The notes under the pieces: generated by a model | Seen by the model: only the letters and a program-made list of their open reading frames with translations | Databases searched by the model: none | Told to the model about the DNA's origin: nothing | Program-made: the position numbers and the translations under genes | Shown: piece after piece, positions 1 through 49,828 of the stretch | How positions within the stretch are numbered: the stretch's first letter is position 1 | Layout: the number at the start of each line of letters is the position of its first letter | DNA from: Nitrospirota bacterium | Lineage (GTDB): Bacteria > Nitrospirota > Nitrospiria > JACQBW01 | Length of the DNA stretch: 49,828 bases | Direction of reading: 5' to 3' | Assembly: GCA_016194305.1 (NCBI GenBank) | Contig: JACQBW010000015.1 | Location: forward strand, 1 to 49,828

Positions 1-939
1 CATCCCGTCTTTTCCGGCGAAATTCTTCCAATACCGTTTTGTCTTAATCTGCTTCTCGTCCCCTTCTTTGGTAAAAAGATGGAGCGTCACGGTGGACATC
101 TGGTCGTTCGCCATGTAGGCTTCAGACTTCTTTTTCATGATTTCTAATCCCGTTATTTTGTTCGAAGCGGCGAGTCCTGTGGTTAAGGGAGCTCCACCGG
201 CGGAAGAACTGGGAGACGGGAGAGCGGGAAGAGTGGGAGCGTCGGCTAAAGATTTTACTTGAAGGGTTTCTTCTTTCGCTGTATCTGACTCTTTTTCACT
301 CTTCACACTATTTTCATCAAGTTTGGACAGGAGAGCCTCTTTGCTTTTTGCCCTTAAAGAGGGCCGATTTAATGATTGCATCGGTTCGGATTTGTCCAAC
401 TCGACCGCCGGAGCGGATTTCTCGGATAACGGCATAGCTGCTTTTGGGGTTTTAACAGAAACCTGGGGTGACGGGACCGGAGCAACGAGATCGGTTTCCG
501 GTGCAGATTGATTCATCTTATCTTTACTTAACCTCACGGGAGCCTTTGTGGCTTCCTGTACAACAGCCGGTGCCAATTGAGAGAGTTGAACGGGTCTGTT
601 TTTTTCCAGATGGAAAATAGCGTAAAGTATCCCTCCAAACAGAAGGACGACAAGACCATAGGCCATTTCCCTGAATCCGAAAAAGGACAAACTCTTTTCG
701 AACCGGATTTTCTTTTTCTCTTCCTCTTTGACACGAGCCATCACTCGTCCAGAGAAACCGGCCGGAACATCGACTTTCCGAAGATTTTTAACCGCACCAA
801 TCACTTTTAAAAGGGTCTCCAGCTCCTCCCGGCATACGGTACAACTGGCAAGGTGTTGTCGAATCGCGGTTTTCTCGTCATCGGGAAAAACCGAATCCAG
901 ATAATATGACAATTTATCTTTGACTTCCTGGCAGTTCAT
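1..939 (-). CDS. Anti-sigma factor, zinc-finger plus LolA/RseB-like domain (partial)
   Basis: I translated this frame directly: it is open for 313 codons from the ATG at 939 to the window edge, so the C-terminus is missing. Residues about 27-34 carry an H-x3-C-x2-C zinc-finger anti-sigma motif (HLASCTVC), typical of proteins that hold an ECF sigma factor at the membrane. A single hydrophobic segment follows near residues 88-108, then a long Pro/Ala/Ser/Lys linker. The last 45 or so visible residues (starting KITGLEIMKKKSEAYM) resemble the start of the periplasmic outer-membrane-lipoprotein-sorting (LolA-like) fold. The ATG overlaps the sigma-factor stop (ATGA), indicating translational coupling and a cognate pair. 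The anti-sigma call is strong; the C-terminal domain call is from pattern only. Confidence 0.8.
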   Translation of the reverse strand, partial: MNCQEVKDKLSYYLDSVFPDDEKTAIRQHLASCTVCREELETLLKVIGAVKNLRKVDVPAGFSGRVMARVKEEEKKKIRFEKSLSFFGFREMAYGLVVLLFGGILYAIFHLEKNRPVQLSQLAPAVVQEATKAPVRLSKDKMNQSAPETDLVAPVPSPQVSVKTPKAAMPLSEKSAPAVELDKSEPMQSLNRPSLRAKSKEALLSKLDENSVKSEKESDTAKEETLQVKSLADAPTLPALPSPSSSAGGAPLTTGLAASNKITGLEIMKKKSEAYMANDQMSTVTLHLFTKEGDEKQIKTKRYWKNFAGKDGM

Positions 940-1565
940 CTCCCCTCTCCGCAATGTTTATTAATATAGGGGGTTAAACGTTTCTTTAACCCCATCCGTG
1001 CGCGGTGCAGACGCGATTTTACAGTGCCGATGGGAATGTCGAGAATCATCGAGATCTCCTCATAGGATCGCTCTTCGAAATCGTTTAACAATATGATGGC
1101 TCTCTCTTCCGGTTTCAACAGGTGAATCTCTTTCTGAACAATCCTCTGAATCTCTTTTTGATTTTGTTGCATCTCTGGGTCGGGACCTGGATTTTGAAAC
1201 TGCAGCACGGGTGGATGACTCGAATCATTTTCTACCGGATCAATCGGACGATTTCTTTGAATTGATAAAATAAGGCTTTTCTTCTTATTTTTTGCCCGGT
1301 TGACAGCGATTCGAAAGAGCCAGGTCGAGAATCTTGATTCACCTCTGAAATGGAAAATCGAACGGTAGGCGGCCAGAAAGACTTCCTGTGCGACGTCTTC
1401 GGCGTCGTGATAATTTCCCAGATACCTCAACAAGAAGTTAAAAACCGCTTTTTCATGATTTTTGATCAATTCTTCAAAACATTCGACCTGGCCGTCCTGA
1501 ATACTTTGAACCAATGGCCATTCCGGATCAGCATTTAGAGGTTTAGACAATTGATTGATCCACAA
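936..1565 (-). CDS. ECF-type RNA polymerase sigma factor (RpoE-like)
   Basis: A 209-residue sigma70-family protein of group IV. Region 2 is visible around residues 35-100 (YLGNYHDAEDVAQEVFLAAY followed by FSTWLFRIAVNRAKN). Region 4 near the C-terminus has a helix-turn-helix (RSYEEISMILDIPIGTVKSR). It would direct RNA polymerase to envelope or stress promoters when released by the anti-sigma factor that starts inside its own stop codon. The start used is TTG at 1565, with AGGGA a few bases upstream; a TTG five codons further in is an alternative. The central linker (about residues 105-135) is longer and more polar than in minimal ECF factors. The gene lies 86 bp downstream of the response regulator gene on the same strand. 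Confidence 0.92.
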   Translation of the reverse strand: MWINQLSKPLNADPEWPLVQSIQDGQVECFEELIKNHEKAVFNFLLRYLGNYHDAEDVAQEVFLAAYRSIFHFRGESRFSTWLFRIAVNRAKNKKKSLILSIQRNRPIDPVENDSSHPPVLQFQNPGPDPEMQQNQKEIQRIVQKEIHLLKPEERAIILLNDFEERSYEEISMILDIPIGTVKSRLHRARMGLKKRLTPYINKHCGEGR

Positions 1566-1651
1566 AGTTCCCTGCGTGAGAAATTGGGTTGTTAATTAAA
1601 GATTAATGATTTTCGAAAGGGTGGGACAAATCAATCCCGGAATCAATAGGC

Positions 1652-3040
1652 TTATTTCTCTGTTGACGCAATTTCATCAATGGAGATCCCCAGAATCTGG
1701 AGTTTATAGGCAAGCATTCGTCGGCTGATCCCGAGTGATTGGGCGGCGCGAGTTTGGACGTAGTGGTTTTTTTTCAGGGCTTTCAGAATCAGATTTTTTT
1801 CGAATTCCTTTACGGTGGATTCAAAATCAACCTCTCTGCCAGCAGAATCATCCGGACTGGAAGAGTTCCTGGAGGCGGAGCGGTAGCTCGCCGGAATATC
1901 TTCGACGGATATGGTGATTCCCGAAGAGAGAGTAAATATTCTGGAGATGACATTTTCCAATTCCCGGACATTTCCCGGCCAATCATATTGAATAAGAAGG
2001 CTGAGCGCTTCCGGGGTGAGTTCCTTCACGGGCTTATTTTCTTCGGTCGCTTTTTTTCTCAGAAAATGTTTAACCAGGAGGCCAATATCTTCTTTGCGCT
2101 CTCTCAATGAAGGGAGGTAGAGCGGAACGACATTGATCCGATAATAGAGGTCGCTTCGGAACGTCCCTTTTTTGACCGCCTCTTCCAGGTTCTTATTCGT
2201 TGCGGTAATCAGTCGGACATCTGATTTGATAGTTTGACTTCCTCCCACTCTCATAAATTCTCTCTCCTGGATTACGCGGAGAATTTTGGCCTGTGTGGTC
2301 AGACTCAGGTCGCCGATTTCATCGAGAAACAGTGTGCCCTCATGAGCCGCCTCAAACTGACCGATTCTTTTCCCCTGGGCGTCGGTAAATGCGCCCCGTT
2401 CATGACCGAAGAGTTCGCTCTCGATCAAAGTTTCAGGTATTGCCGCGCAGTTGATTGCGACAAAGGGTCTGTTCTTCCGGTTGCTGTTATAGTGAAGCGC
2501 CCGGGCTACAAGCTCTTTTCCGGTACCGCTCTCTCCTGTGATCAGCACAGTTGTTTTGGTATCTGCCAATAATTCAATCTTTTCATAAATTTCATTCATG
2601 ACCTGGCTGATTCCGACCAGATGCTCGAAGTTATACAGGGTGTCAATTTCCTGGTGAAGCCGCAGGACCTCTTTTTCCAATGAGGTTTTAGAGAGGACAT
2701 TTCCAATGACCAATACGAGTTCCTCCGGATCGAAGGGTTTGGTCAGATAATCGGTGGCTCCCGCCTTCATCGCTTCGACGGCAGATTTGACCATAGCGGT
2801 TCCGGTCAGCATAATGACGGGGAGGAGGGGTTTCAACAGCCGGATGCTCTTTAACACTTCAATGCCGTTCATCTGGGGCATGGAGAGATCGAGAAGAACC
2901 AGATCGATCTCTTCTTGAGTGAGTAGTTTTAATCCTTCTTCTCCACCCGGGGCCATCTGAAGCCCGAATCGATCCTTCAAAGTAACTCTGAGCGATTCCC
3001 TGATGGTGGCTTCGTCATCGATAATGAGTAGCGTTCGCAA
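1652..3040 (-). CDS. Sigma54-dependent response regulator (NtrC family)
   Basis: A 462-residue three-domain regulator. The N-terminal receiver has the acidic pair near residues 8-9, the likely phosphoacceptor Asp51 (LVLLDLSMPQ) and Lys101. The central AAA+ domain has Walker A GESGTGKE at 169-176, Walker B TLFLDE at 236-241 and a sigma54-contact loop reading GAFTDA at 216-221, where the textbook form is GAFTGA. A Fis-type helix-turn-helix closes the protein (TRAAQSLGISRRMLAYKLQI). It should activate sigma54 promoters once phosphorylated. No partner histidine kinase is next to it in this window. The start is TTG at 3040, chosen because GAAGGAGAA lies 9 bases upstream and the receiver begins immediately. 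Confidence 0.95.
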   Translation of the reverse strand: MRTLLIIDDEATIRESLRVTLKDRFGLQMAPGGEEGLKLLTQEEIDLVLLDLSMPQMNGIEVLKSIRLLKPLLPVIMLTGTAMVKSAVEAMKAGATDYLTKPFDPEELVLVIGNVLSKTSLEKEVLRLHQEIDTLYNFEHLVGISQVMNEIYEKIELLADTKTTVLITGESGTGKELVARALHYNSNRKNRPFVAINCAAIPETLIESELFGHERGAFTDAQGKRIGQFEAAHEGTLFLDEIGDLSLTTQAKILRVIQEREFMRVGGSQTIKSDVRLITATNKNLEEAVKKGTFRSDLYYRINVVPLYLPSLRERKEDIGLLVKHFLRKKATEENKPVKELTPEALSLLIQYDWPGNVRELENVISRIFTLSSGITISVEDIPASYRSASRNSSSPDDSAGREVDFESTVKEFEKNLILKALKKNHYVQTRAAQSLGISRRMLAYKLQILGISIDEIASTEK

Positions 3041-3081
3041 TATTTAAATTCTCCTTCGTTCTGAAATCAATTCATTCTTGT

Positions 3082-5745
3082 CTATCGTGCCAGCTGATGT
3101 AAGGTTTCTTCCAGTTGATGGATAGATTCTCCGTATTTAGTCCAGTTGCCTTCTTTGAGATAAGTTTGGGCTCTTTGATATTGCTCAAGAGCTGTTTTGG
3201 CCAGGGAGAGTGTCGCTCCTTTAGGACTGGTTTCCAGAGTCGCAGAGGGAAGATCAGTGAGCTTCTTTCCACCAAAAAGACTCTGTAAGGCGGTTTCCAG
3301 ATTCTCCTCCATGACCAGCTTGTTTCCGTATGCAACGATGACCCTTCTTAGTTCTGGAAGAGAGCCTGCTTCCGCTGCCAGATAAAGCGGTTCGATATAC
3401 AAGAGCGAGTCTTCGATAGGTATGACCAGGAGGCTTCCCCGGATAACCTGGGATCCCCGCTGATTCCAGAGTGACAATTGCTGTGAAATAAATGCATCCT
3501 GATCGATTCGGGCTTCAACCTGTCTCGGGCCATAAACCAGCTTCTGCTTTGGAAAGGTATACATCACGAGTTTTCCATAATGAGGCTCGTCGGATCTTGC
3601 GGCGATCCAGGCAATCATATTATCCCTCTTGGACGGAGTGAATGAATTCAGGAGCACAAACTCCTCTTTATTTTCATTCGGGAGTTTCATGATTGTGTAA
3701 TAGGGTTCCATGGATTTATCACCCTTCCGGGGAATATTGAAGAGGTCTTCTTTGTTATAAAAAGTCTGAGAATCTTTCATATGGTAGGTGGAATAGAGGT
3801 ACGTCTGAAGATTAAACATGTCCACCGGATACCGGATATGACTCCGTAAATCGGAAGGCATATCAGACAGCGGCAGAAATAGCCCGGGGTAGATCTTTGC
3901 GTAAGATTGAATGATCGGATCGTCCGGATCGGAAATGAAAAGGCGAATCGTTCCATCATAGGCATCGACAGCGACTTTTAAAGAATTGCGAATATAGTTG
4001 CCAAAACCTGAAACGGGCTGGGAGTAGGGGACCATGGAAGAGGTGGTGTACCCGTCCAACATCCAGATCAGCCGGCCTTGATCAGAAATAACCATATAAG
4101 CATCCTGGTCCAGCAATATAAAGGGGATCAGTTTGGAAACTCTCTCCTGGATATTCCGGAAAAAGATAATTCGGGAGTCGGAGGTCAGGTCATTGGACAG
4201 AATAATCTTTAAGCTTCCGAAATAGGCCGAGAAAATTAATTTCTTTCCGAATGTTTCCAGCGGGACTCCGCCCGTTCCTTGATAAGTCGTGTAAATGTTT
4301 GAATCTCCGGAAGGATAATCAAACTCCTTGGCTTTGGTTCGTACGAAGATATATTCATTGGGAATCTCGCCGTAATAAATTTCGGGCCGGGTAATTTTCA
4401 AAGAAAGGCTGGAAGAAGGAGGGATATCCTTGATAAAAAATTCGGGTAAACCTTCTTTAGAGATCCGGTTGACCGGACCCAGTGAGACTCCGTAACCATG
4501 GGTAAAAGTCAAATGTTCATTAATCCAGTTTCGAATGGGGAGATTCTTGTAGGTGAGTTCACGCGGGGAAAGGGTGACCTGGCGATATTCTCCGTTGATC
4601 CAGTATCGGTCGTTATCGACATCAAGAAAATCATAGTAAGGCCGGATCTGCTGTAACTGGCGGTAGGTTACTGCAAGGGGAGCGTGATCCCAGAGCCGTA
4701 CATTTTTTAGAGTGGACTCATTACGATTCAAAACAGGGGCCGATAAATTCTCCTCAACAGGAAAGTCTCTGACCTCGATCTTGTTCAGGTTATAGGCAAA
4801 ACGGGTGCTCTCGATATTATTTTCAATATAGGGTTTTTCGAGCATAAACTCATTGGGTGCGACTTTGAATCGCTGAACGAACTCCGGATAAAGATTTTCC
4901 CCGACAAAGTGAACGAGGACCATGATGCCGATTATGAATACCGGGAGCGTGTATCCTTTCCTGAAACTGCTCACAATCATCAGGAGGCTGGCCAGGACGG
5001 CAAGAGAGATCAAGAACTTTAAAACGGGCAGCAAGGCGTGTACGTCTGAATAGACTGCCCCAAATATCATGCCTCTTTTTGAATAGAGGAGGTTATAGAT
5101 ATCAATTTGATAGCCCCAGGCCATGACCAGGAAAAACAGAGCTCCCAGAAGAGAAAGATGTTGAACCGGTTGCTGGTCAATTGAGAAACCTTGCGGGTTA
5201 ATTCGTATCCCTTCTTTAAAAATATAAAAGAGGAGGACAAAAATGAGGGTAATGACCAGAGTCCCGAAAAGCCAGTGCTGCAGGAAGATTAGAAATGGAA
5301 GCTTAAAAACATAAAAGCCATAATCCATTCCCAGAAGCGGATCTGTTTTGCCAAATGCCGTGGGATGAGTAAAGAGAAGAAATCCCTTCCATTCTCCAGA
5401 CCCCTGCATCCCGGCTAAAAATGCTCCAATGCCAGAAACCAGCAAGATGACGCGGTGAAAAAAGTTTTTCAAAACATGATACAAAGGAACATTGAGTTGT
5501 TGTTGCCACATGCCCAAGGTCCGGTTGGTTTTGAATCGGTAGACCCACAGGAGATTAACGTAGGTCATTAGAAAAAAAAGAACCGCAAGTCCTGTGCCCA
5601 GCTTTAATTCGGTCAGAATGGTTGTTGAAAAGACCTGTTCAAAATGGATTTCCGAATACCAGAGAGAATCGACGTAGAGGGAAATCAGATCTCCGGAGAA
5701 GAAAAGGAGGAGAATCAGCAGACCGACAGCCATGATATTTTTCAT
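3082..5745 (-). CDS. UPF0182 family integral membrane protein
   Basis: An 887-residue protein matching the UPF0182/COG1615 layout: an N-terminal set of about seven membrane helices in the first 290 residues, then a large extracytoplasmic domain of roughly 600 residues with the family-typical stretch around NRNESTLKNVRLWDHAPL and the YTTYQGTGGVPLETFGKKL segment. The C-terminus is a short helical region (residues 840-887). Function is not established for the family. It starts 16 bp after the PP2C stop with AGGGGTG as ribosome site, so it is probably cotranscribed with the phosphatase and the response regulator downstream. Length is normal for the family and I see no interruption. Confidence 0.9.
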   Translation of the reverse strand: MKNIMAVGLLILLLFFSGDLISLYVDSLWYSEIHFEQVFSTTILTELKLGTGLAVLFFLMTYVNLLWVYRFKTNRTLGMWQQQLNVPLYHVLKNFFHRVILLVSGIGAFLAGMQGSGEWKGFLLFTHPTAFGKTDPLLGMDYGFYVFKLPFLIFLQHWLFGTLVITLIFVLLFYIFKEGIRINPQGFSIDQQPVQHLSLLGALFFLVMAWGYQIDIYNLLYSKRGMIFGAVYSDVHALLPVLKFLISLAVLASLLMIVSSFRKGYTLPVFIIGIMVLVHFVGENLYPEFVQRFKVAPNEFMLEKPYIENNIESTRFAYNLNKIEVRDFPVEENLSAPVLNRNESTLKNVRLWDHAPLAVTYRQLQQIRPYYDFLDVDNDRYWINGEYRQVTLSPRELTYKNLPIRNWINEHLTFTHGYGVSLGPVNRISKEGLPEFFIKDIPPSSSLSLKITRPEIYYGEIPNEYIFVRTKAKEFDYPSGDSNIYTTYQGTGGVPLETFGKKLIFSAYFGSLKIILSNDLTSDSRIIFFRNIQERVSKLIPFILLDQDAYMVISDQGRLIWMLDGYTTSSMVPYSQPVSGFGNYIRNSLKVAVDAYDGTIRLFISDPDDPIIQSYAKIYPGLFLPLSDMPSDLRSHIRYPVDMFNLQTYLYSTYHMKDSQTFYNKEDLFNIPRKGDKSMEPYYTIMKLPNENKEEFVLLNSFTPSKRDNMIAWIAARSDEPHYGKLVMYTFPKQKLVYGPRQVEARIDQDAFISQQLSLWNQRGSQVIRGSLLVIPIEDSLLYIEPLYLAAEAGSLPELRRVIVAYGNKLVMEENLETALQSLFGGKKLTDLPSATLETSPKGATLSLAKTALEQYQRAQTYLKEGNWTKYGESIHQLEETLHQLAR

Positions 5746-5761
5746 TCACACCCCTGAACTG

Positions 5762-6496
5762 TTAGATGACCTCAATCAGCATGGCGGTTACATTATCGGA
5801 ACCGCCTGAATCGTTGGCCTGTTGAATCAGTCGTTTATTTTTTGATTCAAGATCTTCCGGGCCGTTCAAGATTTCTTCTATTTTATCTTTGGTAAGCATA
5901 TTGGAAAGGCCGTCGGTACAAAGAAGCAAAACATCACCTTGAAGAAGCGGGAGATTGAGGAAATCCACTTCGACCTGCTCCTGTGGGCCGACCGCTCTGC
6001 TGAGAACGTGACGGAGGGGATGATGTTCAATTTCGCTCTCTTGCAATAATCCCTTGGCCAGGTAGTCGTTGACTAACGTGTGATCTGATGTCACCTGCCT
6101 TAAATTGTTTTTTCTGAAGAGATAGGCTCTGCTGTCACCCACGTAGGCGATTGATGCATGATCCGCATGGATCCAGGTGGCGACGACCGTAGTTCCCATT
6201 CCGGACTGTCCAGGGTTCTTCTTTCCTTCCGAAAAAATTTTAAAATTTGCCTTTTGAATGGATTCGTTTAAATAGTGGGAAATCTGTTCAAATTGTACTT
6301 CCTGGAGTTGTTTTCTTTCACGAAGAACCTGATAAATGGTTTCTACAGCCAGTTTGCTGGCAATATCCCCTGCTTTATGGCCACCCATTCCATCGGCCAC
6401 AATATACAGGGAGGTATCGGGAAATGCCCCCCAGGAATCTTCGTTCCCTTTTCTGACTTTTCCTATATCGCTTAGCGCGGAGACTTTGATCGGCAT
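5762..6496 (-). CDS. PP2C-type serine/threonine protein phosphatase
   Basis: The frame is open upstream to 6577, but the protein family starts at MPIKVSALSDIGKVRKGNED, so I place the start at 6496 (AAGGGA just upstream), giving 244 residues. Metal-binding acidic residues of the PPM fold are all visible: GNED (about 17-20), VADGMGGH (about 33-40), VGDSRAYL, CTDGLSNM and the C-terminal GGSDNVTAML. It dephosphorylates Ser/Thr phosphoproteins with Mn2+ or Mg2+, usually opposite a Hanks-type kinase; no kinase gene lies in this window. It is divergent from ispE with about 130 bp between start codons, and heads a minus-strand run with the UPF0182 gene. Confidence 0.93.
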   Translation of the reverse strand: MPIKVSALSDIGKVRKGNEDSWGAFPDTSLYIVADGMGGHKAGDIASKLAVETIYQVLRERKQLQEVQFEQISHYLNESIQKANFKIFSEGKKNPGQSGMGTTVVATWIHADHASIAYVGDSRAYLFRKNNLRQVTSDHTLVNDYLAKGLLQESEIEHHPLRHVLSRAVGPQEQVEVDFLNLPLLQGDVLLLCTDGLSNMLTKDKIEEILNGPEDLESKNKRLIQQANDSGGSDNVTAMLIEVI

Positions 6497-6628
6497 CGTT
6501 CCCTTGATTGAGATGAAATATTTTATAGAAGTCATCCTGTAATGTCTAGGCCAAACTCGGCTGAGCATGGCTACCAATTCCTTTTTCCATTCCCTTTAAA
6601 TTCCGAAAACGGTAATATACCGGCTAGC

Positions 6629-7495
6629 ATGACAAAAAGATCTTATGCCAAAATCAATTTAATATTAAAAATCCTTGATCGAAGAAAAGATGGCTACCAC
6701 ACTCTTTTTTCACTTTTTCAACGAATCGATTTATGGGACGAGTTATCGTTTGAGCCAGAAGGTGATCGAATCGTGCTTGAATCAGCTTGTGCCCTTCTTC
6801 CTCTGGATCGAACTAATCTCATTTTCCAAGCAGTTGAACTCCTGTGTAATAAATCAAATAAAAACAGAGGCTTGAGGGTAAAGATTCAGAAGAACATCCC
6901 TATGGGAGCCGGGCTGGGAGGGGGAAGCAGCAATGCAGCGACGACCCTCCTTGAAATGAATAAGGAGTGGAAATTGGGGTACACGACCGAAGATCTTGCG
7001 AAAATGGGAGAGTCCCTCGGCAGCGATATTCCTTTCTTCTGTCATCAGGTTTCAACGGCCTGGGTCCGTGGACGGGGTGAAAAGGTTCAACCCGCTTCTT
7101 TCAGTCCGAATCTCTGGATTCTGCTGATCTTTCCTGGTTTTGCAATTGGGACGCGCGAGGCTTATTCCCTATGGGATCAGGCCCATTCAGAGCAGAAAAA
7201 TAAATTGACAATAAATGGCAATAATAATACAATCTCAAGTTTTCAAACCTTGAATGACCGATCTTACTGGAACCACCTTGAAAACGATTTTGAATCGGTT
7301 TTGTTCGACCGATTCCCCGTTTTTAAAGTGATCAAAGAATGTTTATTTGAACAGGGTGCCGATAAAGTCTTGATGAGCGGCAGCGGGTCCACGCTTTACG
7401 GCGTTTATCAAAGCGAAAAAAAAGCCAAAGCGGCCGAGGAATCCCTGAAAAAAGCGTTTCCCGATCATTTTGTTCAGCTCGTCCGTACGATTTAG
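6629..7495 (+). CDS. ispE: 4-diphosphocytidyl-2-C-methyl-D-erythritol kinase
   Basis: GHMP-family kinase of the non-mevalonate (MEP) isoprenoid pathway, phosphorylating CDP-methylerythritol at the 2-hydroxyl with ATP. The N-terminal SYAKINLILKILDRRKDGYH block with the catalytic Lys, and the glycine-rich ATP loop MGAGLGGGSSNAA, are diagnostic. The C-terminal MSGSGSTLYGVY motif is present. The frame is open from 6542, but the family begins at MTKRSYAKIN, so I start at 6629; no strong Shine-Dalgarno is seen before that ATG. The length of 288 residues is normal. It leads into tRNA-Gln and prs, a common bacterial arrangement. Confidence 0.95.
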   Translation: MTKRSYAKINLILKILDRRKDGYHTLFSLFQRIDLWDELSFEPEGDRIVLESACALLPLDRTNLIFQAVELLCNKSNKNRGLRVKIQKNIPMGAGLGGGSSNAATTLLEMNKEWKLGYTTEDLAKMGESLGSDIPFFCHQVSTAWVRGRGEKVQPASFSPNLWILLIFPGFAIGTREAYSLWDQAHSEQKNKLTINGNNNTISSFQTLNDRSYWNHLENDFESVLFDRFPVFKVIKECLFEQGADKVLMSGSGSTLYGVYQSEKKAKAAEESLKKAFPDHFVQLVRTI

Positions 7496-7543
7496 CGCAT
7501 TGCAGAACCGCATTCAGGACGAGGCGAATAAAAAAAATTAAAT

Positions 7544-7615
7544 TGGGGCGTCGACAAGCGGTAAGTCACGAGATTTTGGATCTCGCATGCCCAGGTTCGA
7601 ATCCTGGCGCCCCAG
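7544..7615 (+). tRNA. tRNA-Gln (anticodon TTG)
   Basis: A complete cloverleaf can be drawn. The acceptor TGGGGCG (7544-7550) pairs with CGCCCCA (7608-7614), with G7615 as discriminator. The anticodon stem CGAGA/TCTCG encloses the 7-base loop TTTTGGA, with TTG at 7576-7578. The T arm CCAGG-TTCGAAT-CCTGG is perfect. CCA is not encoded (CTA follows), so the CCA end must be added by nucleotidyltransferase. It lies between ispE and prs, where several bacterial lineages carry tRNA-Gln. Confidence 0.97.
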
Positions 7616-7678
7616 CTACATTGTTTGAGTCTGTTTAAATAGCCTTTCAACCGGATTTAAAGGATATTAAGTCGCCCT

Positions 7679-8614
7679 ATGGAAATGAAAGTTTTTACCG
7701 GTAACGCAAATATTCCGCTGGTGAAGGAAATTTGTGAATATCTTTCGATCTCTCTTGGAAAGGCGAAAGTATCCCAGTTTAGCGATGGCGAGGTTCAGGT
7801 TCGACTTGACGAAAATGTCAGGGGAATGGATATTTTCGTCATTCAGTCCACTTCGGATCCCGCGGACCGCCATCTGATGGAAATGTTAATTATGATCGAC
7901 GCGTTGAAGAGGGCGTCGGCAGGACGAATCACCGCGGTGATTCCCTATTTTGGTTATGCGCGCCAGGACCGTAAGGATCAGCCGCGAGTGCCGATTACGG
8001 CAAAGTTGATTTCGGACCTGATCGCTACGGCGGGTGCAAACCGGGTATTGACTATGGATCTTCATGCGGGACAGATCCAGGGTTTTTTTAATATCCCGGT
8101 GGATAACCTTTATGCGACGCCGGTGTTACTGGACTATTTCAAAACGGAAGGGATGAAAGACATCGTGGTTGTTTCTCCTGACGCTGGCGGAGTTGAAAGG
8201 GCCAGAGCCTATGCAAAAAGATTGCAGGCTGGGCTGGGGATCATCGACAAAAGGCGGGAAGGCCCAAACCATGCGACCGTAATGAACTTGATCGGAGATG
8301 TGAGAAATAAGGACGTTTTGATGGTAGACGATATGATTGATACCGCTGGAACCATTGCGGAAGGAGCAAAAGCAGTTCGGGAGGCCGGGGCCAAGAGAAT
8401 TATTGCGGGATGTACCCACGGCGTATTATCAGGTCCGGCCATCAAAAGATTGATCGAGTCTCCCATCGACCAGATTGTCGTCACGAACACCATTCGACTC
8501 AACCACAAAAACGAGGAATGTAAGAAAATAAAGGTCCTTTCGGTAGCCCCGTTGCTTGGCGAAGCAATAAAAAGAATTCATATTGAAGAATCAGTCAGTT
8601 CACTATTTGTTTAG
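7679..8614 (+). CDS. prs: Ribose-phosphate pyrophosphokinase
   Basis: A 311-residue PRPP synthetase transferring pyrophosphate from ATP to ribose 5-phosphate, feeding nucleotide, His and Trp synthesis. The catalytic flexible-loop region (YFGYARQDRKDQPRVPITAK), the HAGQIQGFF segment and the PRPP-binding loop VDDMIDTAGT are intact, consistent with the class I allosteric enzyme. Two ATGs are possible, at 7679 and 7685 (MKVFTGNAN, closer to typical family starts); the difference is two residues. It sits directly upstream of rplY and pth, the usual neighbours. Confidence 0.97.
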   Translation: MEMKVFTGNANIPLVKEICEYLSISLGKAKVSQFSDGEVQVRLDENVRGMDIFVIQSTSDPADRHLMEMLIMIDALKRASAGRITAVIPYFGYARQDRKDQPRVPITAKLISDLIATAGANRVLTMDLHAGQIQGFFNIPVDNLYATPVLLDYFKTEGMKDIVVVSPDAGGVERARAYAKRLQAGLGIIDKRREGPNHATVMNLIGDVRNKDVLMVDDMIDTAGTIAEGAKAVREAGAKRIIAGCTHGVLSGPAIKRLIESPIDQIVVTNTIRLNHKNEECKKIKVLSVAPLLGEAIKRIHIEESVSSLFV

Positions 8615-8678
8615 GCCAAGGAGAGCCTCAAGGATCAGGTTTTTTAGGAAAATGTTGTATTTATAGAAAGGGAGAATC

Positions 8679-9404
8679 ATGCAAAAGGTAGATTTATTGG
8701 TTAAAAAAAGAGATGCTAGCGGAAAAGGTCCGGCTCGTCAGCTGAGGGCAAAAGGATTGATTCCGGCTGTCCTGTACGGAGGCGGAAAAGCAACCGGAAT
8801 CACGCTGAATCCTCTCGATGTTCATAAAATCGTTCATTCCAAAAGCGGCGAAAATACGATGCTGAATATGAAATTTGAAGGAGAGTCAGGCCAAAGCGAT
8901 CGATTGGCTATCTTCAGGGATTTTCAAAAAGATCCTTTGACGGGGGCCGTTCTCCATGTCGACCTGTTTGAGATTTCGATCGATAAGCCGATTCGCGTGA
9001 ATGTTCCGCTGGAAATGACCGGTTCGCCTTTGGGTGTCAAAGAGGGGGGTGTCCTTCAACATCTGATCCGGGAGGTGGAAATCGAAGGTCTTCCTCTGGC
9101 CATTCCAGACCACCTTAAATTTGATGTTTCTTCTCTGGCTATCGGTCAGGCGGTCCATGTTGATGAAATCCCGCTGGTAGAAGGAATAAAAATGTTGTCC
9201 GAAGGAAGACAGGTGGTCGTCTCCATTTCGGCTCCAATGTCTGAAGAAAAACTTTCTGCCCTTCTTGAGGCAACACCGAAAGAGGTGAAAGAACCTGAAC
9301 TGGTTGGAAAGAAGAAGGAAGAAGAAGGGACGCCTGCTGTGGAGGGGAAGGGAGAAGCAAAACCGAAAAAAGAGGAGGAGAAGAAAGAGCCTAAAGCCAA
9401 ATAG
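8679..9404 (+). CDS. rplY: Ribosomal protein L25/Ctc (general stress type)
   Basis: A 241-residue L25 of the long TL5/CTC form that binds 5S rRNA. The N-terminal L25 beta-barrel starts with VKKRDASGKGPARQLRAKG and includes PAVLYGGGK. The second C-terminal domain spans about residues 95-185 (FEISIDKPIRVNVPLEMTG, AIGQAVHVDEIPL). The final 50 residues are a low-complexity Lys/Glu tail, common in this subfamily. A good ribosome site (AAAGGGAG) precedes the ATG. The next gene, pth, begins two bases after the stop. Confidence 0.96.
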   Translation: MQKVDLLVKKRDASGKGPARQLRAKGLIPAVLYGGGKATGITLNPLDVHKIVHSKSGENTMLNMKFEGESGQSDRLAIFRDFQKDPLTGAVLHVDLFEISIDKPIRVNVPLEMTGSPLGVKEGGVLQHLIREVEIEGLPLAIPDHLKFDVSSLAIGQAVHVDEIPLVEGIKMLSEGRQVVVSISAPMSEEKLSALLEATPKEVKEPELVGKKKEEEGTPAVEGKGEAKPKKEEEKKEPKAK

Positions 9405-9406
9405 CC

Positions 9407-9985
9407 ATGTATTTTATCGTGGGATTGGGCAATCCCGGTCGAAAATACGAGATGACCCGCCACAACGTGGGTTTCAGAGTGGTCGGTCGTTTGTCCGAAG
9501 AATACCGGATACCCATTCATAGCAAGAATAAGTTATACGAAGCAGGTTCCGGGGCGCTCTGCAACTTTAATGTGCTTCTGGTCAAACCGCTCACTTTTAT
9601 GAATCGGAGCGGTTTGGTGGTCCGTCAATTAATAGATTACTTCCACGAAGATGCATCTCAATTGATTGTCATTCATGATGATCTTGATATCCCCTTTGGT
9701 CAAATCCGGATTAAATTAAACGGTGGAGCGGGAGGACATAATGGTCTTGCCTCCATTATGGATTCGCTTCAGACAGACCAGTTCTTGCGAATTCGCGTGG
9801 GCATAGGGCGTCCTCAGGATAAAGAAGATGCTGCCAATTACGTTCTGGAGCCCTTTTCAAACGAGGAGGAAAAGATATTGGGGGAAGTTATCAGCAATTC
9901 AACTAAAGCTGTTCAGGAAATTTTAAGTTTTGGTCCGGTACAAGCGATGAATTTATTTAATCAGAGAAAATCGCAATCATCTTAA
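9407..9985 (+). CDS. pth: Peptidyl-tRNA hydrolase
   Basis: A 192-residue enzyme that releases peptides from peptidyl-tRNA that has fallen off ribosomes. Family motifs are in place: FIVGLGNPGRKYEMTRHNVG with the catalytic His, KPLTFMNRSG, and VIHDDLDIPFG with the catalytic Asp, then GGAGGHNGLASI. The start codon is two bases after rplY, so expression is probably coupled to it; the rplY-pth pair is widely conserved. Confidence 0.97.
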   Translation: MYFIVGLGNPGRKYEMTRHNVGFRVVGRLSEEYRIPIHSKNKLYEAGSGALCNFNVLLVKPLTFMNRSGLVVRQLIDYFHEDASQLIVIHDDLDIPFGQIRIKLNGGAGGHNGLASIMDSLQTDQFLRIRVGIGRPQDKEDAANYVLEPFSNEEEKILGEVISNSTKAVQEILSFGPVQAMNLFNQRKSQSS

Positions 9986-10014
9986 ATCAGTTAATAGGGA
10001 GTGGAGATTAAGGC

Positions 10015-12051
10015 ATGAATTTAACAGAGGAATTTTTAGCGTTTTCTTTTTTATGTGCCATAGCCGCAATTGTATATGGATTCTTTCTATCGAAATGGAT
10101 CATGAAACAAAGTCCAGGCTCAGAAAAGATGCAGGCCATTGCTCATGCGATCCAGGAGGGAGCCCAGGCCTTTCTTAACCGGCAATATACGACGATTGGA
10201 ATGGTCGGTCTGGTCCTTTTTGCCGTTTTATGGATATTTCTTGGTGCGACGACGGCGGTCGGGTTCTTTATTGGTGCCGTTTTATCGGCGACCGCGGGCT
10301 ATGTCGGGATGAACATTTCTGTTCGTGCCAATGTCCGGACAGCCGAAGCCTCCAAGTCGGGATTGGCCAGTGGACTCGAAGTGGCGGTCAAAGGGGGATC
10401 GGTAACAGGCCTCCTGGTAGTCGGACTCGGACTTTTAGGCGTCGCGGGTTATTACGCGGTTCTTTACTATATGGCTCCGTCCGGATCAACGATTTCAATT
10501 ACCCCCCTTATCGGGCTTGGATTTGGAGGCAGTTTGATCAGTCTATTTGCCAGACTCGGAGGAGGAATCTACACGAAAGCGGCAGATGTGGGAGCAGACC
10601 TGGTAGGAAAAGTGGAAGCGGGAATTCCGGAAGATGATCCTAGAAATCCGGCAGTTATCGCCGATAACGTGGGCGATAATGTCGGCGACTGCGCGGGCAT
10701 GGCAGCCGATCTGTTTGAAACATACGCCGTGACAATTATTTCGGCCATGCTGCTCGGACAGCTCACTTTCGGAAATTCTCCGAAAGCGCTCCTCTACCCG
10801 ATCGTGCTTGGAGCCGTCTCGATCCTGGCCTCGATCATCGGGTCTTTTTTCATCAAGCTGGGTCCTAGCAAGAATATTATGGGGGCTCTTTATAAAGGAC
10901 TTTTTGTAGCGGGCCTCCTGTCGGCGGCTGCGTTTTATCCGGTTACCAAGATTCTGATGGAAGGAGTAGGCGCGACGCCGGTGATCAATCTTTATTACAC
11001 AGCTTTGATCGGCCTGATTGTGACCGCGGCTCTGGTCGTTATTACGGAATACTACACTTCGACCAGTTTTGCACCGGTTCGGCATATCGCGGAAGCTTCT
11101 AAAACGGGGCACGGCACAAACATTATTGCGGGGCTTGCAGTCGGTATGAAGTCGACGGCGCTTCCAGTTCTGGTGATCGGAGCAGGGATCCTGATATCCT
11201 ATTATTTCGCAGACATTTACGGTGTTGCCATTGCGGCGGTCTCGATGCTTTCCATGGCGGGTATTATCGTGGCCCTGGATGCGTATGGGCCTATTACCGA
11301 TAACGCAGGGGGTATTGCCGAAATGTCCGGTATGGATAAATCCGTTCGAGCGGCGGTGACCGATCCTCTCGATGCCGTAGGCAATACGACCAAAGCAGTG
11401 ACAAAGGGATACGCCATCGGCTCAGCAGCCCTTGCTGCGGTTGTCCTGTTTTCTTCCTATACCCAGGATCTGAACGTAAAACTCTTAAAGGTGGTCGTCT
11501 TTACGCTGAGCGATCCGTTTGTTCTGGTGGGACTCTTTATCGGAGGTCTTCTTCCATATCTTTTCAGTGCCTTGAGTATGGAAGCGGTGGGTAGAGCAGC
11601 TGGGGAGATTGTTGAAGAGGTTCGGAGACAATTTAGAGAGATCCCGGGAATTATGGAGGGCACAAGCAAGCCGGATTATGGAAAAGCGGTGGACATTGTC
11701 ACGAAGTCGGCAATCCGGGAGATGATCCTCCCTGGCATTATACCGGTGGTTATTCCCATTGTCGTCGGGCTGGGGCTTGGGCCCAAGGCACTGGGGGGAG
11801 TTCTGGTTGGAAGTATTGTGACAGGGCTTTTTGTGGCGATTTCGATGACCAGCGGAGGCGGCGCATGGGATAACGCAAAAAAATATATTGAAGAGGGCCA
11901 TTTCGGAGGTAAGGGGAGCGAAGCCCACAAAGCGGCCGTGACTGGCGATACCGTTGGTGATCCATATAAAGATACGGCGGGTCCGGCTATTAATCCGATG
12001 ATCAAAATCATCAATATCGTTGCGTTGCTTCTCGTCCCATTGATGAAATAA
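10015..12051 (+). CDS. hppA: Membrane-bound proton-translocating pyrophosphatase
   Basis: A 678-residue, about 16-helix pump that couples pyrophosphate hydrolysis to ion transport. The substrate-binding block [20 protein letters not shown] followed by [20 protein letters not shown] is intact. The segment [16 protein letters not shown] carries Lys rather than Ala at the position that separates the two classes, so this is the K+-independent, H+-pumping type by established family rules. The C-terminal KYIEEG and [18 protein letters not shown] motifs complete the active site. It lies between pth and ychF, an unusual insertion into a translation cluster, 29 bp after pth. Confidence 0.97.
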
Positions 12052-12090
12052 CTCGGAATCCCGAGAGCTTAGTGAGACACTTGTTCAATT

Positions 12091-13179
12091 ATGGGAATTA
12101 ATTGCGGGATTCTCGGTCTTCCAAACGTGGGAAAATCGACCTTATTCAATGCGCTTACGGCTGCAAAAGCACAAGTTGCAAACTATCCATTTTGTACCAT
12201 TGATCCCAATGTGGGGATTGTGGCCGTGCCTGACACGAGGCTTCAAAAACTTTCTGAGCTTTACCGGCCTAAAAAGGAGACGCCAGCTACCGTTGAATTT
12301 GTCGATATTGCCGGATTGGTTAAAGGAGCGAGCCAGGGAGAAGGATTGGGAAATAAATTTCTTTCCCATGTTCGTGAAGTCAATGCGTTGGTTCATGTCG
12401 TTCGGTGTTTTGAGGACCCTGACGTCGTCCATGTTCATGGTGAAGTCAATCCGATTCATGACATTGAAATAATCGAAACGGAGCTTGCGCTTGCGGATCT
12501 CGAGGCACTTCTCAAGAGAATCGATAGAGCCGAAAAAAAGAAGAAAACAGGGGATAAATCTGCAGTTCGGGAGATGGAGTTTCTCCAGCGCCTGAAGGGC
12601 ATCCTGGAAGCCGGTGAGCGAATGCCGGACCTTTCCGCTGAAGAAAAAGTCTGGCTAAGGGAATATAACCTGTTAACGGCGAAACCTGTACTTTACCTGG
12701 CCAATGTTTCGGAAAAGGATATTCGCACAGGAAACAGATGGCTGGAGCAGGTCAAGGAGATCGCGGCAAAGAAAAAGACTGATTTTGTGGTGGTCAGTGG
12801 CGCGATTGAAGCCGAAATTGCGACCCTCACCCTTGAGGAGAAGAAAGAGTATCTTGCGGAGCTTGGACTTGAGGAATCGGGATTAGCCCGTCTGATCCGG
12901 AAGGCGTATCATATTTTAAGTCTGATCACCTTTTTTACGGCGGGAAAAGATGAATGTCGTGCCTGGACGATTTTGAACGGGACACGTGCTCCACAGGCGG
13001 CAGGCCAGATCCACTCGGATATTGAAAAAGGATTTATTCGTGCCGAAGTATTTAGATACGAGGATCTCATTCTGAATAAGACCGAAGCGGCGATTAAGGA
13101 GAAGGGGCTGCTCCGTCTGGAAGGAAAAGAGTATATTGTTCAGGATGGAGATGTCATTTATTTCAGGTTTAATGTGTAA
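12091..13179 (+). CDS. ychF: Redox-regulated ATPase/GTPase YchF (Obg family)
   Basis: A 362-residue P-loop NTPase. G1 is GLPNVGKST; the G4 position reads NVSE instead of NKxD, which is the YchF/OLA1 signature giving ATP over GTP preference. A helical insert follows the G domain, and a C-terminal TGS domain ends in [10 protein letters not shown]. YchF associates with ribosomes and stress responses. The protein is complete and of family length. It is followed by a perfect 10-bp inverted repeat before rpsF. Confidence 0.96.
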
Positions 13180-13193
13180 CAATAGCGTACCAA

Positions 13194-13219
13194 ACTGAAC
13201 TGCAATCTGGCAGTTCAGT
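13194..13219 (+). repeat. Perfect 10-bp inverted repeat between ychF and rpsF
   Basis: ACTGAACTGC at 13194-13203 pairs perfectly with GCAGTTCAGT at 13210-13219 around a six-base loop. It begins 15 bases after the ychF stop and 62 bases before the rpsF start. There is no T-run after it, so it does not look like a simple intrinsic terminator. It may be an RNA hairpin that stabilises an mRNA end or lies in the rpsF leader. Confidence 0.7.
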
Positions 13220-13280
13220 GTCATCAATCCTTGCTGCTTCCACACTGAGAAGTGGCTTAAAATCCATAAGGAGGATTACC

Positions 13281-13652
13281 ATGTTAAATGATTACGAGTG
13301 TCTCTATATTACCAGGCCCTCATTGACGGAGGACGAAGTGACGGGAGTCAATGAAAAGGTGAGGAGTTTGGTCGAAAAAAATGGAGGTTCAATTACCAAG
13401 ATTGAAAACTGGGGAAAGAAAAAGCTCTCCTACGAAGTGAAAAAGGAGAAGAAGGGAATATATCTGCTGACACATATCAAAGGACCGGGTAATCTGGTGA
13501 CTGAACTGGAGAATCATTTGAAAATTCAGGATAGCGTCATTAAATTTCTTACCGTAAAACTCAATTTGAAAGTTGAAGCTGCCAAGGCGGAAAGAGCGGG
13601 AAGACTGGTAGAGTCTCAGAGAGAAAAGGCGCTGGAACCGATCAGCGAGTAA
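13281..13652 (+). CDS. rpsF: 30S ribosomal protein S6
   Basis: 123 residues beginning MLNDYECLYITRP, the usual S6 start. The frame is open upstream to 13218, but the strong AAGGAGG at 13268-13274 places the start at 13281. S6 pairs with S18 on the 30S platform. The downstream order ssb-rpsR is the classic rpsF operon. The C-terminal extension (residues 95-123) is Lys/Glu-rich. Confidence 0.96.
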   Translation: MLNDYECLYITRPSLTEDEVTGVNEKVRSLVEKNGGSITKIENWGKKKLSYEVKKEKKGIYLLTHIKGPGNLVTELENHLKIQDSVIKFLTVKLNLKVEAAKAERAGRLVESQREKALEPISE

Positions 13653-13677
13653 AAAATCCTCAAAGGAGATCGTTAAT

Positions 13678-14073
13678 ATGGCGAGTTTTAATAAAATCAT
13701 TTTAATGGGAAACTTAACTAAGGATCCTGAAATCCGCTATACGCCGAATGGAACTGCTGTTGCAAATTTCCGAATGGCCGTAAATCGCCGATATAAGCAG
13801 GGTGATGAGACCAAGGAAGATGCTTGCTTTATCGATATTGTGGTCTTCGGTAAACAGGGAGAGAGCTGTGGTCAATATCTTCACAAAGGCAACGGCGTGA
13901 TTGTGGACGGACGCCTTCAGGAAAGGCGATGGGAGACGGAAGACGGACAAAAAAGAAGCAAGTATGAAGTCGTGGCTCAAAGTGTTCAGTTCCTTCCCAA
14001 GAAGGAAGGACCCGGTTCCGGCGGCGAAGGAATGGCGGATGACATGATGGATAATAATGACGTTCCGTTTTAA
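13678..14073 (+). CDS. ssb: Single-stranded DNA-binding protein
   Basis: 131 residues with an N-terminal OB fold (NKIILMGNLTKDPEIRYTPN, VAVFRMAVNR-like core, DIVVFGKQGE) and a short acidic tail ending NNDVPF, the partner-recruiting tip of SSB. The linker is short, making this a compact SSB. AAGGAGAT seven bases upstream fixes the start. It lies between rpsF and rpsR as in many bacteria. Confidence 0.96.
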   Translation: MASFNKIILMGNLTKDPEIRYTPNGTAVANFRMAVNRRYKQGDETKEDACFIDIVVFGKQGESCGQYLHKGNGVIVDGRLQERRWETEDGQKRSKYEVVAQSVQFLPKKEGPGSGGEGMADDMMDNNDVPF

Positions 14074-14107
14074 GCGAAATGGGGACAATTGAAAGGAAAG
14101 TTTAAAT

Positions 14108-14365
14108 ATGAAGGAATCCAAGGACAAGAAGGACAAAGGCGAGAAGAAGAGTTTCCAGAGAAAGAAAATGTGTCGATTTTGCGGCGACAAAATTGAATAT
14201 ATTGATTACAAAGATCTCGTCACCTTAAAAAACTTTCTCACAGAACGAGGAAAAATCATACCGAGAAGAATTTCTGGAAACTGCGCTGGTCATCAGCGCC
14301 AGCTCATGATTTCTATTAAAAGAGCTCGAAATATCGCATTACTGGCGTTCGCGGAAGAACGTTAA
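14108..14365 (+). CDS. rpsR: 30S ribosomal protein S18
   Basis: 85 residues with the S18 core ([20 protein letters not shown], then PRRISG, then [16 protein letters not shown]). A CxxC pair at the start of the core (CRFC) plus a later Cys and His (NCAGH) suggest the zinc-binding form of S18. A basic Lys-rich N-terminal extension of about 20 residues precedes the core. AAAGGAAAG precedes the ATG. Confidence 0.95.
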
Positions 14366-14393
14366 AAATTCGCAGACCGGAGGGAGCAAGACC

Positions 14394-15344
14394 GTGGCTG
14401 ACGGCAAAAAATATCCCTGGATAGAGATCGCCGTCATCATCGCAGTTGTCTTCTTCCTGGGCACGTCAATGTATTACCGGAACTGGACCGGATTTGCAGT
14501 CGGACTCATCTCTTTTGCCCCGATCGTCCTGTTCTACCTTCACTATTCAAAAAAACTCTTCCTGGCCGCCAGCGTCATTTTGATGCTCGGTTTCCTCTCT
14601 TTGACCGGCTGGATCGAAGCCCTGTTTCTAGTTTTGATCTATCTTGTCTCCTCTATACTCATCGCTGAAATGCTCCGGAGAAACCGTGCTCCTGAGGAGA
14701 TTGTCTTTTCCGGAATTTTCCCTTCGCTTATTTCAGGAATTGGCCTTTGGATAGTCCAGTCTTTTCGAATTCATGAAAATCCCATTGTCTATTTCAAGGA
14801 AATCACCCTTCAAAATTTGAAAGAAACGGTTCATTATTATGAAAGAATCGGGATGGACAAGGAAAAGATCGACATATTAAACGCGTCACTCAACGACTTG
14901 GCGTCCTGGTTTTTGTACCTATTCCCCGGCATTTATATTGCGGGATTGATTTTCATGATCTTTCTGAATTATCTTCTAGTTCGTTTTATTCTCGTCAAGA
15001 TGGAAAAAAAGGGATTTTCATTCAAACCGCTCTCTTCCTGGCGGGCAACGGATCATCTGATATGGGGATTTATTTTCTCCGGAGTTCTTCTCCTTTTACC
15101 TCTCGGGGAGACGAAAATCCTGGGTGGGAATCTCCTGATCGTGTTCATGTTGCTCTATTTTTTTCAGGGCCTTGCTCTCGTCGCTTATTTTTTTAATAGG
15201 AGAGGCGTTAAACCGATCTGGCAGTTTTTCTCATATTTTCTGCTTTTGATTTGGCCTCTTTTGGGGATTATCGTGGCTTTATTTGGGTTATTTGATATTT
15301 GGATTGATTTCAGGAAATTAAGGAATACGAAAACCCCGGCCTAG
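14394..15344 (+). CDS. DUF2232 (YybS-like) membrane protein
   Basis: 316 residues, GTG start preceded by GGAGGGAG. About eight hydrophobic helices cover most of the length, beginning with WIEIAVIIAVVFFLG. A soluble stretch lies near residues 125-165. The arrangement and its place after rpsF-ssb-rpsR fit the DUF2232/YybS family, often found beside rplI; its function is not established. Here no rplI follows; instead the gene ends convergently with the DUF4388 gene, the two stop codons sharing the palindrome CTAG at 15341-15344. Confidence 0.82.
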   Translation: MADGKKYPWIEIAVIIAVVFFLGTSMYYRNWTGFAVGLISFAPIVLFYLHYSKKLFLAASVILMLGFLSLTGWIEALFLVLIYLVSSILIAEMLRRNRAPEEIVFSGIFPSLISGIGLWIVQSFRIHENPIVYFKEITLQNLKETVHYYERIGMDKEKIDILNASLNDLASWFLYLFPGIYIAGLIFMIFLNYLLVRFILVKMEKKGFSFKPLSSWRATDHLIWGFIFSGVLLLLPLGETKILGGNLLIVFMLLYFFQGLALVAYFFNRRGVKPIWQFFSYFLLLIWPLLGIIVALFGLFDIWIDFRKLRNTKTPA

Positions 15345-15817
15345 ACCTCTTCTCCGAGTTTCAAGATGACTCCCGAAACAATGTCGCCAAGGTCAATCGG
15401 CATGGGGATGATGTTTTGGGGAAGTTCTCCTTCCAAAAATTCGTATTTCCCCCCGGGTTCCCAGAGAAAAATACTTAAAATGATTTCTTTAATCTGGATT
15501 TTGAGTCCGGCAAAAAGGTCTTTCGGCGTGATGACGCCCATTTCAACAAGTATTGATCCTTGCCTTTTTCCGGTTTTTTTAATCAGGTCTGAAGAAATCT
15601 TATAATGTTCTTGAGTGATCTTGCCGGATTTCAAAAGGACATCACCCAACCGGTCGTCATTTTCAGAAGATGAGGCGTAGATCAAATTTCCCTCCTTAAA
15701 AAAAAGAGATTTGATCGCCTTGTCCTGATAGATGGTGAGAATGCCAGTAATCTTTTTGGAGCGAATCCCTTCCAGGATATCGGGCAGATCGTTGAAAGTG
15801 TAATTTCCACTGGTCAT
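15341..15817 (-). CDS. DUF4388 (PATAN-like) domain protein
   Basis: 158 soluble residues. The N-terminal 100 residues fit the DUF4388 pattern (DLPDILEGIRSKKITGILTIYQ, LFFKEGNLIYASSSE, RLGDVLLKSGKIT), and the second half continues with GSILVEMGVITPKDLFAGLK and LWEPGGKYEF. In better-studied bacteria this domain type accompanies two-component and gliding or motility signalling. Nothing catalytic is visible. It has its own near-consensus promoter upstream and GGAGAG as ribosome site. Its 3' end overlaps the DUF2232 gene by four bases, tail to tail. Confidence 0.85.
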   Translation of the reverse strand: MTSGNYTFNDLPDILEGIRSKKITGILTIYQDKAIKSLFFKEGNLIYASSSENDDRLGDVLLKSGKITQEHYKISSDLIKKTGKRQGSILVEMGVITPKDLFAGLKIQIKEIILSIFLWEPGGKYEFLEGELPQNIIPMPIDLGDIVSGVILKLGEEV

Positions 15818-15853
15818 AAATGGACGCTTCTCTCCAGACTTGCAGTCTTGTTC

Positions 15854-15881
15854 ATTATAATAAATGGTACGCGCTTGTCAA
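15854..15881 (-). promoter_or_regulatory. Sigma70-type promoter for the DUF4388 gene
   Basis: On the minus strand TTGACA (15881-15876) and TATAAT (15859-15854) are separated by 16 bases: a full consensus pair. Transcription would begin near 15847, about 30 bases before the ATG at 15817. Confidence 0.75.
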
Positions 15882-15955
15882 TCAGATATCATTAGACTTC
15901 GCACCGTAGAGATGAGCGAGCTTAATAAGCGGGTCGACTCTTTGAAACGGGGAAT

Positions 15956-17224
15956 TCAGCTTTTGGCGGCACCTGCTGGAGACATCTCGCCCAACCAGCT
16001 AAAGGCTTTCATCTGCGCGGAAAGAACATCTTCCTGTTTTAGCTGTAGTTCTGTCAGCTGGTCTTCTGTGACCCAGGAGCCGGGGTTTTCCATGAGCTCG
16101 GCGAGCTCTAGAAGCTGACCGAGAGTTCCCCCTCTTTTTGGCGACAGCGCTTCTTTTATCGTTTCAGAAAGATTGAGGCTTGTGACCATTTCATCCAGGG
16201 TGATCTTATACTGGCTTTCAAATAGGGAAAGCATGCCGATCATATACGCCTGGTCGATGGTGTCCCGGTTTGCACGAAGGAGCGGGTGCGAAGCGGCAAG
16301 TTGTTCCATGAAAGTGGCCCGAACTGCCGCCATATCGACGAGAGGGTTTTCCATTCCCTTGCTGTCGTCAGAAGCGAATAGGGCGAGTTGAACCCATCTC
16401 TGAAGTTTTTGTCGGCCGACAATGGCCAGGGCATGCCGAACGGTTTCTACTTTCTGGCGAAGACCCAGTGAAACTGAATTGACTAATAGAAGGAGTTTAT
16501 AGGTCAGTACGGAACTTCCCCGGAAAACTTTTTCAATTGCGTCCATTTCTGCATCTTCCGATAAGAGACGCATCAATTTGAATAGCGATGAAGAAGCTTC
16601 GTCAATTGGTTTTTTTTCAATGACAGAGGGTTTGGCAAAGAAGTATCCCTGGAAAAGGTCGAAGCCGAGGCCCCGGCACTGGAGAAATTCCTCCCGAGTT
16701 TCCACTTTTTCAGCAAGAAGTTTTACCGGATAAGTTCGGAACTGCTTTACAGCTTGTGTAAGCTGTTCGGTCGACATTCTAAAAGGATGAACTTTGATGG
16801 TGTGGATAATTTTATAAAGGAGATCGAATGCAGGATTGAAATCATGATCATCCAGTGAAAGTTCAAATCCTGTTTCCTTCAAGGTGCTGCAGCGCAGGAG
16901 CAATTCCGGTGTCACCGAAATCGTTCCCGGGAGTTCCAGAATAATTCTTTCCTTCGGAAGAAGTTCAACGACGTCTCCCATGAGAAGCTCAATATCCGCC
17001 TTAATGAGACCTTTGTAAGCGCCCAAAATCTGATCGAGTCCGAATCGGGAGACGATATTCATAATACCATTAGCGACGGTGTAGGAAATGTCTTTTCCGG
17101 GTTCAACCTGGGCGGGTCCCGCCGTAGAACGAAAATAGAGCTCGTAAGCCACGGTCTCATCTTTCATATTGAGAATGGGCTGCCTCCCAATAAGATAGTT
17201 CTCTTTTCGTTTTTCAGGTCCCAT
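15956..17224 (-). CDS. EAL-HDOD signalling protein (YuxH/CdgJ type), copy 1
   Basis: 422 residues with an N-terminal EAL-like domain (about 10-210) and a C-terminal HDOD domain (about 215-410). The EAL motif itself is replaced (VAYELYFR), and the usual DDFGTG-like metal loop reads DDHDFNP. The KVH, AEKVET and FDLFQGYFF elements remain. So it probably does not hydrolyse c-di-GMP and works as a binding or scaffold protein, as known for this family. The HDOD part shows RGSSVLTYKLLLLVNS and RHALAIVGRQKLQRW. It is closely similar along its whole length to the protein at 19168-20442. Confidence 0.93.
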   Translation of the reverse strand: MGPEKRKENYLIGRQPILNMKDETVAYELYFRSTAGPAQVEPGKDISYTVANGIMNIVSRFGLDQILGAYKGLIKADIELLMGDVVELLPKERIILELPGTISVTPELLLRCSTLKETGFELSLDDHDFNPAFDLLYKIIHTIKVHPFRMSTEQLTQAVKQFRTYPVKLLAEKVETREEFLQCRGLGFDLFQGYFFAKPSVIEKKPIDEASSSLFKLMRLLSEDAEMDAIEKVFRGSSVLTYKLLLLVNSVSLGLRQKVETVRHALAIVGRQKLQRWVQLALFASDDSKGMENPLVDMAAVRATFMEQLAASHPLLRANRDTIDQAYMIGMLSLFESQYKITLDEMVTSLNLSETIKEALSPKRGGTLGQLLELAELMENPGSWVTEDQLTELQLKQEDVLSAQMKAFSWLGEMSPAGAAKS

Positions 17225-17315
17225 TGTTTGGTTTCCTGTGACTAAGAATCAGGTTCAATTTGAAACTTCGGTCTATGAATAGTGGACCGCGGATTTGAAT
17301 TTGATTACACTATAA

Positions 17316-17343
17316 ATCATAACTGACTGGATTTATTTGTCAA
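17316..17343 (-). promoter_or_regulatory. Sigma70-type promoter for EAL-HDOD copy 1
   Basis: Minus-strand TTGACA (17343-17338) and TATGAT (17321-17316) with a 16-base spacer. The predicted start of transcription near 17309 leaves a leader of about 85 bases before the ATG at 17224. Confidence 0.65.
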
Positions 17344-17426
17344 GTTGACGCAGAAACACGTGGAGAACTTTTCATTTAGATTCCAGAGGATTACGCATCA
17401 GGTGTGCCCGGTCAAACTTTTTTATT

Positions 17427-17753
17427 CTACCCGCAGGTGGTACAGTCAACCTGTTGATGATCAGCACAAATCCCGATTTGATGCGCGCTACAATATCTTA
17501 TTCCAGACGCGGGATCAATGTCCGCGGCGCATCGCAAACACTTGTCATTTCTCCCCACTTCAGGAATACGACAGAATCCCACACCTTCATCTAAATGGTC
17601 CGCGATGACCAACTATCCCTCACGATACTGAACGTGATTCGTGTCAAAAATAAAGAATTTATCTTCGTGTAAAATAATATCCGGTCGATCGGAATAAACT
17701 TTCACTTTTTTAAAAAATTGTCCTCTTCGGTCATATAAACTTATTACCGTCAT
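17427..17753 (-). pseudogene. Small zinc-finger protein gene interrupted by an in-frame TAG
   Basis: Starting at ATG 17753, with GGAGGT seven bases upstream, a 46-residue frame (MTVISLYDRRGQFFKKVKVY...) ends at a TAG at 17615-17613. The same frame then continues without another stop for 61 codons to a TAG at 17429-17427. The second part has four to six cysteines and histidines spaced as a double zinc site (CLRC, RYC, ICADH, CTTC). The whole would be a 108-codon protein with one amber codon. This looks like a gene broken by a single base change (for example CAG to TAG), a readthrough gene, or a coupled pair with TTG restart directly after the stop. I do not recognise the family. Confidence 0.6.
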
Positions 17754-17925
17754 GAAAGATACCTCCATTTTTTGACTGGACCCGTGTCAGTTAAATAAAC
17801 GGGCCCTCATTTGAGGCCATCTTAGATGAGTTTTCTTTGAAATGCAAAATTCTGAATGGACTGGAGGAGAAAGTTGAAGTCAGAAAAGGAGTGACAATAA
17901 GATCTAAACGTGGCATTGTCTTGGT

Positions 17926-18177
17926 ATGCTTAAACGAAGAACCACAAAAAAATCAAAAGATATAAATAAATTAGCGGCTTTCATTGTCAATGCGATCACT
18001 CAGAATGAATCGGCATTAAGCCAAATGAAAGAAAAAAGACTTGGCAACCTGACGCCCGGAAGATTGTGGGAAATGAAAGAGAGTCGGGCCTTTGCCGAAA
18101 AGAAATCAGCCAAAATCAGGGGCAAGATTGCCCTGAAAGCCGCATTGGAAAGGTGGTCCCAGTCTCATTTGAAATAG
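17926..18177 (+). CDS. Hypothetical 83-residue basic protein
   Basis: A short Lys-rich protein with a helical centre (NKLAAFIVNAITQN) and the C-terminal pattern KIRGKIALKAALERW. The first element resembles small bacterial proteins of the type 'LAKFIVDxAT ... KAAxARW' seen beside plasmid or stress genes, but this is only a faint pattern match. No good ribosome site is seen before the ATG, so translation is uncertain. It is transcribed away from the split zinc-finger gene, toward the cupredoxin-like gene. Confidence 0.5.
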   Translation: MLKRRTTKKSKDINKLAAFIVNAITQNESALSQMKEKRLGNLTPGRLWEMKESRAFAEKKSAKIRGKIALKAALERWSQSHLK

Positions 18178-18301
18178 GACCATCATTCATATCATTCGGG
18201 AGTACAGCGCCCTGCGCCGGTTTCCGGTCTGTTTGAACTGACGTAATAAAAAAGGTCTCCCCGATTCTACCCAAGCTTTCTCCTTGATTCTTCATTCGAA
18301 T

Positions 18302-18330
18302 TTGACTTGTTTGTCCAGAAGTTTCATAAT
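18302..18330 (+). promoter_or_regulatory. Promoter for the secreted cupredoxin-like gene
   Basis: TTGACT (18302-18307) and CATAAT (18325-18330) with a 17-base spacer. Transcription would start near 18337, only about 8 bases before the ATG at 18345, so the mRNA would be nearly leaderless. Confidence 0.5.
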
Positions 18331-18344
18331 CGGAAATAAACCAT

Positions 18345-19064
18345 ATGAAAACATTGTTTTTAAAGACGGTCTTTCTCTTTCTTGGGACATTTTCTTTTGT
18401 CTTATGTTTACGTGAAACTGCCTCATGGGGCGCGAATATAAACGGATCTTTGACAGGCAAGGTCCGGTATTTTGGATCGGCTCCTCTGCCTGAATCTGAA
18501 GCCATCAAATCTGATTCAGAGGTGTGCGGATCGAATTATTTAGAGGAAACATTAGTTAATTTTGAAAATAAGGGAGTTAAGAATGCCATTATCAGCCTGA
18601 AAAAAAAATTGAACCCCTTGGAATCAGGAGAGACAGAAAAAAGAATCTACCTTATAAGCAAAAAATGTCATATTGAACCCTATGTGACTGCGATTCAGGT
18701 TGAGAACAGTCTAAGCATCGAGAATTCAGATCCCATTTTGCATGTATTGAAGTTTTCTCATAAAGACCAGGTTCTGTATACTTTACCATTACCTCCGCAT
18801 GGGAAACTGGTCAAAAAAATCAATCAACTCGGCCTCATTCAAACGACGTGCGTTATTCATTCCTTTATGAAGTCGTATATCGCGGTGCTGGATACACCCA
18901 ATTATCTGCTCAGCGATCTCGATGGCTCGTTTCGTTTCCAAACTCTCGACCCCGGCAAATATAGATTGTCCATCTGGCATAAATCATTTGGATCGATAGA
19001 AAAGGACATTGAGGTTCCTTCTGGAAGGAACCTAACCCTGAATTTCGAATTGGAGCAAAAATAG
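18345..19064 (+). CDS. Secreted cupredoxin-like protein with carboxypeptidase-regulatory-like domain
   Basis: 239 residues with an N-terminal signal segment (hydrophobic residues 4-20). The middle has a plastocyanin-like set of possible copper ligands: His133 (SDPILHV), Cys169, His172 and Met175 (C-x2-H-x2-M). The last 50 residues (YLLSDLDGSFRFQTLDPGKY) look like a carboxypeptidase-regulatory-like beta-sandwich. Further cysteines at 61 and 108 may form a disulfide. A second protein of the same design lies at 35910-36644. Probable role: periplasmic copper-containing electron carrier or copper-binding protein; substrate and partners are not known. Confidence 0.7.
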   Translation: MKTLFLKTVFLFLGTFSFVLCLRETASWGANINGSLTGKVRYFGSAPLPESEAIKSDSEVCGSNYLEETLVNFENKGVKNAIISLKKKLNPLESGETEKRIYLISKKCHIEPYVTAIQVENSLSIENSDPILHVLKFSHKDQVLYTLPLPPHGKLVKKINQLGLIQTTCVIHSFMKSYIAVLDTPNYLLSDLDGSFRFQTLDPGKYRLSIWHKSFGSIEKDIEVPSGRNLTLNFELEQK

Positions 19065-19167
19065 GAGTTGCGAAACTGATCCGGTCTTCTTCTAAGAAAA
19101 TGAAGTAAATTGGAATGGGGTTAACAAAGATGACACGATTGGAAGCGGCTTCACGTAATCCCCCTGG

Positions 19168-20442
19168 TTAAATTTTCCCTGCAGGGGCGGGAGACATCTC
19201 ACCGGTCCAGTTATAGGCCTTCATCTGCGCCGCCAGAATGTCTTCCGTTGATGAGCCAAAATCTTCAAGAAGAGCAGGCGTAATGAGTACGGAGCCAGGT
19301 TGTTCCATGAGCTCTGCCAGTTTAAGGAGTTTTCCAATTGGTCCCTGGCGTTCCGGAGAAAGCGCTTCCCGTATGGAATCGGAAAGATTCAGGCTGGTGA
19401 CTATTTCCTCGAGCGTGATGTTGTAGAGAGACTCAAAAAGGGAGAGCATCCCCACCATGAAGGCCTGGTCGGCATGTTCGCGGTTGTTTCTGAGCTGAGG
19501 GTGGCGACTGGCGAGATGTTCCATAAAGGTAGCACGAACTGCGGCCATATCCATTAACGGATTGTCCGTCCCCATGCTGTCGTCAGAGGCAAACATGGCC
19601 AATTGAACCCACCGCTTCAGCCGCTGTCTTCCGACGATCGCAATCGCGTGCCGTACCGTCTGTATTTTTTCCCGCACTCCCATTCCCACTGAATTGACCA
19701 AGAGAAGGAGCTTGTAAGTCAGGCTGGAGCTCCCTCGAAATATTTTTTCGATAAGATCCAATTCGGCGTCATCTGAAAGTAGTCGCATTAATTTGAGAAG
19801 TCCCGCGGCATCTTCATCGATCGGTTTCTTTTCCAATACAGAAGGTCTCGCGAAGAAATAGCCCTGAAAAAGGTCAAAGCCCCAATCCGTACACTTTTGA
19901 TATTCCTCTCTCGACTCCACCTTTTCGGCTAAAATCTTTAACGGAAATTTTCGAAAATTCTGAATCATTCTGACTAATTGATCTTCGGGCAGCCTGAATG
20001 GATGTATTTTAGTCATGTGAACGATTTGATACAGCGGTTCCAGACCGGGATTAAAATGATGCCTGTCCATAACCATCTCAAATCCGGCTTCTCTCAGGTC
20101 AGAACACCTGTTGATGTATTCCGGAGTGACCGAGTGAATTTCCGGCAGTTCCAGGACGATCCGTTCTTTGGGCAAAAGTTCGATCGCATCCCCCATCAAC
20201 AGGTCGTGGTCGATCTTGATCAGGCCTTTATGTTTTCCTACAATTTGATCGAGTCCGAATTGGGAGAGGAGATTGATTATGCCATGTGCCATGGCATACG
20301 GCGCGTTTCCCATCAGCTCAGACTTCGAGGATAGCGTGCTGGAACGAAAGATAATTTCAAAAGCGACCGTTTCGCCCTTTAAATTAAGAATTGGCTGGCG
20401 GCTGATAAAGAAATTTCTGTTTTTTTGATCCAGATTTATCAT
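19168..20442 (-). CDS. EAL-HDOD signalling protein (YuxH/CdgJ type), copy 2
   Basis: 424 residues, same design as the protein at 15956-17224 and identical to it over most positions of the HDOD half. The EAL signature is further degraded (VAFEIIFR), and the acidic pair has become DRHHFNP, so phosphodiesterase activity is unlikely. AEKVES and FDLFQGYFFARPS persist. The HDOD part contains RGSSSLTYKLLLLVNSVGMG and RHAIAIVGRQRLKRW. Both copies end in a short helical tail with AQMKA(F/Y)xWxGEMSPA. The copies are separated by about 1.9 kb holding unrelated genes, so this is a duplication with later insertion or rearrangement. Confidence 0.93.
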   Translation of the reverse strand: MINLDQKNRNFFISRQPILNLKGETVAFEIIFRSSTLSSKSELMGNAPYAMAHGIINLLSQFGLDQIVGKHKGLIKIDHDLLMGDAIELLPKERIVLELPEIHSVTPEYINRCSDLREAGFEMVMDRHHFNPGLEPLYQIVHMTKIHPFRLPEDQLVRMIQNFRKFPLKILAEKVESREEYQKCTDWGFDLFQGYFFARPSVLEKKPIDEDAAGLLKLMRLLSDDAELDLIEKIFRGSSSLTYKLLLLVNSVGMGVREKIQTVRHAIAIVGRQRLKRWVQLAMFASDDSMGTDNPLMDMAAVRATFMEHLASRHPQLRNNREHADQAFMVGMLSLFESLYNITLEEIVTSLNLSDSIREALSPERQGPIGKLLKLAELMEQPGSVLITPALLEDFGSSTEDILAAQMKAYNWTGEMSPAPAGKI

Positions 20443-20467
20443 TTTTTACCCGGGGTACTCTTTCTAA

Positions 20468-20495
20468 ATGATAGATCAGGCAATTCCCCTGTCAA
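20468..20495 (-). promoter_or_regulatory. Sigma70-type promoter for EAL-HDOD copy 2
   Basis: Minus-strand TTGACA (20495-20490) and TATCAT (20473-20468) with a 16-base spacer, the same spacing as in front of copy 1. The predicted transcript would start near 20461, about 20 bases before the ATG at 20442. Confidence 0.65.
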
Positions 20496-20525
20496 GTCTG
20501 ACGGGTCAGCAGGAACGGGCGGGTA

Positions 20526-21368
20526 TTACTTAAATAGACCAAATCGTCTGTTTTTTTGTGAAAAAAGAACAGAGATAAAAAAGAGAGACGCGGCCAAAAG
20601 AACGATGGTGGCCCCTGAAGGGAGATCATATCCATACGAGATCAATACCCCGCCGACAGAAGAAGAGACTCCGAAGGCAACCGAGAGGATCATCATCGTT
20701 TTCATCCGGTGCGCAAACTGATAGGCCGAAGCTGCCGGTATAATAATCATGGCGAATACCAGGAGCGCTCCGACCGCTTTAAATGAAATAACGATGGTTA
20801 AGGCAATCAGAGTGAGAAGGAGAAAGAAAAATCTTCGAGCGGGAATTCCGGAAGCTTCTGCCATATCCTGATCAAAGGTTATAAAATGAAACTCTTTGTA
20901 GAAAAAGAAGACGAGGAGCAAAACCGCACTGCCGAGAGATAGGATGATAACCAGGTCTGCGCGGGTAACCGAAAGAATGCTTCCAAAGAGGTACCCGTAA
21001 ACTTCCGCATTATATTCTTTCATGAGACCGATAAAGAGAATGGCCAGAGCCATCATCAAGGTATAAAAAATACCCGTAGAGACGTCCAGGCCCGATTTCC
21101 CTTTGTCATAGAGCGTTCCGATCGTCCAAACGGTCCCCAATCCAAAGACGATCGCCAGGAGGAACGGATTCCACCCCATCAAATAGCCGAGCGTAACACC
21201 CCCGAAAGCGGCGTGAGAAGTTCCTGCACCGATGAAAGAGAGCCCCTTTAATATGACAAAGACCCCGATAACGGAGCAGAGCGTCCCGATAATCAGCGAT
21301 GAGAGGAGTGCTCTCTGCATGAATTCATACTGGAGAAAATCAGCCATGGTGGTCTTCCATGATGACAT
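20526..21368 (-). CDS. Zinc/manganese ABC transporter, permease
   Basis: 280 residues, ABC-3 family permease (ZnuB/MntB/TroC type) with about eight membrane helices. The motif GTSHAAFGGVTLGYLMG near residues 52-68 and the SFKAVGALLVFAMIIIPAASAY segment are typical. The start at 21368 overlaps the ATPase gene by 29 bases; an internal ATG at 21347 (MADFLQYEFM) overlaps by 8 and is closer to family starts. It is the last gene of the three-gene transporter set. Confidence 0.95.
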   Translation of the reverse strand: MSSWKTTMADFLQYEFMQRALLSSLIIGTLCSVIGVFVILKGLSFIGAGTSHAAFGGVTLGYLMGWNPFLLAIVFGLGTVWTIGTLYDKGKSGLDVSTGIFYTLMMALAILFIGLMKEYNAEVYGYLFGSILSVTRADLVIILSLGSAVLLLVFFFYKEFHFITFDQDMAEASGIPARRFFFLLLTLIALTIVISFKAVGALLVFAMIIIPAASAYQFAHRMKTMMILSVAFGVSSSVGGVLISYGYDLPSGATIVLLAASLFFISVLFSQKNRRFGLFK

Positions 21369-22146
21369 AAGCTCCCCGTTCTCTTTCGAGAATCATCACC
21401 TCTTTCCCATAGACTTTGCTCAGAATATCCTTCACCAGAATTTCTTTCGGTTTTCCGCAGGCAATGATATTTTTATTCAATAAAACTAGCCTGTCGATAA
21501 AAGGAGAAATCATATTAATTTCATGGGTAACGAAGATAATTGTCAGACGAAGTTCTTTGTGAAGCTTCCGGATTAATTCGATAATGGAATGAGAAGTAGG
21601 AGAATCAATGCCTGTCGTGGGTTCGTCTAAGAGAAGTATTTCAGGATTCTGAGCGAGAGCACGAGCGATAAAAACGCGTCTTTGCTGTCCGCCCGATAGA
21701 TTACCCAACGGCGTATCCTGAAAGATTCCCATCGCCACATTTTCGAGTGCCGCCTGGACAATTTGCCTGTCTTTTGCCCCGGGCCTTTTCCATAGTCCGA
21801 TAGAACTGTAGCGCCCCATCAACACAGTTTCAAATACCGTAATTGGAAAATGGGGGTCGACGGAGTCTTTTTGAGGGACATATCCGATTCTGGCCCGATG
21901 GTGACACTGAAGTTTTTCGCAATCACAATCAAAAATTTGGAGCGTTCCCTCCTGAGGGGTAATTAAACCAAGAATGGCCCTCAGGAAAGTGGTTTTCCCT
22001 GAACCGTTTGGACCAATGATTCCGATGAATTCACCTGGCTTTATTTCAAGAGAAATATTGATCAGAGCAGATTCTTTATGATATCCAAACGAAGCATTTT
22101 TGAAATGTATCAGGGAAGAGTTAACTAATTTTTCAGATGTTTGCAT
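21340..22146 (-). CDS. Zinc/manganese ABC transporter, ATP-binding protein
   Basis: 268 residues with Walker A GPNGSGKTT, signature LSGGQQRR and Walker B ILLLDEPTTG, then the switch His in IIFVTHEINM. It belongs to the ZnuC/MntB-type ATPases by its length and neighbours. It begins one base after the binding-protein gene stop and overlaps the permease gene, so the three are cotranslated. The extra Cys pair in IFDCDCEKLQC may be incidental. Confidence 0.95.
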   Translation of the reverse strand: MQTSEKLVNSSLIHFKNASFGYHKESALINISLEIKPGEFIGIIGPNGSGKTTFLRAILGLITPQEGTLQIFDCDCEKLQCHHRARIGYVPQKDSVDPHFPITVFETVLMGRYSSIGLWKRPGAKDRQIVQAALENVAMGIFQDTPLGNLSGGQQRRVFIARALAQNPEILLLDEPTTGIDSPTSHSIIELIRKLHKELRLTIIFVTHEINMISPFIDRLVLLNKNIIACGKPKEILVKDILSKVYGKEVMILERERGAYVIMEDHHG

Positions 22147-22147
22147 T

Positions 22148-23056
22148 TTAATCTTTGATTGCGGCGATAATCTGGTGGACGTTATATTCGATCAGAGAGA
22201 TATAGGTTTCGGTTCCCGGAATGGCTCCGGTCAACGGCGACAGAATCACCAAACGGGCACCTGATTCCACCGCAATCATCTGGGGAATTTTATTGCTGAG
22301 TTGGGGCTCAGAAATGATCACACGAATCTTTTCCTTTCTAATGAGCTGAATGAGTGCTCGAATCTGCTTTGCAGAAGGTTCTGCGCCAATTTGTGTCATA
22401 AGGTTTCCGGCCACTTTCAACCCGAATCGCCTGGCGAAATAGGGCCAGGCCGGGTGCTGCGTAATGATGGTCTTATTCTTGAGTCCTTTCAGTTCTGAAA
22501 TAAGGATCATTTCAGTCTGATCGAGTTTCATGAGATAGAGGCCCTGGTTTTTCAAATAAAAATCTTTATGGGCAGTATCAATTTTAATCAGATCCTCCGT
22601 AATTTCTCTGACCATAATTTTCGCATTTTCCGGATCAAGCCAGATGTGGGGGTTCCCGCCGTCATGGGAATCTGCGTCTTCTCTCGCTGGGTTTCTTTCT
22701 TCATCCCGCATCAAAGGGATTCCGTTGGATGTGGTAATCAGGACAAGTGACGGATTTTCCGCATTGGCAATGAGTCCTTTTACCCAAACTTCCAGGCCGA
22801 GACCCACTTGGACCATCATGCGGGCATTCTTAATTGCAAGAATATCACCAGGTTTAGGTGTATAAGTATGTTCGCTTTCCATTCCGGTCAAGAGCGTGGT
22901 AACAGAAACCCGGTTCTGGCCGACCTGTTCGACAAAATCTTTTAAAAAAGGGAGCGTGGTTACGATATTTATTTTATTTTCTTCTCCCCCTGTTGGTTGG
23001 CAGAACATGAGAATAAAGAAGGCAGAGCTCACCAGGAACCGAAATCTATTCCTCAT
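22148..23056 (-). CDS. Zinc/manganese ABC transporter, substrate-binding protein
   Basis: 302 residues, cluster A-I (ZnuA/MntC/TroA) protein with an N-terminal signal segment. The metal-site residues are visible as His in SEHTYTP, His in NPHIWLDP, His in TQHPAWPYFA and an acidic residue in SEPQLSN. The His-rich loop of zinc-specific members is reduced to a short stretch (ADSHDGGNPH), so zinc or manganese cannot be decided. The ATG lies inside the end of rsmI (11-bp overlap) with GGAGAA as ribosome site. Confidence 0.94.
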   Translation of the reverse strand: MRNRFRFLVSSAFFILMFCQPTGGEENKINIVTTLPFLKDFVEQVGQNRVSVTTLLTGMESEHTYTPKPGDILAIKNARMMVQVGLGLEVWVKGLIANAENPSLVLITTSNGIPLMRDEERNPAREDADSHDGGNPHIWLDPENAKIMVREITEDLIKIDTAHKDFYLKNQGLYLMKLDQTEMILISELKGLKNKTIITQHPAWPYFARRFGLKVAGNLMTQIGAEPSAKQIRALIQLIRKEKIRVIISEPQLSNKIPQMIAVESGARLVILSPLTGAIPGTETYISLIEYNVHQIIAAIKD

Positions 23057-23777
23057 AAAGGTTCTCCCGCAGAGTGCCCTGGCTATCTTTTTTTTGACGT
23101 TTCTTCTTTTGTCTCCCTTCTATCAAAAGCGTCAATTCTCCTTTGACCTGCCATTTCCGCTGAGTAATTTCTGAAAGAGTTCCGTAAATAAACTCCTCGA
23201 ATTTTTTGGTGAGTTCCCGGGCGATAACAGCTCTTCGGTCCCCGAACGCAATCTGAAACTCATCCAGAACAGCAAGAATTCGATGAGGAGATTCAAAAAA
23301 AATCAATGTCTTTTTCGTATCCTTGAGTTCTTCCATCATTTTCAGCCTGGCAGCTTTCTTTCGAGGCAAAAAGCCGTTGAAAATGAATCCGTCTGTGGGA
23401 AGTCCGGAAGCGGAAAGGGCCGTCAAGACCGCAGAAGGTCCGGGAAGGGGAATCACTTTGATCCCGCATGCAATAGCCTGATTAATAAGCAGATATCCCG
23501 GGTCGGACACGGTAGGCGTTCCGGCGTCTGAAACCAAAGCAACCTGGCGGCCTTCCAGGAGGAGTTTAACAAGTACAGGGGCCTTTTCTTCCTTATTAAA
23601 GTCATGATAGCTTGTCAAAGTTTTTGAGATTTCAAAATGGGAGAGAAGATTTTGCGTATGACGCGTGTCCTCGCATGCGACGACGTCCGCTTCCTTTAAA
23701 ATTCGAATTGCCCGAAGCGTCATATCTTCGAGATTTCCGATTGGTGTTGGAATGATATAAAGATTCCCCTGAGTCAT
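23046..23777 (-). CDS. rsmI: 16S rRNA (cytidine-1402-2'-O)-methyltransferase
   Basis: 243 residues of the tetrapyrrole-methylase-like RsmI family, methylating the ribose of C1402 in the 30S P site. Family blocks: YIIPTPIGNLEDMTLRAI, VACEDTRHTQNLL, VSDAGTPTVSDPG, PLPGPSAVLTALSASGLP and FFESPHRI. A basic tail (KKKRQKK) closes it. It lies 42 bp downstream of a triheme cytochrome gene and overlaps the transporter binding-protein gene, which suggests shared transcription. Confidence 0.96.
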   Translation of the reverse strand: MTQGNLYIIPTPIGNLEDMTLRAIRILKEADVVACEDTRHTQNLLSHFEISKTLTSYHDFNKEEKAPVLVKLLLEGRQVALVSDAGTPTVSDPGYLLINQAIACGIKVIPLPGPSAVLTALSASGLPTDGFIFNGFLPRKKAARLKMMEELKDTKKTLIFFESPHRILAVLDEFQIAFGDRRAVIARELTKKFEEFIYGTLSEITQRKWQVKGELTLLIEGRQKKKRQKKDSQGTLRENLYEE

Positions 23778-23819
23778 GCGCTTAAGGAGTATACACGATG
23801 ACCGGGGTAATTTAAATCC

Positions 23820-24296
23820 TTAACTCTTTTTCTCTCGGGAGTGGCACCGGCCACAATCAAACAGCGGAAAAGCGACCTTTCCATGGCACCTGCCGCAAAA
23901 TTCTCCTTTGAAGATTCTTTGCATCGAAACCGGATTGGCTCCCGCTCTTGGAATAAAAATGGAAGGATGACAATTAATACAGTCGAGCCATTGCGTGTGT
24001 GGAAAATGAGGAAATACGACGTCCTTGAGGGGAAATCGTTTATCGATTTTAAATACAATATTCAAATCAAGAGGAGGGATAGGTGGCGCCAACGGATCGA
24101 GACTGTCACTCGGACGAATGGGACCTTTTTGAATCGCTATAACCCAATCAATATAACCTGCGGGGGTCACGGGAAGGTATTCAAGGGCAACGGACTGGGC
24201 GGGCTGGTCATTGGGAAAGACCGGATTAAATGGAGCGACAGCGCAAGAGGAGCAGACCCAAGAAATCATAAGAATTATCCCGAATTTCATCTTCAT
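23820..24296 (-). CDS. Triheme c7-type cytochrome, lipoprotein-like, copy A
   Basis: 158 residues. Three heme-attachment motifs: CINCH (106-110), CGRCH (134-138) and CGRCH (148-152), plus distal His candidates in FPHFPH (97, 100). This fits the triheme c(7)-type cytochrome domain known from multiheme electron-transfer proteins. The N-terminus is a hydrophobic signal with Cys15/Cys18, a possible lipobox. A shared pre-heme block (GYIDWVIAIQKG ... PPLDLNIVFK) recurs in two other cytochromes here. Closest copy: 25540-26070. Expected location is the outer face of the inner membrane or the periplasm. Confidence 0.88.
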   Translation of the reverse strand: MKMKFGIILMISWVCSSCAVAPFNPVFPNDQPAQSVALEYLPVTPAGYIDWVIAIQKGPIRPSDSLDPLAPPIPPLDLNIVFKIDKRFPLKDVVFPHFPHTQWLDCINCHPSIFIPRAGANPVSMQRIFKGEFCGRCHGKVAFPLFDCGRCHSREKKS

Positions 24297-24299
24297 CGG

Positions 24300-25493
24300 T
24301 CAGGGGAGGCGCTTTCTGATCTGAAATCGATAGAGGTCGCTTTCTGCAGGTTCTCGCCACCCGAGGTATACGGACTGGAAATCCGAAATGAGAATGGGAT
24401 TTAACCTGAAATCGCCGGGAGAACTTTCAGGAGGAAGTTCGATTATTTTGCTTTCTCCTTCGAGAGTCAGTGTTTGGGCGGCTATTTTGGGTATTCCAAG
24501 AAGGTCCCAATTTTCCCAGGCGATCAGGAGCGTTTCATGATCGGGGACTAGGACCGGATTGAATGACTTTCCGCCAAGTCGGATCAGTCTGGAATTTTCA
24601 GATTTCCATCCTTCCGGAGTTAAATGGCGGAGCTGGATCGTAAATTGCTCGTCAGCGCTCCTTTCCTGAAAGATTGCAAAGAGATTATTTTTAAAGATTG
24701 CGAGAGAAGGATTGAATGCCTGCATTTTCTGATTTTGATTTAATGCTGACGGCGATCTTAACCATTTTCCATCTTCCAGCACAGCATGATATATTTGGAA
24801 GACTCTCGTTTCATCGGATTCTGCCCAGATCAAATGTCCTTTATTGCCGGAAAACAGCAAAAAAGGAGCCTGGGTAATGTGCTGCGCTTCCAGTCCGAAA
24901 CCGGCACCGACGGGAATCCAGGTTTCGCCGTTCCAATGTTTAATATAAAGTTTGGACCATTCTTTTTCACCTGTTTCATTCCAGGTCAGGTATGGCAATC
25001 CATTTAAAAAGGCAAGCATCGGACTTCTAGCGTCTTTTTCGGGCTTGTTATTTAATGCTCCCCCTAAATTTTCCCATTCCGATCCATTCCACTGCTTGAC
25101 GTAAAGCTGGGAGATATTGGAGTCATTCTTTTCGGTCCACGTCAAAAATAGATTTTTCCCGTTTGTGGCAATAAATGGGGCCGAGGAGGAGTAAAAGCGA
25201 TCCCTGTTTAGGCTCCTTCCAATCTGTTCCCAGGCGAAGCCGTCTTTCAATCTCCTGATATAAACTTGTTGAATGCCATGTAAATCGGATTCGGTCCAGG
25301 CGACATACAGTTCGTTCTTCCAAAAGGTCATGCTTGGCGTGAGTACATGTCTGCTGGTCAAAGTTTCAGGAAGCGGGGTCCGATTAGGGTGAAACGAATC
25401 CGAAAGAGAAATCCAATTGGCGCTATGAGACGGAGAGCGGAACAAGGTGAGGAGAATGAACAGAAAAAAAACTGATTTCGACAGGATCAGCAC
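24300..25493 (-). CDS. Secreted seven-bladed beta-propeller protein
   Basis: 397 residues with a signal peptide (hydrophobic residues 7-22 ending SHSA). By eye there are seven repeats of about 45-50 residues from residue 50 on, each with a hydrophobic first strand, a short turn (KNELYVAWTESD, NGLPYLTWNETG, KNNLFAIFQERS) and an aromatic-rich end (WNGSEW, WNGETW). This is typical of a sialidase/BNR-like or YncE-like propeller. No catalytic signature is recognised, so a binding or scaffold role is more likely than an enzyme. It is embedded between two triheme cytochrome genes, three bases from the next gene. Confidence 0.75.
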   Translation of the reverse strand: MLILSKSVFFLFILLTLFRSPSHSANWISLSDSFHPNRTPLPETLTSRHVLTPSMTFWKNELYVAWTESDLHGIQQVYIRRLKDGFAWEQIGRSLNRDRFYSSSAPFIATNGKNLFLTWTEKNDSNISQLYVKQWNGSEWENLGGALNNKPEKDARSPMLAFLNGLPYLTWNETGEKEWSKLYIKHWNGETWIPVGAGFGLEAQHITQAPFLLFSGNKGHLIWAESDETRVFQIYHAVLEDGKWLRSPSALNQNQKMQAFNPSLAIFKNNLFAIFQERSADEQFTIQLRHLTPEGWKSENSRLIRLGGKSFNPVLVPDHETLLIAWENWDLLGIPKIAAQTLTLEGESKIIELPPESSPGDFRLNPILISDFQSVYLGWREPAESDLYRFQIRKRLP

Positions 25494-25539
25494 GTGATCG
25501 ATTATTCCCCGCTTAGTTTCGGTGAGGGTTCAATGAGAA

Positions 25540-26070
25540 TCAGGATTTAGGTTTTGTATGGCATCGACTGCAATCGCTTAAAGGAAAGGAGACCTTGCCA
25601 TGACATCTTCCGCAATACTCTCCCTGAATTATTTTTTCCATGGTCACCGGATTTGAGCCGGCCTGCATTTTAAAGATACCGGGATGGCAATTTCTGCAAT
25701 CGAGCCATTCGGTATGTGCCAGATGAGGATAAACGACGTCGGGAATGTCACCTTTGGCTTTGAAGATAATATTGAAATCGAGCGGGGGCATGGTAGGTGT
25801 ATCCGGATCGCCGGTTAGCGTTTCTTTGGGATGTATAATTCCCTGCCGGAGTGCCTGAACCCAGTCAACGTACCCCTGCTTTGCCTTTGGAAGATAGTCA
25901 AAAGCAAGTGGATGCGCGTCTTCAGAAAGAGAGGTTGTTTCCTGTCCCGACTTCTCAACGGGAGAAGGGTCATTTTTCTGAATGAGTTTTTGGGAAGTTT
26001 CTGACTGTACGCAGGAAGTAAACGTCAAAAAAAGAGAGAGAAATAGAGCGGATTTCTTGAAATGGAACAA
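25540..26070 (-). CDS. Triheme c7-type cytochrome lipoprotein, copy B
   Basis: 176 residues. Lipobox LTFTSC with Cys20, so a membrane-anchored lipoprotein. A flexible polar spacer (about 21-55) leads to the shared block GYVDWVQALRQG ... MPPLDFNIIFK and then the heme domain: CRNCH (125-129), CGRCH (153-157), CSRCH (167-171), with distal His candidates in YPHLAH. It is clearly homologous to copy A. The gene starts two bases before the stop of the cupredoxin gene on the same strand, implying cotranscription and probably a shared electron path. Confidence 0.92.
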   Translation of the reverse strand: MFHFKKSALFLSLFLTFTSCVQSETSQKLIQKNDPSPVEKSGQETTSLSEDAHPLAFDYLPKAKQGYVDWVQALRQGIIHPKETLTGDPDTPTMPPLDFNIIFKAKGDIPDVVYPHLAHTEWLDCRNCHPGIFKMQAGSNPVTMEKIIQGEYCGRCHGKVSFPLSDCSRCHTKPKS

Positions 26071-26072
26071 AT

Positions 26073-26426
26073 TTATTTCTCTCTTCCTTCGACCGTAATC
26101 ATCCCGGTCATTTTATTGTGTATAAAACAGAAATAAGGGTATTCGCCGGGGTCTTTGAAGGTGTGACTGTAAACGGTTCCAGGACGAAATTCATCCGAAA
26201 AGATTTCAAGATCATCTGTAGGCCCCGAACCGGGGACCGAAGCAAGCACATGTTTCCGTTCATCTTTATTGTGCCAGCGGATCGTATCTCCGACTTTAAT
26301 CGTTATCTTATCTGGGTCGAATTTAAGGATATTGGGGAGAATAACGACTTCGTAAATCTGGGTTTCCGCTGCAGTGGCAGGTATCGGTGCGAAAAAGAGG
26401 CCAAATAGGAGAATTAAAATGATCAT
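26073..26426 (-). CDS. Periplasmic cupredoxin (plastocyanin-like)
   Basis: 117 residues with a signal peptide ending near ATAA (residue 20) and one cupredoxin domain. Type 1 copper ligands are visible as His59 (ERKHV), Cys100, His103 and Met106 (CFIHNKM). The sequence VGDTIRWHNKD and the YPYFCFIHNKMTGMI end are classic for single-domain blue copper electron carriers. It lies between two triheme cytochrome genes, so it likely passes electrons between them or to a terminal oxidase or reductase elsewhere. Confidence 0.92.
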   Translation of the reverse strand: MIILILLFGLFFAPIPATAAETQIYEVVILPNILKFDPDKITIKVGDTIRWHNKDERKHVLASVPGSGPTDDLEIFSDEFRPGTVYSHTFKDPGEYPYFCFIHNKMTGMITVEGREK

Positions 26427-26470
26427 GAGATGAACAATCGGCTTTAAACCCGCGAGTCATACCCTCCTGA

Positions 26471-27448
26471 TTATTTGGAAGGGGTCTGAGAGGTTGAGTT
26501 AGCGAGCGCAGCGGGACAGCCGATTCCCTTGTTTCCACAATTTTCCATACTCACGTCCCCGGCGCCAGGAAAAACAGTCCCTTCATACTTATCGCCTTCT
26601 TTTGGAACAACATGGCAACGAAGACAATCGCTAAGCGGGAAAGCGACTCGATTATGACAGCGGCCGCAGTATTCCCCCGAGGCTATTTTCGGCATGGTCA
26701 TATTCTTATTGTTTTCGGTGTGGTTCATGAGAAATATTGCAGGATGACAGTTGGTACAGGTCAACCACATGGTATGGATCTTGTGAGGGAAAATGACATT
26801 GGGCATAAAATTGCTTTTTGTCGGAATATCAAACGAAAGATCGAATGGAGGCATGTCAGGCTCATCAGGATTGAGGGAACCTTTTGGCGTCACTTTTCCC
26901 TGCCTCAGTGCATCGGCCCAGTTCACCAGACCATACTGATCCTTCGGGAGGTCAGAGACCTCCAATGCGACAGGATGTTTTGCCTTGCCAAACTGATTGG
27001 CGTCACCCGGAGGATGATTGGGATCACCTTTCCCAGCCATCACGCCTCGTCCACTTAGGTAAATCGCCTCGGAGGGAGGTATCTTCGCAATTTCTTCGCG
27101 GGTTAACGGTTTTTCATCGGGTCCAGGGGCAAGAGTGATATGGGAATAATCGACTTCCTTCAACGAGCCAGAAGATTCAACCGGCTGGGCCGGTGGTTCA
27201 CTCTTCGACTCGGAAGATGCCGCGGGTGTCGGTGAAACCGCTGCCGGCGGTTCCGGAGTTGTCGTCACGGGCGTCGTTACTGCTGAAGCTCCGGGAGCGG
27301 GCACGACTGACGGTGCGGCCTCCTGAACGGCAGGTGCGTCTTTTTTGGATTCAGGCTGTTGAGCCGAGTGGAACCAGGAACAGGAAGTCAAAACAAAAAT
27401 GGTCGTCACAAGCAACAGAGCGTTTGAAAGATTATTTTTGATCATCAT
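26471..27448 (-). CDS. Triheme c7-type cytochrome lipoprotein with long spacer, copy C
   Basis: 325 residues, the longest of the set. Lipobox LTSC gives Cys23, followed by about 65 residues rich in Pro, Ala, Ser and Val that could span away from the membrane. The block GLVNWADALRQG ... MPPFDLSFDIP precedes the heme domain with CTNCH, CGRCH and CLRCH and distal His candidates in FPHKIH. The C-terminus has two further Cys (ENCGNKGIGC) that are not CxxCH. An extra segment at about residues 95-160 (LSGRGVMAGKGDPNHPPGD) is not seen in the others. Confidence 0.9.
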   Translation of the reverse strand: MMIKNNLSNALLLVTTIFVLTSCSWFHSAQQPESKKDAPAVQEAAPSVVPAPGASAVTTPVTTTPEPPAAVSPTPAASSESKSEPPAQPVESSGSLKEVDYSHITLAPGPDEKPLTREEIAKIPPSEAIYLSGRGVMAGKGDPNHPPGDANQFGKAKHPVALEVSDLPKDQYGLVNWADALRQGKVTPKGSLNPDEPDMPPFDLSFDIPTKSNFMPNVIFPHKIHTMWLTCTNCHPAIFLMNHTENNKNMTMPKIASGEYCGRCHNRVAFPLSDCLRCHVVPKEGDKYEGTVFPGAGDVSMENCGNKGIGCPAALANSTSQTPSK

Positions 27449-27507
27449 AAGGCATCATCCTAATAAAATAAGACCGGATCATTAGCAGTAGAAATGATGG
27501 GTGTTGA

Positions 27508-27897
27508 CTATTTCAAAAATCCTCGGGCTTTGGGAATCGTAATATCGCTTTTTCCCGAGTGACAACGGTCACAATAAATTGGAGGCCATGCGATTTTTCC
27601 GTTATGGCATTTCCCGCAGTAGTCTCCTTTGACAATCTTGACCATCGTAATATCATTGGAACCTTGCTTCATTTCAAAGATATTGGGATGGCAAACTTTG
27701 CACTTGAATCGGATTCGATGAAACCAGTGTGGAAAAACAACCGGGGGCATTCCTGCTTTTTCAGCGTAATGATTCAGCGTAAGGTCTCCGTACTCGGCAT
27801 GAGTCGGCCTGCTCGTCGTCAGCAATCCGGCAATAGAGATAAATGAAGCAGCAACGATCAAAAAAAGAGAGAAGCTAAAGATATTTTTCTTATTCAT
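27508..27897 (-). CDS. Triheme c7-type cytochrome, short secreted form, copy D
   Basis: 129 residues with a signal peptide (cleavage likely near THA, residue 34). Three heme motifs CKVCH, CGKCH and CDRCH, with distal His candidates in FPHWFH. It lacks the shared GYVDW pre-heme block of copies A-C, so it is a minimal triheme protein and probably soluble in the periplasm. It is the first gene of the cytochrome group and sits behind a TTGACA-type promoter facing away from ilvB. Confidence 0.9.
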   Translation of the reverse strand: MNKKNIFSFSLFLIVAASFISIAGLLTTSRPTHAEYGDLTLNHYAEKAGMPPVVFPHWFHRIRFKCKVCHPNIFEMKQGSNDITMVKIVKGDYCGKCHNGKIAWPPIYCDRCHSGKSDITIPKARGFLK

Positions 27898-27970
27898 ATG
27901 CTCACCCGGTAGAATAAATAAGATTAATCATTGAATCATGAGAAAAGAGTCTGTCAAATATTTTTCGGCT

Positions 27971-27999
27971 ACTCTACCCGAAATAAAAAAAGGTGTCAA
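27971..27999 (-). promoter_or_regulatory. Candidate promoter for the cytochrome group
   Basis: Minus-strand TTGACA (27999-27994) and TAGAGT (27976-27971) with a 17-base spacer. The predicted transcript starts near 27964, about 67 bases before copy D. The -10 matches consensus only partly. Confidence 0.4.
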
Positions 28000-28081
28000 C
28001 ATCCAATTGCCCTGACCGAGACATTCTTGATCAGGATCTGTGGTGAGAGGTGCACTTGGGGTAAAGGGGCTCTTTTTGATA

Positions 28082-28111
28082 TTGACGAAAGCGGGCTTCG
28101 TATGCTAATTT
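28082..28111 (+). promoter_or_regulatory. Candidate promoter for the ilvB operon
   Basis: TTGACG (28082-28087) and TAATTT (28106-28111) with an 18-base spacer; TG at 28103-28104 gives an extended -10. The transcript would start near 28118, about 61 bases before ilvB. I see no attenuator or T-box in this stretch. Confidence 0.5.
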
Positions 28112-28178
28112 GTTGAAAAATAATCTCTTTTCTGGAATTGCGGCTGCGAATCGGACTTCATTTAAGAAGGATCTCATT

Positions 28179-29942
28179 ATGAAATTATCAGGTTCCCAGA
28201 TCTTATTGGAATCGTTAAAGAAAGAGGGGGTAGACACTATTTTTGGTCTTCCTGGCGGCGTGGTTCTTGGAATATTTGATACCCTCTATCATGAAAAGTC
28301 AATCAAGGTCATACTCACCCGGCATGAACAAGGGGCAATTCATATGGCCGAGGGGTATGCGAAGGCGACGGGAAGGCCTGGTGTTGCTCTGGTGACATCG
28401 GGCCCCGGAGCGACGAATACCGTGACAGGATTGACGAACGCCTACATGGATTCGACACCGATCGTGGTCATCACGGGCCAGGTTCCCTCTCAGATGATCG
28501 GCAATGATGCTTTTCAGGAGGCTGATATTGTGGGTATCAGCCGACCCTGCACCAAATACAATTTTCTGGTTAAAGATGTCAAGGATCTGGCCCAGATTAT
28601 CAAAGAGGCCTTTTATATCGCCACGACGGGTCGTCCCGGACCCGTGTTAATCGATCTCCCGAAAGATGTTACTTTCGCTAAAACCGAATTTAAATACCCG
28701 GACAAAGTGTCAATCCGAAGTTATAATCCGACGGTTCAGGGAAATAAATGGCAAATTAAGCAGGCGGCGCTGGCGATTACTAAAGCGAAGAAACCGGTTC
28801 TATATGTGGGTGGTGGCGTCGTTCTTGCGAATGCCCACAAAGAAATCAGGGAATTGGCTGAGTTGACACAGATTCCTGTTACGATGACCCTTATGGGCCT
28901 GGGCGCCTTTCCGGGAATGCATGATCTTTCGATGGGAATGTTGGGAATGCATGGGCTGGCCTGCGCGAACTGGGCAGTACATGATTGTGATCTCCTGGTG
29001 GCCATTGGTGCCAGATTCGATGACAGGGTAACGGGAAAAGTCGCCGATTTTGCTCCCCAGTGCGAAGTGATTCATATCGACATAGATCCCACTTCCATTC
29101 GCAAGAATTTCAAAGTTGACATTCCAATCGTCGGCGATGTCAAATTCGTCTTGAAAGATTTAAATGAGGCTCTGAGGGACTCATTTTCCCAAAATGGGGA
29201 TTTGAAGGAATTAAGAAAGCCCTGGTTTGCACAGATTGAGAAGTGGAAGAAGGAGAGACCGCTTCTTTACCATCAAGAATCCAGCGTCATTAAACCCCAG
29301 TTCGTGATTGAAAAGCTATATGAGTTGACTCATGGAGAGGCGATCGTCACAACGGATGTCGGTCAGCACCAAATGTGGGCGGCGCAGTTTTATAAATTCA
29401 AGAATTCCCGGACTTTCCTGAATTCAGGTGGATTAGGGACTATGGGATATGGTTTTCCGGCCGCTCTGGGAGCTCAGGCCGCTTTCCCGGAGAAGCTTGT
29501 GATCAATATCAGCGGAGACGGCAGCATTCAGATGAACATTCAGGAGCTGGCTACGGCGGTGGTCGAAAACTTCCCCGTTAAGGTCGCCATTTTAAATAAC
29601 CGCTATCTCGGGATGGTCAGGCAGTGGCAGCAGCTTTTTTATGAAAATCGCTATTCTTCAAGCTACCTGGATCGAACACCTGATTTTGTAAAGCTGGCAG
29701 AGGCCTACGGTGCGGTGGGGTTGCGGGCGACCAAACCGGATGAAGTGGAAGATGTGATCCAGGAAGCGCTACGTGTGAAGAAGCCTGTTGTCATGGATTT
29801 TGTCGTTGATCCGAATGAGAATGTTTACCCGATGGTCCCCGCTGGCGGATCCAATTATGCCATGGTCTTTGAAGATCCCAAACCTGTTCATGATGATAAA
29901 CCCGCTCGAATGGCGGACCCCGATTCTATCTTGACAGCTTAA
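28179..29942 (+). CDS. ilvB: Acetolactate synthase large subunit
   Basis: ThDP enzyme of valine, leucine and isoleucine synthesis, condensing pyruvate with pyruvate or 2-oxobutyrate. The frame is open from 28110, but MKLSGSQILLESLKKEG at 28179 has AAGGA upstream and matches family starts; this gives 587 residues. Visible elements: the catalytic Glu in RHEQGAIHMAEGYA, the FAD region, and the ThDP-binding GDGSIQMNIQELATA with NNRYLGMVRQWQ. It precedes ilvN, its regulatory partner. Confidence 0.97.
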   Translation: MKLSGSQILLESLKKEGVDTIFGLPGGVVLGIFDTLYHEKSIKVILTRHEQGAIHMAEGYAKATGRPGVALVTSGPGATNTVTGLTNAYMDSTPIVVITGQVPSQMIGNDAFQEADIVGISRPCTKYNFLVKDVKDLAQIIKEAFYIATTGRPGPVLIDLPKDVTFAKTEFKYPDKVSIRSYNPTVQGNKWQIKQAALAITKAKKPVLYVGGGVVLANAHKEIRELAELTQIPVTMTLMGLGAFPGMHDLSMGMLGMHGLACANWAVHDCDLLVAIGARFDDRVTGKVADFAPQCEVIHIDIDPTSIRKNFKVDIPIVGDVKFVLKDLNEALRDSFSQNGDLKELRKPWFAQIEKWKKERPLLYHQESSVIKPQFVIEKLYELTHGEAIVTTDVGQHQMWAAQFYKFKNSRTFLNSGGLGTMGYGFPAALGAQAAFPEKLVINISGDGSIQMNIQELATAVVENFPVKVAILNNRYLGMVRQWQQLFYENRYSSSYLDRTPDFVKLAEAYGAVGLRATKPDEVEDVIQEALRVKKPVVMDFVVDPNENVYPMVPAGGSNYAMVFEDPKPVHDDKPARMADPDSILTA

Positions 29943-29966
29943 TCCATCCTCATAAAGAAAGAGCTT

Positions 29967-30485
29967 ATGCAGAGAATAATATCTGTTCAGGTTGAGAACA
30001 AATTTGGTGTGTTATCTCGTGTTTCCGGTCTCTTCAGCGGAAGAGGATTTAATATTGAAAGTCTTTCAGTCGGAACGACGACGGATCCTTCAATTTCCCA
30101 GATGACGATTGTGACGGAAGGGGATGAGAGGATTATTGAACAGATTGTTAAACAGCTAAACAAACTGATCGATGTCATCAAAGTGGTTGACTTGACAGAA
30201 AATGAGTTTGTAGAACGGGAGATGGCTTTGATCAAGGTTCATGCCCGAAGTGAGGATAGAGCGGAAGCACTCCGCATCACCGATATATTTAGAGGTAGAA
30301 TCATTGATTCCAGTCCGACCTCCTATACCATTGAAATTTCGGGGGAGGTTCGCAAGATTGAAGCGATGATCAATCTTTTGCGGCCTCTCGGCATTAAGGA
30401 AATTGTTCGTACCGGCCGAATCGCCATTGCCCGCGAGGAAGCCAAAATGCTGGTCCAAAGAGAGAGAAAGGTCGCCGAGGGATGA
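29967..30485 (+). CDS. ilvN: Acetolactate synthase small (regulatory) subunit
   Basis: 172 residues with an N-terminal ACT domain (ISVQVENKFGVLSRVSGLFSGRG) and the C-terminal small-subunit domain (RPLGIKEIVRTGRIAIAR). It binds valine and controls IlvB. AAAGAAAGAG precedes the ATG. The gene ends in RERKVAEG followed by TGA; the DNA coding these last residues is repeated 120 bp downstream, where it is followed by TAA, so the present stop appears to have been created by an insertion. Confidence 0.96.
   Translation: MQRIISVQVENKFGVLSRVSGLFSGRGFNIESLSVGTTTDPSISQMTIVTEGDERIIEQIVKQLNKLIDVIKVVDLTENEFVEREMALIKVHARSEDRAEALRITDIFRGRIIDSSPTSYTIEISGEVRKIEAMINLLRPLGIKEIVRTGRIAIAREEAKMLVQRERKVAEG
30462..30483 (+). 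repeat. 22-bp direct repeat, left copy (ilvN 3' end)
   Basis: The 22 bases at 30462-30483, beginning GAGAGAAAGG and ending CGAGGGAT, recur exactly at 30582-30603. This copy encodes the last residues of IlvN and most of its stop. Confidence 0.95.
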
Positions 30486-30581
30486 GTTAGACGCCGGTCC
30501 CAGCGAGCAAGGCGAGCGAGAGGGGGAGTCTCAATCTGGCTTTGCCAGTTGAGGGGGCGACGCAAGCCCCTGCGAATAGTC
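30484..30581. repeat. 98-bp hairpin-rich insert between direct repeats
   Basis: A 98-bp segment between two exact 22-bp repeats. It can fold into a 10-bp stem with one bulge around a TTT loop (30530-30553, core CTGGC/GCCAG) followed directly by a GGGGC/GCCCC hairpin with a seven-base loop (30554-30570). The first half is purine-rich with repeated GCGAGC units. It has no coding frame of note and resembles a REP/MITE-like palindromic insertion. It lies between ilvN and ilvC. Confidence 0.7.
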
Positions 30582-30603
30582 GAGAGAAAGGTCGCCGAGG
30601 GAT
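30582..30603 (+). repeat. 22-bp direct repeat, right copy
   Basis: Exact repeat of 30462-30483. Here the bases are followed by AA, restoring GGA TAA, which is probably the ancestral ilvN end before the insertion. Confidence 0.95.
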
Positions 30604-30652
30604 AAGATTAACAGACTGGGAATGATATCCAAAAATCAAAAAGGGAAAAGCC

Positions 30653-31666
30653 ATGAAAATCTATTATGATCAAGATGCCGAAATAAAGAATTTTAAAAAC
30701 AAAACGGTTGCCGTGATCGGGTACGGCAGTCAGGGACATGCTCATGCGCATAATTTAAAGGAGAGCGGTGTGAGCGTAGTGGTTGGATTAAGGCCGGGAA
30801 AATCCTGGGATAAGGCCGAACGTTCCGGTTTGAAAGTGATGAAAGTGAGCGATGCCGCCAAAACTTCTGATATTGTTATGATTCTTGCTCCCGACGAATT
30901 GCAGGGGGATCTATATGCCCAGGAGATCGCTCCGTTTTTAAAGGAGGGAGCTTTCCTCTCCTTTGCGCATGGCTTCAATATTCACTTTGGTCAAATTGTT
31001 CCTCGAAAAGACTTAAATGTTTTTATGGTTGCCCCGAAAGGTCCAGGGCATCTGGTCCGCTCGGAATATTTGAAAGGGAGCGGGGTTCCCGCTTTGATTG
31101 CAATCCATCAAGATCCGTCAGGCGACACCAAGAACATTGCTCTGGCTTATGCCAAGGGAGTCGGCGCGGGTAGAGCCGGAATTATAGAAACCAATTTTAG
31201 AGAAGAAACCGAGACAGACCTGTTCGGAGAGCAGTCGGTCTTGTGCGGTGGGTTGACAGCACTCATCATGGCGGGGTACGAAACTTTGACCGAAGCAGGT
31301 TATTCCCCGGAGATGGCGTATTTTGAATGTCTCCATGAAGTCAAGCTGATTGTGGATTTGATTTACGAGGGGGGAATATCCAACATGCGCTATTCGATCA
31401 GCAATACTGCGAAGTACGGAGATTTAACCCGCGGCCCCCGGCTCGTGACCGAACAGACGAAGTCAGAAATGAAGAAAATCCTCGGTGAAATTCAGAGTGG
31501 TCATTTTGCCAAAGAGTGGATTCTGGAAAATAAAGCCAACAGGCCGGTTTTTAACGCCCTTAGCAAGAAAGGAGAGAATCATCCGATTGAAGAAATCGGA
31601 TCCCGTCTCCGTGAGATGATGCCCTGGTTAAAAAAGGAACGTCTCGTTGACAAAACCAAAAACTAG
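30653..31666 (+). CDS. ilvC: Ketol-acid reductoisomerase
   Basis: 337-residue class I enzyme converting acetolactate to dihydroxy-isovalerate with a nicotinamide cofactor and Mg2+. The Rossmann motif is [15 protein letters not shown]. The cofactor-choice loop reads [10 protein letters not shown] (46-55), with an acidic Asp at its end, a feature that in some members goes with NADH use. The catalytic domain has [17 protein letters not shown] and [25 protein letters not shown] precedes the ATG. Its 3' end overlaps psd by 20 bases. Confidence 0.97.
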
Positions 31667-32300
31667 AGGGTTCCCAATTGCCATTGAAGGGCTTCCCTAT
31701 TTAGGTCTTTTTATAGGATTGACCCTTCTCTCACTTTTTTTGGATGTCATCCCTTTAGCGATTCTATTCGGAATTTTTTCTCTCTTTATTCTCCAGTTCT
31801 TTCGAAACCCGGACCGTTCCGGCTCCCAGGAGGCGGGGGCGGTTCTGTCCCCTGCCGATGGCGAAATCATTGTCATGGAACCTGTCCACGAAGACCGCTT
31901 CTTAAACGCAAAAGCAATCAAGATCTCCATTTTCATGAATGTATTTAACGTTCATGTCAACCGATCTCCCTATGCCGGAACGGTCCGAAAAATTGCCTAT
32001 GAAAAGGGAAAGTTCTTTGCCGCAAATGCGGAAAAGGCCTCGCTTGAAAATGAGCAGAATGCGATATTGCTGGAAACAGATTCAGGAAAAACAATCCTCT
32101 TTATTCAGATTGCCGGGCTCATCGCGAGACGTATTCTTTGTTATGTCCGGGAAGGGGACCGATTGGTAAAGGGAGAGCGATGTGGTATAATTAAATTCGG
32201 CTCCCGGGTGGATATTTATCTTCCCGACGCGTCTCGCATTTTGGTAAAGCTGAAAGATAAAGTGAGAGCCGGAGAAACAGTATTGGGAATGCTTCCATGA
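31647..32300 (+). CDS. psd: Phosphatidylserine decarboxylase
   Basis: 217 residues, the short bacterial type. It makes phosphatidylethanolamine using a pyruvoyl group formed by self-cleavage at the Gly-Ser bond of [11 protein letters not shown]. An N-terminal hydrophobic hairpin (about residues 14-52) anchors it. SPADGEI and the [14 protein letters not shown] block are family motifs. The start is TTG at 31647 inside ilvC, with AAAGGAA upstream. The psd-pssA pair inside an ilv-leu block is a known arrangement in several phyla. Confidence 0.94.
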
Positions 32301-33103
32301 TCAAGATGAATAAGGTCCGCCAGAAAGGCGTCTATCTGATTCCTAATTTATTTACGACAGGAAACCTCTTCAGCGGGTTCTATGCCGTGATTTCGGTTTT
32401 TAATGCCGATTACCTTCTGGCAGCCTACGCTATTCTGGCGGCGACTGTATTTGATTCGCTCGATGGTAAAGTGGCACGATTGGCGAATGCCACAAGCCGG
32501 TTTGGAACCGAATATGATTCCCTTGCTGATTTAATCTCATTTGGTCTTGCTCCCGGGCTTCTGATTTATTCCTGGGCACTTCACTCCTACAACCGGTTAG
32601 GATGGATCGCCGCATTCTTGTTTGTGGTATGCGGTGCGTTGCGTCTGGCGCGATTTAATGTCCAGACCAGCTCTCAGGATCCGCGTTATTTTAATGGACT
32701 CCCGATTCCTGCTGCGGCCATTACTGTCGCGATGATGGTCATTGTGGACAATCATATTTTAAGGCTTGGATCCGAAGTGAAGCCGGTATTAATTCTGATT
32801 ATGACCTATTCCCTTGCCTTTCTGATGGTGAGCACGATCAAATACCGGAGCTTTAAAGATATTAACCTGAAGTCAAGACGCTCCTTTCAATATCTGGTCT
32901 GGGCGGTACTTATTTTTGGACTGATTGCATTGGAACCGGTTATTATGCTATTCTTACTCATCGTTCTCTATGCACTGTCAGGTCCGGTTTCCAGACCGTT
33001 TCGTGCTCTTTTTTCAAAAAAGGCAAAAGTGGAGGATGATTCGGACGAGGATTTTGATGAACTCGGTGATGAAGAGGGATTCTCACCTCCTCCTCGCCGT
33101 TAA
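32297..33103 (+). CDS. pssA: CDP-diacylglycerol--serine O-phosphatidyltransferase
   Basis: 268 residues, integral membrane member of the CDP-alcohol phosphotransferase family. The signature D-G-x2-A-R-x8-G-x3-D-x3-D is complete (DGKVARLA ... GTEYDSLAD), residues about 55-80. About seven membrane helices follow. It makes phosphatidylserine from CDP-diacylglycerol and serine for Psd. It overlaps psd by ATGA. The C-terminal tail is acidic (EDDSDEDFDELGDEEG). Confidence 0.95.
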   Translation: MIKMNKVRQKGVYLIPNLFTTGNLFSGFYAVISVFNADYLLAAYAILAATVFDSLDGKVARLANATSRFGTEYDSLADLISFGLAPGLLIYSWALHSYNRLGWIAAFLFVVCGALRLARFNVQTSSQDPRYFNGLPIPAAAITVAMMVIVDNHILRLGSEVKPVLILIMTYSLAFLMVSTIKYRSFKDINLKSRRSFQYLVWAVLIFGLIALEPVIMLFLLIVLYALSGPVSRPFRALFSKKAKVEDDSDEDFDELGDEEGFSPPPRR

Positions 33104-33111
33104 AAATTAAA

Positions 33112-33371
33112 AGCTGTGAAAAGGAGTAGTAGGTCGTTTTGCATTAACGAGAGAATCAGTGGGTGGTGAAAACTGATATGTAAACGAACGAACTCGCCTT
33201 GGAGCTGCTTTCGTGAAGAGGGAAACCCCTTTGTAATGAAGGCCGGATGCTTGCCGTAATCAGAGCAATGAAGAACGCTCGAAGTTCAGCGTTGAAACAG
33301 GGTGGTACCACGAAGAAACCTTCGTCCCTGTAGGGCCGTACTGGCGACCCTACAGGAATGAAGGTTTTTTT
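33112..33371 (+). promoter_or_regulatory. T-box riboswitch (leucine-specific) before leuA
   Basis: A complete T-box leader. Stem I closes with AAGG/CCTT and has the specifier-loop pair AGTA on the 5' side and GAA-CTC on the 3' side; the specifier CTC (33193-33195) is a leucine codon. The AGAGA bulge motif and the GGTGGTGAAAACTG apical loop are in place. The T-box sequence AGGGTGGTACCACG (33299-33312) holds TGGT, which pairs with the 3' ACCA of a tRNA with discriminator A, as tRNA-Leu has. When tRNA-Leu is uncharged, the antiterminator should form and leuA be transcribed. The leader 5' end is estimated. Confidence 0.95.
33316..33371 (+). terminator. Rho-independent terminator of the T-box
   Basis: The sequence AAACCTTC...GAAGGTTT forms a long hairpin with an inner stem CCTGTAGGG/CCCTACAGG (loop about 12 bases), followed by a run of T at 33365-33371. 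Its 5' arm begins next to the T-box antiterminator strand, so the two structures exclude each other. It ends 43 bases before leuA. Confidence 0.93.
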
Positions 33372-33413
33372 ATTTGTCTGCCTATTGGCGCAAATTGACT
33401 TAGGAGGAAAGAA

Positions 33414-34958
33414 ATGAGAAATGTCAGAATATTCGATACGACTTTGAGAGATGGTGAGCAATCTCCCGGATGCAGCATGAATGTGGAGGAAAAGGTTATT
33501 ATCGCAAAACAGCTGGCTCAACTGGGGGTTGATATTATCGAAGCCGGATTTGCCATCAGCTCTCAGGGAGATTTTGAGGCGATCCAGAGAATTTCAAGAG
33601 AGGTGGAAGGGCCGGTTATCTGTAGTCTGGCCAGAGCGAGGGGAGAAGATATTGATCGTGCCGCTGCAGCGATAGCAGATGCTCCGAAAAAGAGAATTCA
33701 TACTTTTTTATCCACTTCCGATATTCATCTTGAACATCAATTCAAGATGTCAAGAGAAGATGCCCGAGATCGCGCTTCGGAGATGGTCCGAAGGGCGAAA
33801 TCGTATGTCGAAGATGTGGAATTCTCCCCGATGGACGCGACCCGATCTGATCCGTTTTATCTCTATTCGGTTTTGGAAGCGGTCATTGATGCGGGTGCGA
33901 CGACTGTGAATATCCCCGATACGGTGGGGTATGCGACTCCGGAGGAATTTGGGGCATTGATCAGGGGAATCACAGAAAATGTCAGGAATATCCAGCATGC
34001 CGTGATTTCAGTGCACTGCCATAATGATCTGGGTCTGGCCGTCGCCAACTCGCTGGCGGCCATCAGGCAGGGTGCTGGGCAGGTCGAGTGCACGATTAAT
34101 GGAATCGGGGAGAGGGCGGGAAACGCATCTCTGGAAGAGGTCGTTATGGCTCTCCGAACAAAGAAAAACAATTACCAGGCGGATACCCGTATCAAGACGG
34201 AAGAGATCATCAAATCGAGCCGGCTCTTGACCCGGGTGACCGGAATGCAGGTGCAGGCCAACAAGGCGATTGTCGGAGCGAATGCATTTGCCCATGAATC
34301 CGGCATTCACCAGGACGGGCTTCTTAAAGAAAAGTCGACATATGAAATCATTGCGCCCGAGGCGGTGGGTTTGGGTCAGAGCCAGCTTGTTATGGGGAAA
34401 CATTCGGGCAGGCACGCCTTCCGAAACCGGTTAAGTGAAATGGGATATGATTTGACGGATGGAGAGATTGACAGGGCTTTTGACCGGTTTAAGAAACTGG
34501 CCGATCAGAAAAAGGAGGTTTTCGAAGACGACCTCAATGCCATTGTGAGCGATGAGATATCGAATCAGAACGAGAAATTTAGACTAAAAACACTCTACGT
34601 AGAGAGCGGGACTCAGGTGAGCCCGACTGCAACCATAGAGCTGGAAAGAGAGGGAAATCTGATTAAAGAAATAGGAAAAGGAGATGGGCCCGTCGACGCG
34701 GTTTATAAAACACTCGATCGACTCACCCAAAATAAGGGAACACTCCTTTCATATCAAGTGTCGGCGATTACGGGCGGTACAGACGCCCAGGGAGAGGTGA
34801 CCGTGAAGGTCGAGGAAAACGGAAAGGTTGTGACAGGACATGGATCCGATACGGATATCCTGATCGCCAGCGCCAAAGCCTATTTAAACGCTCTGAACCG
34901 GCTCGCAGGAATGCCCCGGACGCCCCGGGAAAATAAAATATCGATTCACAATCCCTGA
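33414..34958 (+). CDS. leuA: 2-isopropylmalate synthase
   Basis: 514 residues of the bacterial type. It condenses acetyl-CoA with 2-oxoisovalerate in the first committed step of leucine synthesis. The TIM-barrel part has DTTLRDGEQSPGCS and the metal-site HCHNDLGLAVANSL; the C-terminal dimerisation/leucine feedback domain covers about 395-500. AGGAGGAAAG precedes the ATG. Control by the T-box in front fits leucine-dependent expression. Confidence 0.97.
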   Translation: MRNVRIFDTTLRDGEQSPGCSMNVEEKVIIAKQLAQLGVDIIEAGFAISSQGDFEAIQRISREVEGPVICSLARARGEDIDRAAAAIADAPKKRIHTFLSTSDIHLEHQFKMSREDARDRASEMVRRAKSYVEDVEFSPMDATRSDPFYLYSVLEAVIDAGATTVNIPDTVGYATPEEFGALIRGITENVRNIQHAVISVHCHNDLGLAVANSLAAIRQGAGQVECTINGIGERAGNASLEEVVMALRTKKNNYQADTRIKTEEIIKSSRLLTRVTGMQVQANKAIVGANAFAHESGIHQDGLLKEKSTYEIIAPEAVGLGQSQLVMGKHSGRHAFRNRLSEMGYDLTDGEIDRAFDRFKKLADQKKEVFEDDLNAIVSDEISNQNEKFRLKTLYVESGTQVSPTATIELEREGNLIKEIGKGDGPVDAVYKTLDRLTQNKGTLLSYQVSAITGGTDAQGEVTVKVEENGKVVTGHGSDTDILIASAKAYLNALNRLAGMPRTPRENKISIHNP

Positions 34959-34967
34959 TGCAGAATC

Positions 34968-35780
34968 ATGGGTAATAAAATTTATCAAGTCGACGCGTTT
35001 GCGCATAAGCCATTTACGGGTAATCCAGCGGCTGTCTGTATCTTGCCGGGACCGGGCTTGAATGAATCCTGGATGCAAGATCTTGCCCGGGAGATGAATT
35101 TATCAGAAACGGCCTTTCTTTATCAGGAGAGGGAAGGATATCGTCTACGATGGTTCGCGCCGGGAGGGGAGGTCGATCTCTGTGGACATGCCACTCTGGC
35201 CAGCGCGCATGTTTTATGGGAAGAGGGACTACTAGATTCGAATCAGCAAGGTCGTTTCTACACGAAGAGCGGGCTACTCATTGCAGAACTTCGCGGGAGT
35301 TGGATAGAACTGAATTTTCCTGTAGTCAGGATTCAGAAACCTCTTCCCGACGATGACATGGCATTGGTTGAGAGTGCATTGAAAGTCAAGCCGGTATTTA
35401 TGGCAAGAAATCAGTTTGATATCATGGTTGAAGTCGATTCGGAAGATAAAATCAGGAGACTCGATCCGGATATGGAACTGCTCAAGAAGCTACCGGGAAG
35501 AGGCATTGTGGTGACGAGCCGGTCAAATTCACCGGATTATGACTTTGTCTCAAGGTTTTTTGGTCCAAAAGTGGGGATACCGGAAGACCCGGTGACCGGC
35601 TCGGCCCATTGTGCGTTATACCCCTATTGGAATTCCAAACTGGGAAAACAGAGGATGATCGCCTATCAGGCTTCGTCACGAGGGGGTTACTTAAGGGTTC
35701 AGTCGAACGGAAACCGCGTTATTCTCGGTGGCCAGGCGATAACCGTTCTGCGCGGTGAACTGACGTTAAATAACAGGTGA
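34968..35780 (+). CDS. PhzF family isomerase-like protein
   Basis: 270 residues of the PhzF/DHHA isomerase fold (diaminopimelate-epimerase-like). VDAFAHKPFTGNPAAVCIL at the start, the catalytic Glu in LSETAFLY and DLCGHATLASAHVL are typical, with a PEDPVTGSAHCALYPYW block near the C-terminus. Members outside phenazine clusters have mostly unknown substrates. It lies 9 bp after leuA, inside the leucine operon, but has no known role in leucine synthesis. Confidence 0.92.
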   Translation: MGNKIYQVDAFAHKPFTGNPAAVCILPGPGLNESWMQDLAREMNLSETAFLYQEREGYRLRWFAPGGEVDLCGHATLASAHVLWEEGLLDSNQQGRFYTKSGLLIAELRGSWIELNFPVVRIQKPLPDDDMALVESALKVKPVFMARNQFDIMVEVDSEDKIRRLDPDMELLKKLPGRGIVVTSRSNSPDYDFVSRFFGPKVGIPEDPVTGSAHCALYPYWNSKLGKQRMIAYQASSRGGYLRVQSNGNRVILGGQAITVLRGELTLNNR

Positions 35781-35786
35781 TTTGAA

Positions 35787-35815
35787 TTGACAAACGTGAG
35801 GATAGGTAGTAGTTT
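35787..35815 (+). promoter_or_regulatory. Candidate promoter for the second cupredoxin-like gene
   Basis: TTGACA (35787-35792) and TAGTTT (35810-35815) with a 17-base spacer. Transcription would begin near 35822 and leave an 88-base leader before the ATG at 35910. The leader contains GC-rich short complementary segments (around 35840-35870). Confidence 0.45.
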
Positions 35816-35909
35816 TGTCAGAATTTGGCCCCCTGAAACGCCGCGGCTGGGTAACCGTCCGGAAAGTTTTAGAAAAGCGAGAAAATAGTCTGGGTTTGCG
35901 GAGAATCCT

Positions 35910-36644
35910 ATGGTGGGACATTTTGTTTCGAGTTGGCGTAGAGGGTCTGTTTCCAAATTTTTTCTCGCGGCTATCCTATTAGGATTCAGTCCCTTTTCGA
36001 TGGCCTACGAAGTAATTCCGGTTGAAAAAGGGGGAGAGCTTTCCGGAACTGTTAAGTTTACCGGGGATCCGCAGGTAAACGTTTCGCACCAGGTTGTCAA
36101 CAATGCCGATTACTGCGGAGCGTCCGTCGAAGAAGAAAAATTTATTGTCGGTTCCGGCAGGGTGCTGCAGAATGTGGTCATTTCGATAGAAGGGGTCATG
36201 ACTGGCAAGAAGCCTTCGAACTCGATTTTAGTAATCGAAAATAAAAAATGTCATTTTGTTCCCCATGTTCAGGTCGGAATGGTGGGAGACGTCTATGAAG
36301 TCAGGAATTCTGATCCGGTACTTCATAACACCCATCTCCATATGGAAGAAGCCACCCTTTTGAATATCGCCATGCCGTCAGGGGGAAAGAATATTAAAAA
36401 AACAATTGCCAATACCGGAGTGATCAATGTGAGGTGTGATGCGCATAAGTTCATGCAGGGATGGCTTGTGGTAGTCGACAATCCGTATAGTGCCGTGTCC
36501 GATAGGGAAGGTCGATTTAGGATTGCCGATATTCCTCCAGGTAAATACAAAGTCAGGTTTTGGCATGAAGGGTTTCAATCTAAAATTAGAGAAATTGAAA
36601 TTTTGCCCAAAAAATCTTCCGTGCTTTCTATCGATTTCAAATAA
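35910..36644 (+). CDS. Secreted cupredoxin-like protein with carboxypeptidase-regulatory-like domain, second copy
   Basis: 244 residues with a signal peptide (RRGSVSKFFLAAILLGF, cleavage near MAYE). Copper-ligand candidates are His139 (SDPVLHN), Cys176, His179 and Met182 (CDAHKFM). An N-terminal KKCH at 112-115 and a C-terminal beta-sandwich (SDREGRFRIADIPPGKYKVRFWHEG) match the protein at 18345-19064, with modest identity. Extra His residues follow the first ligand (HNTHLHMEE). The GGAGAA six bases upstream supports this start. It interrupts the leucine genes between phzF-like and leuC. Confidence 0.75.
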   Translation: MVGHFVSSWRRGSVSKFFLAAILLGFSPFSMAYEVIPVEKGGELSGTVKFTGDPQVNVSHQVVNNADYCGASVEEEKFIVGSGRVLQNVVISIEGVMTGKKPSNSILVIENKKCHFVPHVQVGMVGDVYEVRNSDPVLHNTHLHMEEATLLNIAMPSGGKNIKKTIANTGVINVRCDAHKFMQGWLVVVDNPYSAVSDREGRFRIADIPPGKYKVRFWHEGFQSKIREIEILPKKSSVLSIDFK

Positions 36645-36821
36645 GACCATACATTCTTTTCCTTTTTTTTCGATTGGGTCGCATTTCGGCCGTATCGGAA
36701 AGTGCGGCGTTTTGCCTTTTGATCTGCTTTGACTCAAAAAAACCGATTTAATTCAGAGATATTTTGTGGGAAAATGGTGGTTTAAGCCATTTGAAATTGA
36801 AAGAGGGGAGATCAGGGGGCC

Positions 36822-38231
36822 ATGAAGCCTAAAACGATGTTTGAGAAAATCTGGGAAAATCATATTGTGCATGAGGAACCAGAAAAGCCAAGTCTCCTCT
36901 ATATCGATAGACATTTGGTCCATGAGGTCACGTCGCCGCAAGCATTTGACGGCCTCCGGCTTGCCGGACGTGAGGTCAGACGCCCTGATCTGACCTTTGC
37001 AACCATGGATCATAATGTCCCGACTTCAGATCGTTCTCTTCCCATTGAAGACTTGATCTCGGCTCTCCAGATGGAGACGCTCTCAAAAAATTGTCGCGAG
37101 TTCAAGATCACGCTATTTGATTTAAAAAATTCCGATCAGGGGATTGTTCATGTCATCGGGCCGGAACTCGGAATCACCCTTCCCGGATCGACAATTGTCT
37201 GCGGAGACAGCCATACTTCGACTCATGGGGCTTTCGGGGCGCTAGCATTCGGTATCGGGACGAGTGAAGTGGAACATGTCCTTGCGACGCAGTGTCTTTG
37301 GCAAGAGCGGCCTAAAACATTTTTGATCGAAGTCAATGGCGTTCGCCCCTATGGCGTAGAAGCGAAAGATATGATTCTGTCAATCATCGGAAAGATCGGG
37401 ACCGAAGGAGGGACAGGCTATGTGATTGAATTCGGCGGAGAAGCGGTTCGCGCGCTATCCATGGAAGAGAGGATGACGGTCTGCAATATGTCCATTGAGG
37501 CAGGAGCAAAAGCCGGAATGATTGCCCCGGATGAAAAGACCTATGCCTATTTAAAAGGGAGAGCGTACGTTCCGAAAGAGTTTGACAAAGAGGTTGAAAA
37601 TTGGAAGAGATTGCCTTCTGATTCTGACGCTCAATACGACCGTGTATTAAAGATCGATGCAAAGACATTTGTTCCCCAGGTGACCTGGGGAACAAATCCC
37701 GGCCAGGTCATTCCCGTCGACGGGGCGATTCCTGATCCGGCCGCCATGATCGATTCCAACGCACGAAAATCGGCTGAAAGAGCCTTGGAATACATGGGAC
37801 TTGAGCCCGGAACCCCTCTGCAGAATATATCGATTGATCGTGTGTTTATCGGTTCATGTACCAATTCCAGAATCGAAGATCTTCGACGCGTTGCCGGATT
37901 TGTGAAAGGAAAAAAGGTAGCGTCATCAGTCTACGCGATGATTGTGCCGGGATCTCAACCGATTAAGAAAAAAGCAGAAGAGGAAGGATTGGACAAGATT
38001 TTCAGAGAATCCGGTTTTGACTGGAGGGAGTCCGGATGTTCGATGTGTCTGGGAATGAACCCGGACACCTTAAAACCGGGAGAGCGATGTGCTTCAACTT
38101 CCAACCGGAATTTTGAAGGACGCCAGGGAAAAGATGGACGAACGCATCTCGTGAGTCCGCTTATGGCTGCTGCGGCTGCAATAGAGGGGCACTTTGCCGA
38201 TATCCGTAAATATGTCGTTGGGAAAGGGTAG
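36822..38231 (+). CDS. leuC: 3-isopropylmalate dehydratase large subunit
   Basis: 469 residues of the aconitase family, isomerising 2- to 3-isopropylmalate. The three [4Fe-4S] cysteines appear as GSCTNSR and GCSMCLGMN; the TMDHNVPT and [20 protein letters not shown] blocks are present. It works with LeuD, whose gene starts five bases after its stop. AGGGGAGATCAGGGGG lies before the ATG at 36822. The length is normal for the bacterial heterodimer type. Confidence 0.97.
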
Positions 38232-38236
38232 ATTGA

Positions 38237-38842
38237 ATGGAACCTTTTAGGAAATTCAGCGGAATTGTTGCTCCGCTTGACCTCAATAATGTGGATACCG
38301 ACCAGATTATTCCAAAACAATTTCTCAAGAGAATTGAAAGAACCGGATTTGGTCAATTTCTCTTTTTTGACTGGCGCTATGACAGTCATAAGGCACTGAA
38401 TCCTGATTTTGAATTAAACGCAAGCAGGTATCGCGGCGCCTCGATCCTTCTGACGCGGGCAAATTTTGGTTGTGGATCGTCAAGAGAGCATGCCCCGTGG
38501 GCTTTGCTCGACTACGGTTTCCGCTGTTTGATTGCCCCTTCGTTTGCCGATATTTTTTATAACAATTGTTTCAAAAACGGGATTCTCCCCGTTCGGCTTG
38601 ACGAAGACAGCGTGGAACACCTTTTTCAGGAGGTTCGTCGGACAGCTGGATTCCAGCTAACGGTCGATCTGAAGGAAAAGAAAATTACCACTGAGAAGGG
38701 CTCGAGTTTTTCAATTCCGGTGGATGACTATCGTCGTGACGCACTGTTGAATGGACTGGACGACATTGGCATGACGCTGAAAGTTTCGGAAAAGATCAAG
38801 CAATTCGAGTCGAACCATCGCGTGTCGATTCATCACGTTTGA
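38237..38842 (+). CDS. leuD: 3-isopropylmalate dehydratase small subunit
   Basis: 201 residues, the swivel domain of the LeuCD enzyme. [16 protein letters not shown] at the N-terminus and [19 protein letters not shown] are family-defining. It pairs with LeuC directly upstream. About 100 bp separate it from leuB; a weak GACC/GGTC hairpin lies just after the stop. Confidence 0.97.
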
Positions 38843-38945
38843 TCGACCTCAGGAGGTCAGTTATTCTAAACAACCTTATTATTTTCAGTAGGTTAAAGGT
38901 CCGTTGGCATTTGTATTCTGATTTGATTTTGAGAGGAAATCCAGT

Positions 38946-40055
38946 TTGAAAAAGGAATTTAAGATTGCGGTTTTGCCCGGGGATGGTATTGGACCCGAGG
39001 TGATGAGAGAAGCCCTGAAAGTCCTTGATCAAGTCGAGAAAGGATTCCAGGTCAGGTTTAAGAGGACCGAGGCTTTGGTAGGTGGGGCAGGCATTGACCA
39101 TGAAGGAAAAGCGCTTCCGGAAAAGACAGTCGAAATCTGCAAAGAGTCCGATGCCATTTTGTTCGGATCGGTCGGAGGTCCAAAATGGGAGAAGCTTCCG
39201 CCGGATCAACAGCCCGAGAGAGGAGCACTGCTTCCCTTAAGGAAGATTTTTGGACTCTTTGCCAATTTGCGACCGGCAATCGTTTTTCCCCCTTTGGCCA
39301 GCTCTTCGGTTCTGCGTCCAGACATTGTCGGTGAAGGGTTTGACATTCTGATTGTCAGAGAATTGACCGGAGGAATCTATTTCGGTCAACCGAAAGGACG
39401 TGAAAAAACCGAATCGGGTGAGAAAGCGTTCGACACCCTCGTCTATACGACACCGGAAATTGAACGGATTGCCCATGTTGCGTTTCAGGCCGCACGAAAA
39501 AGAAACAAGAAGGTGACCTCCATTGACAAGGCGAACGTCCTCACCACGATGGTACTCTGGCGGGAGGTGGTGACCCGTATCGGGAAGGAGTATCCGGATG
39601 TCACCCTGAATCATCTCTATGTTGATAACGCCGCGATGCAGCTAGTCAAAAATCCGCGCCAGTTTGATGTGATATTGGCTGATAATATGTTTGGAGACAT
39701 TTTGAGCGATGAAGCGGCCATGTTGACGGGATCATTGGGAATGCTTCCTTCTGCATCCCTGACCGGGTCGCGCTTCGGACTTTTTGAACCTTCGGGCGGT
39801 TCCGCACCTGATATCGCCGGAAAAGGGATCGCCAATCCGATTGCCCAGATTCTTTCGTTAGGCATGATGCTGAAATACTCCTTTGAGATGGAAGAGGCTT
39901 TCGCCGCGGTTGAGCAATCGGTCAACGATGTGCTCGCACTCGGTTTCAGGACTGCCGATATTGCTTTAAACTCCGGAAGAGAAAAGATCGTGGGAACATC
40001 TAAAATGGGCGACCTCATTTCGAGGGCTTTCCATGAGAAAGTTTCAAAATGTTGA
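38946..40055 (+). CDS. leuB: 3-isopropylmalate dehydrogenase
   Basis: 369 residues, NAD-dependent beta-decarboxylating dehydrogenase of leucine synthesis. [20 protein letters not shown] at the start, the active-site region [15 protein letters not shown], and VDNAAMQL with [26 protein letters not shown] are standard. The likely start is TTG at 38946 with GAGAGGA upstream. It overlaps asd by seven bases. Confidence 0.97.
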
Positions 40056-41062
40056 AAAAGAAGGTCTCGTATGACGTGGCGGTGGTTGGAGCGACCGGAG
40101 TCGTCGGAAATGAGATGAAGGAGATCCTTGAAGAGAGGAATTTTCCGGTAAAATCATTCCACCCTTTTGCCTCACCGCTCTCCGTTGGGAAGAGTCTCAC
40201 CTTTCGGGGCAAACCGTTCAAGGTGAAAGCGCTTGAAGAGCATTGTTTTGATGGTATCGATATTTGTCTGTTCTCGGCCGGTTCAGGGGTCAGCCTGAAA
40301 TATGCTCCTCTTGCGGCGAAAGCGGGAAGCGTGGTTATCGATAACAGCAGCGCCTTCCGGATGGAAAAAAGCGTCCCGCTTGTGGTTCCCGAAGTGAATA
40401 TGGCTGCGGGCTATTCTCATCAGGGGATTATAGCCAATCCGAATTGTTCAACGATTCAGATGGTTGTGGCCCTCTATCCGATTCATCAGGCCGCCAAAAT
40501 CAGGAGAATCGTCGTGACTACATTTCAGTCGGTTTCGGGGAAAGGAAAAAAAGCGATGGATGAATTACTCGACCAAACAAAAGCACTCCTGGCGTTTCAG
40601 GAGGTTAAATTCATGGAGTTCCCACATCAGATTGCGTTTAACTGTCTTCCGCATATTGATGATTTTACGGATAATGCTTATACCAAGGAAGAAATGAAAA
40701 TGGTTAATGAGACCCGAAAAATAATGGGAGACAATACCATTCAAATTACCGCGACCACCGTCCGTGTGCCGGTGTTCCGCTGCCATTCCGAATCGGTTAA
40801 TATCGAGACAGAAAGAAAACTAACGGCCAACGAAGCAAGGGCCTTGCTTTCGGAAGCTCCCGGCGTGGTGGTTTATGATGATCCCAAAAGAAAAATTTAC
40901 CCCCAGCCGGTGGAACATGCCGGCAAAGATGAAGTGTTTGTTGGAAGAATCAGAGAAGATCACTCTGTTCCATCCGGGTTGAATTTGTGGATTGTTTCAG
41001 ATAATCTTCGAAAAGGGGCGGCATTGAATGCGGTCCAGATAGCGGAGCAATTGATTAAATGA
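40049..41062 (+). CDS. asd: Aspartate-semialdehyde dehydrogenase
   Basis: 337 residues. It reduces aspartyl phosphate to the semialdehyde for Lys, Met, Thr and cell-wall diaminopimelate. The NADP motif [16 protein letters not shown], the active-site Cys in [10 protein letters not shown] and the [14 protein letters not shown] block are visible. The start overlaps leuB and the stop overlaps nadA by ATGA. A leuB-asd pair is common in bacteria. Confidence 0.97.
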
Positions 41063-41985
41063 GACATCTGAAGAGTGAACAGGATCTTGTTGCCAGAATT
41101 ACCGAACTAAAAAGAGAAAAAAAGGCCATTATATTGTCCCATAACTACCAGATACCTGAAGTGCAGGATGTGGCCGACTATCTCGGAGATTCGCTTGAGC
41201 TTTCCATCAAAGCTTCAAAAACAGACGCGAAGGTGATTGTATTTTGCGGAGTTCATTTCATGGCCGAAACTGCGGCCATTCTCTCTCCTGAAAAGGTTGT
41301 TCTGATGCCGGACATTCATTCCGGCTGTCCCATGGCCGACATGATTACAGTAGAACAGCTCAAAGAGCTGAAGGCGGAACATCCTGGAGCGGTCGTTGTC
41401 TGTTACGTCAATACTTCGGCTGAAATAAAAGCCGAGAGCGATATTTGCTGTACCTCTTCTAATGCAGTGAAGGTCGTGCAATCAATTCCCAGAGAGAAAA
41501 AGATCATTTTTATTCCGGATAAACATCTCGCAAGATTTGTAGAAGGAGAGACGGGAAGAAAAATGATTATATTTGATGGATACTGTCCCAGTCATGTCCG
41601 GATGATGGCCGAGGAATTACATCAGGCGCAAGAGCGATATCGCGATGCGCCGGTATTGGTTCATCCGGAGGCTCCTGCCGATATCATCCAGGAGGCAGAC
41701 CAGATTTTGAGCACGAGCGGAATCTGCCGGGTCGCAAAAGAATCCGAATCTTCGACCATTATCGTCGCGACGGAACCGGGTATACTTTATCGATTGGAAA
41801 AAGAGAACCCTGAGAAAACGTTTGTTCCCGCATGTAAATGGTGTAATTGCGCAAATATGAAACTCAATACGCTGGAAAAAATACTTTGGGTCCTGGAAGA
41901 TATGGAAAACCAGGTAAAAGTTCCGGTTGAAATTCAAAAGAAAGCGAGGAGTGCAGTGGAAAAAATGCTTCAGATTGCCGCATAA
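41059..41985 (+). CDS. nadA: Quinolinate synthase A
   Basis: 308 residues. It condenses iminoaspartate with dihydroxyacetone phosphate to quinolinate, the start of NAD synthesis, using a [4Fe-4S] cluster. Cys ligands are expected in VIVFCGVHFMAETA, DICCTSSNAVKV and CKWCNCANMKLNT. HNYQIPEVQDVADYLGDSLEL at the start is typical. No nadB or nadC gene is seen here. It overlaps asd by ATGA, implying coupled translation. Confidence 0.96.
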   Translation: MRHLKSEQDLVARITELKREKKAIILSHNYQIPEVQDVADYLGDSLELSIKASKTDAKVIVFCGVHFMAETAAILSPEKVVLMPDIHSGCPMADMITVEQLKELKAEHPGAVVVCYVNTSAEIKAESDICCTSSNAVKVVQSIPREKKIIFIPDKHLARFVEGETGRKMIIFDGYCPSHVRMMAEELHQAQERYRDAPVLVHPEAPADIIQEADQILSTSGICRVAKESESSTIIVATEPGILYRLEKENPEKTFVPACKWCNCANMKLNTLEKILWVLEDMENQVKVPVEIQKKARSAVEKMLQIAA

Positions 41986-41994
41986 CCTTCTTCC

Positions 41995-43026
41995 ATGAAA
42001 TTATCCGAATTCGACTATCCCGCCGAAAATCAAATTATTGCTCAATCCCCATCTGGAGTTCGAGACCAATCTCGTTTGATGGTTCTCCATCGAAAAACGG
42101 GAAAAATTCAACATTTTCGATTTGAGAACCTACCTGATCTGATTGAGCCGGAATCGCTTTTGATTGTCAATGATTCGAAAGTATTCCCGGCCCGGCTTAA
42201 AGGGGTGAAAAAGAGCGGAGGCAAAACCGAGATACTGCTTCTCAGGGAAAAGAACACTTGTCAGTGGGAAGCGTTGCTCAGGGGAAGATTCAGGGAGGAT
42301 CAGACGCTTTATTTCGAGGGAGGTTTAGCGGGAAAACTCGTTTCGGCACTCGGGGAAGGAAAAGTTCTCATCGAGTTTAAAGAAGAAGGTTCCTTTGTCC
42401 GAAATCATCTTCTCCGATTCGGCGAGGTTCCGCTCCCGCCTTATGTTCGAAGAGATGGCGGAAAATCAGAGGCAGAGGATTTTGCCAATTACCAGACAGT
42501 CTATGCAAGAAGTTACGGATCTGTGGCCGCGCCGACAGCAGGTCTTCACTTTACACCGCAATTGTTGAATCGACTTCAAAGACGAGGTGTCGAAATTGCC
42601 GCTGTGACGCTCCATGTCGGATGGGGGACATTTAAAGGAATCTCCAGCGAAAATGTCGAAGAACACCGAATGGATTCCGAAAATTACTGTGTCTCCGAAG
42701 AAAGTGCCAAAGCGATTAGAATGGCGCATTCTGAAAAACGAAAGATTATAGCTGTGGGGACGACCTCTGCCCGGGTTCTTGAATCCATAGCGACGCCTGA
42801 ACGGGCATTTTCCTCCGGAGAAGGTTCAACAGAGCTCTTTATTTTTCCGGGTTATTCTTTTAATATAGTGGAAGCACTCATTACCAATTTTCATCTTCCC
42901 AGGTCGACGCTTTTAGTTTTAGTTTCCGCTTTTGCGGGAAGGGAACAGATCCTGAAAGCTTATCAGACAGCCATTCTGGAAAAGTATCGGTTTTACAGCT
43001 ATGGAGATGCAATGTTTATCCTGTAA
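41995..43026 (+). CDS. queA: tRNA preQ1(34) S-adenosylmethionine ribosyltransferase-isomerase
   Basis: 343 residues. It adds the epoxyqueuosine cyclopentane to preQ1 in the wobble position of GUN-anticodon tRNAs. Family blocks: MKLSEFDYPAENQIIAQ, PLPPYVRR, YARSYGSVAAPTAGLHFT, GWGTFKGI and TNFHLPRSTLLVLVSAFAG. It starts 9 bases after nadA. Confidence 0.97.
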   Translation: MKLSEFDYPAENQIIAQSPSGVRDQSRLMVLHRKTGKIQHFRFENLPDLIEPESLLIVNDSKVFPARLKGVKKSGGKTEILLLREKNTCQWEALLRGRFREDQTLYFEGGLAGKLVSALGEGKVLIEFKEEGSFVRNHLLRFGEVPLPPYVRRDGGKSEAEDFANYQTVYARSYGSVAAPTAGLHFTPQLLNRLQRRGVEIAAVTLHVGWGTFKGISSENVEEHRMDSENYCVSEESAKAIRMAHSEKRKIIAVGTTSARVLESIATPERAFSSGEGSTELFIFPGYSFNIVEALITNFHLPRSTLLVLVSAFAGREQILKAYQTAILEKYRFYSYGDAMFIL

Positions 43027-43041
43027 TAACGAGAGGCATAT

Positions 43042-43632
43042 ATGAAGGATCTGGACAATATTACCGATTCTGTAGAAAAAAAGTCGTCCGGCATCAGGCT
43101 GGGAAGGTGGATCCTGATTCTGGTTCTCTGTTTCGGATTGGCAGGAACGGCTCTTTTCGTTTGGAAAAAAATAACGTCGGCCAAAAAAGAGCTCAGAAAA
43201 GAGATGCTCCAGATTCCGGTCGCCAAATTAAATCCTGAACCTGACCTGACTTTTTATAAGAATCTCAAGAACAAGAGCGAAAACGCAGGCAAGAAAGAGT
43301 CGATTGTTCCGCTGATTCCTCCGACGACGGCACCTCATCCAAAAACGACTTCCCAGGAAGAAGCGCCCCGCCTTTCCCCACGATTTACGCTTCAGGTCGC
43401 CTCAATGAAAGACCATCAGAAGGCCGTGTATCTTCAAGAACGGTTAAAGCGAAAGGGATTCCCTTCGTATATTATCTCCGCTGAAATTCCTGATAAGGGA
43501 ACATATTACCGAGTCCGTATCGGGCACTATATGACAAAGAAAGCGGCGGAAGAAGTATTGACGCAATTGAAGAGCAAGGGGGAGAAGGAAGGGATGATTG
43601 CGAAAGAAAATGTAATGACGAAAGTCAATTGA
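43042..43632 (+). CDS. SPOR-domain membrane protein
   Basis: 196 residues: a short cytoplasmic N-terminus, one membrane helix (about residues 25-43, WILILVLCFGLAGTALFVW), a Pro/Lys-rich linker and a C-terminal SPOR domain (about 112-192: FTLQVASMKDHQKAVYLQER then YYRVRIGHYMTKKAAEEVL). SPOR domains bind denuded peptidoglycan at the division septum, so a cell-division or wall role is likely; the FtsN-like layout is similar but the protein is not identified as FtsN. It follows queA by 15 bases. Confidence 0.88.
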   Translation: MKDLDNITDSVEKKSSGIRLGRWILILVLCFGLAGTALFVWKKITSAKKELRKEMLQIPVAKLNPEPDLTFYKNLKNKSENAGKKESIVPLIPPTTAPHPKTTSQEEAPRLSPRFTLQVASMKDHQKAVYLQERLKRKGFPSYIISAEIPDKGTYYRVRIGHYMTKKAAEEVLTQLKSKGEKEGMIAKENVMTKVN

Positions 43633-43648
43633 ACGTGGCTCAACTGTT

Positions 43649-43924
43649 TTAAACCAGTTTAATTCGTTTTTCTTTTGCGATGTTCTCAAGAATTGCCAAC
43701 GCCTGGCGGAGTCGCTGCATTCGGATGTTTCTACGCCGGATTCCGTCCAAATCGTGGGCCGGGAATCCTTCGGCCCGGACTGAAATCATTTCTTTAAGCA
43801 GGGCCTGGTGAAATGGCTTATAATGTTCGGGTTCCAGTTTCTTAATCGTAAGGGGATTCAGGATAAAATAGGCCTCTTCGATATCCTTGGTAATGGCGTC
43901 GAGGCTTTTACCATAAATTTCCAT
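43649..43924 (-). CDS. Hypothetical 91-residue protein
   Basis: A small soluble, charged protein with no membrane segment and no family I recognise. It reads as helical throughout (LDAITKDIEEAYFILN, IRMQRLRQALAILENIAKEKR), with a loop rich in conserved-looking residues (GFPAHDLDGIRRRNIR). It is divergent from the helicase gene with only 27 bases between start codons, so their promoters must overlap coding DNA. The start has no strong ribosome site. The balanced amino-acid content and the lack of a long competing frame on the other strand argue that it is real. Confidence 0.7.
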   Translation of the reverse strand: MEIYGKSLDAITKDIEEAYFILNPLTIKKLEPEHYKPFHQALLKEMISVRAEGFPAHDLDGIRRRNIRMQRLRQALAILENIAKEKRIKLV

Positions 43925-43951
43925 ATCTGAAAGATAGCAAATCCATAAAAA

Positions 43952-45937
43952 ATGTCAAAGAAAACTCCCGTCGAATTAACTGCGCTCTCCTGCGAGAGAC
44001 AGATTGAACAATTTTTTGGAAGAACCGGACTGCTTTCCAGTCAGTTTGCCCAATATGAAGAACGGACATCCCAGATTGATATGGCAAAATTGGTGATGAT
44101 GGCAATGATGCGGAACGAGAAGCTGATGATCGAGGCAGGAACCGGCACGGGGAAAACTTTTGCTTACCTGGTGCCGGCATTGTTAAGCGGAAAAAAAGTC
44201 GTGCTTTCGACCGGGACAAAAACGTTGCAAGATCAGATTTTTTTCAAGGATCTTCCGGTTCTACGGAAAATTTTTCATCAACCGATAAAAGCCGTTCTGA
44301 TGAAAGGAAAGGAGAATTACCTCTGTCTGTATCGTTTTGCCGGATTTTCTCTTAATCCCCTCCTTTTTAGCCGTGACGAGGCCCCTTTTATCGATCAAAT
44401 TAAGGCCTGGGCAAAGGGGACCGTGTATGGGGAAAGGAGCGAACTTTCAGGCCTCCCCGAAAAGTTTCCCGCCTGGAAGGAGATGTCGGTGACCGGGAAT
44501 CAGTGCCACGGGAAGAGCTGTACTTATTATGACGACTGTTATATTACCCGGATGAAGAAGGAAATGGAGGATTCCCAGTTGATCGTTGTGAACCATCATC
44601 TTTTTTTTGCGGACCTGGCGCTCAGGGAAAACTCATTCGGCCAAATTCTATCGGACTATGATCAGGTGATCTTTGACGAGGCCCATCTGATCGAAGAGAT
44701 TGCATCCAGCTATTTTGGAATTCAATTTTCTCTCTACGATTTGTTTGAACTGGTAGCGGACGCGAGAAGAGAACTCAAGACCCTGCAGATTAATAATAAG
44801 CAGCTCTGGGAAAATCTTGATCATCTGATCAAAAGCGCGGATCTTTTTTTTAATCTCTTTGTCCCGGTTTCCGGAGAAAAACGGATCAGACTTTCTCGTT
44901 TGCCGGAAACGAGTCCCAAGGTGCAGGAGGCGGTGTCCTTCCTGAATTCCCTGCAATGGGTCGGCGCCGCTTTCCAAAATTTTCCAAAAAAAAGCGAGGG
45001 ATGTTATAAAATCTCCGACCGGGCGATACAGCTCCAAGAGTATGGGAGAATCTTTCTGAGGCAGCAGAGCCCGGAGGAGATTTATTGGGGAGAGCTTCGG
45101 AATCCGGATTCGGGCGATTGGAGTGCAACCCCCCGGATGATTTTGCACGCAACGCCGATTGAAATCGCATCAAGGCTTCAAGAAAATCTGTTTAATCGCA
45201 AAGCGGGAATGATCTTGACTTCTGCGACATTGACGGTGGAGAACACCTTTGATCATATGAAAAAAAAGATCGGAATCATACCGGACCGGGAAATTCAGTT
45301 TCAGTCCCCTTTTGATTATTCCTCCCGTGGTCTGATCTATCTCCCGCCGGGAATGCCTGATCCCTCATCGGACGCCTTTGCGAGATCGGCAGCCGAGGAA
45401 ATTCTGCAGATTCTTCAACTGACTTCGGGCCGAGCATTTATTCTCTGTACCAGTCATAAAAATAAGGAGTTCTACTACGACTATTGCCGGGATAAACTGG
45501 ATTTCCCTCTGTTGAAACAGGGAGATGGGCAAAAGAGAGAACTTCTTGATACTTTTCGGAACGAAATTTCATCCGTTTTGTTTGCGACGCAGAGTTTTTG
45601 GCAGGGAGTCGATGTTCAGGGAGAAGCACTCTCTTGCGTCATTATTGACAAACTGCCGTTTGCTTCTCCTTCAGACCCGATTGTCGAAGCGCGGATTCAC
45701 GATTTCCAAAAAAAGAATATTAATGCATTTCAGGAATACCAGATACCTTCAGCAATTATTCTCCTAAAGCAGGGACTGGGGAGACTTATTCGAAGCGCGG
45801 AAGACCGGGGTCTTTTTTCAATTTTGGACCCCCGGATCCGGACAAAATCGTATGGCAAACGATTCCTCGCGTCGCTCCCTTCCTGCCGGGTCACAAACAA
45901 GCGATCGGAGATCCAAGATTTCTTTAAATCTCACTAG
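43952..45937 (+). CDS. DinG/XPD-type ATP-dependent DNA helicase
   Basis: 661 residues of superfamily 2. Walker A AGTGTGKTFAYLVP lies near residue 53, DEAH-box IFDEAHLIEE in the middle and a C-terminal motif VI (QGLGRLIRS). Four cysteines around ENYLCLYRF and CHGKSCTYYDDC fit the XPD/DinG [4Fe-4S] cluster between motifs Ia and II. NHHLFFADLALR follows. It unwinds DNA from 5' to 3' by family knowledge and would act in repair. There is no exonuclease domain at the N-terminus. Confidence 0.93.
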   Translation: MSKKTPVELTALSCERQIEQFFGRTGLLSSQFAQYEERTSQIDMAKLVMMAMMRNEKLMIEAGTGTGKTFAYLVPALLSGKKVVLSTGTKTLQDQIFFKDLPVLRKIFHQPIKAVLMKGKENYLCLYRFAGFSLNPLLFSRDEAPFIDQIKAWAKGTVYGERSELSGLPEKFPAWKEMSVTGNQCHGKSCTYYDDCYITRMKKEMEDSQLIVVNHHLFFADLALRENSFGQILSDYDQVIFDEAHLIEEIASSYFGIQFSLYDLFELVADARRELKTLQINNKQLWENLDHLIKSADLFFNLFVPVSGEKRIRLSRLPETSPKVQEAVSFLNSLQWVGAAFQNFPKKSEGCYKISDRAIQLQEYGRIFLRQQSPEEIYWGELRNPDSGDWSATPRMILHATPIEIASRLQENLFNRKAGMILTSATLTVENTFDHMKKKIGIIPDREIQFQSPFDYSSRGLIYLPPGMPDPSSDAFARSAAEEILQILQLTSGRAFILCTSHKNKEFYYDYCRDKLDFPLLKQGDGQKRELLDTFRNEISSVLFATQSFWQGVDVQGEALSCVIIDKLPFASPSDPIVEARIHDFQKKNINAFQEYQIPSAIILLKQGLGRLIRSAEDRGLFSILDPRIRTKSYGKRFLASLPSCRVTNKRSEIQDFFKSH

Positions 45938-45986
45938 TCCGGGAAGGAGAAAGCAAGAATGATTGAAGAAGACAATTTCACGATTA

Positions 45987-46958
45987 TTATTGAACGAGGA
46001 GGTAGAGAAGGTAACCGAAATAGGCGAGAGAACCTGCAACGAGCTGAAAACTCTTCCACTCATTTTTGAATAGGAGAATCATGAAATAGAAAAGAGAGGT
46101 GACCAGTGTCAGAATAATATTCACTGTCCCGCTCTGGTCAAACCGCCAAGGAGTTCCGAAAAGCCCGATTGAAACCGGAAAAGTGCTTTGAAAAACCATG
46201 GCACCCGTGACATTGGAAAATGCCAGGTGGTCTTTCTTTTTCGAGATCCAAATCAAACTGTTCAACTTTTCGGGAAGTTCTGTCGCTATCGGGGTGACCA
46301 GAAGAGAAAGAATCATCGGTGACAGATGGAATATGAGGGCAATGGCTTTTATCCCGTCGATAAAAGAGTAAGCACCGGCTATGATCAGACCGAGCCCGGT
46401 GACGGTTTGAAATCCGACAATGAGGATGCCAGGATGTTTTGCCTTTCTTCGAAAATAGAGGGGTTCCAGGTCGAGGTGGTCCGCTGAGGGGCGTTGAAAA
46501 ACAATCTTTAAATAATAGAGATAGAGGCCGATCAAAAATAGCGCGATGACTATATGAGTCAGTCTGTTTTCAATCAGGGAGGCGGCAATTGCAAAAGTAA
46601 AGGAAATCAGAAAATATTTTAAGTCGACTCCGATCTCCTGAAAATTGAGATGGATCTGCCTGGACCTTTTTTTTCTTTTTGAAAAGAAGTAGACTCCAAA
46701 TCCGACCAGAGGAAGGGTCAAAGTCGATAGCATAAAGGGAGCGCCCAGGATGGCGCCGATGCCGATTTCGCTTTCAGCAGAACCCGATCCGAGGAGAATG
46801 GCTATCAGGGGAATGACCGTTTCCGGGAGAGCAGTGCCGACTCCGGCGAGAACGGATCCGGTCGCGGCGTCGGACAGTTTAAAATGCTTTCCGACCCATT
46901 CAATTCCATTTGTAAAGAGCGTGCTGCCGAACAGAATTAGCGCAAGCGAAAGAAACAC
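45987..46958 (-). CDS. Cation/Ca2+ antiporter (CaCA family)
   Basis: 323 residues with about ten membrane helices in two inverted halves. The alpha repeats are visible as GVGTALPETVIPLIAILLGS with GIGAILGAPF, and TPIATELPEKLNSLIW with NVTGAMVFQSTFP. It is shorter at the N-terminus than YrbG-type exchangers. Substrate is Na+/Ca2+ or another divalent cation by family knowledge only. It lies 17 bp downstream of larC on the same strand. Confidence 0.88.
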   Translation of the reverse strand: MFLSLALILFGSTLFTNGIEWVGKHFKLSDAATGSVLAGVGTALPETVIPLIAILLGSGSAESEIGIGAILGAPFMLSTLTLPLVGFGVYFFSKRKKRSRQIHLNFQEIGVDLKYFLISFTFAIAASLIENRLTHIVIALFLIGLYLYYLKIVFQRPSADHLDLEPLYFRRKAKHPGILIVGFQTVTGLGLIIAGAYSFIDGIKAIALIFHLSPMILSLLVTPIATELPEKLNSLIWISKKKDHLAFSNVTGAMVFQSTFPVSIGLFGTPWRFDQSGTVNIILTLVTSLFYFMILLFKNEWKSFQLVAGSLAYFGYLLYLLVQ

Positions 46959-46975
46959 GATAAGAAGTGACAGGA

Positions 46976-48169
46976 TCAGCGGCTTTTCTCCACTTTAAAG
47001 GTTAATGACAATTCAGTTTCGATCTGATTTAAAATATCTCGTATCGGTTTTTTATGGGTCTGTGCGATCCTTTTACAGTCTTCATATTCTGGGCTGACTT
47101 TTGGCCTGCCTCCCCTAATAGTGCTTTTGATCCGGATTGAACCAAATGAAGATTGAAATCGTCCTTCCTTCCTGCTCAGCAGGCTCCGGGCGACTTTTTG
47201 AATCCGGAGACCGAGCGTTGTTGTTTCTCTAAACACCCGCTCAGAAAGAGATGAAAGTTCCTCTAAGGGTGATAGGAGGGTCAGAAGTATCGCTGGCCTC
47301 CCTTTCTTCATGATGATTGGGGTCAGAGACACATCGAGCGCCCCATCGTGAAGAAGGTTTTCTACGAGTAATTCATAGACCTGCGGGTTGAGATCGTCGA
47401 TATGGGTTTCTATTTGATAAACCTCATCTTGCAGAAACGGTTTATCCTCCAAACCGATGATGAGTCTCAAAACATTGGGAGATTCGTCGATGATCGCCTC
47501 GCCTGCCCCCATACCGATGATTTCCGGTTTAAAAAGCGGGAGCGAGCCAAAGGAGACCGAAAGGGTGGAAATAATCGCCGCGCCTGTCGGTGTGGTCAAT
47601 TCCCTCCGAATCCCGTTAGAATAAATCGGAATATTTTTCAAAAGGTGGAGGGTAACCGGTCCCGGAATCGGAAATTGACCATGATTCATCCGGATGAACC
47701 CTTCTCCCAGATTGAGTGCGGAAGCGCGGACTTCGTCAATTTCGAGATATTCAAGGCCGGCAACGGCCCCGACAATATCAACGATCGTATCGAATCCACC
47801 CAGTTCATCAAATGAGACCTCTTCCGGAGAGGAACCATGAGCCCTTCCTTCTGCTTCCGCAAGCCGATTGAATATGAGGCTGCTTTTTTGTTTTATGGAG
47901 GGAGAAAGTGCGCTTTTTGCAATTAATGTCAGAATTGAATTTATATTGTTCGGTTTCCGGGAAATCGGCGGGGAAAGGAGGACATCCACTTTGGTTGCGG
48001 CCAGGTGCCCTCTTTTTACTTTCCGGGAACGGAGATGAATTCCCTTTGGCAACAGCTTCCTCACGGTATGCTTCAAATGGGAAAGGGGAAGCCAAGCATC
48101 CACCATGGCTCCAAGGATCATATCTCCGCTGATTCCGGAAAAAGTGTCGAAATAGGCTATCTTCTTCAT
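46976..48169 (-). CDS. larC: LarC-type nickel-pincer cofactor biosynthesis protein
   Basis: 397 residues. In the Lar pathway LarC inserts nickel into the pincer cofactor with CTP. The N-terminus AYFDTFSGISGDMILGAMVD is the family signature, with THIDDLNPQVYELL near residue 258. Here it is a single unbroken reading frame, unlike the ribosomally frameshifted LarC of lactobacilli. It follows larB by seven bases. larE and larA are not in this window. Confidence 0.93.
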   Translation of the reverse strand: MKKIAYFDTFSGISGDMILGAMVDAWLPLSHLKHTVRKLLPKGIHLRSRKVKRGHLAATKVDVLLSPPISRKPNNINSILTLIAKSALSPSIKQKSSLIFNRLAEAEGRAHGSSPEEVSFDELGGFDTIVDIVGAVAGLEYLEIDEVRASALNLGEGFIRMNHGQFPIPGPVTLHLLKNIPIYSNGIRRELTTPTGAAIISTLSVSFGSLPLFKPEIIGMGAGEAIIDESPNVLRLIIGLEDKPFLQDEVYQIETHIDDLNPQVYELLVENLLHDGALDVSLTPIIMKKGRPAILLTLLSPLEELSSLSERVFRETTTLGLRIQKVARSLLSRKEGRFQSSFGSIRIKSTIRGGRPKVSPEYEDCKRIAQTHKKPIRDILNQIETELSLTFKVEKSR

Positions 48170-48176
48170 CCGGTCT

Positions 48177-48932
48177 TCATTTCAAGATATTTATCCGGTG
48201 GGCTAATACCGCTGCACCAAAGCCATTATCAATATTCATTACGCCGATCCCCGAAGAACAGGCGTTCAGCATGGTCAGCAGGGGAGCAATCCCATTAAAT
48301 GCAGTTCCATATCCCTGGCTGGTGGGTACGGCAATCAGGGGTTTATCCGTCAATCCTCCGATCAGACTTGGCAGGACTCCGTCCATGCCTGCAATGACGA
48401 CCAAAACCCTTGCCCTTTCAAGAAGATTTTGTTTATCGAGAAAGCGGTGGATTCCCGCGACGCCGGCGTCATAAATGGTTTCAACCCGGCTCCCCAGGAT
48501 GATGGCCGTCTCCTTTGCCTCTTCAGCGACCGGGATATCCGATGTCCCTGCGGTGACGATCAGGATTTTTCCTTTTGGGGACACTTTCCGCGCTTTTTTG
48601 TTGATAAGAGTTATCGTTCTACCCAATTCATTGTATTGAGCTTGGGAAAAAGACTTTTCAATTTTCTCGAAAGTCTCCGGCTCGGCCCGGGTCGCCAGGA
48701 CTCTCGGATGAACTTCTGCGGAATGTTTGAATAAAGTGAGGATTTGACGATCCGTCTTTCCTTTGCAAAAAATCACTTCCGGGAAACCGAGGCGGAGATG
48801 TCGATGATGGTCGAGCATTGCAAATCCCAGCTCCTCATGACTAAAATGTTTGAGGCGTTTTAAAGCTTCGGCAAGAGAGAGTCTTCGGGATTGTACGCCG
48901 GACAATATTTTTCTTAATTCATTGGGATTCAT
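48177..48932 (-). CDS. larB: LarB (pyridinium-3,5-biscarboxylate mononucleotide synthase)
   Basis: 251 residues with an AIR-carboxylase (PurE)-like C-terminal half. It carboxylates and hydrolyses nicotinate adenine dinucleotide in the first step of nickel-pincer cofactor synthesis. The N-terminus has SRRLSLAEALKRL, the PurE-like part has ILIVTAGTSDIPVAEEAKE and VVIAGMDGVLPSLIGGL. It overlaps the preceding transporter gene by four bases and is followed by larC. Confidence 0.93.
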   Translation of the reverse strand: MNPNELRKILSGVQSRRLSLAEALKRLKHFSHEELGFAMLDHHRHLRLGFPEVIFCKGKTDRQILTLFKHSAEVHPRVLATRAEPETFEKIEKSFSQAQYNELGRTITLINKKARKVSPKGKILIVTAGTSDIPVAEEAKETAIILGSRVETIYDAGVAGIHRFLDKQNLLERARVLVVIAGMDGVLPSLIGGLTDKPLIAVPTSQGYGTAFNGIAPLLTMLNACSSGIGVMNIDNGFGAAVLAHRINILK

Positions 48933-49828
48933 GAACCCGGATGATTTTTTAGTTCGAGTAACGGATAGATTATTCCCGTAATATGGGAATTAATTCTCTT
49001 TAAATTGGTCAGGACGTCCAGATGGATCGCGCTGGTTTCAATGGATTCTTTGTAGCCAGCATGGAGTCGCTGTATATGGGCCTGATAAAGCGCCCGCTCT
49101 TTTTGGTTAATCACCGTTTTTTCCTTTAGAACTTTTTGGGCTGAATCGAGATCCTGATGTTCAATAGCATGGATCATTTGATCATAATTTCCGGCAATCA
49201 TTTGATGGAGTTCAATAATTTCGGACAACCCTTCCGGAGAAAATTGAAGCCCTTTCATGATTTTTTTTCTGGCCAGTTCAAGGAGATTTTTATCGATAAT
49301 ATCCCCGATATTTTCGAGATCATTAATCATTGAAAGGAGGGCTACTTCACGGATGGACTCTTCCCTCGAAAGATGTTTTTGGCTGAGTCGGGTAATGTAA
49401 AGTTTGATTTCCCTGTCGAGCGTATCGACCCAGTCATCTTTCTTTTCAATAATTTCTGCCAGCTCGAGGTTGTCCTCCCTAAAAACAAACAGCGTATTAT
49501 GATACATATCCCGGACGAATTCCCCCATTCTCAGAGCCTCCTTCGTGGCTTGACCGAGAGCGACCGAAGGGGTTTGCAACAGCTCCAGATCAAGGTATTT
49601 CGTCCTGGGGAAAGTTTCCACCTCCGGTTTTTCAGGTAGCAGACGCGTAATCCACTCCGAGAGGGTGCTGGCAAACGGGAAAAAAAAGATCGCCACGGCG
49701 ACATTAAAAAAAGTATGGGCATTGGCGATCCGCCTTCCAGTGTACGGGGAAGAGAGAATCATGAGCGATTCGAACGGATAGAGAAACGGAAGGAAAAGAA
49801 CGACTCCAATCAGCTTGATCAGAAAATG
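48929..49828 (-). CDS. Na+/phosphate cotransporter with PhoU-like tail (partial)
   Basis: The frame runs open to the window edge, so the N-terminus and most membrane helices are missing; 299 codons are visible. It begins in membrane segments (FLIKLIGVVLFLPFLYPF, then ANAHTFFNVAVAIFFFPFAS), as in the end of the NptA/COG1283 transporter, and continues as a helical PhoU-like tail (about 200 residues) with DLENIGDIIDKNLLELA. Family function is phosphate uptake with sodium; the tail may regulate it. It is upstream of, and overlaps, larB. Confidence 0.88.
   Translation of the reverse strand, partial: HFLIKLIGVVLFLPFLYPFESLMILSSPYTGRRIANAHTFFNVAVAIFFFPFASTLSEWITRLLPEKPEVETFPRTKYLDLELLQTPSVALGQATKEALRMGEFVRDMYHNTLFVFREDNLELAEIIEKKDDWVDTLDREIKLYITRLSQKHLSREESIREVALLSMINDLENIGDIIDKNLLELARKKIMKGLQFSPEGLSEIIELHQMIAGNYDQMIHAIEHQDLDSAQKVLKEKTVINQKERALYQAHIQRLHAGYKESIETSAIHLDVLTNLKRINSHITGIIYPLLELKNHPGS

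Follow-up and report, generated by a model that had tools for sequence, protein, structure and literature searches.

A conserved Nitrospirota gene cluster of four trihaem cytochromes, a cupredoxin and a beta-propeller as a candidate periplasmic electron-transfer system

The window analysed here is a 49,828-nucleotide stretch of DNA from a groundwater Nitrospirota bacterium, within which six open reading frames, all on the minus strand, form a cluster at 23820-27897. In the order of transcription these are CytD (27508-27897), a trihaem protein of 129 amino acids, predicted to be soluble and periplasmic; CytC (26471-27448), a trihaem lipoprotein of 325 amino acids; CUP (26073-26426), a type-1 copper protein (cupredoxin) of 117 amino acids, likewise predicted to be soluble and periplasmic; CytB (25540-26070), a probable trihaem lipoprotein of 176 amino acids with a TTG start; PROP (24300-25493), a secreted protein of 397 amino acids with a predicted seven-bladed beta-propeller; and CytA (23820-24296), a probable trihaem lipoprotein of 158 amino acids. 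The next gene on the minus strand is rsmI (23046-23777), a housekeeping neighbour that we place outside the system. Because the successive gaps from CytD through to rsmI are short (59, 44, 2, 46, 3 and 42 nt), the six genes are likely to share a single transcript. A promoter-like site with 10 of 12 matches lies 5' of CytD (27971-27999, minus strand); 11 such sites were found versus 6.1 expected, so this one may be due to chance.

CytA starts 3 nt past the stop of PROP. In the window genome the two genes are in one frame, separated by a single TGA and one codon (24297-24302), and in a second genome of the same family, G002, by 9 nt. We considered stop-codon read-through from PROP into CytA, since a single TGA interrupts the shared frame in both of these genomes. 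The genes overlap in another frame, however, in G001 and in the four genomes of family f5 that were examined. Because the frames differ among relatives, and because read-through would bury the signal peptide of CytA, we prefer translational coupling.

Each of the four cytochromes carries three CxxCH motifs (12 in total), two distal histidines in (F/Y)PHxxH and a methionine before the second CxxCH. All score above the 40-bit cut-off of NCBIfam TIGR04257 (CytA 61.1, CytB 69, CytC 62.8 and CytD 72.2 bits) and all pass Pfam PF14522, which bears out the earlier note's description of four proteins with a c7 trihaem core and 12 haems. In a dedicated TIGR04257 search of the 2.27-Mb genome, these were the only four proteins matched; a protein with 33 CxxCH on contig C5 scores against the model as a whole, with no separate passing stretch. 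At the DNA level, the CxxCH pattern has 14 matches in the window versus 1.4 expected, a count reached by none of 100 shuffles, and 12 of the 14 fall inside the cluster genes. Residues H116, H119 and M144 (CytB numbering) are invariant in 28 aligned A/B/C-type proteins, and the same columns are found in CytA, CytC and CytD. Because the methionine is invariant in these relatives and present in CytD, and because the domains of GSU1996 have one His-Met haem each (PMC10138318), we predict one His-Met haem in each of the four proteins. Judged by sequence, then, they show the GSU1996 pattern of two distal histidines and one distal methionine per domain, and the best PDB match of CytB is the GSU1996 dodecahaem structure 3OV0 (E 1.7e-32). 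An AF2 model of CytB built with 28 relatives was poor (pLDDT 52.8) and was set aside.

Three of the four proteins had been credited with a shared block ahead of the haems, written GYxxW...PPxDxxxxF. The block is present in CytA, CytB and CytC and absent from CytD; P61, G66, W70 and P81 (CytB numbering) are invariant over the 28 relatives, but the PPxDxxxxF half is only partly conserved. Signal peptides and lipid sites were judged by eye; the signal peptides of CytD, CUP and PROP are plain. Where the earlier note counted two clear lipoboxes and one possible one, we find that of CytC clear (LTSC), that of CytB plausible (FTSC), with the lipid cysteine lost from CytB of family f5, and that of CytA weak (CSSC), with support from orthologues that carry AGGC and IGGC. 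The long Pro-rich spacer described there is that of CytC, in which about 150 residues, 61% of them P, A, S, T, E or K, separate the lipid cysteine from the block. Going by lipoboxes and spacer length, CytA, CytB and CytC may reach to different distances from the membrane.

CUP, the adjacent blue-copper protein of the earlier note, scores 39.8 bits against PF00127 (cut-off 21.2) and also matches PF13473, as well as plastocyanin and amicyanin in the PDB, and we class it as a type-1 copper protein. It does not reach the equivalog cut-offs set for plastocyanin and amicyanin. The short ligand loop, C-x2-H-x2-M, is kept in 24 of 24 relatives. The clusters of family f17 have no cupredoxin, so CUP is not essential everywhere. 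In its place, between C and B, these clusters have a third small trihaem (L110:8666-9073, 135 aa; L111:9810-10154), which suggests that this protein substitutes for the cupredoxin.

The secreted seven-bladed propeller holds at the level of a predicted model: the AF2 model of PROP has seven four-stranded blades (pLDDT 83.6, pTM 0.83). Searches with PROP found no family in Pfam or NCBIfam and no sequence match in the PDB. Its Foldseek matches are generic, the best-fitting target being the EPTP propeller of LGI1 (TM 0.72 by target), and because they are distributed among many propellers with no relation to one another, they point to no enzyme activity; we take PROP, by default, to be a scaffold.

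Genes scattered in relatives would have counted against the earlier note, and they are not scattered. Nine genomes share the order A-PROP-B-CUP-C-D, three of family f1 (the window genome, G001 and G002) and six of family f5 (G006, G011, G019, G022, G025 and G028), with CytA on another contig in G022. The order D-C-CUP-B is found in f6, f7 and f23, CUP-B in f16, and D-C and CUP-B apart from one another in f3. Because these orders recur across families, we regard the set as a stable unit. Genes over the TIGR04257 cut-off are present in 28 of 58 relatives, and A/B/C-type proteins in 180 of 396 Nitrospirota genomes; the named matches are Nitrospirota MAGs, several of them from groundwater.

Two genes downstream of the cluster in all three f1 genomes lie genes for a zinc/manganese-type ABC transporter, and it is conceivable that the propeller and the haem or copper proteins serve it by sensing, reducing or binding metal. 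We consider this quite improbable, since the transporter is adjacent only in f1 and the neighbours elsewhere are of other kinds. Specifically, the trihaem set adjoins a GAF histidine kinase in f23, a cluster of TonB, ExbB, ExbD and TPR genes in f5, f7 and f3, and conduit genes, described below, in further cases. The TonB cluster is itself conserved (six loci) and encodes TonB, ExbB, two ExbD and three TPR proteins, one of them of 1134 aa.

At the level of protein sequence, fusions reveal two pairings of parts: the propeller with an A-type trihaem, and D with a block-bearing trihaem. In five f23 genomes PROP and an A-type trihaem form one protein of 564-569 aa, propeller first and trihaem second. 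The trihaem tree, which is built on 58 alignment columns and leaves many forks open, places the one PROP-fused haem domain included (from G065) as sister of CytA (97/87), on a long branch, and recovers a D clade (100/100). In other Nitrospirota families we find hexahaem proteins in which a D-type N half (74-93 bits with the D HMM) leads, via the pre-haem block, into a C half of A/B/C type (110-135 bits with the A/B/C HMM). They are near full-length in about 50 of the 396 Nitrospirota genomes (51 counted), with none in genomes of the window's class, and f17 has split and fused forms side by side. Because the block sits exactly between the two trihaem modules in these relatives, it is probably a linker or dock. 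Hexahaem proteins often occur as adjacent pairs, giving twelve haems, among housekeeping genes (six loci).

The fusion of PROP with an A-type trihaem could also be taken to mean that the cytochromes are partly structural, giving stability to the propeller or to a surface machine without moving electrons. There is a precedent in Myxococcus, where the cytochrome TfcP serves the PilY1 propeller without electron transfer (PMC8833165). We give very little credence to such a role here, since all twelve haem sites and the predicted distal ligands are strictly kept, whereas the haem of TfcP is single and noncanonical, and since a copper carrier accompanies the trihaems.

The neighbourhood in sister families points towards the outer membrane. 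In f3, f8 and f9, D is paired with E, a block-bearing, C-like trihaem, next to rsmI, and the pair adjoins genes in the order MHC5-NHL-MHC4-SurA-barrel-NHL-MHC; rsmI marks the equal chromosomal position in the window. A D-C pair adjoins MHC5-NHL-MHC4 in the f5 genome G015, and a comparable porin-cytochrome-like cluster in f21 has D and two further trihaems next to it. The putative barrel was assigned from its sequence character and its lack of Pfam matches rather than from structure. The window genome has a porin-cytochrome-like cluster on another contig (C21, 30708-37994), which encodes a 971-aa multihaem protein, an NHL lipoprotein, a 623-aa putative barrel, a SurA-like protein and a multihaem protein cut by the contig end. 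The genome has many further multihaem genes, with 281 matches to the CxxCH pattern versus 46 in the control. Three giant ones, with about 27, 11 and 33 CxxCH, lie on contig C5 (37060-46000), near a 312-aa protein that has hydrophobic stretches and no Pfam match and near a TPR/barrel-like protein; G002 has a similar locus.

The window genome also encodes a bd-like oxidase complex with c-type cytochromes. A search of the genome for haem-copper oxidase gave nothing over the cut-off and one 139-aa frame below it, and Ca. Manganitrophaceae are likewise described as having a bd-like oxidase and no haem-copper oxidase (PMC9040806). Near the oxidase complex is a secreted protein with a carboxypeptidase-regulatory-like C-terminal domain (L134:12611-13426), and two further secreted proteins, in the window (18345-19064 and 35910-36644), have a C-terminal domain of this kind. 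Elsewhere in the window, 15956-17224 and 19168-20442 are close paralogues that resemble EAL/HDOD signalling proteins. A molybdopterin oxidoreductase match lies on contig C12 (26419-27708) within an unusually long open frame of 1603 codons.

With such an oxidase encoded in the genome, and neither a barrel nor a large multihaem gene next to the window cluster, the trihaems and the cupredoxin might serve as a periplasmic pool inside the cell only, through which periplasmic dehydrogenases feed the bd-like oxidase with electrons and which has no link to an extracellular conduit. We think this unlikely: the genome encodes a conduit as well, D adjoins such genes together with C or E in other families, and three separately anchored heads and a propeller exceed the needs of a soluble pool.

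The best explanation, and one we regard as fairly probable, is a modular periplasmic electron-transfer system, a split and lipoprotein-tethered relative of GSU1996 that links the inner membrane with an outer-membrane conduit. The gene set, haem motifs, predicted ligands, conservation, fusions and neighbourhood are read from the DNA; from the fold, the haem ligands and the neighbours we infer that the set transfers electrons, and we propose its localisation, docking, partners, link to the conduit and direction of flow in the same conditional sense. CytD would be a free trihaem carrier; the trihaem heads of CytA, CytB and CytC would be anchored by lipids, probably to the outer membrane, on tethers of unequal length. 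The cupredoxin, beside CytB, would be a second soluble one-electron carrier, PROP a non-redox scaffold that holds CytA, and the pre-haem block a linker or dock that positions D-type and block-bearing trihaems against each other. Together the four chains would behave like GSU1996, a protein of twelve haems and four domains, divided into parts, and electrons would pass between respiratory enzymes of the inner membrane and a porin-cytochrome conduit of the outer membrane. Tethered heads of different reach could meet each other, as well as soluble CytD and CUP, by collision, in the manner of tethered diffusion in PgcA, and the bd-like oxidase complex may be the terminal acceptor. As to the direction of flow, the oxidase would favour inward transfer from minerals, but giant multihaem proteins are known from metal reducers too.

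Several observations weigh against this explanation: the conduit of the window genome is on another contig, CytB of f5 has no lipid cysteine, an NrfD-type subunit (PF03916) has no match in the genome, the f17 clusters go without the cupredoxin, the short alignment behind the tree leaves many forks open, and the CytB model is too poor to bear out the dock. The kept gene set, the fusions and the porin-cytochrome-like neighbours nevertheless support the modular extracytoplasmic electron chain that had been suggested from the letters alone. A bolder form of the proposal, which we put forward as doubtful, is that the blocks assemble the four trihaems into a reconfigurable twelve-haem wire spanning the periplasm, with the propeller and the cupredoxin as branch points; this would be a phylum-wide solution of Nitrospirota and may link conduits to bd-like oxidases, in the manganese-oxidising relatives included.

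The split and fused forms bear on the passage of electrons through the periplasm of mineral-using Nitrospirota. They name the partners in advance (D with block-bearing trihaems, the propeller with A and the cupredoxin with B), and the question thus becomes one of pairwise binding and redox tests. The domain types are known, but their assembly appears undescribed: like the earlier note, which could match the set to no described complex, we found no description of it in the papers searched on TIGR04257 or on a set of trihaems, cupredoxin and propeller.

Among known systems, QrcA of Qrc and alternative complex III share a c7-like multihaem subunit with the cluster, but scores against them are 14-23 bits versus 180, and they were rejected on this ground and on that of the NrfD search. 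Porin-cytochrome conduits, including PCC_1 of Ca. Manganitrophaceae, are neighbours in sister families and occur elsewhere in this genome; they have a barrel and a large multihaem protein, whereas the window cluster has neither, and the main text of PMC9040806 mentions neither the trihaem nor the propeller. The PpcA family of cytochromes c7 resembles CytA to CytD in fold class, in having three haems and as a periplasmic carrier. Its haems are all bis-His, whereas in CytA to CytD a methionine replaces the third histidine, with one predicted His-Met haem; membership of the PpcA-type c7 group (NF043011) was rejected at 16.5 bits for CytB and 14.7 for CytC versus a cut-off of 120. PgcA of Geobacter, in which haem domains move by tethered diffusion (PMC11520253), offers a likely analogy in working mode, with redox heads on flexible low-complexity tethers such as the CytC spacer may provide, but a single PgcA chain bears three monohaem domains, whereas the cluster has trihaem heads on separate chains. 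Closest is GSU1996 of Geobacter sulfurreducens (3OV0, 3OUE, 1RWJ), which shares the c7-type trihaem domain, the twelve haems and the methionine at the His-Met position. There, four domains form a single polypeptide; here they are divided among four genes and four differently anchored chains, accompanied by the pre-haem block, a copper protein and a propeller.
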